Part shown: positions 1 to 34,711 of the stretch, one piece after another | Numbering within the stretch: position 1 is the stretch's first letter | Layout of the letters: every line of letters starts with the position of its first letter | Assembly: GCA_012837285.1 (NCBI GenBank) | Contig: DURJ01000158.1 | Location: 1 to 34,711 of the forward strand | DNA length: 34,711 nucleotides | Direction: 5' to 3' | Source of the DNA: Bacillota bacterium | GTDB taxonomy: Bacteria > Bacillota > DTU030 > DUMP01 | Notes under the pieces: model-generated | Database searches by the model: none | Seen by the model: the letters and a program-made list of their open reading frames with translations, nothing else | Told to the model about the DNA's origin: nothing | Position numbers and translations under genes: made by a program

Positions 1-1157
1 AGCTCCCCCTGAGGCGCCTTACTGAAAATGCCGATGCCGTTGCTGACCGAACGCTCCCTAATTTCGGCCGGTTTGTTCACCACCGCCGCACTACTCTCCC
101 CGGGGCGGCGCGCCAGAACCGTGGTGGAGCCGCCGCCGTCTAAGTTCAAAGCCTGATAGCAACCGAGCTTCAGAAGCACAGCGGCCCATTCAGTTTGAGA
201 CAGCCCCCGGCTTTCCTCCTGCCGCCCGTCCACAGCGGCTAGAATTAGCTGACGGCCATCGGCACTAATACCTACGGCGCTGCGGGGGTTGTTCCCTTTT
301 ACTTCGTGGGTAAAGGGTACAATCCGCCCGTCTCTAATCAGTACCGTACCGCCGCCCACTGTCCAGGCAAATTCCTCCCAGGACGGAACAGTAGACAGAT
401 CAATCTCCACCCGGCTACCGAGAGTAAGGTACGATTGGAGAAACTCCGCTGCTGCCTGAGCACCGATAAGAACCTGTTCTCCCGCCGCCATAGTTACCCC
501 GCCAGTGGCCGGCACTAATTCTGCCACCACGCCGTTTCTGATGATGGCGGCCATGCTGCCTGCCGGAACTGCAGCCGGCGTAGCCTCTCCCCAATGGCTG
601 TCAAAACCGTGTAACTCATGGTAGCTATCCCCAGGCTTGTTCCAACCGGCCAAGGGAAAATGGGGACCGGCATCAGACTTAACTTGCCCCTGAAACGATA
701 GGCTGCCGACAGTGGCACCCCTATCGGCGCGGAGACCAAACACAGCCAGGTCTTGGCGTAGGGAAGGGCTGGACAGAAGCTCCCCGCCCGTCACCACCGG
801 CCCCAACGGTGCCCCGCTGCCGCGGCCGAAGAAGAAATCACCGTTTATGGCCGCTACGGCTTTGGTCTCAGCCGCCATGTCACTGAGACGTTCGGTCACA
901 GCGAGACCATTTTCCCCTAATAGTAAGTCGCTGCGAACGTTAGGGTTAGTAATATCGGCCCTGATAACATGAAATCGTAACCATCCGGCCGGGGTGAACT
1001 GCCAAGTCGTTTCGTAGGTAACTCCAGGGGCCACAGGTTGTATTTTGCTCTCTCTGTAAATAACCTCGGCCTCCTGAGCACACACCGTGCCTGCAGATAC
1101 CAGCACGATAAGTAACGCTGTAACCAGTGATAACCATTTACACTTTCTGTAGCGCAA
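1..1157 (-). CDS. Secreted phosphodiester glycosidase (NAGPA domain), C-terminus cut by window edge
   Basis: The reading frame is open from a TTG at 1157 to the left window edge, giving 385 codons without a stop. The start is set by a strong ribosome binding site (GGGGAGGAG) six bases upstream. Residues 1-30 form a signal peptide: a basic start (RYRKCK), a hydrophobic core and a likely cut after SAGTVCA. The rest matches the phosphodiester glycosidase family (PF09992, related to the enzyme that uncovers mannose-6-phosphate). It contains AAINGDFFF near residue 110, NPRSAVGIS near 290 and the family hallmark NLDGGGSTT near 340. Bacterial members act outside the cell on exopolysaccharide or wall glycan; the substrate here is unknown. 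Clostridial relatives often carry extra C-terminal surface domains (SLH or copper-amine-oxidase type), which would lie outside the window. A SigA-type promoter lies upstream at 1215-1243. Confidence 0.85.
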   Translation of the reverse strand, partial: MRYRKCKWLSLVTALLIVLVSAGTVCAQEAEVIYRESKIQPVAPGVTYETTWQFTPAGWLRFHVIRADITNPNVRSDLLLGENGLAVTERLSDMAAETKAVAAINGDFFFGRGSGAPLGPVVTGGELLSSPSLRQDLAVFGLRADRGATVGSLSFQGQVKSDAGPHFPLAGWNKPGDSYHELHGFDSHWGEATPAAVPAGSMAAIIRNGVVAELVPATGGVTMAAGEQVLIGAQAAAEFLQSYLTLGSRVEIDLSTVPSWEEFAWTVGGGTVLIRDGRIVPFTHEVKGNNPRSAVGISADGRQLILAAVDGRQEESRGLSQTEWAAVLLKLGCYQALNLDGGGSTTVLARRPGESSAAVVNKPAEIRERSVSNGIGIFSKAPQGE

Positions 1158-1214
1158 GATTTCTCCTCCCCTGTCAAGTATGTCCAGATATAGACTTCTA
1201 CCCCAATAATAGAA

Positions 1215-1243
1215 ATCCTACCCTGAGGCGCTTCCATTTTCAA
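1215..1243 (-). promoter_or_regulatory. SigA-type promoter of the phosphodiester glycosidase gene
   Basis: On the minus strand TTGAAA is followed after exactly 17 bases by TAGGAT, about 60 bases before the TTG start at 1157. Both hexamers are close to the vegetative consensus. Confidence 0.55.
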
Positions 1244-1281
1244 CCACAAGTCTTGTGCCCATAGCCTTAGTCCAAGACCAT

Positions 1282-1295
1282 AAAAACATGTTTTT
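1282..1295. promoter_or_regulatory. 14-bp perfect palindrome, possible operator
   Basis: AAAAACATGTTTTT is a perfect palindrome about 40 bp upstream of the -35 box of the phosphodiester glycosidase gene. It could be a regulator site, but A/T-rich palindromes arise by chance, so this is only a candidate. Confidence 0.25.
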
Positions 1296-1449
1296 TGTCA
1301 CTTATTCCAAAAACGGAATTGCATAAACCAGTGCTTTCAATGGTTTAAAGATCCTTCGCCAGCGCAAGAACAGGCAGGATAACAACAAGGGACTCTTTCA
1401 GCTAGCTCCCTTAGTCCCTGAAGTCAATAGGCCCTCTTAGGGCCGAAGG

Positions 1450-1478
1450 TTGATTCCAGTATACTGAAGCGGTAAGAT
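1450..1478 (+). promoter_or_regulatory. SigA-type promoter of the ybaK-like gene
   Basis: TTGATT, a 17-base spacer and TAAGAT lie 26 bases before the GTG start at 1505. Just upstream are small hairpins: AAACCA/TGGTTT at 1326-1347 and GGCCCT-CTT-AGGGCC at 1430-1444. Otherwise the 1158-1504 gap holds only the divergent promoter and the palindrome listed separately. Confidence 0.6.
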
Positions 1479-1504
1479 ACAGTTAGAACAAGTTAAGGAA
1501 AGGT

Positions 1505-1984
1505 GTGGCAGAATTGGACGTACATGCCAAGGTTCAGGCCTGGCTCAATCAGTTTGATTTGGGCCTGAAGATTATCGATACGCCGGAGAATACGGCTACA
1601 GCCGAACTGGCGGCTGAAGCCTTGGGAACAGAAGTAGGCCAAATAGCCAAGTCACTCCTGTTCCGAATTGGCGATGATGAATACGCCATGGTAGTAACAG
1701 CCGGTGATGTAAAAGTAAGGTCTGGTAAGCTTAAAGCCGTTGTCGGCAGCAAGCCGCGCATGGCAAGTGTTAAGGAAGTACAAAAAGTTACCGGTTACTC
1801 CATCGGTGGCGTCTGCCCCTTTGATCTGCCAGCGGAGAGCAAAATCAAGATTTTGCTAGATAAAAGCCTGGCCCGATTTCCAGTGGTCTACGCCGCCGCC
1901 GGCAGCGATCACTCGGCTGTAGGTGTCACTTTAGAGCAACTGGAGCAGATTACCGGCGGAACCGTAGCCGACGTAACCGAATAG
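1505..1984 (+). CDS. YbaK/EbsC-family Cys-tRNA(Pro)/aminoacyl-tRNA deacylase
   Basis: This 159-residue single-domain protein belongs to the YbaK/ProX family, which hydrolyses mischarged tRNAs in trans (classically Cys-tRNA-Pro) in the cytoplasm. Supporting sequence is the N-terminal AAEALGTEVGQIAKSLLF segment with the conserved catalytic-type Lys49, then the GSKPRMASVKEVQKVTGYSIGGVCPFDLP segment that forms the family's pocket (Gly-Gly-Val-Cys-Pro-Phe). The GTG start is chosen because AAGGAAAGG lies directly upstream and the length is normal for the family (about 155-165). It is transcribed alone from the promoter at 1450 and is the only convincing plus-strand protein gene in the window. It converges on a B3/B4-domain gene, another tRNA-editing-type domain. 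Exact tRNA specificity cannot be told from sequence. Confidence 0.88.
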   Translation: MAELDVHAKVQAWLNQFDLGLKIIDTPENTATAELAAEALGTEVGQIAKSLLFRIGDDEYAMVVTAGDVKVRSGKLKAVVGSKPRMASVKEVQKVTGYSIGGVCPFDLPAESKIKILLDKSLARFPVVYAAAGSDHSAVGVTLEQLEQITGGTVADVTE

Positions 1985-2045
1985 ACAGCCCACGGAACGA
2001 GACGGGGCTCATCCTTCGGATCCAAGCTGTTCCTTACACACCTAT

Positions 2046-2245
2046 GGTTGCAGAATTATCCCCGAAGCCAAGCTTAGCCCACATGCAAAAGAGCGAGGCG
2101 AACGAGGGAAAACCGCCGATGCATGTCCCCACCTTTTAGGGTGGGCAAGTCGAGCCCCGATAGGGGCGAGTTCAGAGGCGGCCCGAGAAAGCCGAGCTCG
2201 GTCGTCCTGAAGGGCACCGCAGTGCGAGGGGATAACTTGCAGCCC
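2046..2245. repeat. 200-bp palindrome-ended structured repeat, copy 1
   Basis: The left end GGTTGCAGAATTATCCCC (2046-2063) and the right end GGGGATAACTTGCAGCCC (2228-2245) are imperfect inverted repeats, so a transcript would close with a ~17-bp stem. Inside are shorter hairpins, for example CCCACC-TTTTA-GGGTGG near 2128-2144 and AGCCCC-GATA-GGGGC near 2153-2168. The same end sequences and several interior blocks (GCTTAGCCC; CAAA.GAGCG; GAGCTCG.TCGT; an AGGGC-like block; GGGGAT) recur in the same order at 5727-5901. It lies between the convergent 3' ends of two genes. No ORF in it looks real. It could be a non-autonomous mobile element or a structured RNA; I do not recognise the family. Confidence 0.7.
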
Positions 2246-2323
2246 GAATACAAAAAGAAAGCTAGCTACTTCGTAGTAGCAGAAGTTGGTGCTACCAAGG
2301 AACGGCTAGCAAGTTCGTTCCAG

Positions 2324-3034
2324 TCAGTCCAATTCCACTTTTGAATTATCCTTATCCACCCAAAACTGCCTTGTCTTGGCTCCACAATGCTCTTCTAACA
2401 TGGCCGCCAGCTCAGCCTGAGCGGCCTTTGCTGCTTGGTCAGTGGTGCCGTAAAAAGCATCAATCGGGCAAAAAAGTCGCCTGGTCTCCGGCACTACTTT
2501 CGCCTTCTCTCCTTGGCGCCAAACCCATTTGCGCGTCCGGACTTGATTATCGGTAACATAGATAACTTCGCCCTCATCCACCGGTTCTGGCTCTTCCCCG
2601 CCAAAGGGAATAAACCTGTCCTCGGCCCGGGCCAAGCGCAGTTCAATATCTCCCGGCAAAATCTCCCGGTCGTGCGCTCCCATGGGCAAAAGATACTTCA
2701 GCGACAGGATATTGACCAGATCCACTATTTTGTTTATGCTGGGCAGTTCCGCTTTCTTGGCTATTCTCCTCGCTAATGCCTCAATGGAACTGGGAAACCG
2801 ATTTGGATTAAGCTCCAGCTTCCGAAACGCTTCCCGCCAAATGGCCACATGCGGATGTTCGCGTACGTTGGTGCCGCCGAGCTCCTGGTTTAGGGTCCGG
2901 GCCTGAGCTGCCAGCAAGTCGCTTACCACCTGGCTGCCGGCCCGATTATCCACCTCTTCGGCTACCACGACTCCGAAACAAGCCTCAGGAAAAAGCTCAA
3001 ACAAAGCCGGTGCTACCATGAATTTCGCCACCAC
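2324..3034 (-). CDS. B3/B4 (PheRS beta-like tRNA-binding) domain protein
   Basis: The protein has about 236 residues, all one B3/B4 domain, the editing and tRNA-binding module of the phenylalanyl-tRNA synthetase beta subunit, here free-standing. Typical segments are ALFELFPEACFGVVVAEEVDN at the N-terminus, HPHVAIWREAFRKLELNPNRFPSSIEAL, and LPSINKIVDLVNILSLKYLLPMGAHD, followed by RLFCPIDAFYGTTD. Free-standing B3/B4 proteins are presumed to act in tRNA quality control or amino-acid recognition, but few are characterised. Translation most likely starts at one of two adjacent GTG codons (3034 or 3031) behind AGGAGGGA; the longer frame back to 3130 has no ribosome binding site. The gene converges on the ybaK-like gene across repeat copy 1. 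Confidence 0.82.
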   Translation of the reverse strand: MVAKFMVAPALFELFPEACFGVVVAEEVDNRAGSQVVSDLLAAQARTLNQELGGTNVREHPHVAIWREAFRKLELNPNRFPSSIEALARRIAKKAELPSINKIVDLVNILSLKYLLPMGAHDREILPGDIELRLARAEDRFIPFGGEEPEPVDEGEVIYVTDNQVRTRKWVWRQGEKAKVVPETRRLFCPIDAFYGTTDQAAKAAQAELAAMLEEHCGAKTRQFWVDKDNSKVELD

Positions 3035-3185
3035 TAGTCCCTCCTGCTGGTTTTGTCCCATTTTATCACAACAGTGGCTACTTAATCCAACCGAAAAAAA
3101 TACGGCCGGCCCGAAGGCCGACCTGAACACGTGGGCTAGTGTATTATTCGCAGTGCAGAAAGTGATGGGTAGGGGCGGTGTCGCA

Positions 3186-3349
3186 CTTCGCGAGACCCTT
3201 CGCTTCGCGAGACCCTTCGCTTCGCTCAGGATGACAAATGTAGGGACGCTCAGGATGACAAACGCTGAGACGCTAAGGATACGAATGTAGGAACGCTCAG
3301 GATGACAAACGCTGGGACGCTCAGGATACGAATGTAGGAACGCTCAGAA
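3186..3349. repeat. Tandem ~24-bp repeat array (CGCTCAGGATGACAAA type)
   Basis: After two copies of a 17-bp unit (TTCGCTTCGCGAGACCC), about six ~24-bp units follow. Two variants alternate: one contains ACGCTCAGGATGACAAACG and the other ACGCTCAGGATACGAATG. A further single unit lies at 3513-3536 and provides the 3' end of spoIIR. The core resembles a dispersed CTTCGCTTCGCTCAGGATGACA sequence that I recall from many Clostridia and Chloroflexi genomes. No protein or promoter is evident. The rest of 3035-3522 holds only the imperfect hairpin listed next. Confidence 0.75.
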
Positions 3350-3422
3350 TCATTACGCGCTGCCGCACCAACGATAAACGAATCTGGTTTTCATTTCAAT
3401 GGCCGTCTAAGGACCATGTTGA

Positions 3423-3492
3423 CTGATAGTCGGTGGTATGAAGATGGTAGAGACGACCATCTCTAGTTAGGTGTGCCCATCGGCTGACTACA
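3423..3492. repeat. Imperfect 70-bp hairpin between the repeat array and spoIIR
   Basis: CTGATAGTC at 3423-3431 pairs with GACTACAG at 3485-3492, allowing one bulge. Inside, GATGGT-AGAGACG-ACCATC forms a second stem. There is no T-tract on either side, so it is not a classical terminator. It may be a degenerate small element; I cannot name it. Confidence 0.35.
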
Positions 3493-3522
3493 GATTCATA
3501 GCGATGATAAATGCTGGGACGC

Positions 3523-4206
3523 TCAGGGTGACAAACAGGAAAGAAGGGCCCGCGCCCGGGGCCGTACCTTCTCCCATACCTCCACCACTTTGAACCGGAT
3601 CTCCACCTCGTTTTCAGCCGCAGCCGGCTCCTCCGGCTTTGTCTTACCGGCGGCCATAACTCGCTGTGCCTCTTCAGCCAAACCGGGCGGTACGTCCATT
3701 ACCGGGGTAGCCTCCTGCCCTGAACTGCCGTTCACAAAACACAGCGGTGGGAACAACACGCACCACCAATTGTGCCCTTGTCCGTCCCCCAAGACTATTC
3801 TCAGCGCCCGGTAGCGGCCCGCCGGAAGGGTTATATTTTCATATCTTCGCTCAGGAAAAGAATAGGTCCCCAGCTCAACCTGACTCTGGTACAGTGCTCC
3901 GGCCTGCATCAAGACTCGGTCTGCAATCTCTTCCACTTGATTCAAATGCCGACTGAGCACTCGCTCGGCGTCCCGTTCCGTGGCAGTGGTACTAAACAGC
4001 GGAGCCGTCTCTTCAACAATGGCATCACGCACCTTAAGCTTCAGGGCTTGATCCCGGGGATGATCGCTATGGGCCATAATATGCAGCCGAATCAGTTCCC
4101 GTCCGGCCGGACTGACGGCCCAGACCGGCACATAGGCTTGATAGAGCAGGAACAGTGCTACGGCAAAGGCAGTGCAAACCAGAGTTAAACGGAGTTTCCC
4201 GAGCAC
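3523..4206 (-). CDS. spoIIR: Stage II sporulation protein R (SpoIIR)
   Basis: SpoIIR is the forespore-made signal secreted into the intermembrane space, where it triggers SpoIIGA to process pro-SigE in the mother cell. The 227-residue protein has an N-terminal membrane/signal segment (LTLVCTAFAVALFLLYQAYV), then the family signatures LIRLHIMAHSDHPRDQALKLKVRDAI, LGTYSFPERRYENITLPAGRYRALRIVLG and the very conserved HNWWCVLFPPLCFV. The GTG start at 4206 follows AAGGAGG at seven bases. A SigF-type promoter lies at 4299-4327, as known for spoIIR. The extreme C-terminus and stop codon (residues LSP then TGA) are supplied by a stray unit of the nearby tandem repeat, so the tail may be a recent replacement. 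Confidence 0.95.
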   Translation of the reverse strand: MLGKLRLTLVCTAFAVALFLLYQAYVPVWAVSPAGRELIRLHIMAHSDHPRDQALKLKVRDAIVEETAPLFSTTATERDAERVLSRHLNQVEEIADRVLMQAGALYQSQVELGTYSFPERRYENITLPAGRYRALRIVLGDGQGHNWWCVLFPPLCFVNGSSGQEATPVMDVPPGLAEEAQRVMAAGKTKPEEPAAAENEVEIRFKVVEVWEKVRPRARALLSCLSP

Positions 4207-4225
4207 AACATTTCCTCCTTATGCT

Positions 4226-4262
4226 CCCGGCAGACCGGGCCCTCGCTAGCTGGTCTGCCGGG
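4226..4262 (-). promoter_or_regulatory. Perfect 11-bp stem-loop in the spoIIR leader
   Basis: CCCGGCAGACC and GGTCTGCCGGG are perfectly complementary around a 15-base loop. They end about 11 bases before the AAGGAGG ribosome binding site of spoIIR. There is no T-tract after it, so it is not a terminator in the gene's direction. It could affect translation or mRNA stability. Confidence 0.5.
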
Positions 4263-4298
4263 TATGAGCTTTCGTTAAGCATTGTTACCAATACTAGT

Positions 4299-4327
4299 AT
4301 TGTTACCAATAATGGTTGAGCTTAAAC
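4299..4327 (-). promoter_or_regulatory. SigF-type promoter of spoIIR
   Basis: On the minus strand GTTTA is followed after 15 bases by GGTAACAATA, matching the SigF consensus GywTA-N15-GgnrAnAnTw at every defined position. A second identical ATTGGTAACAAT lies 18 bp downstream (plus coordinates 4281-4292), without its own -35 box. Confidence 0.7.
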
Positions 4328-4348
4328 AAAGAGCATAAGCAGCTACGG

Positions 4349-4381
4349 AAAAGCCGGTCAAGGATGTCTCCTTGACCGGCT
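4349..4381 (-). terminator. Rho-independent terminator of the FBP aldolase/phosphatase gene
   Basis: A perfect 13-bp stem (AGCCGGTCAAGGA with its complement), a four-base loop and a short T-tract (TTTT) follow the stop codon at 4413 by about 30 bases on the minus strand. Confidence 0.85.
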
Positions 4382-4412
4382 GCCAAGCGGGCCGGATTCC
4401 TTTTCTATTGGC

Positions 4413-5519
4413 TTATTCTATGTCTTCAAAGCGGTCTTTTAGTCTTTCCGCTACCAGTGGCAGCGTGGTATACTCCAGCTGATCCAAGGACAACCGGTGG
4501 GGCTCGAAGGGTCCTAACCGGCGTAGGTGATCGGCCAACTCCAACACCTGCTCGCGCACACGGTCGAAAGCTATGTCGGCGAAGAAATCCTGGGGACCGA
4601 TCAGGCGGCCATGGCAAAGTTGAAATCCCAGGGCCACCACCCGGGCCGGACCATCAAAGCGAGTGGGGCGGCTGTCTTTTTCGGCCACCGGCAGCAGCGG
4701 TCCCCAGTGAGAACCCCGCATCCAGCCGGCCACCAAATGCGGCTGAGCAAAAGCTTCCAGCACTTCACCCACAGCCGGCAGTCCGCTTTGGCAGCGGATA
4801 ATACACACCGGGTCGTCTTTGCCGATATAGCGGCCGGCCATGAGATTTAGCCTTTGGGTGCTGGTGGCCGCGGCAATTTTCCCGCTTTGTCGGGCATAGA
4901 CATGTTTAATGCAGTAGCGGCTGGGGGAACCAACAAGCACTAGCATGTCGTACAGTTCTTCCGGCAGGGAGAAGGTCACCTTGCGGTGCTCGACTAGATC
5001 ATGGACCTCAAACTTAAACCCGTCGTGCATCTTAGGATCGATAACCAGACCGATAGTATTAAACGGGTCGGCAAACATCTTATATAGAGGCAAGTTCCAG
5101 GCCCCGGGCTCGGTTTTGTCGGCCATGAAGATGACCACCGGTTCGCTGGGTCGCTCCACAAAGGTCAGTTCGGCTACACCGGGGCCAAGGCCCTTCATAT
5201 TGCCTGCAAACGAGTCGCTGAGCAGATCTTGCCCGGCAGCGTACAGCTTTAGCTCGCGAGCCACCTGGGTGGCATCCATGAGCGCATCCCAAGCCAGCTT
5301 ATGAACCCGTTCATCATCGCTACCCTGGTAATGAGTCATGATCAGTTCAATATCATCCCCCACGTTGGCCACGTAAAAATCCTCTAACAGACCTTCTTCT
5401 TTCGCCTCAGCTAGTCTTTTTCTCACTGCCGCCAGCATATCGGGATGAGCCTGAACGTGACCGACAAAGCTGCCCACATCAGCCTTGATTACACTTAGAG
5501 TAACCTCTCTTTCTGCCAT
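4413..5519 (-). CDS. Bifunctional fructose-1,6-bisphosphate aldolase/phosphatase (type V FBPase)
   Basis: This is the 368-residue archaeal/thermophile-type FBPA/P. One active site condenses dihydroxyacetone phosphate and glyceraldehyde-3-phosphate and then removes the C1 phosphate, making gluconeogenesis one-way. The N-terminus (TLSVIKADVGSFVGH) carries metal-binding Asp and His. VANVGDDIELIMTH holds the next metal ligands. The segment RYIGKDDP (residues 230-237) contains the Schiff-base lysine (Lys234), the tyrosine (Tyr231) and two metal-binding aspartates (235-236). The C-terminal VVALGFQLCHGRLIGPQDFF is also typical. The gene is monocistronic: it has its own SigA promoter at 5581-5609 and a terminator at 4349-4381. 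In bacteria the enzyme occurs mainly in thermophiles and deep-branching anaerobes. Confidence 0.93.
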   Translation of the reverse strand: MAEREVTLSVIKADVGSFVGHVQAHPDMLAAVRKRLAEAKEEGLLEDFYVANVGDDIELIMTHYQGSDDERVHKLAWDALMDATQVARELKLYAAGQDLLSDSFAGNMKGLGPGVAELTFVERPSEPVVIFMADKTEPGAWNLPLYKMFADPFNTIGLVIDPKMHDGFKFEVHDLVEHRKVTFSLPEELYDMLVLVGSPSRYCIKHVYARQSGKIAAATSTQRLNLMAGRYIGKDDPVCIIRCQSGLPAVGEVLEAFAQPHLVAGWMRGSHWGPLLPVAEKDSRPTRFDGPARVVALGFQLCHGRLIGPQDFFADIAFDRVREQVLELADHLRRLGPFEPHRLSLDQLEYTTLPLVAERLKDRFEDIE

Positions 5520-5580
5520 CTTTTCCTCTCCCTTACTTATTCTAAGTTAATTATATGTCTAAGTTGCATTTAACATGTTC

Positions 5581-5609
5581 ATTATAACATACATTTAACC
5601 TAATGTGAC
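5581..5609 (-). promoter_or_regulatory. SigA-type promoter of the FBP aldolase/phosphatase gene
   Basis: GTCACA, a 17-base spacer and a perfect TATAAT lie 62 bases upstream of the ATG. The A/T-rich stretch 5525-5615 also holds a direct repeat CATTTAAC (5567-5574 and 5591-5598 region) flanking the -10 box, which might be a regulator site. Confidence 0.5.
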
Positions 5610-5624
5610 ATACTAATTGGCCGG

Positions 5625-5654
5625 AAAAAAATGGGCTCGTTTGTTACAAGCCCA
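5625..5654 (-). terminator. Rho-independent terminator of the recD2 transcript
   Basis: On the minus strand TGGGCTTGT and ACGAGCCCA form a 9-bp stem with one wobble pair and an AACAA loop, followed by seven T. It lies beyond repeat copy 2, so that repeat is transcribed as the 3' UTR of recD2. Confidence 0.85.
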
Positions 5655-5726
5655 CGAAGGAGCCCTGCCCCTACAAAACACTACCGTGGGTGGCCCAATA
5701 AATGCTACCACCAAGCAAAGGTCTCT

Positions 5727-5901
5727 GCGGTTGCAGGACCATCTCCAACGCGTGGCTTAGCCCTTATTCAAAGGAGCGCAGACGAGCGAGGAAAGGGGGG
5801 GAGAGGTTGTCTGAGCGAAGCGAGTTGCCTGGAGCCCCCGAGGGAGTCAAGCTCGTTCGTTCTAAGGGGCGCTACGAAGCGTGGGGATGGTCTGCAACCG
5901 C
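5727..5901. repeat. Palindrome-ended structured repeat, copy 2 (175 bp)
   Basis: The ends GCGGTTGCAGGACCATCTCC (5727-5746) and GGGGATGGTCTGCAACCGC (5883-5901) are near-perfect inverted repeats. They match the ends of the copy at 2046-2245. The closing stem differs between copies by paired changes (AATTATCCCC with GGGGATAACTT in copy 1; GACCATCTCC with GGGGATGGTC in copy 2), which suggests selection for base pairing. It sits between the recD2 stop codon (5912) and its terminator (5625). The interior is more diverged and shorter by about 25 bp. Confidence 0.7.
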
Positions 5902-5911
5902 ACTGTGACCA

Positions 5912-8122
5912 CTACCCGCTATCTGCCAGCCTGGCTGCCAAGGCGGTATACCGTTCCTGAACCTTGTTATTGGCAATGGCCCGGGCCACGGCCCGGCGAC
6001 TCCCCACCAAAACCACATGTTCCTTGCCCCGGGTCACAGCGGTATAGAGCAAATTCCGCTGGAGCATGTACCAGTGCTGGGTGCTAAGCACCACCACACA
6101 ACAGGAAAACTCGCTGCCCTGGGCTTTATGCACCGTAGCGGCATAGGCCAGCATGAGTTCGTCCAGCTCCGACCGTGTGTACGGTACCGGCGACCCGTCG
6201 AAATCTACCCAGATGGTATCTTCGTCCACATCTTCATCTTCCTGAGACAAGACAATATCTAGCACCAAACCCTGGTTCCCGTTGAAAATTCCCTTCTCGT
6301 AGTTGTTTCTGATCGCCATCACTTTGTCACCGATACGGAAACAACTGTCACGGAAAGGATACTCCTTCTTACCGCTACCGGGCGGATTAAGTCGTTGTTG
6401 CAACGAATTATTTAGATTCTGCACCCCGGTTATGTATTTGTGCATGGGAGCCAGCACCTGGATGTTGTCCAACCCAAAGGTGTCGGCCAGCTTAGCCGCC
6501 AAATCCACCACGTATTCGGCTGTTTCCTCCGCATCTTCCAACCTAATAAAATAAAAATCCGACGGTGACTGCAATCTTAGCCCTAGGCCTTGATTGATCC
6601 GGTGGGCGTTGACCGTGATGAGGGACTCCTCGGCCTGGCGAAATATCTGACTCAGCCTTACCGTGGGCACTTTCTCGCTGGCAATAATATCCCTAAGCAC
6701 ACTGCCCGGTCCCACACTGGGCAGCTGGTCTTTATCCCCTACCAGCACCACCCGGCCGGCGGTGGGGGCCGCTTGCAGTAATTGATAGGCCAAAACCACG
6801 TCCACCATGGAAAACTCGTCAATCACCAAAAGATCCACCCGGAGTTGGTTGTCTCGGTTGTAGGTAAAGGCCGGTTGACCCTCGGCCAAGGTATAACCCA
6901 GCAAGCGGTGAATGGTACTGGCCTCTCTCCCGGTAAGATCCGTCAGCCGCTGCGCCGCCCGCCCGGTGGGCGCGGCCAGTGCAATACGGGCTTCGGGCTC
7001 CAACTTAGCCAATACCTGGATCAGACCGCTGACGATAGTGGATTTTCCCGTGCCAGGACCGCCGGTTATCACGGTAACGCCGCGCTGCACTGCCTGTTTG
7101 ATCGCCTGTTCTTGCGAAGGAGCAAACTTGAGCTCCAAGGCCCTCTCGGCCTCGCTGATGGCCCCGCTTAGTTTCTCCGCGGCGATCGGCCGTTCATCAC
7201 CAAGGAGCCGTACCAATTCTCGGGCCACACCGGCCTCGGCCCGGTACAGATACGGCAACCACCAGTTGCCGCTGTCTTCGATTACTTCATTTGCATGTTC
7301 CAGCAGGTATCCCAGCGCCGTTTCCACCTCGTCCGCCGCCACCGGTTCGTCCTCGGCGCTTGCATTCACCAGCTTCAATGTTTCCTGTACCAGCTCGTCG
7401 GTCGGCAAAAAGCAATGTCCACCCCGTGCGGCCGCTTGGCGCAGTACATACAGCGCTGCCGCCATCAAGCGCTCCCGGGCATGGCGGCGCAGCCCCAGCT
7501 TTTGCGCCAACCTATCGGCGGTTAAAAAACCGACGCCAAAAATGTCTTCGGTTAAACAATATGGGTTTTCTTTCAAGCGGGCGATGGCCTCACGCCCGTA
7601 CTGGCGGTGGATCTTTAGTGCCAGGCCGGTGCTAACACGGTGATGACGCAAAAATACCATTAGCCGTTCTACGTCCTTGTTCTCGCTCACCGCCCGGGTG
7701 ATTTTCCGCGACAGTTTCTCTCCGATTCCCGGCACCTCTGTAAGCCGCGCCGGCTGTTGGCCAATTATCTCCAGGGTTTCAAGGCCAAAATGATCCACCA
7801 AGCGCTGAGCCAACTTCTCGCCCACGCCGGGGATCAGCCCGCTGGCCAAATAGCCGACAATCCCTTCTTCTTCAGTAGGCACAATCTCTTCCAACGCCCC
7901 AGCCGAAAACTGACGGCCATACTTAGGATGGGAAATCCAGTCCCCATAAAAAATGTAGTTGGCACCGGGGCGTACAGTGGCGAGATACCCAGTCACGCGG
8001 ATCTCGCCCTCATCACACACCACCGCTGCCACCGTAAAGCCGGAACCTGGGTCGCGAAAGATGATGCTTCTCACTTCCCCGGCCACTGTAATCTCGCTAG
8101 GTGCATCGGCTGCATTAGTCAT
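5912..8122 (-). CDS. recD2: RecD2 family ATP-dependent 5'-3' DNA helicase
   Basis: The 736-residue SF1B helicase is of the RecD2 type found in bacteria whose RecD does not depend on RecBC; it is implicated in replication-fork maintenance and repair. The N-terminal ~350 residues hold the RecD2-specific OB-like and helix-hairpin-helix region (LIPGVGEKLAQRLVDHFG at 96-113, LTEVPGIGEKLSRKI at 127-141, FGVGFLTADRLA at 195-206). The motor core has Walker A GGPGTGKST (354-362), APTGRAA (384-390), Walker B DEFSMVD (435-441), GDKDQLPSVGPG (462-473) and a C-terminal YAATVHKAQGSEF (motif V/VI region). The length is normal. The ATG at 8122 follows AGGGGGTAAGACCAG, overlapping the stop region of the upstream gene at 8136, so the two are co-transcribed. 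Confidence 0.95.
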   Translation of the reverse strand: MTNAADAPSEITVAGEVRSIIFRDPGSGFTVAAVVCDEGEIRVTGYLATVRPGANYIFYGDWISHPKYGRQFSAGALEEIVPTEEEGIVGYLASGLIPGVGEKLAQRLVDHFGLETLEIIGQQPARLTEVPGIGEKLSRKITRAVSENKDVERLMVFLRHHRVSTGLALKIHRQYGREAIARLKENPYCLTEDIFGVGFLTADRLAQKLGLRRHARERLMAAALYVLRQAAARGGHCFLPTDELVQETLKLVNASAEDEPVAADEVETALGYLLEHANEVIEDSGNWWLPYLYRAEAGVARELVRLLGDERPIAAEKLSGAISEAERALELKFAPSQEQAIKQAVQRGVTVITGGPGTGKSTIVSGLIQVLAKLEPEARIALAAPTGRAAQRLTDLTGREASTIHRLLGYTLAEGQPAFTYNRDNQLRVDLLVIDEFSMVDVVLAYQLLQAAPTAGRVVLVGDKDQLPSVGPGSVLRDIIASEKVPTVRLSQIFRQAEESLITVNAHRINQGLGLRLQSPSDFYFIRLEDAEETAEYVVDLAAKLADTFGLDNIQVLAPMHKYITGVQNLNNSLQQRLNPPGSGKKEYPFRDSCFRIGDKVMAIRNNYEKGIFNGNQGLVLDIVLSQEDEDVDEDTIWVDFDGSPVPYTRSELDELMLAYAATVHKAQGSEFSCCVVVLSTQHWYMLQRNLLYTAVTRGKEHVVLVGSRRAVARAIANNKVQERYTALAARLADSG

Positions 8123-8135
8123 CTGGTCTTACCCC

Positions 8136-9551
8136 CTAGCGCAAAAACCTAAGCAGCTTGCTGTACGGATCCTCCTGGGTAGTATAACGCTGGTCAAAGC
8201 TCTCCAACCCCAAGGTCTTCCAAATAGTACGGAAATTACCTGATATAGTACCGGCAGCTACCCGATACTTGCGGCCCAACTCTTTTTGAGTTACCCCGGA
8301 AGTAAGTTCCAGCCGGGCCATGGTATACTCCAGTGCCGCTAACCAGGACTGGTTCTTTTTAATTTCAGGCCGGCCCAGCCGGCAAAAATCAGCCCATAGT
8401 TGGACTGCATTGTTTACTTGGAGCTTAAGATAGCCGGCATCAGCCAAATTCTGGCGTAGTTCCTCGGCTATGCGCCCGTAAGCCGGTTTGGACCATTTAA
8501 TCGTCGGGCGTTCCGACAGCGGCTCTTCCGGGGGCAAGTTAAGAACCTGGCGTAGCTGGCTGATATCGTAATGCACCTCGCCGGCCTGTTTCTTGCGTTC
8601 CTCAATAAACTCCAGTTCCTTCAGCAGCTCGCGCACTCGTCTTCGCCCCGCCGGGCTCTGACAGTATTGACGCGGAGTTAACCCTCTAAGCGCCGGATGC
8701 GGTGTATCCGGCCACTGACAATAATACTCTTCGTAATACTGGCGCAGCAACTTCTCTCGAATCTCCGGTGATAACCCCAGCCCTGTTCGCGGCAAACCGC
8801 TGTCACGACTGTTGAGCTCTTCCTGGACAAACAGCTCTTCTTGCCCGGCAGCAAACAAACGAGCCACGGTGGTATTTAGCAAATAGCCACGTTCCTTTAG
8901 ATATACCGGCCAGCCGCCCTTTTTCCCTCGCCGCTGCCAGCGGCGGAAATCGGCTTGGGTCTGGCGCAAGATATCATGTTTGAACATGGGTGGAACTTCC
9001 AGCGCCGCTCCGGAGGGCTGAAAGACATCCCCTACCGGCAGTAAGCGACACAACAATACCGACCACAAGGTAACACCGGCAGCCATGTTGGCATCGGCAA
9101 TCCAAATCTGTTCACCGGTGAAAAGGTCTTCCGCTCCCAAACCGTCGTCCTTAACCAGGTAGACTTCATATAAAGAAATAGTCGAGTTGATCCATTGCTG
9201 CAGCATTGTCTGCTCCAGCGGTCCCAGGGTTTGTTGACTTTCTTTCAAAAAGCGCTCGATCAGCCGCCCTCCCCGAGGGGACAAACGGTAATCGTAGATG
9301 AACCATTCGATAAAAGAAATAAAAGCTGCTTCCTCTTCCGGATCCAGGATCTCCAACGCATCCTCAGAAAAGAAGATATGAAACGCGGCATCCAGATTAG
9401 CAGAAAAGTACCCGTCTTCGGCATAGCTCACCAACGAGTCGTGCAAGTCCTGAGCTACCCGCTCCAACTTGGGCCGGAGGAAGTCATAGACAGGCGGCAT
9501 AGGTTTAGTGGCTAGCTCTTCATTTGACTGCGGCGTTCGGTCGTTCTTCAT
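8136..9551 (-). CDS. Uncharacterised protein with Xre/MbcA/ParS-like motif and C-terminal HTH
   Basis: I do not recognise a named family for the full 471-residue protein. Residues 75-105 (FISFIEWFIYDYRLSPRGGRLIERFL) resemble the N-terminal part of SEC-C/YecA-like proteins. Residues 280-315 (WPDTPHPALRGLTPRQYCQSPAGRRRVRELLKELE) resemble the toxin-binding motif of Xre/MbcA/ParS proteins and the same motif in SEC-C proteins. Residues 415-445 (ELTSGVTQKELGRKYRVAAGTISGNFRTIW) look like a psq/homeodomain-type helix-turn-helix. No cysteine-rich SEC-C motif is present. The ATG at 9551 is chosen because GGGAAAGGAAGAG precedes it; the in-frame start at 9605 has no such site. It is upstream of and 13 bp from recD2, probably one operon from the promoter at 9622. 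Confidence 0.6.
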   Translation of the reverse strand: MKNDRTPQSNEELATKPMPPVYDFLRPKLERVAQDLHDSLVSYAEDGYFSANLDAAFHIFFSEDALEILDPEEEAAFISFIEWFIYDYRLSPRGGRLIERFLKESQQTLGPLEQTMLQQWINSTISLYEVYLVKDDGLGAEDLFTGEQIWIADANMAAGVTLWSVLLCRLLPVGDVFQPSGAALEVPPMFKHDILRQTQADFRRWQRRGKKGGWPVYLKERGYLLNTTVARLFAAGQEELFVQEELNSRDSGLPRTGLGLSPEIREKLLRQYYEEYYCQWPDTPHPALRGLTPRQYCQSPAGRRRVRELLKELEFIEERKKQAGEVHYDISQLRQVLNLPPEEPLSERPTIKWSKPAYGRIAEELRQNLADAGYLKLQVNNAVQLWADFCRLGRPEIKKNQSWLAALEYTMARLELTSGVTQKELGRKYRVAAGTISGNFRTIWKTLGLESFDQRYTTQEDPYSKLLRFLR

Positions 9552-9621
9552 CGTATCTCTTCCTTTCCCACCGGATCGGGCCTCTGGGCACAATGGTAGT
9601 ATCATTCCTTCAGCACACTAT

Positions 9622-9649
9622 ATAATACTATATACTTCTCTAATTGCAA
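9622..9649 (-). promoter_or_regulatory. SigA-type promoter of the HTH protein-recD2 operon
   Basis: TTGCAA, a 16-base spacer and TATTAT lie about 70 bases before the ATG at 9551, in the only A/T-rich patch between this gene and fabZ. Confidence 0.45.
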
Positions 9650-9678
9650 CAGTTAATCCTGCCTGCAAACTTCTCGGC

Positions 9679-10104
9679 CTAATCGGTAACGGCAAAAGTA
9701 AATTCGCCCTCAGCTACCAGTTCCGACCCGACAAAAGCTTGCCCCCGACCTTTACCAATACGGCCTCGCATTCTGGTTAGGGTAACCTCTAGCCGCAATT
9801 GATCCCCAGGCACCACCGGCCGGCGGAAACGGCACTTATCAATTCCGGCAAAATAGGCTATTTTCCCCTCCAGGCCCGAGGCGCTAAGAAGAGCCACCGC
9901 CCCTGTTTGGGCCAAAGCCTCAACAATAAGCACCCCCGGCATCACCGGCCGGCCAGGAAAATGTCCGGGGAAAAACGGTTCATTCCCGCTGACGTTCTTT
10001 AGGCCTACCGCTCTTTCTCCTGGCTCCAATTCTACTATTTTGTCCACCAGCAAAAACGGATAGCGGTGCGGTAATATGTTCATAATGGCTGCCTGATCCA
10101 GCAT
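9679..10104 (-). CDS. fabZ: 3-hydroxyacyl-[acyl-carrier-protein] dehydratase FabZ
   Basis: FabZ is the hot-dog-fold dehydratase of type II fatty-acid synthesis that converts 3-hydroxyacyl-ACP to trans-2-enoyl-ACP. At 141 residues it has normal length. The signatures are [13 protein letters not shown] (11-23), [23 protein letters not shown] (44-66) with catalytic His48 and Glu62, and the C-terminal [14 protein letters not shown]. The ATG at 10104 follows AGAGGGGCGG; the in-frame extension to 10263 is non-homologous and rejected. fabZ lies beside the flagellar/mbl group in B. subtilis, so the position is conserved, although here the serine operon lies between them. Confidence 0.95.
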
Positions 10105-10292
10105 CTTCAATCCGCCCCTCTCTATACTGTACTTTACCCACCTTCCCCTCATTCGCCAAAGAGCTGTTTTCTCCTCCTCCAAATTAAAGCAGCAGGGCCA
10201 GTTGTTGACTGAACCTGCTGAAGGCTGGCTCCCCGGACCCAGGGTTGGACCAAAAACAAACACACCCGGATCGTTCCGATTTCCGCCACGGT

Positions 10293-11279
10293 CTACATGG
10301 CACAGGCTGTCGGCCTAGCTCCAAGGCGGCGCAACTGTTCCCAGTTAAGACAATGCTCCGGTCGCTCTCCAGCCAAGGCCGCTGCCACTTGCTCGGCCAC
10401 CTCCACCGCCACATGCGTCTGCGCCTCTACCGTGGACGCGCCCAGATGCGGTGTGATAATTACATTCTCCAAGCCGAATAATGGGTTGTCGGTACAAGGT
10501 TCTTCAGCCAAAACATCCAGAGCCGCACCGGCCACCTGGCCGCTGACCAGGGCAGCGGCCAAAGCCTGTTCGTCCACTAACGCTCCTCGAGCCGCATTGA
10601 TAAGGCGAATACCGGGCTTCATCATGTTCAGAGCATCGTACGAGATCATCCCTTGGGTTTCTTCGGTGAGCGGCAGATGCAAAGTAAGAAAATCCGCTTG
10701 ACCTAACACCGCGGGAAAAGATGTCAAGACGATATCATCCGCCACTTTCTTAGGATCAATATGCGGGTCGTAGGCCAACACCCGCATACCCAGTGCCTGG
10801 GCCCGCTGGGCCACGGCCGAACCCACTCGTCCCAAACCCAGAATACCCAACGTCTTCCCTGCTATCTCCACCCCCTGGAACCGAGCCCGTTCCCAACGAC
10901 CTTGCTGCAAAGTACCCATGGCTTGAGGGATATGCCGGGCCAAGGCCAGCATCAGTGCCAGAGTGTGCTCGGCCGCAGCAATAGTATTGCCGGTAGGAGC
11001 ATTCACTATTAGCACACCGCGCTTCGAAGCTGTCTCAATATCAATATTATCGACACCGATACCAGCCCGCCCCACCACAGCCAGCTCCGGCTGGGCCGCC
11101 AGAAACTGGGCTGTAACTTTCGTGACCGAGCGTAAAATCAAACCCTGACAACCGGTGCAGGCAGCTATAAGCTCGGCGGTGTTTAGCCTGCCCGCCACCG
11201 TCTTCACTTGGTGCCCTTCCTGCTGTAGAACCTGGGCTGCTTCCGGCGCTACGTTATCGACAATCATGACCTGAGCCAT
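10293..11279 (-). CDS. serA: D-3-phosphoglycerate dehydrogenase, short form without ACT domain
   Basis: This enzyme oxidises 3-phosphoglycerate to 3-phosphohydroxypyruvate with NAD, the first step of serine synthesis. The 328 residues hold only the substrate- and NAD-binding domains: [13 protein letters not shown] (69-81), NAPTGNT (93-99), nucleotide loop [10 protein letters not shown] (145-154), and catalytic Arg231 ([10 protein letters not shown]), Glu260 and His278 (TPHLG). The usual Bacillota SerA has about 525 residues with C-terminal ASB and ACT domains that sense serine; here the chain ends with a non-conserved [18 protein letters not shown]. The ATG lies 2 bp after the aminotransferase stop behind GGAGGG, so the two are translationally linked. 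Control by serine probably rests on the T-box rather than feedback inhibition. A related 2-hydroxyacid dehydrogenase is a less likely alternative. Confidence 0.88.
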
Positions 11280-11281
11280 GC

Positions 11282-12427
11282 TTAACCCTCCTGCAAAAAT
11301 TGTGCTTGGGCCTGAGCTACGCCGGCACCTAGCTCCACCTGGTACCCGGCTTGTTTAAGACCTAGTTCTAGAATTGCCAGGGCTCCCAAAATTTCCAGCT
11401 CATCCACATAGCCCATATGACTCATGCGGATGATCTGGCCGGATAGTTTTCCTTTCCCTCCGGCCAAGCAGAAGCCGAACTGGCGCTTAACCGCCGCTCT
11501 GAGGGGATCAGCCTGGCCATTGGGAACATAGGCTGCGGTTACCGTGGGTGATGCCCATTCGTCGGCGGCCACCAACTTTAGCCCTACGGCCTGCACGCCG
11601 GCTCGCACTGCCCGCGCCCAGCGCCGGTGCCTGGCCCACACCTGCTCCAATCCTTCCGTTAACATAAGATCCAACGCTTTCTCCAGAGCAAACAGAAGGC
11701 TCACATTAGGTGTCCAGGGCGAAAACCCTTTGGCCCCATTTTCCCTCCAGGCGGCGAGATTGAAGTAGAAGGATCGCGGCGACACCTTCTCTACCTTCTG
11801 CCAGCCTTTGGCGCTCACACTGAGGAAGGCCAAGCCAGGCGGCAACATGAACGCTTTTTGGGAACTGGTGGCCATGAAGTCTACTCCCCACTCATCAGTA
11901 CGAATGTCCATGGCCCCCATGCTGCTTACCGCATCTACCAGCAACAGTGTCGGCGTGTTCTTCAGCAAGGCTCCAATAGCGGCCACGTCGTTTACTACAC
12001 CGGTGGAGGTTTCGTTGTGGGTGACCAGCACTGCCTGCGGCAGGGGCCCTCGCTCCAGTCGCGCCTGCACTTTTTCTATTTCCACTGCTTCGCCCCAAGG
12101 AAACTCCATTGGCTCCACCTGGGCCCCACACTGCTCGGCAATGGCAGCAAAACGCTGACCAAATTGTCCCGTTATCAAGGCTAACACTTTATCGCCAGGA
12201 CTTAAGCTGCTGGTAACGGCTGCCTCCATGGCGCCAGTACCTGAGGAAGTAAGAATGAACAGGTGGTTTTTGGTCTGAAAGACCTGTTTTACTTTTTCCG
12301 TCAAAGATCGCTGCAGAGAAGCGTACTCGGAACTTCGATGTCCGATTACCGGCCGGGTCATGGCTGCCGCCACTTCCGGCGGAACCGGCGTCGGCCCCGG
12401 AATAAATAGATGCTGCTTTCTCTGCAT
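11282..12427 (-). CDS. Class V aminotransferase (phosphoserine/serine-pyruvate type)
   Basis: This PLP enzyme of fold type I has 381 residues and resembles the alanine-glyoxylate/serine-glyoxylate aminotransferase family. It starts IPGPTPVPPEV (9-19), has TSSGTGAMEAA (60-70) for phosphate binding, VDAVSSMGAMDI (164-175) with the PLP-binding Asp, and the Schiff-base Lys191 in SSQKAFMLPPG. Paired with serA under a serine T-box, it most likely makes phosphoserine (or serine) from the keto acid. Anaerobes often use this family in place of SerC. The ATG follows AAGGAGAGATGGTTT. It is the first gene of the T-box operon. Confidence 0.88.
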   Translation of the reverse strand: MQRKQHLFIPGPTPVPPEVAAAMTRPVIGHRSSEYASLQRSLTEKVKQVFQTKNHLFILTSSGTGAMEAAVTSSLSPGDKVLALITGQFGQRFAAIAEQCGAQVEPMEFPWGEAVEIEKVQARLERGPLPQAVLVTHNETSTGVVNDVAAIGALLKNTPTLLLVDAVSSMGAMDIRTDEWGVDFMATSSQKAFMLPPGLAFLSVSAKGWQKVEKVSPRSFYFNLAAWRENGAKGFSPWTPNVSLLFALEKALDLMLTEGLEQVWARHRRWARAVRAGVQAVGLKLVAADEWASPTVTAAYVPNGQADPLRAAVKRQFGFCLAGGKGKLSGQIIRMSHMGYVDELEILGALAILELGLKQAGYQVELGAGVAQAQAQFLQEG

Positions 12428-12465
12428 AAACCATCTCTCCTTGTTGCTCTTTGTTCAGAAGAAAT

Positions 12466-12714
12466 AAAAACGCCCCCCGTCCCTGAAAAACAGGGACGAG
12501 AGGCGTTTCCCGCGGTACCACCCATATTGGCGCAAGCCAAACAGCTAACGCCCACTTGCGATACGCTAACGAGTATCACCCGTACGGGCCTACTTTACTT
12601 CGGCCGTCCGCTTCGGGATGGATTCCAAGAACTGCTTCACCGGCTCGCACCTGGCGCCGGCTCTCTTTAGAAGACAAGTCCTTGTACTTGTTCCCGGCAT
12701 CGCTCTTAATATTG
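12466..12714 (-). ncRNA. T-box leader RNA, serine (UCC specifier)
   Basis: The leader has all main T-box parts in order on the minus strand. Stem I carries an AGTA motif near its base, the GGTGCGAGCCGG distal segment, and a specifier loop GGAATCCATCCC with TCC (Ser) at 12620-12622. The canonical T-box TGGGTGGTACCGCGGG lies at 12508-12524, followed by the attenuator. Uncharged tRNA-Ser binding would stabilise the antiterminator and allow transcription of the aminotransferase-serA operon. The specifier is assigned by alignment with the known GAA-codon-AUC pattern of T-box loops. Confidence 0.93.
12467..12505 (-). terminator. T-box attenuator terminator
   Basis: A long stem (ACGCC, CTCTC opposite GGGGG, and GTCCCTG paired with CAGGGAC) with a T-rich loop is followed by TTTTTA. 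The 5' arm overlaps the end of the T-box sequence, as expected for mutually exclusive terminator and antiterminator. Confidence 0.88.
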
Positions 12715-12720
12715 GCTCAT

Positions 12721-12749
12721 ATTTTACACCATCAACGGATAAAAAGCAA
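12721..12749 (-). promoter_or_regulatory. SigA-type promoter of the serine T-box operon
   Basis: TTGCTT, a 17-base spacer and TAAAAT lie directly before the T-box leader, placing the transcript start near 12714. Confidence 0.6.
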
Positions 12750-12870
12750 GCACAACAAGCTGCCGTGCCGGACTGCTGCTAACATCGGGGCCTTGTGGTG
12801 CCATCTTATTTCAGCTTCTGCCGTTTGATGATTGCCATTGCCAGCAATTCATCGATTCCCCGGGCATTTT

Positions 12871-13191
12871 TTATATCTCCTGGTTCTGGTCCCTGTTGAG
12901 TCTGTGTTGTGTGTGGGCCAACTGTCGGAACAGCACCTCGGCCAAGCTGCCTTCGGAGCGGGCAATGGCGCGGGCATACTCGGTATCGAGCATGCTTTTG
13001 AAGGTCTCTTCGCCAGTACTCTCGGGAAACAGCCCGCCTTTGGGTACGGTCCGCCGTAGGCCCGACAGGACCTGATTCCAAAAGACGGCAGCAAATTCCT
13101 GACAGGCTTGGCGCAGGGCTTGTTCGTCAGACTGCCGCCTAAGATTCGCTTGTCGTGGAACAGGCTGGATGCCAGATTTAATAATGGCCAT
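12871..13191 (-). CDS. Flagellar rod-binding protein (FlgJ N-terminal-like)
   Basis: The 106-residue protein matches the rod-binding domain found at the N-terminus of FlgJ, which caps or scaffolds rod assembly in the periplasm or wall. The recognisable core is LRQACQEFAAVFWNQVLSGLRRTVPKGGLFPESTGEETFKSMLDTEYARAIARS, typical of the family (hydrophobic F..V.W.QML-like helix, G-G-L, then a D-E/F-A helix). No muramidase domain follows, as is usual in Bacillota. The ATG follows AAGGTGGGTGACCT. It is the last gene of the spoIIID-mbl-flgF-flgG run, 147 bp after flgG. About 130 bp lie between its stop codon and the serine operon promoter, and I see nothing firm there. Confidence 0.85.
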   Translation of the reverse strand: MAIIKSGIQPVPRQANLRRQSDEQALRQACQEFAAVFWNQVLSGLRRTVPKGGLFPESTGEETFKSMLDTEYARAIARSEGSLAEVLFRQLAHTQHRLNRDQNQEI

Positions 13192-13338
13192 AGGTCACCC
13201 ACCTTCAGAAGTTCCAGGGCTTTCTTTAATACGACCCCGCGGAACAACACGGGGGTCAGCTTGCGGCCGAAGGCCGTTCCCTACCGCGTACCCAAAGAAG
13301 TGTCGGGATGCAATGGAGCCGGGAAGGTTTAAGCGGCT

Positions 13339-14118
13339 TTAACGCCGCAGGTTGTTGGCTACCCCGAGCATTTCGTCGGCGGCGGTGATGGCTTTAGCAT
13401 TGATCTCGTAGGCGCGCTGCGCCGTGATCATGTTTACCATCTCTTCCACCACCTGCACATTAGACAGTTCGATATAGCCGGAAGCCAGGCTACCGCAGTC
13501 CTCACCGGGAATAAGGCCGTCTTCCACCGGGCCGGCCGCCTCGGTGGCTAAAAACAAGTTGCGGCCAAGGGCCCGCAGCCCAGCCGGGTTCGGGAACTGA
13601 GCCAAAGTAATCTGATCACCGGTAACGGCATCGCCGGCCAGTTCATAGCTGATGGTACCGTCGGCAGCAATGACGATGCTCTTGGCTCCGGGAGGAATGT
13701 TTATTCCCGGCATAACCAAATAACCATCAGTGGTGACTAGATCTCCGTCAGCATCCAGTTTAAACGAACCATCCCGGGTATAAGCCTCTTCACCGCTGGG
13801 TAGCTCCACGACGAAAAAGCCGTCGCCCTCAATGGCCACATCCAGCGGGTTTTGCGTCAGCTGCAAATTACCGGTACTGAAGATTCTCAGCGTGGCCGAC
13901 GGACGCACTCCGTGTCCCACGCTTAGGTCGCTGGGTACATAGCCGCCGTCGGCGGTAGGCGAGGCACCTCGAATAGTTTCATATAATAAATCTTGAAACT
14001 CCAGCCGGCTCTTTTTGAAGCCGTTGGTATTCACGTTTGACAAATTATGGGATATAACATCGATATTAAGCTGCTGGGCCAGCATTCCGGAGCTGGCCGA
14101 CCACAGGGCCCGCATCAT
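13339..14118 (-). CDS. flgG: Flagellar basal-body rod/hook protein FlgG (FlhP-like)
   Basis: The 259-residue protein has the axial-protein N-terminus MMRALWSASSGMLAQQLNIDVISHNLSNVNTNGFKKSRLEFQDLLY, the core GDGFFVVELPSGEEAYTRDGSF, and the C-terminal coiled segment GYIELSNVQVVEEMVNMITAQRAYEINAKAITAADEML. It forms the distal rod. The first of two adjacent ATG codons follows AAGGAGAGACAAACC. It corresponds by position to B. subtilis flhP, next to flhO and mbl. A strong stem-loop lies in the leader between flgF and flgG. Confidence 0.94.
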   Translation of the reverse strand: MMRALWSASSGMLAQQLNIDVISHNLSNVNTNGFKKSRLEFQDLLYETIRGASPTADGGYVPSDLSVGHGVRPSATLRIFSTGNLQLTQNPLDVAIEGDGFFVVELPSGEEAYTRDGSFKLDADGDLVTTDGYLVMPGINIPPGAKSIVIAADGTISYELAGDAVTGDQITLAQFPNPAGLRALGRNLFLATEAAGPVEDGLIPGEDCGSLASGYIELSNVQVVEEMVNMITAQRAYEINAKAITAADEMLGVANNLRR

Positions 14119-14153
14119 GGTTTGTCTCTCCTTCCCTAGTCAAGAATCTTTCC

Positions 14154-14196
14154 AGCCCTTGGGTCTTCTCCAGCGGCGAGAAGCACCCGACGGGCT
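14154..14196 (-). promoter_or_regulatory. Three-segment stem-loop between flgF and flgG
   Basis: AGCCC/GGGCT, GGGT/ACCC and CTTCTC/GAGAAG nest as one interrupted hairpin about 35 bases before the flgG start. It is not followed by T on the minus strand. It may separate or stabilise the flgF and flgG messages. Confidence 0.45.
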
Positions 14197-14291
14197 TCTG
14201 TTTAGTCATAACTAGCCTGGTTAACACACAGCGAACCGCTTCTGTCGTTCGGCGGTCCTGGGCCTCTGCGTCGCAGTCCGGCCCTTGGAAT

Positions 14292-15014
14292 CTAGACTCT
14301 GCCCACTTCGTTGATAAGCTTGTCCAGGGTCTGATCTTGAGTCTGGATTGCTTTTTGCCCAGCCTCGTAGGTACGCATGGCTGTGATCAGATCCACCATG
14401 GCCTCCACCGGTGAGACATTGGCTTCTTCCAGCACACCTTGGCGCACGGCCGTCTCGGCCGGATAAAGCGGCGCCGGCGCGATGAGCAAGTTGTGGCCCG
14501 CCTTGGTCAGCTCCAGGTCAGCCGGAGCCGCCACCACAGCTAAGCTAGCCGCCATATCGGGATCATCCGCCTGGATGGTTCCCCCTGTTCGGGAAAGAAC
14601 TAAGAATCCTTCGTCGGTGGTGAGTTGGCCCCTGTCGTTCACCTGAAAGGAACCGTTTCTGGTGTATCTCTCCCCAGCCGGGGTGGCCACTACAAAATAC
14701 CCATCTCCTTGCAGGGCAAAGTCCAGCTCACGTCCAGTTTGGCGGTAAAAACCGCTCTTTTTTAGCATTGTCACTTGGGCCACTGCCGTCCCGGTACCTA
14801 AGTAGCCCACCGGCTGCGGCCGGGCCGGCAGCGCCGCTATCCTTCCCCGGGTGTCGTTGAGACGGTAGATAAACTGGCTCGGCAGTGCCCCTGCCGAAGC
14901 CACATCCGCCCTGTATCCGGGGGTAGCCGCATTTGCTAAATTGTTGGCCGCCACATCCAGGCGGGTCTGCTGAGCCACCATCCCGGCAGCGGCTGTGTAC
15001 AGCCCCCTGATCAA
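14292..15014 (-). CDS. flgF: Flagellar basal-body rod protein FlgF (FlhO-like)
   Basis: The 240-residue axial protein starts MIRGLYTAAAGMVAQQTRLDVAANNLANAATPGYRAD, has the middle motif GDGYFVVATPAGERYTRNGSF, and ends with VSPVEAMVDLITAMRTYEAGQKAIQTQDQTLDKLINEVGRV. I place the start at the TTG at 15014 because the upstream ATG at 15023 directly abuts the GGAG ribosome binding site with no spacer, while TTG is nine bases away and gives the normal FlgF N-terminus. The gene begins 5 bp after the mbl stop codon, so the two are co-transcribed. Confidence 0.92.
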   Translation of the reverse strand: MIRGLYTAAAGMVAQQTRLDVAANNLANAATPGYRADVASAGALPSQFIYRLNDTRGRIAALPARPQPVGYLGTGTAVAQVTMLKKSGFYRQTGRELDFALQGDGYFVVATPAGERYTRNGSFQVNDRGQLTTDEGFLVLSRTGGTIQADDPDMAASLAVVAAPADLELTKAGHNLLIAPAPLYPAETAVRQGVLEEANVSPVEAMVDLITAMRTYEAGQKAIQTQDQTLDKLINEVGRV

Positions 15015-15019
15015 CCATA

Positions 15020-16057
15020 TCATCTCCTTTCGGTCTTCAAAATAGCATTGGATACTAACGAGGATTTCCCTTTTAGCTTGTCCAGGTATTCCAAGGCTTT
15101 ACCGGTACCCAAAGCCACAGCCGTGATAGCCTGTTCGGACACGTACACCGGTATTCCGGTTTCATTACTGAGCAGCTTGTCCAACCCGTATACCAGCGCC
15201 CCTCCTCCGGTTAGCACCACTCCTTTATCAATAATGTCTGACGCCAGTTCCGGCGGTGTCCGTTCCAGCACTCCCTTGACACACTGTAAAATAGCTTGCA
15301 CCGGTTCCGCCAAGGCCTCCAGCGTCTCTCCAGAGGTCAGGCGAATAGTCTTGGGCAGACCGGTTAGCATATCCCGGCCCCGGATATCCATCTCTTTGGT
15401 CTCTTCTACGGGAAACGCCGCACCGATAGATATTTTCAGTTCTTCGGCCGTGCGTTCTCCAATCAGTAGATTATAGTTGCGGCGCACATACCGAACAATA
15501 GCATCGTCGAACTTATCGCCGGCTATTCGTAGCGACTCACCTAGAACTATCCCGCCCAAGGACAACACCGCCACATCAGTAGTGCCGCCGCCTACATCCA
15601 CTATCATGTTGCCACTGGGTTCGGCAATGTCCAGCCCAGCCCCCAGGGCCGCCGCCATGGGCTCCTCAATCAAATAGGTGTTTCTGGCGCCCGCTTGCAC
15701 AGCTGCTTCCAATACGGCCCGTTTCTCTACTGTGGTTACCACGGCCGGAATGCAAACCATAATCCGGGGACGGAAGAACAGTCTTTGTCCGCAGACTTTG
15801 CCGATAAAGTATTTTAGCATCTTTTCGGTTATGTCGTAATTGGCTATGACCCCATCGCGTAAAGGGCGAATAGCCACAATATTGCCTGGAGTTCGGCCCA
15901 ACATTCGCCAGGCTTCGGCTCCCACCGCTAGGAGTTTCCCACTGTCCCGTTCGATAGCTACCACTGCCGGCTCTTGCAAAACAATTCCTTTTCCCCGTAC
16001 GTAGATAATCACTGTCGCTGTTCCCAAGTCGATACCAATGTCTCCCCCCAAAAACAT
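15020..16057 (-). CDS. mbl: MreB-family actin-like cell-shape protein (Mbl)
   Basis: This is a bacterial actin of about 345 residues that guides lateral wall synthesis from the inner membrane face. Motifs seen are phosphate 1 GIDLGTATVIIYV, the IRPLRDGVIANYDITEKMLKYFI segment, phosphate 2 VDVGGGTTDVAVLSLGG, and the adenosine motif LTGGGALVYGLDKLL. An ATG at 16057 behind AAAGGGG gives the usual MreB N-terminus MFLGGDIGIDLGT; the in-frame extension to 16120 is not homologous. Its place between spoIIID and flgF matches mbl in B. subtilis, which supports Mbl over MreB. Confidence 0.93.
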   Translation of the reverse strand: MFLGGDIGIDLGTATVIIYVRGKGIVLQEPAVVAIERDSGKLLAVGAEAWRMLGRTPGNIVAIRPLRDGVIANYDITEKMLKYFIGKVCGQRLFFRPRIMVCIPAVVTTVEKRAVLEAAVQAGARNTYLIEEPMAAALGAGLDIAEPSGNMIVDVGGGTTDVAVLSLGGIVLGESLRIAGDKFDDAIVRYVRRNYNLLIGERTAEELKISIGAAFPVEETKEMDIRGRDMLTGLPKTIRLTSGETLEALAEPVQAILQCVKGVLERTPPELASDIIDKGVVLTGGGALVYGLDKLLSNETGIPVYVSEQAITAVALGTGKALEYLDKLKGKSSLVSNAILKTERR

Positions 16058-16153
16058 CCAGGCTAGCCCCTTTCGCTGAGCGCTCCTTTCCTCGAGTTCA
16101 GTAATTCTACATCCTTCCACAAATATCCTCTTTAACCAAGTCTCTTTCTGAAG

Positions 16154-16402
16154 TTATATCCTCAAATATTTCCTCCGAGTGGCCGCCCCGCCGCGTAAAT
16201 GACGTTCTGCTTTGTTTTGGTCCAAAATAGCCCGCACTTTCTGTGCTAACTGGGGGTTAATCCTAGGGAGCCGCTCGGCCATGTCCTTGTGTACAGTGCT
16301 CTTACTGATAGAAAACTCTTGTGCCGCCTGGCGGACGGTGGCTCCAGTCTCAGCAATGTAGTGGCTGATCTCGAGCACCCGTTCGTAAATGTGATCCCGC
16401 AC
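16154..16402 (-). CDS. spoIIID: Sporulation transcription regulator SpoIIID
   Basis: SpoIIID is the small mother-cell DNA-binding protein that tunes the SigE regulon. The 82-residue chain reads VRDHIYERVLEISHYIAETGATVRQAAQEFSISKSTVHKDMAERLPRINP, with the helix-turn-helix at about 23-44 and a basic C-terminal tail (ATRRKYLRI). The GTG at 16402 behind AAGGGGGGACGGGC is the right start; the reading frame continues upstream to 16543 but that part is non-homologous and contains the terminator of the neighbouring gene. A SigE-like promoter lies at 16437-16466. Confidence 0.95.
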   Translation of the reverse strand: MRDHIYERVLEISHYIAETGATVRQAAQEFSISKSTVHKDMAERLPRINPQLAQKVRAILDQNKAERHLRGGAATRRKYLRI

Positions 16403-16436
16403 GCCCGTCCCCCCTTTTCTAAGCTGAACTGCAATA

Positions 16437-16466
16437 AATGTATATGCCTGCCGGAACAAAAGATGC
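16437..16466 (-). promoter_or_regulatory. SigE-like promoter of spoIIID
   Basis: GCATCTT followed after 15 bases by TATACATT resembles the SigE pattern (kmATATT ... cATACAnT). It lies 35 bases before the GTG. spoIIID is SigE-dependent in B. subtilis, which supports this, but the match is imperfect. Confidence 0.4.
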
Positions 16467-16517
16467 TCGCTGCCGGTCAAAAGTACTGGCTTGGTGACTG
16501 TGGATTCCGCACACAAC

Positions 16518-16556
16518 AAAAAGGACGTATTTGCATACAGCAAAACACGTCCTTTT
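16518..16556 (-). terminator. Rho-independent terminator after the SLH metallophosphoesterase gene
   Basis: AAAAGGACGT and ACGTCCTTTT form a 10-bp stem continued by TTTGC/GCAAA around a short loop, then TTTTTGTTG on the minus strand. It is also symmetric enough to work on the plus strand. Confidence 0.85.
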
Positions 16557-16631
16557 CAGTCATTGCAGTGATAGACCGATCAAGTCTCTATATTGGATCA
16601 AATGAGCCTTCCGGTAACCTGTCTTAGATAC

Positions 16632-19517
16632 CTACTTTGCGAGGAAAGAGACAAACCGCATGAGTATGGCTGCAGATTGCGCTCTGGTAGCTTGGTCTTG
16701 CGGTGCCAAAGTCGTTTCGGTAACACCTGAAAGCAAACCGTGGCCCACTGCCCATGGCATCGCTATAGCAGCGTAATCACTGACTAAATTCTGATCGGTA
16801 AATATGCTCAAGGCTCCGTTATCGAAGCTAAGGTCACAGCCTTTATACTGCGCATAGCGGTATAGGAAGGCCGCCATTTGCTCCCGTGTTAGGATACCGT
16901 CAGGATCGAACTCCGTTGCGCTAACACCTAAAGCAATCTTGTTCTGATAAGCCCAGGCAATGGCATTTCTATACCAACCTTGTGTCAGATCGGTAAATCC
17001 GACCTCCCCCGCGGGGACTTTGTCATCGCTGCCGAATTCAAGCCTGCTTAGAATGGTTACGAACGTCCCTCGCGTAATAGGAATATCGGGACCGAATAGA
17101 TCGGCGGAAATGCCTTTGAACAGCCCGTTCGTGGTAGCAAACTTGACGGCTCCATAATACCAGGCATTTTCAGGGACATCTTTGAATCCTGGATAGACAG
17201 ATCCTACCGGAACCTCTTCTTCCGAAACGGTGATTTCCTCGTCACTAACGATGTCCCTGCCGCCACCGCCACTACCACCGCCGCTGGATTTTGTCCATTT
17301 GGCATAAACGGTAATGTTGGCCGTTACCGGGGTTGATGCTGTAAATGGGGTCTTAAAGGCTTGGTCAGTGAACCAGCCGCCAAATACGTATCCGTCTTTG
17401 GTCGGCGCTGTGGGTAAGGTTACTGTGGCATCTTTCTTGACGCCGGTAATTGGAGCTACTGCACAGCCACCATTGCTATTAAAAGTCACGGTGTAAGTTT
17501 CTTCAGGTTCCACTGCTTGTGCTACGATCACATTGACTGCAGCTGTCTGTTCGGCTGGGTTGACGATGCCCTCCACCAGGGTTAGGGTGCCTTTAAATAC
17601 GTAGGTACCGGCGCTGTTGCCGTCATATTTCGGGGTACCGGTGTCCCACGTTACTGCGAGGTCTTGTGTGGACGAGTCATCTAAGGTCACTTGTACCGTG
17701 GTCGGTAGGCCCACTTCAGACAGCGCGGTGCCGAAGGGGACGTTAAGGTCGGCAATGGGATTCACTGCAGTGATGGTGTGTTCCACCGGGGTGCCCTGGA
17801 TCAGCTTATAAAGTTTGATAATCGTGTTTGTTCCTTGGTACTTTGCCTGAAAATAACTTGGGCTGCCGCTTTTATACAATAGAACAAATTCCGATCCCGA
17901 CCCCTGCCCGCTAGTGCTTACGGTATATAATTTGGTTTTATTATTTTCATACTGCCATTCCCCGTATCCTTCGCCCGGGACGTTCTCTGAAGCATTGAGT
18001 TTACCCTCAGAGCCCGACTCCCGTTGGAGATAGCCGCCGTTATTTTTTAAATACATATACTTAGGGGCGCTTTCCGCTGTCCACAGCATGGCATCCGTGA
18101 CATCGCTTGCCACGACCGCATCGTTTTGCACTTTTACCGATGTGGCAGCTAGAAAGTTGCTGCTAGCGGTGGCATTGGTCAGCGCATAGTAATCACTGCC
18201 CGATTGGGCAACTATCACGTAGGTTTCTCCAGACTCAAGGCTACTCGTCAGCTGATAAGTCGTTCCCGAAGCAGCCGAGGTCTTGGGGAAAGTATAGCTC
18301 ACGATGAGAGTGTCCTCGGTATCGAGCGTGACGTTCGTTGCGTCATTCCCATTTATCGTTGCTTCCGTAGACGCTGTAAAATTGTAACCGGATTTCGCTG
18401 TTAGCGTAACGCTGGCGGTATAGGCGGTGTCTGCGGCAAAGGGACTATCTGCAGGATCCCAAGAGACTGCACTGGCCGTATATTTGTTGGAGGAGGTGGT
18501 TGCAGTGGTATCGGGTGTCTCGCCTGTCTTCGGTACTCTGATTCCGGTCAGCGCTACGCTATCGATATTGCCGCTTGCTGCATCGCCCCCAATAATCACC
18601 GAGCCGCCGGAAACCGCCTCTCCGTCAAGATCTTTGAAACTAAAATCAATCTTAGTGTCGTCACCGTCTTCCGCCAAGGCGGCCAGGAGACCGTATGCAC
18701 CATAATTGCCGTCCAAAATTGAACCGTGAGCCAAATAGGTAAAATTGATGGCTTGTTCCGCTCCGGATGAAGTTGTTTTGATCTTAAAGCCTTCTGTCAT
18801 CACTTTGCCGTAGTAGGGGTCATTTACGGTATGGTTATGCCCCCAAAGGAAAATGACGTTCTCGTGCCGGTTAAGCACCGTTAGAAGGGCATCCGCATTA
18901 CCGATTGTCCTACCAGAATAATAATGGATCGGAATGTGAGACGCCACGAACACCGGTTTAGAGGCGTCAATACGATCCAATTCAGCGGCCAACTCATCGA
19001 TATCGGATTTAAAAAAAGACCAACTCGTAAAGGCAGAAGAATCCACATCCATGGCATAGACGGCGTAATCGTCGCCATTATAGACAAGTCCCTGAGCATA
19101 ATTACCATCCTGCTTATCATGATTACCCCGCACCAACACACAGGGTGTGTTCGGGTCAAAGGCAGCCTGGACGATAGCGACGCACTGCTGAGCAATGGTC
19201 CAGGAAGTATTTTCTTTCATTCTGTCCGGATAATCACCGCCAAAGATCATTCGATCCAGCGTCGGTGCGCTGGGCTTTAAGTTGTCAATCCAAGTTCTCA
19301 ATCTTTCGGTCTGGTCATGCACGTCCGATGTAAAGCCCAGATAAATCGGATCCGATCCGGCGGCAAAGGTGACGGTGGACAATGTTAGTAATAGAGCCAG
19401 CAGTAAACTAAATGCCACGGTTGACTTGATACCAAGCCGGCGTCTTACCGTAGCCTTCCCCGTATTGCCTTGCCCCGGAGAGGGAAAGCTTGGCCTCCTA
19501 AAGTATTGGTAGAGCAC
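16632..19517 (-). CDS. SLH-anchored secreted metallophosphoesterase with Ig-like and InlB B-repeat domains
   Basis: The ~961-residue exoprotein has a long signal peptide (hydrophobic VAFSLLLALLLTLSTVTFA). A calcineurin-type metallophosphoesterase follows, with DVH (about 65-67), GGD (93-95), GNHD (131-134), ASHIPIH (192-198) and GHNH (226-229), a complete two-metal site. Then come Ig-like (Big_4-type) repeats at about 280-420 and 580-680, an InlB B-repeat/Flg_new unit (YTVTFNSNGGCAVAPI to YAKW), a Gly/Ser linker (SSGGGSGGGG) and three SLH repeats at about 774-961 for wall anchoring. It probably cleaves extracellular phosphoesters, perhaps nucleotides, for phosphate supply. The GTG at 19517 follows GAGGAGGG. 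The gene stands alone and is flanked downstream by a terminator. It may be an accessory insertion between spoIIID and spoIIQ. Confidence 0.88.
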   Translation of the reverse strand: MLYQYFRRPSFPSPGQGNTGKATVRRRLGIKSTVAFSLLLALLLTLSTVTFAAGSDPIYLGFTSDVHDQTERLRTWIDNLKPSAPTLDRMIFGGDYPDRMKENTSWTIAQQCVAIVQAAFDPNTPCVLVRGNHDKQDGNYAQGLVYNGDDYAVYAMDVDSSAFTSWSFFKSDIDELAAELDRIDASKPVFVASHIPIHYYSGRTIGNADALLTVLNRHENVIFLWGHNHTVNDPYYGKVMTEGFKIKTTSSGAEQAINFTYLAHGSILDGNYGAYGLLAALAEDGDDTKIDFSFKDLDGEAVSGGSVIIGGDAASGNIDSVALTGIRVPKTGETPDTTATTSSNKYTASAVSWDPADSPFAADTAYTASVTLTAKSGYNFTASTEATINGNDATNVTLDTEDTLIVSYTFPKTSAASGTTYQLTSSLESGETYVIVAQSGSDYYALTNATASSNFLAATSVKVQNDAVVASDVTDAMLWTAESAPKYMYLKNNGGYLQRESGSEGKLNASENVPGEGYGEWQYENNKTKLYTVSTSGQGSGSEFVLLYKSGSPSYFQAKYQGTNTIIKLYKLIQGTPVEHTITAVNPIADLNVPFGTALSEVGLPTTVQVTLDDSSTQDLAVTWDTGTPKYDGNSAGTYVFKGTLTLVEGIVNPAEQTAAVNVIVAQAVEPEETYTVTFNSNGGCAVAPITGVKKDATVTLPTAPTKDGYVFGGWFTDQAFKTPFTASTPVTANITVYAKWTKSSGGGSGGGGRDIVSDEEITVSEEEVPVGSVYPGFKDVPENAWYYGAVKFATTNGLFKGISADLFGPDIPITRGTFVTILSRLEFGSDDKVPAGEVGFTDLTQGWYRNAIAWAYQNKIALGVSATEFDPDGILTREQMAAFLYRYAQYKGCDLSFDNGALSIFTDQNLVSDYAAIAMPWAVGHGLLSGVTETTLAPQDQATRAQSAAILMRFVSFLAK

Positions 19518-19742
19518 ATAATTCCCTCCTCGTTCTTCCCATTCCATCCTAGTTGATAGTCTTTCTTAAGATTTTTGCATCCTGTAATTCTCTCTCCAAT
19601 TGTCACATCCGCGGCGATACCTGCTGTCCGGTGTGATTCGATTTCCTTTGCCAAGGCCATGCTCTGCTGCCAGGTGCCTCAAACCGATGGTACTGCCATA
19701 CCGACGGCAATTAAACCGCCTGTCTTCTTCCGTATTCCCTTC

Positions 19743-20021
19743 TCACCTCCATTCGGTCCGCAATCCTTTAGCATCTTGCCAGGTTCTCAGCTCCTCCGTG
19801 TCGTCTCTTGGTTGTAACGCCTCCTCCAGCAAATGAGTCAGTTCCATGAAGCTACGAAAAGTCAACGCTTTTTCTTGATCTACACATTGTATGATCCCTT
19901 GGGCACTCTTATGTTGAGTATAAGGGATCTTAACCGGTGCTGGTCCTGTTAGACCCGGCGGGATACAGCCAGGTGCATCGGCACCGTCCATAGGTGCCCC
20001 CAACTGTGGTTTCGATTGCAT
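19743..20021 (-). CDS. Small conserved-looking protein, function unknown
   Basis: The 92-residue frame has a proline/glycine-rich first third and then PVKIPYTQHKSAQGIIQCVDQEKALTFRSFMELTHLLEEAL. This resembles a short clostridial protein pattern I recall (roughly Q-N-x-x-W-Q-G-x-x-x-W-x-x-x-K-x-x-x-F-R-S-x-x-E-L-x-x-L), whose role is unknown. A start at 20021 has only a weak site (AAAGGCG); an in-frame ATG at 19991 has GGGGGC before it. It lies upstream of the SLH protein gene and on the same strand. There is no homology proof, so it is moderately supported only. The following 225 bp (19518-19742) contain no clear gene; short frames there look like noise. Confidence 0.5.
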   Translation of the reverse strand: MQSKPQLGAPMDGADAPGCIPPGLTGPAPVKIPYTQHKSAQGIIQCVDQEKALTFRSFMELTHLLEEALQPRDDTEELRTWQDAKGLRTEWR

Positions 20022-20325
20022 TCCAGTCGCTTTCGCCTTTGATTACAGAAACTTCACCCCTTACTATTGCTATCTGGATTCAGCATATCAGATGGTAATT
20101 ATATCCACCGCACAAAGGAGTGACGCCCAGCGCACAACCACGTTACATTTTTGTACATGGGAGTTACAACTGCGTGACAAGAAGCAAAGTCCCCAGGTGC
20201 ATACCTGGGAACAAGTTCGGGATAATGTGCCAGTCCAACAACGAATCTCTTGGGCTAGCGGCTGGAACCTCGCTCAGCATGACAATCGTTGCCGGTACAA
20301 CACGCTCGAAAGGAGTAATAATGAC
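20022..20325. other. Gap with no recognised gene
   Basis: This stretch holds a perfect 7-bp hairpin (CCCAGGT-GCAT-ACCTGGG, near 20194-20211) and a degenerate copy of the CTCAGGATGACAA-type repeat core near 20274-20285. Translated frames on either strand look non-coding. A minus-strand TATAAT near 20100 lacks a good -35 box. Confidence 0.4.
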
Positions 20326-20353
20326 AAAAAGCCCCTACCCGAAAAAGGTAGGG
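20326..20353 (-). terminator. Rho-independent terminator of the spoIIQ-like gene
   Basis: CCCTACC and GGTAGGG form a 7-bp stem around a T-rich loop, followed by GCTTTTTG on the minus strand, about 100 bases after the stop codon at 20450. Confidence 0.8.
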
Positions 20354-20449
20354 ACCACAGTACCATGTCTTGGCAGTATTCAGTTTGTTGCCAATCCCGT
20401 TTTATACCATCTTGGCATTAGGCTGCCTGCGAAGAGTTCGGCTTCGTCG

Positions 20450-21280
20450 CTACTCGTTCATTGGTACCGGTGCCGTTTCTTCAAGCACCGGTAAATATAA
20501 CGCCGGATCCAATGCCGTGCCCTCTAATCTGAGCTCCAAATGCAGGTGGGGTTCATGGGCAATACCGGTTTGTCCCACTGTACCGATCACTTCGCCTTTT
20601 TCCACTGCCTGGCCCACTTCTACTTTCATCTCGTCTAGATGACTATAGGTACTGCTTCGTTGTACTCCATGATCGATAACCACCATTTTCCCAAAAATAT
20701 CGTCCTCTTTCACTTCGGCCACCATTCCAGACAGAACTGCTTTTACTTCCGTCCCTGGAGCAACTTTCAAATCCACCCCAGGATGATAGCGCCAATCGGC
20801 AAACACAGGATGCTTACGCCAACCAAACGCTGACGTAACCTGAGCTTGCACTGGATAGGCTAAATCGCTGAATGCTTGCCCCGCCGCCAGCACCGGTGCC
20901 AACGGTTCCTCCGGTGCCGGGCCCGGATCGGCGTCAGTAGCTTGCGGTTGAACCTCGGCTTGAACCGGTATCGTCGCTGGCGGCTGCGGCCCAGGTTCTG
21001 GTGTGGCCTTGTTTACCGGGCTCGGCTCTGCGGCCGGCATCTCCGCCGGCTCGGCCGGAACTAACGGTTCGGACCAGTAGAAATCTTCGCTGCTGTCCCA
21101 GCGGGCGCGATTCCAATCGCCGGCCAGATAAAAGAGCCCGCCAACGGTAACAATCACCATAAGTCCTAAAGAAACCCACGCCAGCCAGCGGCCCTCTACC
21201 AGTAGCTCAAGCGAGCGCAGCCACTGCCGGACGCGTTCCTTCAGCATCTGAACCGGCTTGGCCGATCCTTTCTTTTCCAT
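20450..21280 (-). CDS. spoIIQ: SpoIIQ-like membrane-anchored M23 (LytM) peptidase
   Basis: The 276-residue protein has a cytoplasmic basic N-terminus, one membrane helix (WLAWVSLGLMVIVTVGGLFYLAG, 32-54), a Pro/Glu-rich linker (70-130) and a C-terminal M23 domain. The zinc ligands are all present: His166 and Asp170 in HPGVD and His247 in HLH, with catalytic His245. SpoIIQ is made in the forespore and pairs with SpoIIIAH across the intermembrane space. The assignment rests on the topology, the SigF-type promoter, and the neighbourhood spoIID ... spoIIIID/mbl. B. subtilis SpoIIQ lacks a catalytic histidine, but clostridial ones can keep it. Another M23 wall hydrolase is possible. The ATG at 21280 follows GGGGGTGAAAAC. 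Confidence 0.8.
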   Translation of the reverse strand: MEKKGSAKPVQMLKERVRQWLRSLELLVEGRWLAWVSLGLMVIVTVGGLFYLAGDWNRARWDSSEDFYWSEPLVPAEPAEMPAAEPSPVNKATPEPGPQPPATIPVQAEVQPQATDADPGPAPEEPLAPVLAAGQAFSDLAYPVQAQVTSAFGWRKHPVFADWRYHPGVDLKVAPGTEVKAVLSGMVAEVKEDDIFGKMVVIDHGVQRSSTYSHLDEMKVEVGQAVEKGEVIGTVGQTGIAHEPHLHLELRLEGTALDPALYLPVLEETAPVPMNE

Positions 21281-21297
21281 GTTTTCACCCCCACTCT

Positions 21298-21326
21298 ATT
21301 CTCTCCCGAGCAGGGGTAACGTATAC
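21298..21326 (-). promoter_or_regulatory. SigF/SigG-type promoter of the spoIIQ-like gene
   Basis: GTATA followed after 15 bases by GGAGAGAATA is a full match to the SigF consensus. The -10 lies only 17 bases before the ATG, so the 5' leader would be about ten bases, unusually short. Confidence 0.7.
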
Positions 21327-21327
21327 A

Positions 21328-21419
21328 GGGTCAGGTGTAAACCTGCCTACTAACTTGGTCACCCCCAAGCGTTACTGCTAACCAGATGCAAGTTAGTATT
21401 ATCAGTTTACACCTGACCC
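21328..21419. repeat. 92-bp composite palindrome (MITE/REP-like)
   Basis: The perfect 15-bp ends GGGTCAGGTGTAAAC (21328-21342) and GTTTACACCTGACCC (21405-21419) enclose a second perfect 10-bp inverted repeat, TACTAACTTG and CAAGTTAGTA. The element lies between the TRAP permease stop codon and the spoIIQ-like promoter. It has no T-tract typical of a terminator. No second copy is in the window. Confidence 0.65.
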
Positions 21420-21436
21420 CTAGTTGTCCCAGTTGT

Positions 21437-23407
21437 CTATTTGGGTTCGGCAATCATTCCTTCTTGGCTGCGCGTTCTTCTGACCACTGTCATCTGCTGC
21501 AACATGACAATGGCCAGCCCGATCGCCCCGGCGATGTCAGTGGTCACGCCGGGCTTGATCAACAGCAGGGCACAGGCAAAACAGATTGCTCGAGACCAAA
21601 TAGGCAAAGCGCTCCAAATCCAACCCTGCATGGCAGCTGCGAGAGTAACAACACCGATAGAAGCGGTGATAAACGCCAGGAGAATCTCACCTCCAGTGCC
21701 GATAAGCACTAAAGAAGGACTATAGGCAAACATGAACGGAACAATAAAAGCCGCCAGTCCAACTTGACAGGCCGTCCAACCTGTTTTCATGGCATTGGCC
21801 TTAGCTAATCCAGCACCGGCATAAGCAGCCAGTGCTACCGGCGGAGTAATGTCGGCTACAACACCGAAGTAAAGGATGAACATGTGAGCGGCCATGGCCG
21901 GTATCCCCAGCCGCACCAGTGCCGGAGCCGCCAAAGTGGATAGCACCACATATTTGGCCGTGGTAGGTAAGGCCATGCCCAGCAGGATCGACGCCAGCAT
22001 CGTAAGGGGCAGAGCCAAGAATAGCTGTCCTCGAGACCAGGTGACGATCAGTCCGGCAATCTTGAGCCCCAACCCGGTCATGGTAACCACACCGACTACG
22101 ATACCGGCACACGCACAGGCTGCCGCCACCTCTACTGCCGATCGAGCCCCTTCCTCCAGGGCTTCCAGCAGCTTCGGTCCGGTAATCCTGGTTTCGGGCT
22201 TAATGAAACTCAACCCCCCAGTGAGAATAATAGTCCAGAATACCGCTTTCATGGGTGAGTAGCCCCAGACCAAAATTACTATCAATACTATCAGCGGTAT
22301 CAGTAGGTGCCAACCCTGAGCCAAAGTCTGTTTTAGGTCCGGCAATTCACTCCGAGGAATTCCCTTCAGCCCTAGGCGCCCGGCGCGGAAATGCACCTGG
22401 GCGAACAGTGAGATATAATACAGCACCGCTGGGATAGCAGCTGCTGCCGCTACACTGATATAGGGTACCCCTAGCACCTCAGCCATAATAAAGGCTGCTG
22501 CTCCCATCACCGGCGGCATAATTTGGCCTCCGGTGGACGAAGCCGCTTCCACGGCGCCGGCAAAGTGCGGTTCGTAGCCCACCCGCTTCATGAGCGGAAT
22601 GGTGAAGGTGCCGGTGGTAACCACGTTAGCTACCGAGCTGCCCGAAACTGTACCCAGTAAACCGCTGGAAACGATAGCGGATTTGGCCGGGCCCCCTTGG
22701 GATGAACCGGTCAGGGCAAACGCCAGGTCAATAAAAAACTTCCCCGCCCCGGTTTTGTTGAGGAAAGCCCCGAACAAAATGAACAAGTAGACAAACGTAG
22801 AGGAAACTCCCAGCGGCACACCGTAAATGCCTTCTGTAGTTAAGAATTGATATGGAAAAATCCGCCGAAAGCTGTAGCCCTTATGGCCCAGCAAACCCGG
22901 CATATAGGGGCCGAAATAAGCATACAGGAGAGCAGCTATGGCCACTATCGGCAGAGCCATTCCGATGGTACGGCGAGCAGCCTCCAGTACTAACAGCACC
23001 GTGATAATACCTAAGACAATGTCGGTTAGAGTTGGATCTCCGGCTCGGGTAACAATATTGTGCATATCGATCAGGATATACAACCCGGCGTATAAAGTCG
23101 CCGCAATACAAACAAGATCATACCAAGGCAGCCGATTCCGCGGGGACTTTGGACCGGCTGGATACAAGAGAAAGATCAGCACCGCCATAAATAACCAGTG
23201 AATATCTCGTTGAATGAGCGCAAAAAAAGCACCGAACTGGGCTGTATACAAATGAAACAGCGAAGCGGCAATGGCAATAAGGCTGACTATAACAGCCAGG
23301 AACCCTTTAAACTCACGCGTTTTTGGTCCAAAATCTAGGTCCAAATCGGGGGTTGTCTGCTTGATTGTTGGAGTAACGGCACCGTTCCCCTGCTTGTTCT
23401 TAGACAC
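21437..23407 (-). CDS. TRAP transporter permease, fused 4TM/12TM subunit (TAXI type)
   Basis: The 656-residue integral membrane protein fuses the small DctQ-like and large DctM-like TRAP subunits, as is usual for TAXI-TRAP systems. The N-terminal ~170 residues hold the extra helices, and the DctM part carries GSSQGGPAKSAIVSSGLLGTVSGSSVANVVTTGTFTIPLMKR and ASSTGGQIMPPVMGAAAFIMAE, the most conserved segments. ILLGMALPTTAKYVV and VVADITPPVALAAYAGAGLAKAN occur later. It imports an organic acid or amino acid by ion symport with the binding protein encoded upstream. The start is a GTG at 23407 with AAGGA upstream. It is the last gene of the rpiR-to-TRAP run. Confidence 0.95.
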   Translation of the reverse strand: MSKNKQGNGAVTPTIKQTTPDLDLDFGPKTREFKGFLAVIVSLIAIAASLFHLYTAQFGAFFALIQRDIHWLFMAVLIFLLYPAGPKSPRNRLPWYDLVCIAATLYAGLYILIDMHNIVTRAGDPTLTDIVLGIITVLLVLEAARRTIGMALPIVAIAALLYAYFGPYMPGLLGHKGYSFRRIFPYQFLTTEGIYGVPLGVSSTFVYLFILFGAFLNKTGAGKFFIDLAFALTGSSQGGPAKSAIVSSGLLGTVSGSSVANVVTTGTFTIPLMKRVGYEPHFAGAVEAASSTGGQIMPPVMGAAAFIMAEVLGVPYISVAAAAAIPAVLYYISLFAQVHFRAGRLGLKGIPRSELPDLKQTLAQGWHLLIPLIVLIVILVWGYSPMKAVFWTIILTGGLSFIKPETRITGPKLLEALEEGARSAVEVAAACACAGIVVGVVTMTGLGLKIAGLIVTWSRGQLFLALPLTMLASILLGMALPTTAKYVVLSTLAAPALVRLGIPAMAAHMFILYFGVVADITPPVALAAYAGAGLAKANAMKTGWTACQVGLAAFIVPFMFAYSPSLVLIGTGGEILLAFITASIGVVTLAAAMQGWIWSALPIWSRAICFACALLLIKPGVTTDIAGAIGLAIVMLQQMTVVRRTRSQEGMIAEPK

Positions 23408-23423
23408 AACACCACTTCCTTGC

Positions 23424-23933
23424 TCACGGAATTAATCCAGATAGGACAGCCAAGACACTAGCCTTCTTCAGTTGTAGGGTAAGCTTTGTTCCGGGTTGAG
23501 CCAGGCTGGTAAGGGGTACTTCTTCCCGGCCAAAGACCAGGCGTTGGTTAGCCACTGTAGCAACGGCCAGGTGAAGTATTCCTAGACGTCTGGGCGCAAG
23601 CACCCGTACCATATCACCGCTGAAGTCAAGTTGCGCTGACGGATGAAAGTCTAAGCCTGCACCCATCCATAGGTACCGTTCTTCAACCAGCATAAGACTT
23701 CCGTCTTCATCGCTGGCAAACACTTCCTGCACCGGGGTTTTATCCCAAGAGTGCGTGTAGTGCAGTTCGAACTGACCATTAGGCGGCAAGGGTCGTTGCA
23801 GCACTACATCACCGGCCGGGGAGCATACCTTTAGCACTGTCAGCGGACAAAGCAGCACCGTTCCCAGCAGTAAGGCGCACAGCACAACAACCCTTGACCG
23901 CACCTTTATCCCTCGCTTTTTACTCGGTTTCAC
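23424..23933 (-). CDS. DUF1850 protein associated with TAXI-TRAP transporters
   Basis: The 169-residue membrane-anchored protein has a basic N-terminus, one helix (VVVLCALLLGTVLLCPLTVL) and the extracytoplasmic DUF1850 region with the conserved FELHYTHSWDKTPVQEVF and WMGAGLDF segments. DUF1850 genes are almost always found beside TAXI-TRAP genes, as here, 16 bp before the permease. Their role is unknown. The start could be the GTG at 23933 (weak site) or the GTG at 23903, which has GAGGG six bases upstream; the latter would trim ten basic residues. Confidence 0.88.
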   Translation of the reverse strand: MKPSKKRGIKVRSRVVVLCALLLGTVLLCPLTVLKVCSPAGDVVLQRPLPPNGQFELHYTHSWDKTPVQEVFASDEDGSLMLVEERYLWMGAGLDFHPSAQLDFSGDMVRVLAPRRLGILHLAVATVANQRLVFGREEVPLTSLAQPGTKLTLQLKKASVLAVLSGLIP

Positions 23934-23981
23934 CTTCGATCATAACTGTCCCATCTAATGCATCTTTGTTTTAAGGCATCT

Positions 23982-24974
23982 TTATTTCAACGTGCCCACT
24001 TCTTTGAAGTATCTCGCGGCGCCAGGGTGAATCTCAATGGGAGTCTTCCAGGCTGTCTCCGGATCCATCTGCAAAGCGGCCGGGTGTACCTCCCCCATGG
24101 ACTTCACGTTGTCAAACAATGTCTTGGTAATAGTATAGGCCAGTTCTTCATCCATGTCCTCATGTGCTACAATAACATTCCCTACTTCCAGCGCTGGCGT
24201 ATCTTCGTCTACCCCTTTATAGGTTCCCCCCGGGATCTTGCCTTTACGATAGTACGGGAATTTGGCTGCTAGTTCGTCCATAACCTCTTCCGGCAGCGGA
24301 ATCAGTTCAATGTCACGAACCGAGGCCACATCCAGCACCACTGCTCCCGGATAGGCAAAGTTCCAGAACAATGCATCGATGTTACCGTCTTTGATGGCGG
24401 TAGCCGCTTCCGGCTGCGACAAAAAAGCAACTTTAATGTCATCATAACTCATGCCCATGGCCTTTAAGATCTCTTTCGACATGGCTTCGCAGCCGCTGCC
24501 GGCAGCATCCACTGACACTCTTTTGCCTTTCATATCCTCCACGCTCTTGATTCCTGAGCCCTTCAGGGTAAGAACATGCTGTGGTGCTGGATACACAACA
24601 AACAGCGCCTTCAGAGGAAGTTTCTCATCAAAGGGATCGATGCCTTCGACCGCCTTGTAGGCAGCGTCATTCATCGCAAAGCCGAACTCTGACTCCCCCA
24701 GACCCACTAGACGGCAGTTTTCAATGGAGGCAGCAGTAGATTCGGACACACATTGGAATCCAGGCACTCTGCTCATGGTGTCAGCAATGGCCCCGCCGAG
24801 AGAATAGTACACTCCCCCTACACTGCCGGAGGAAAAGGTTAGGTATACAGTTTCTGCCGGTTTTTCCTCTTCCGCTTCTTTTTCGGCCGGTTTTGGAGCA
24901 CACCCAGCCAGCACAACTAACAAAACCAACATCACAATACCGATGAGTTGCCAGCGATAACCTTTTCTCATCAT
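23982..24974 (-). CDS. TAXI-family TRAP transporter solute-binding lipoprotein
   Basis: The 330-residue lipoprotein has a signal peptide ending in lipobox VLAGC (Cys25), an acidic linker (EKEAEEEKPAE), and the TAXI fold signatures FSSGSVGGVYYSLGGAIAD, ESTAASIENCRLVGLGESEFGFAMNDAAY and KGKRVSVDAAGSGCEAMSKEIL. The TAXI family binds dicarboxylates or amino acids such as glutamate in the few studied cases; the ligand here is not known. It precedes DUF1850 and the permease and follows the aminomutase gene on the same strand. Confidence 0.94.
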   Translation of the reverse strand: MMRKGYRWQLIGIVMLVLLVVLAGCAPKPAEKEAEEEKPAETVYLTFSSGSVGGVYYSLGGAIADTMSRVPGFQCVSESTAASIENCRLVGLGESEFGFAMNDAAYKAVEGIDPFDEKLPLKALFVVYPAPQHVLTLKGSGIKSVEDMKGKRVSVDAAGSGCEAMSKEILKAMGMSYDDIKVAFLSQPEAATAIKDGNIDALFWNFAYPGAVVLDVASVRDIELIPLPEEVMDELAAKFPYYRKGKIPGGTYKGVDEDTPALEVGNVIVAHEDMDEELAYTITKTLFDNVKSMGEVHPAALQMDPETAWKTPIEIHPGAARYFKEVGTLK

Positions 24975-25016
24975 TCTGCACCCCCTGTTTATTCTGAAAA
25001 CTCTGTTTATGATCCA

Positions 25017-25036
25017 GGTGCTGCCACCGCAGCACC
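25017..25036 (-). promoter_or_regulatory. Perfect 8-bp hairpin between the aminomutase and TAXI genes
   Basis: GGTGCTGC and GCAGCACC pair around a four-base loop 43 bases before the TAXI start. A second stem (GCAGCC/GGCTGC) overlaps the aminomutase stop region near 25097-25113. Neither has a T-tract, so they may mark mRNA processing or partial attenuation rather than termination. Confidence 0.4.
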
Positions 25037-25104
25037 GGGTTCACCGCAGTCCCTCCTGCCAAACAATCTTTAGTCTCAAGCCCCGATCCGGATACCCGCA
25101 GCCC

Positions 25105-26352
25105 TTACGGCTGCTGAAACCCGTTCGGGTACTTAAATACCTTCCCTTCCCAGTTCCGGATCAGCACGTGGTCCTTACCCATGGAAACCAGATACTGAGG
25201 AACAATCGGAGTCTTCCCGTGGCCTTCAGGGGCGTTGATGATGTACCATGGTATTGCCAGGCCTGAAGTGTAGCCGCGCAGGTTTTCCATAATCTCCAAG
25301 CCGTCTTGCACGGTGGTGACAAAGTGAGTGGTGCCTTGAACGATCTTGGCATGGAAAATGTAGTACGGCCGTACCATGATCCGCAGCAAGTCCTGGCAGA
25401 GCTTCTTCATAATATAGGGATCGTTGTTAATGCCCTTTAGAAGCACGGTTTGGTTGCCCAGCCCCACCCCGGCTCGTGCCAGCCGGAAGCAGGCTTCTTG
25501 GGCCGCAGGGGTAACTTCCTTCGGATGGTTAAAATGGCTGTTAATGTAGAACGGCAGGTGCTTAGCAAATATGTCGCATAGCTGCTGCGTAATTCGCTGC
25601 GGCATGGTTACCGGAGTAGCGCTGCCGATACGTTTTACTTCCACATGGGGAATGCTGCCCAGCTCACCCAAGATCCAATCTATTTTATCGTCTTCCATCG
25701 TGAGCGGATCCCCGCCGGTAATCAACACGTCTCGAATTTCAGGGTTAGCCCGGATGTAATCAAGGGCGGCCTGGATATCTTCATCGCTAGCCGGGTGATC
25801 CACTTCGCCGATGTTGCGGCGCCGCTGGCAGTGGCGACAAAACATGCCGCACTGATTGGTAACGTTAATGATCAGCCGGTCCGGATAGCGCCTGGTAATC
25901 CGCGGTGCCGGTGACGTAAACTCTTCCGCCATGGGGTCGGCCAGGCCTTCCACATCCAATAGTTCTTGGATGCTGGGCACCGCCCGCATACGTATCGGGC
26001 AGGCGGGATCATCCTGGGACATGAGCGAAGCATAGTACGGCGAAATGGCCCAGCGGTATTGGCTGCCCACTTCTTGAATCTGCTGCTTCTCTTCCGGAGT
26101 TAAATTGATCACCTGTTCTAATACTTCCACGTCGGAAATTCGATTCGCTATCTGCCAATGCCAAGCGTTCCATTCTTCGTCAGTGGCACCAAAAAACCTC
26201 TTTAGCTCTTGCTGGCGTTGCTCAAACTGGGCGCTGAGTTCTAAACCGCTTTCCACCTTTTCTCTGGCTGTGAGATAGGGGGCAATGCGCCCTTTAAGTT
26301 CTTCCGCCCGCTTCAGAGCAATGGCCCGTTTGTCCACTTCCGTTATAGTCAT
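25105..26352 (-). CDS. eam: Radical-SAM glutamate 2,3-aminomutase (KamA/Eam family)
   Basis: This 415-residue PLP- and SAM-dependent enzyme of the lysine 2,3-aminomutase family has the cluster motif CGMFCRHC (Cys168, 172, 175) and the PLP lysine in GHGKTPI (Lys380). The two residues that bind the lysine side-chain amine in lysine aminomutase are Asp. Here they are Lys336 (YIFHAKIVQG) and Asn373 (YIINAPEGHGK), the exchange known from glutamate 2,3-aminomutase. So it probably turns L-glutamate into beta-glutamate, a compatible solute in some anaerobes. The ATG follows GGAGGTGCAGCTGTA. It lies between rpiR and the TAXI-TRAP genes on the same strand. Confidence 0.85.
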   Translation of the reverse strand: MTITEVDKRAIALKRAEELKGRIAPYLTAREKVESGLELSAQFEQRQQELKRFFGATDEEWNAWHWQIANRISDVEVLEQVINLTPEEKQQIQEVGSQYRWAISPYYASLMSQDDPACPIRMRAVPSIQELLDVEGLADPMAEEFTSPAPRITRRYPDRLIINVTNQCGMFCRHCQRRRNIGEVDHPASDEDIQAALDYIRANPEIRDVLITGGDPLTMEDDKIDWILGELGSIPHVEVKRIGSATPVTMPQRITQQLCDIFAKHLPFYINSHFNHPKEVTPAAQEACFRLARAGVGLGNQTVLLKGINNDPYIMKKLCQDLLRIMVRPYYIFHAKIVQGTTHFVTTVQDGLEIMENLRGYTSGLAIPWYIINAPEGHGKTPIVPQYLVSMGKDHVLIRNWEGKVFKYPNGFQQP

Positions 26353-26380
26353 TACAGCTGCACCTCCAGCAAACTTACCT

Positions 26381-26409
26381 TTGACAGGAGGGCATACCTA
26401 TGCTAAACT
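26381..26409 (+). promoter_or_regulatory. Plus-strand SigA-type promoter in the aminomutase leader
   Basis: A perfect TTGACA, a 17-base spacer and TAAACT point away from the aminomutase gene. The sequence also contains half of a 14-nt inverted repeat (26385-26398 with 26416-26429, 12 of 14 matching), so it may instead be read as a hairpin in the minus-strand leader. Confidence 0.45.
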
Positions 26410-26415
26410 TGGTTT

Positions 26416-26533
26416 GGTATGCGGTCCTGTAAAGGGTAATAAGAAGCCCTGGCCTCAGCTTGCGCCTACAAGCCGGGGCCGGATCGTGACCGGACGCAGA
26501 GACCACAGCTCATGTGGTCTCTATTTCTTTATT
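26416..26533 (+). ncRNA. Candidate structured small RNA, antisense to the aminomutase leader
   Basis: About 118 bases lie between the TTGACA promoter and a textbook terminator hairpin. The terminator is AGAGACCACA paired with TGTGGTCTCT (10 bp, 26498-26522), followed by ATTTCTTTATT. The T-tract exists only on the plus strand. Between them TGCGGTCC pairs with GGACGCA, AGGG with CCCT, and GGCC..AGCTTG with CAAGC..GGGGCC, a plausible branched fold. No reading frame of note is present. I do not recognise the family; 6S-like RNA or a riboswitch-like leader on the opposite strand are alternatives. Confidence 0.4.
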
Positions 26534-26591
26534 GAATGGAGCCGTGTGAGCAAGTCTGAAACAACCACCTCCCAAAGAATTTCCGTATCGC

Positions 26592-27485
26592 TCAGATAAT
26601 GTTGTTAACACCACCTCCCGGCAGGTAAAAAATTCTGTGCTCCTGAGCCAGTTCTTCCAGCTCATCCAGACATGCCAAGGTCTTGTCCTTATCTCTGCGG
26701 CCCACAGCCGTAAGGAGAGCGTTGATAACTGACAGCGGAGCCACGAAAGATTCGATGAATGAGCCCAGACTACTCCTGGCGGTTAGGGTAATGTCCGCCA
26801 TCTGTCCCAGCGGCGAGATAACATTGTCGGTCAGGGCCAGGGTTTTGGCGCCTTTGGCCCGGGCATAAGCGAAGCCCTCAACTATTTTGCGGGTATAGCG
26901 GGGGAAGCTGATACCAATTATCAGATCCTCCGGCTTTACCGGGGCCAGTTCTTCAAAGATGCTACCTAAGCCCTGGGGGTTTACATGCACGCATTTCCCG
27001 ATCATTTGCAGGTAGAAAGCCAGAAAATGAGCCAACGAACGTGCGCTGCGGCCGCCCAGAACATAAATGCTTTCAGCCTCGATGACCGCTTCCACGGCAG
27101 CGTTGAAAGTATCCTCTTTAAGGTCCTGCAAGGTACGACGCAGGTTCTCCAGATCTGTCTCGATAACCTCACGGGCCACCGATTTTTCCCCAGTAACATC
27201 TGATGCCGTGGACATTCTTAGTCGGGTAGCCGTACTCAGCCGGTCTTTTACCATTTCCTGTAATTCAGCCTGCAATTGGGGCCAACCTTGATACCCCACG
27301 GCGTAGGCAAAACGCACCACGGTGGACTCGCTTACGCCCACCAAGGCTCCGACCCGACCGGCAGTTAAGAAAGCCGCCTGTTCAAAGTTGGAAAGAAGAA
27401 ACTCAGCTAAGGCTCGTTGCGCCTCGGACAATTCGGTAATGTTCTTCTTGAGTCGTGTCTCCAAGCTTGTGTTCTCGCTGCCCAT
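26592..27485 (-). CDS. MurR/RpiR-family transcription regulator
   Basis: The 297-residue regulator has an N-terminal HTH_6 domain (about 1-80; LTAGRVGALVGVSESTVVRFAYAVGYQGWPQLQAEL) and a C-terminal SIS phosphosugar-binding domain (about 130-260; SIYVLGGRSARSLAHFLAFYLQMIGK and DLIIGISFPRYTRKIVEGFAYARAKGAKTLALTDN). RpiR members usually control catabolic genes in response to sugar phosphates or related ligands. It heads a run of five co-directional genes leading to the TRAP permease and is a natural candidate to control them. A palindrome 48 bp upstream may be its operator. The ATG follows AAAGGGTGCTGCT. Confidence 0.9.
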   Translation of the reverse strand: MGSENTSLETRLKKNITELSEAQRALAEFLLSNFEQAAFLTAGRVGALVGVSESTVVRFAYAVGYQGWPQLQAELQEMVKDRLSTATRLRMSTASDVTGEKSVAREVIETDLENLRRTLQDLKEDTFNAAVEAVIEAESIYVLGGRSARSLAHFLAFYLQMIGKCVHVNPQGLGSIFEELAPVKPEDLIIGISFPRYTRKIVEGFAYARAKGAKTLALTDNVISPLGQMADITLTARSSLGSFIESFVAPLSVINALLTAVGRRDKDKTLACLDELEELAQEHRIFYLPGGGVNNII

Positions 27486-27532
27486 AGCAGCACCCTTTCT
27501 GCATCAATAATTGCTTCCTATGCTGGTTACGT

Positions 27533-27550
27533 GTGCAGTATATCCTGCAC
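27533..27550. promoter_or_regulatory. Palindromic operator candidate upstream of rpiR
   Basis: GTGCAG, six bases, and CTGCAC form a perfect palindrome whose minus-strand centre contains TATACT, a possible -10 box. GTGCAG half-sites also occur in the leaders of the aminomutase gene (near 26358) and the TAXI gene (near 24979), consistent with shared control, but short half-sites are common. Confidence 0.4.
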
Positions 27551-27666
27551 TATCCCCTATGTTCTACGTTAATACCAAAATTCCTTCTTTTTAGATCCAA
27601 AAATCAGCAAATATTTCCTCTCAGGTACTGGAACAGAAAAGCTCAAGATTGAGCAACATAGTCCGC

Positions 27667-28674
27667 TCAGTTAATGCCCGGGGGAGGTTCCACCTCTACT
27701 CCGTTGTAATAATGCTTGAGTATGGCCCGAAAATCATAGTCACGCTTAGCCAGTCCGTTGGCTCCATACTGACACATACCGACTCCGTGACCTTTGCCGT
27801 AAGTGGTAAACACCACCTTTCCAGCCTCAGCCAGCCGCCAGGTGAAACCGGTGGAGTTTAGCCCCAACCGCTGCCGGACCTCCGGGCCCGCCAAGGTTAC
27901 ATCACCGGCCTGTAGTTTTTGCACCCGTCCACTAGCTGTGCGCTCCAGCACCTCGAGATTCACCCCGCCGCTTACCGGTATGGCCACCTTCCCGCCTAGC
28001 TGCTGTTCCAGCTCGGACAGACTAAAGGATACTTCCACGGCCACATGAGGGCTGTCAGCCTCATGTGGGCACTTAACCGGTACCAGATAGGCCACCGCGT
28101 TCCCCCATACCGCTTCGGCGTCCTCGGTACCCAAGCCGCCACAGCTGGCATGATATAGCGGGTCGATTAGCTCATGATCATACGTAATTACCAAACCCTG
28201 GGTAGCTGCCACTGCCTCGGCAATTTTGAGGCGATACCCGGGATAAGAAAAAATTCCCCACTGCCGTCTGAGCTCGTTCTCCCCTAGATAAGCTTGGCAA
28301 CAACTGGCATCAGTACAAATATCGGCCTCAGGGTGCTTGGGGCAGCCGCTGCCGCCGTAAGCCTTAAGGCGCCGCAGGGCATAAGTTCGGGCTGCTACTG
28401 CTTGCGCTTTAAGCGCTTCTTCTTCAAACAGGGCTGGCATTTCACCGGCAACCACGCCTACCAAATAGTCCTCCAGTGGCATTTCCTTGATTTGATTACT
28501 ATCAGCCTGGAACACTTTGAGCACCGGTCCCATCTCCACTACCTCTGCTCTTCCTGGGGATTCTGGATCCTGAGGAAGCAACTTTGGGCTGGGATAAAAG
28601 CTTACCACGGCGGTGGGTACTAGCAAGACAGCGATAAATACCAACAATACCGTGGCTGTCAACAAGCTCCTCAA
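27667..28674 (-). CDS. spoIID: Stage II sporulation protein D (SpoIID)
   Basis: SpoIID is the membrane-anchored lytic transglycosylase that, with SpoIIM and SpoIIP, thins septal wall during engulfment. The 335-residue protein has an N-terminal membrane segment (LTATVLLVFIAVLLVPTAVVSFY), then the family core MPLEDYLVGVVAGEMPALFEEEALKAQAVAARTYALRRL with the catalytic-type Glu, PLYHASCGGLGTEDAEAVWG, and GKGHGVGMCQYGANGLAKRDYDFRAILKHYYNGVEV. The TTG at 28674 follows GGAGGGGGAAGCGCCC. A SigE-like promoter lies at 28737-28765. It is separated from the spoIIQ-like gene by the metabolic island. Confidence 0.95.
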   Translation of the reverse strand: MRSLLTATVLLVFIAVLLVPTAVVSFYPSPKLLPQDPESPGRAEVVEMGPVLKVFQADSNQIKEMPLEDYLVGVVAGEMPALFEEEALKAQAVAARTYALRRLKAYGGSGCPKHPEADICTDASCCQAYLGENELRRQWGIFSYPGYRLKIAEAVAATQGLVITYDHELIDPLYHASCGGLGTEDAEAVWGNAVAYLVPVKCPHEADSPHVAVEVSFSLSELEQQLGGKVAIPVSGGVNLEVLERTASGRVQKLQAGDVTLAGPEVRQRLGLNSTGFTWRLAEAGKVVFTTYGKGHGVGMCQYGANGLAKRDYDFRAILKHYYNGVEVEPPPGIN

Positions 28675-28736
28675 GGGCGCTTCCCCCTCCGCATTGCAGC
28701 CGATCCTACTGCCTAAGGCACGGCTGTTCTCTCACA

Positions 28737-28765
28737 TCTATATGAGACAACCGGAGGGGGTATGC
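28737..28765 (-). promoter_or_regulatory. SigE-like promoter of spoIID
   Basis: GCATACC, a 14-base spacer and CATATAGA match the SigE pattern (kmATATT-N14-cATACAnT) at most positions. spoIID is SigE-dependent in Bacillus. The -35 end lies just inside the intergenic space after atpZ/atpI. Confidence 0.5.
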
Positions 28766-28772
28766 GTTACTT

Positions 28773-28979
28773 TCAATTTCTATACTGACGGGAAACGTAG
28801 CGATACAAGTTATAAAACCCGCCTATAATCGCAATCAAAACTAACAGGCTGGAAAAAATGCTGTCGGTTCCATAGCGAGTGTCAATCCAATTGCCCAGGT
28901 AGTAGCTGGCCACAATACCCACTGCAATACCCAAGGTGAATTTGCTCGCGGTTACGATCCAACTGATCCGGCTGCGCAT
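28773..28979 (-). CDS. AtpZ/AtpI-family protein, without the rest of the ATP synthase operon
   Basis: The 68-residue protein has two membrane helices (KFTLGIAVGIVASYYLGNWID and IFSSLLVLIAIIGGFYNLYRYV) and matches the ATPase gene-1 family (PF09527). These small proteins usually precede atpB-atpE and help c-ring assembly or Mg uptake. The ATG at 28979 follows AAAGGGGG; the in-frame start at 29054 lies inside wecB. It starts 22 bp after wecB, so it is probably co-transcribed with it. The next gene downstream is spoIID, not atpB. Confidence 0.85.
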   Translation of the reverse strand: MRSRISWIVTASKFTLGIAVGIVASYYLGNWIDTRYGTDSIFSSLLVLIAIIGGFYNLYRYVSRQYRN

Positions 28980-29001
28980 AAGGAGGCCCCCTTTCAGTAG
29001 C

Positions 29002-30147
29002 TCACCACTCTGATGGTTGCTCGTGGGCAAAGCCAAAATAGCGCTGAAGGCCACTTAAAATACGGCTGGCCGCTCGGCCGTCTCCGTAGGGGTTGGCCGC
29101 TTGGGCCATACGACCGTAGGCCTTCTCATCGGTTAACAGCTCCTCGGTGGCCGCCACCACTTTCTCCTTGTCGGTCCCCACCACTTTCACCGTTCCCGCT
29201 GCCACTGCTTCCGGTCGTTCAGTAACACTGCGCAGTACCAACACCGGCCGGCCCAAAGACGGAGCTTCCTCTTGAATCCCCCCGGAATCACTTAATATTA
29301 TATGCGAGTGAGCCATCAAGTTGGCAAAATCAGCATACTCTAACGGCTCCAGTAAATGTATACGCGGACGGTTTCCTAAAATACGCCGGACCGGTTCTTG
29401 TACTTTGGGGTTTAGGTGGACGGGAAAAATAACAGCTACATCAGGATACAGCTCTGTTATCTCTGCCACGGCCCAGCAGATATCCTCCAGCGGCCGCCCC
29501 CAATTCTCTCGCCGGTGTGCTTCCACCACCAGTATCCGGTACCGGTCCCAATCCCAGGCCTTTAAAGCCGGGTGGCGGAATTTATAATCTGCGGCCACCG
29601 TTAGAAACAGGGCGTCGATGGCCGTATTCCCGGTAACCAGTATGCGGTCCGGAGGTACGCCCTCTTGTAGTAGATTCCCGCGGGCAACTGTCGTCGGCGC
29701 AAAATGCACGTCGGCCAGAACACCGGTTAAACAGCGATTAATTTCTTCCGGATAAGGAAAATACTTAGCCCCGGTTCTAAGCCCGGCTTCCACATGCCCC
29801 ACTGGAATCTGTCGGTAAAACGCCGCCAGAGCAGCAGCAAAAGTGGTGGTGGTATCACCGTGAACCAATACCATCTGAGGGCGTTCCGTGGCCAATACCT
29901 CATCCAGTCTGGTTAGAATCCGAGCAGTAATCTGAGTTAGGCTTTGAGCCGCCGCCATGATGTCCAGATCATAGTCCGGCCGGATGGAAAACAGATCCAA
30001 CACCTGATCTAGCATCTCCCGGTGCTGAGCCGTTACCACCACCTTAGAGTCAAATTCCGACACCGCCGCCAGCGCCTTTACCACCGGCGCCATTTTAATG
30101 GCTTCCGGGCGCGTACCGAATATGGACATAATCTTAACCTTAGTCAT
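29002..30147 (-). CDS. wecB: UDP-N-acetylglucosamine 2-epimerase (non-hydrolysing)
   Basis: The 381-residue enzyme interconverts UDP-GlcNAc and UDP-ManNAc for wall teichoic-acid-type or other surface glycans. It starts VKIMSIFGTRPEAIKMAPVVKAL, then has VVVTAQHREMLDQVL, VHGDTTTTFAAALAAFY, GHVEAGLRTGAKYFPYPEEINRCL, TGNTAIDAL, and the substrate and allosteric segment HIILSDSGGIQEEAPSLGRPVLVLRSVTERPEAV. The ATG at 30147 is eight bases after AGGAG; upstream codons would run through the terminator at 30211. It follows the WecA/TagO-like gene, a usual pairing (mnaA with tagO). Confidence 0.94.
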   Translation of the reverse strand: MTKVKIMSIFGTRPEAIKMAPVVKALAAVSEFDSKVVVTAQHREMLDQVLDLFSIRPDYDLDIMAAAQSLTQITARILTRLDEVLATERPQMVLVHGDTTTTFAAALAAFYRQIPVGHVEAGLRTGAKYFPYPEEINRCLTGVLADVHFAPTTVARGNLLQEGVPPDRILVTGNTAIDALFLTVAADYKFRHPALKAWDWDRYRILVVEAHRRENWGRPLEDICWAVAEITELYPDVAVIFPVHLNPKVQEPVRRILGNRPRIHLLEPLEYADFANLMAHSHIILSDSGGIQEEAPSLGRPVLVLRSVTERPEAVAAGTVKVVGTDKEKVVAATEELLTDEKAYGRMAQAANPYGDGRAASRILSGLQRYFGFAHEQPSEW

Positions 30148-30210
30148 TACCATAGCTCCTTTGTCATCACACAACCTAGGCAGAGGGCCGCTCTTCGTCC
30201 ACACTACAGC

Positions 30211-30240
30211 AAAAAACGGAGGTCCTCCCGGGGCCTCCGT
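30211..30240 (-). terminator. Rho-independent terminator after the WecA/TagO-like gene
   Basis: ACGGAGG and CCTCCGT form a 7-bp stem followed by six T on the minus strand, 26 bases after the stop codon at 30266. It separates this gene from wecB, though some readthrough is likely. Confidence 0.8.
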
Positions 30241-30265
30241 ATTCACTAGCGCCGACTCTGTTCGC

Positions 30266-31348
30266 CTAGCCCTGTATGTCCCGACTGTTATGCCTAGTAA
30301 TCAAAGACTCCCCGCTGGAGCGCCCAATAGCCAACGTCAACCCCAAGCCCACCAGCAGCAGCGTGATGGCCACCAGTCTTGAACTCACATCAGCTAGGGC
30401 CACACCGCTCAACCCAAAACAACCGCTGACAAAATACAAAATGATCACCGCTTGCCGCTGGCTCAATCCCAGCGCCAACAGCCGGTGGTGCAGATGCCCT
30501 TTGTCGGCCTGAAAAATCGACTGTCCGTGCACAAAGCGGCGGATGATGGCCAGGCTGGTGTCCAAGATCGGCAGCCCTAAAGCTAACAAAGGCACGGCTA
30601 GGGCAATGGTGGTGGCACTCTTTAACGTGCCTTGAATTGCCACCGCTCCCAGGACAAAGCCCAGCAGCATGGAGCCTGTGTCCCCCATGAAAATATGGGC
30701 TGGATAAAAATTATAGGGTAAAAATCCCAAGGCGGCCCCGGCAATAGCAGCGGTAATAATGGTAACGTAGTACTGCCCTTCTTGCCAAGCCACCAGCATC
30801 AGCGTCACCGACGCTATTCCCCCGACGCCGGCAGCCAAGCCATCCAGACCATCAATTAGATTCATGGTGTTAGTAATGCCTACCAGCCAAAAAATAGTCA
30901 GGGGTACTCCCCAATAACCAATGTAGCTCATGCCGGGAAAAGGACCGTGAGCCCAGGGATTAGAAATCCAATCCACCACATTGCCCATGGCTACAAACAC
31001 CGTCGCAGCCAAAATCTGTCCGGCCAGCTTCAACTTGGCCGGGAGCTCAAAGTAGTCGTCGGCTACGCCGACGATAACAATAATCAGCGCCCCACACCAG
31101 AGCTCCAGTAAGTGCTCCCAGTCCGGGGTATGTGATACGAACGCCGCCACGGCTATCGCCACCGTAAACCCGGCAAAAATAGCCAGCCCGCCCAACCTTG
31201 GCGTCGGCGTATCGTGGATATGCCTGCTGCCCGGTTTAGCATCCGGCCGATCAATGGCACCGGTCCGCACGGCTAAACGCCACACGGCCGGAGTCAGCAA
31301 ATATGCAATTACGGCTGCCAAGGCAAAACTTATCCCTGCTGCCAGCAT
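30266..31348 (-). CDS. MraY/WecA/TagO-family undecaprenyl-phosphate GlcNAc-1-phosphate transferase
   Basis: The 360-residue polytopic membrane enzyme moves a sugar-1-phosphate from UDP-GlcNAc (or similar) to undecaprenyl phosphate, starting teichoic-acid or polysaccharide synthesis. Motifs include DRPDAKPGSRHIHDTPTPRLGGLAIF near the N-terminus, VADDYFELPAKLKLAGQ with the Asp-Asp, TNTMNLIDGLDGLAAG, FLPYNFYPAHIFMGDTGSM and the cytoplasmic histidine loop DKGHLHHRL. The ATG follows AGAGGTG. Linkage with the epimerase supports GlcNAc as substrate and TagO/WecA over MraY. Confidence 0.93.
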   Translation of the reverse strand: MLAAGISFALAAVIAYLLTPAVWRLAVRTGAIDRPDAKPGSRHIHDTPTPRLGGLAIFAGFTVAIAVAAFVSHTPDWEHLLELWCGALIIVIVGVADDYFELPAKLKLAGQILAATVFVAMGNVVDWISNPWAHGPFPGMSYIGYWGVPLTIFWLVGITNTMNLIDGLDGLAAGVGGIASVTLMLVAWQEGQYYVTIITAAIAGAALGFLPYNFYPAHIFMGDTGSMLLGFVLGAVAIQGTLKSATTIALAVPLLALGLPILDTSLAIIRRFVHGQSIFQADKGHLHHRLLALGLSQRQAVIILYFVSGCFGLSGVALADVSSRLVAITLLLVGLGLTLAIGRSSGESLITRHNSRDIQG

Positions 31349-31416
31349 AAAAACACCTCTATCTATTGTACCAGCTTCTCTTAATTCTACCTGTCCGGTC
31401 TCTGGCTTGTCAATTA

Positions 31417-31743
31417 TTAACTTGGCAGCTGTCGCGGTGAAAGGTAGCCTTTGGCCTCCAATTTAGCTACATGATCGCGCAAGGCCTCATCTAGATCAAC
31501 TCCGTGCTGTTCTTCCAACACAAACATCATCGACACTGTGGTTTGGGCTACATCCAACAGCTCTCGCGCTATCACTTGCATCGCCTGCTCTTCCGACAAG
31601 GTTATCCGCTCTCCATTGAGGCCGCGGAACTTACCCACTGCCTGGGCCAGTTCTCCGGCTTCTTCCAGCAGCTTAACCAGTGTCGACTCTAATGTAGGGT
31701 TAAGTCGATCCAGTTTCGGCAGCAGGATCCCTTTTTCCTGCAC
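31417..31743 (-). CDS. MazG-like nucleotide pyrophosphohydrolase-family protein
   Basis: The ~108-residue all-alpha protein has the EExxE-type first half of the MazG site ([18 protein letters not shown]) and the second metal motif [15 protein letters not shown] (E..D). It is a short single-domain form likely to hydrolyse a non-canonical or surplus nucleoside triphosphate. The GTG at 31743 has GGGAGGAG six bases upstream; the longer TTG start at 31767 has none. Its 5' end overlaps the dCMP deaminase gene by 44 bp, suggesting coupled translation and a joint role in pyrimidine pool control. Confidence 0.82.
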
Positions 31744-32191
31744 CGGTATCTCCTCCCAATCGAACAACTTTTACGCCGGCCTCAGCCAAAATGGCTTTGG
31801 CCAACTTATCCGGGTAACTCCCCAGGTAAACCACCCGCCTGATCCCGGCATTGACTATCATCTTGGCACAAACAGAACACGGGTAGTCGGTGGAATACAA
31901 GGTCCCATCCCGGATACTCACTCCATGTACCGCCGCTTGAATAATGGCATTTTGCTCGGCATGAAGCCCGCGACACAGTTCATGGCGCTCACCGGCCGGA
32001 ATTCCCAGCCGCTCCCGCTCACAACCCACATCCTTACAGTGAGCTGTTCCCGCCGGCGCTCCGTTGTACCCGGTGGTTAGAACCCGCCGCTCCTTAACCA
32101 CTATGGCTCCTACTCGCCGCCGCAGGCATGTTGATCTACCGGCCACCACCACCGCGATCTGCATGAAATAAGTATCCCAATCAGGTCGCAT
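31700..32191 (-). CDS. comEB: Deoxycytidylate (dCMP) deaminase
   Basis: The zinc enzyme deaminates dCMP to dUMP, feeding dTMP synthesis. The 163-residue chain has [33 protein letters not shown], the zinc site HAEQ (His77, catalytic Glu79) and PCSVC (Cys105, Cys108). Bacillota homologues are called comEB. The start is ATG at 32191 (weak site) or ATG at 32212, which would overlap upp by 14 bp behind GGGGAT. It lies tightly between upp and the MazG-like gene, so all three are one pyrimidine-related unit. Confidence 0.92.
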
Positions 32192-32198
32192 ATCATCT

Positions 32199-32828
32199 CT
32201 AACGGGTTCCATACAAGCGATCCCCTGCGTCCCCTAAGCCGGGAACAATATATGCATGCTCATTGAGACACTTGTCCACTGCGGCCACAAAAACGTCAAT
32301 GTCCGGATGAGCCGCGCAAAAAGCTCTAACACCCTCTGGAGCGGCGATTAGGCACATGAGCCTGATGTTTTGGGCTCCCCGCTGTTTTAAAAAACTGACT
32401 CCGGCCACAGCGGAACCGCCGGTGGCCAGCATGGGATCCACCAGGATTACTTCTCGTTCACCGATGTCCGACGGCAGCTTACAAAAATACTCCACCGGGT
32501 CCAAGGTTTCCGGATCCCGGTACAAGCCGATGTGCCCCACTTTAGCAGCCGGAATCAGCCGTAGAATTCCTTCCACCATGCCCAGTCCAGCACGCAAAAT
32601 CGGCACCACCGCCAGCTTTTTCCCGGCCAGTACCTGCGCCTTGGCCGGGCCTATTGGGGTCTCCACTTGCACCTCTTTAAGCGGCAGATCCCGGGTCACT
32701 TCATAGGCCATAAACATCGCCACTTCTTCCATCAACTCACGAAATTCCTTCGGGCCGGTGTTCTTGTCACGGATTAGAGTCAGTTTGTGCTGAATCATCG
32801 GGTGATTTAATACGTGAACGGTAGCCAT
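32199..32828 (-). CDS. upp: Uracil phosphoribosyltransferase
   Basis: The 209-residue enzyme converts uracil and PRPP to UMP for pyrimidine salvage. Family marks are [38 protein letters not shown], the PRPP-binding loop [16 protein letters not shown], and the C-terminal uracil site [17 protein letters not shown]. The start is ATG behind GGAAAGGAAGAGG. Placement after glyA and before the ATP synthase region matches Bacillota order, though here atpI is displaced by four genes. Confidence 0.97.
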
Positions 32829-32886
32829 GGTCCTCTTCCTTTCCTAGCTGAAGATGCATCGTAGGTCTTGTTATTCAGTATAAAGC

Positions 32887-34134
32887 TTAAATCTGTTTTC
32901 CCGAATACAGTGGATAAAGCGCACATAGATCCCGTACCCGCGCCTTGAGCTTTCCTTTTACCCCGGGTTCTTCAAACCGGGTCAGGGCCTGAGCAATTAT
33001 GTCGGCGATTTCGTCCATGTCAGCGGTGGTGAGTCCCCGGGTAGTCATGGCCGGAGTACCGAGCCTAAGCCCGCTGGTCACAAAGGGACTCTCCGGATCG
33101 TAAGGAATAGTATTCTTGTTAACCGTGATATTGATCTCATCCAGCATGGCCTCGGCATCTTTCCCAGTTAGCTTCTGCGGCCTGAGATCCAGCAGCAGCA
33201 GGTGATTGTCCGTACCGCCGGACACCAACACAAAACCGCGGTTCATCAGTCCTTGGGCCAGGGCTTTGGCGTTAGCCACCACTTGCTTTTGGTAGTCCTT
33301 AAACCCGGGTGCCAGCGCCTCTTTGAAAGCCACTGCCTTCGCGGCAATGACATGCATAAGCGGCCCGCCCTGGATCCCGGGAAAAACAGCCTTGTCTATA
33401 CTTTGAGCCTGGTCCTGGGGACACAGAATCAATCCGCCCCGGGGTCCGCGCAGAGTTTTATGGGTGGTGCTGGTGACAAAGTCGGCCACCGGCACTGGAT
33501 TCGGATGCAGTCCGGCTGCCACCAGCCCAGCTATATGAGCCATATCAACCATCAAATAGGCGCCTACCTCCCGGGCAATGGAAGCAAAAACTTCAAAATC
33601 GATGATGCGCGGATAGGCACTGGCACCGGCCACAATTAGGCGCGGGCGCTCACGCCTGGCAATGGATCGGACCTGATCATAGTCGATACGGCCTGTGTGC
33701 TCGTTCACTCCGTAGTCTACAATTTGGAACCATTTACCGGACATGTTAATAGGGTGCCCATGGGTGAGATGTCCGCCATGGGTAAGACGCATACCTAAAA
33801 TAGTGTCCCCGGGCTTCAAAACCGCAAAATAAATAGCTGTGTTGGCCTGAGCCCCGGAATGAGGCTGGACGTTGGCGTGCTCGGCATTAAAGAGCTCGCA
33901 GGCTCGCTGCCTAGCCAACTCCTCAGCAATATCCACAAACTCGCAGCCCCCGTAGTACCGCCGTCCAGGATAGCCTTCCGCATACTTATTGGTTAAAACC
34001 GACCCCTGAGCTTCCAGCACTGCTTCACTGACAAAGTTTTCGGAGGCAATGAGTTCCAAATGACTTTGCTGCCGCAACAGTTCCTGCTCAATGCTCCCAG
34101 CAATCTTAGGATCGACCACCCGCAAAGACCCCAC
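32887..34134 (-). CDS. glyA: Serine hydroxymethyltransferase
   Basis: The 415-residue PLP enzyme interconverts serine and glycine with tetrahydrofolate. Seen are [53 protein letters not shown], and the PLP lysine Lys226 in [14 protein letters not shown]. It would supply glycine and C1 units and uses the serine made by the T-box operon. The GTG start at 34134 has AAAGGGG ten bases upstream. An ATG nine bases earlier is out of frame. Confidence 0.96.
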
Positions 34135-34182
34135 CTGGCATTTCCCCTTTCATAGCTCTTTGTGATTTAGCCCTCCGGTTTA

Positions 34183-34711
34183 TCACTTTTTGTCTGGGGG
34201 CAGCTCGGTCCCAGGCTTTGCATAGACAGCTCGCATACCCCCGATCAGTCGCGGCCGTGTTCGCGCCGCCACCAAACAAGCCTTCCCCACCCGGTTCACC
34301 GCCAAGCGGGTAGGAATGGCCACCGGCTTCATATGCATGCCGATCAACGTGTGCCCGATATCCAGGCCGGCATGGGCTCGCACTTCTTCTACCAGTACCG
34401 GATCCGTAAATAAATCCATGGCCAAAGCAGCCAACGAGCCGCCGGCATGAGCTACAGGGTACACCGATACCTGCTCTAGCTGATACTGTTTCAGTGCTTC
34501 CCGCTCTACCACCAAAGCCCGATTAAGATGTTCGCAGCACTGAATGGCCAACAAGATGCGATTCTCGCCGGCAATCTCAAGCAGTGGTTGTAAGATAGCT
34601 GCAGCTACTTCCCGGTTACCGGCGCTGCCAATGTGTTGACCCTGCACTTCGCTGGTACTGCACCCTACCACTAAAATACTGCCCGGTTCCAGCTGGGCCC
34701 GTTCTAACAAT
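34183..34711 (-). CDS. UPF0340/YwlG-like protein (TIGR01440), N-terminus cut by window edge
   Basis: The family hallmark GSILVVGCSTSEVQGQHIGSAG is present, then AIQCCEHLNRALVVEREAL and HAGLDIGHTLIGMHMKPVAIPTRL, as in B. subtilis YwlG. The function is unknown. About 175 residues are visible; the family has roughly 180-190, so about 10 N-terminal residues lie past the window edge, and the TTG at 34710 is probably internal. Position before glyA matches B. subtilis. Confidence 0.9.
   Translation of the reverse strand, partial: LLERAQLEPGSILVVGCSTSEVQGQHIGSAGNREVAAAILQPLLEIAGENRILLAIQCCEHLNRALVVEREALKQYQLEQVSVYPVAHAGGSLAALAMDLFTDPVLVEEVRAHAGLDIGHTLIGMHMKPVAIPTRLAVNRVGKACLVAARTRPRLIGGMRAVYAKPGTELPPDKK

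Follow-up and report, generated by a model that had tools for sequence, protein, structure and literature searches.

A dispersed, MITE-like repeat family with a conserved and probably RNA-based core in Bacillota and other bacterial phyla

Small bacterial mobile repeats are usually viewed as decaying junk within one genus, and the interiors of MITEs usually decay. To our knowledge, repeats of the Correia/NEMIS and ERIC type are each confined to one genus or family. These and similar elements are small mobile repeats that fold as RNA and are dispersed and palindromic (PMC2229807). The Beta-proteobacterial repeat element (BRE) of Bordetella is 75–91 bp long, often lies in tandem arrays, has features of a mobile element, and overlaps an expressed small RNA (PMC3110155).

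Here, we describe a family of non-coding elements of about 200–320 bp, two copies of which lie in a 34,711-nucleotide stretch of Bacillota DNA (contig DURJ01000158.1, hereafter the window). Like bacterial MITEs, these elements are short and non-coding with paired ends, and in one Bacillota family (f45) they show target duplications and ends matching those of an insertion sequence (IS); they differ from MITEs in that the ends are exchanged but a structured core persists across phyla. They share with Correia/NEMIS and ERIC a dispersed, palindromic character and RNA secondary-structure motifs, but their sequence and architecture differ and their hosts belong to several phyla. BRE, compared here by its description only, is likewise a Betaproteobacterial repeat, and copies of the present family also occur in Bordetella-labelled MAGs. 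Beyond this possible link to BRE, searches of the open literature (subscription journals and preprints were outside the scope) found no description of the family, which is apparently unnamed.

HEARO and the omega RNAs of IscB and TnpB resemble the family as structured RNAs tied to mobile DNA, and an omega-RNA-like or HEARO-type RNA had been raised as a mere possibility for the window copies. The family differs in having paired inverted ends and no recurring associated nuclease gene among the commonest neighbor families, and the suggestion is not supported. Rfam returned no match at gathering score for the window element, 20 Bacillota loci, or 15 other loci, and none at a lax E-value, with weak U4 and gut-2 hits below cut-off. 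No IscB/TnpB-type gene was seen beside copies among the 25 commonest of 160 neighbor families.

The window copies and the anatomy of the core

In copy 1, the left arm of the end stem (GGTTGCAGAATTATCCCC, 2,046–2,063, plus strand) pairs in the fold with the right arm (GGGGATAACTTGCAGCC, 2,228–2,244, plus strand). Between them lies the core (2,085–2,210, plus strand; 100 bits with covariance model R1), with a helix bearing G·A-type internal loops at about 2,091–2,199 and, at 2,126–2,149 (plus strand), an optional extra hairpin that copy alignments place in some members of the family only. Copy 2 has its arms at 5,726–5,746 and 5,883–5,902 and its core at 5,768–5,865 (all plus strand; R1, 66 bits); by alignment, this core falls into a second subfamily, whose inner helix differs, and is closest to the copy at L011. 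R1 is a core model of 102 positions built from 19 copies, all of them from Bacillota and both window copies included. The two copies reported by the sequence-only reading were thus located with their arms, and R1 detected both cores on the plus strand. That reading had also seen no credible open reading frame, and in agreement with it, a 109-aa plus-strand frame across copy 2 had no Pfam match. It further placed copy 2 in the 3′ untranslated region of recD2, before the terminator. The position holds, as copy 2 follows the recD2 stop and precedes a terminator-like site (5,655–5,631, minus strand), called by consensus scan alone. The copy 2 core reads on the plus strand, however, so transcription from recD2 would yield the complement of the conserved strand.

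Both copies folded far better than dinucleotide shuffles (z = −5.4 for copy 1 and −5.0 for copy 2), with none of 200 shuffles folding equally well, and the antisense of copy 1 reached a z of only −2.2. The core forms a long hairpin that is interrupted repeatedly by G·A-type internal loops and ends in a TTTGAG-stem-CGAGTT tip. Read along the core strand, the left arm of the end stem is followed by GAGC-GA-GGC-GA-NN-GA-GGG-AAAA-helix and the TGTYTGAG-stem-CGAGTT tip, and the 3′ half continues as helix-CCC-GA-NN-GA-GCC-GA-GCTC to the right arm. GA steps face GA steps across the helix. Among 19 diverse copies, the adenines of these steps are mostly invariant, while the two-base helices between them vary as pairs (AC:GT, GC:GC, GT:AC). 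From this sequence pattern, we infer that the facing GA steps may form tandem sheared G·A pairs.

Elsewhere in the window, we noted a T-box leader (RF00230, 119.5 bits; 12,489–12,709, minus strand) upstream of aminotransferase-like and D-3-phosphoglycerate-dehydrogenase-like genes. The intergenic region beside spoIIR (about 3,165–3,545) holds degenerate direct repeats of the GACGCTCAGGATGACAAA type with no visible relation to the element.

Covariation and the strand that carries the fold

The 19-copy alignment gave a covariation score of 0.251, against 0.03–0.07 with partners slid. Across 99 copies from several phyla, in an alignment fitted to R1 and hence biased towards structure, all 24 of 24 core pairs showed double compensatory changes (463 cells), 93% of cells paired, and the score was 0.517, against at most 0.075 with partners slid. 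Two tests are independent of that alignment. The first concerns the end stem, which lies outside R1 and in which the sequence-only reading had noticed compensating changes between the window copies. This observation extended to 15 copies: left arms, chosen by eye like the right arms, paired at a mean of −25.7 kcal/mol with their own partners, compared with −21.0 kcal/mol with the right arms of other copies (permutation p = 5e-5), and end stems that differ between lineages keep their pairing. The second concerns copies at one orthologous locus in genomes G006 and G007, whose separately computed folds have 48 pairs in common; pairs present in one fold only, mostly near indels and the outer end, are omitted from this count. 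Five of the common pairs have changed, four by double compensatory change and one to a wobble, although conversion from another copy may have contributed there. A copy in G007 contains a separate segment of about 115 bp with inverted ends of its own (GTCAGGTTAGCGC/GCGCTGAACCTGAC; L064, about 1,385–1,500; L240), which is absent from the orthologous G006 copy.

Paired double changes are an established product of template switching in quasi-palindromes. Hairpin-directed template switching or gene conversion could therefore make the arms match with no selection for the fold. Such a process would, however, erase non-Watson-Crick positions, whereas the GA loops persist on one strand and retain conserved adenines, and it does not predict an asymmetry between sense and antisense. 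We regard it as highly improbable.

That asymmetry was consistent. Of the two strands, the core strand gave the more stable fold in 91 of 99 copies, a fraction that overstates independence because copies are related within lineages; the corresponding figure for flanking stretches was 51 of 109. Mean fold energies over the 99 copies were −92.9 kcal/mol for the core strand and −84.5 kcal/mol for the complement, and the sense strand had the advantage in the majority of copies within every lineage group. The count of helix mismatches was not decisive: 65 G·U against 60 A·C, becoming 65 against 29 only when one variable column was dropped. With DNA parameters, the sense strand was also the more stable in 92 of 99 copies, and this agreement in direction leaves room for a folded single-stranded DNA. 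The fold might then be selected as the substrate of an HUH-type transposase or another hairpin-binding enzyme, and it fits this proposal that Ramlibacter copies end in hairpins without terminal inverted repeats and that a REP-like hairpin ends copies in G006. Against it, the sole lineage with a supported mechanism of movement (see below) uses a DDE element, which has inverted repeats and is flanked by target duplications, and no transposase family recurs beside copies among the 25 commonest families listed. We judge selection on DNA improbable. Selection on a folded single strand, most likely RNA, combined with mobile DNA is the reading that accommodates the structural data and the mobility data alike.

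Distribution and genomic context

In its own genome (a 2.17-Mb draft), BLAST with copy 1 found 13 places, with more in the same genus and family, and R1 found 15 copies. Of 13 genomes of the class, 11 carried R1 copies, up to 21 each, and across the phylum 28 of 399 sampled genomes did. The sequence-only reading had staked its element on further copies and on covariation, and it came through clearly, as both were found. A 23-base degenerate pattern for the tip hairpin matched at least 111 stretches in public genomes. Among the matches listed, most were Betaproteobacteria (Dechloromonas, Azonexus, Niveibacterium, Ramlibacter, and Aquabacterium), the others being Nitrospirae, Bacillota, and one Bacteroidota MAG. 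R1 also matched most of these stretches, over a longer span than the pattern, and found further copies in 14 of 16 tip-pattern genomes, as well as copies in the Bordetella-labelled MAGs. Cross-phylum R1 matches had modest E-values (about 1e-2 to 1e-8). Homology between phyla is thus proposed on shared architecture and these modest E-values, and some lineages may have converged on a similar hairpin. No viral contig carried two exact patterns, and plasmids gave no match to the core, their sole match being the 3′ hairpin of a Betaproteobacterial copy, in Pasteurella and Ilyobacter. In Betaproteobacteria and Nitrospirae, a 3′ hairpin of the CTACTTTCTTTTGGCGAAGCAAAAGAAAGTA type lies behind copies (L092, 2,050–2,110; L334–L340) and on its own matches replicons of Pasteurella multocida and Ilyobacter. 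Genomes of the Azonexus/Dechloromonas type often carry copies as divergent pairs about 200 bp apart (L092, 1,702–2,017; L096, L152, L102, and L146); the pair in L092 sits between rnfD-like and rnfC-like genes.

All 46 copies examined were intergenic. Relative to neighboring genes, defined by a simple longest-ORF rule with element-overlapping frames set aside, 18 were sense, 12 antisense, 10 convergent, 5 divergent, and 1 unresolved, a distribution that was not significant. A scan of 106 neighboring ORFs found no recurring protein family among the 25 commonest of 160 families. At some Betaproteobacterial loci, flanking genes are common to different species. Presence is patchy, with copies in 5 of 61 genomes of one Betaproteobacterial family, and both copy number and presence vary strongly between close relatives.

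These data bear on the proposal that the family serves its hosts as a functional non-coding RNA or cis-regulatory element, dispersed mainly through duplication and horizontal transfer, for which the transposon ends of one family would be a secondary acquisition. Such a role would agree with a core conserved across phyla while ends differ, with the structure maintained at the G006/G007 locus, and with the flanking genes held in common in Betaproteobacteria. We nonetheless consider it unlikely, given that no conserved neighbor gene was found among those 25 families, that the 46 copies follow no clear orientation rule, and that close relatives differ so much in copy number and presence.

Ends, mobility, and the history of insertion sites

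Evidence for mobility came from f45 (genomes G055 and G364), in which the ends of full copies read GATTCYGCTGAAAAA...TTTTTCAGCRRAATC and 7-bp direct repeats of the form TANNNAG lie on either side. These repeats were perfect in five of eight intact small elements and had at least six of seven matches in six of the eight; swapped flank pairs reached six matches in 20%, a level explained by preference for the insertion site itself. In a related complete genome, G303, 1.66-kb IS copies carry the 15–20 bp ends of f45 and a 7-bp duplication of the same kind. They encode a 466-aa DDE-type transposase of the ISNCY family (NF033593, E = 1.3e-149). The TANNNAG duplications together with the matching IS ends indicate that the f45 copies moved, most simply as MITEs mobilized in trans by an ISNCY-type transposase; G055 itself showed no autonomous copy. 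Two small elements (L299 and L300) have f45 ends without the core, so the core may not be needed for movement. The two possibilities offered by the sequence-only reading, a functional RNA and a mobile element recognized through its hairpin, both drew support: for RNA, from the strand-specific covarying structure, and for mobility, in one lineage, from duplications and IS ends.

Two candidates for long, protein-carrying copies were rejected: in G055 (L293), the 3.7 kb between paired ends contain host transporter genes, and in G364 (L295), a 1.3-kb span consists of an unrelated ORF flanked by two copies, partial or full. We also observed that ISNCY copies in G303 were inserted beside GTTTCAATCCCTCGTAGGTAG-like sequence resembling CRISPR repeats (L306 and L308 flanks).

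Terminal inverted repeats are found in the window copies and most Bacillota lineages, with ends specific to lineage: GGTTGC.GGNCCATCCTC in the window's genus, TGCCGGAAGTACCCC in family f2, and CTAACCGGTGTTAATC in family f43. Copies in Ramlibacter show no terminal inverted repeats; they extend from GGCCGAGCGCAGCGATGGCC to a 3′ hairpin and GCTACAA. Given these lineage-specific ends and the Ramlibacter copies, no single transposase explains all members. Neither a target duplication nor a partner IS was identified for f2, f43, or Ramlibacter, and no target duplication was seen by eye around copies of the window's genome. Copies in G006 (L231, L233, and L235) have a REP-like hairpin (GGTAGACGCCCATGCCGCC..., on the opposite strand) at one or both flanks.

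Whether the window copies were gained or lost at their sites was approached through relatives. The full copy is absent at both window sites in the syntenic regions of G001, G002, and G004, but G004 may retain a remnant: its ybaK site holds TTATTCAAAAGAACGCGGACGAGC, which resembles the 5′ part of the core and makes loss at that site possible. At another locus (L009/L016), an apparent empty site is more plausibly a deletion within the left arm, and a third locus holds a truncated remnant. The G004 fragment, the left-arm deletion, and the truncated remnant make the direction at the window sites uncertain; the copies may reflect gain or loss.

Taking these data together, we favor, with a probability of about two in three, a MITE-like family of short non-autonomous mobile elements built around a conserved structured RNA, transposed in trans and with its fold under selection. 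Transposases recognizing the paired ends would move the element as DNA in trans, a step supported in the one Bacillota family and presumed for the window's genome. The middle would be a structured RNA domain, conserved and read from a single strand, and selection would keep its structure after insertion. The core would act when transcribed, most likely by offering its G·A motifs for binding by a host protein or by helping the surrounding transcript to tolerate the insertion. A distinctly unlikely variant has the RNA core itself driving spread, riding any available transposition machinery (a DDE system using inverted repeats in one lineage and perhaps hairpin ends of the HUH type elsewhere) and working as RNA in distant hosts.

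If spread were driven by the core, the family would represent a cross-phylum mobile RNA independent of transposition mechanism. For RNA biologists, the family would offer a new structured RNA that is easy to search for and has a putative G·A architecture, and for transposon biologists, a MITE whose cargo is conserved while its ends are exchanged. Preservation of the inner fold by paired changes across phyla, and also at a fixed locus after insertion, suggests an RNA worth keeping.
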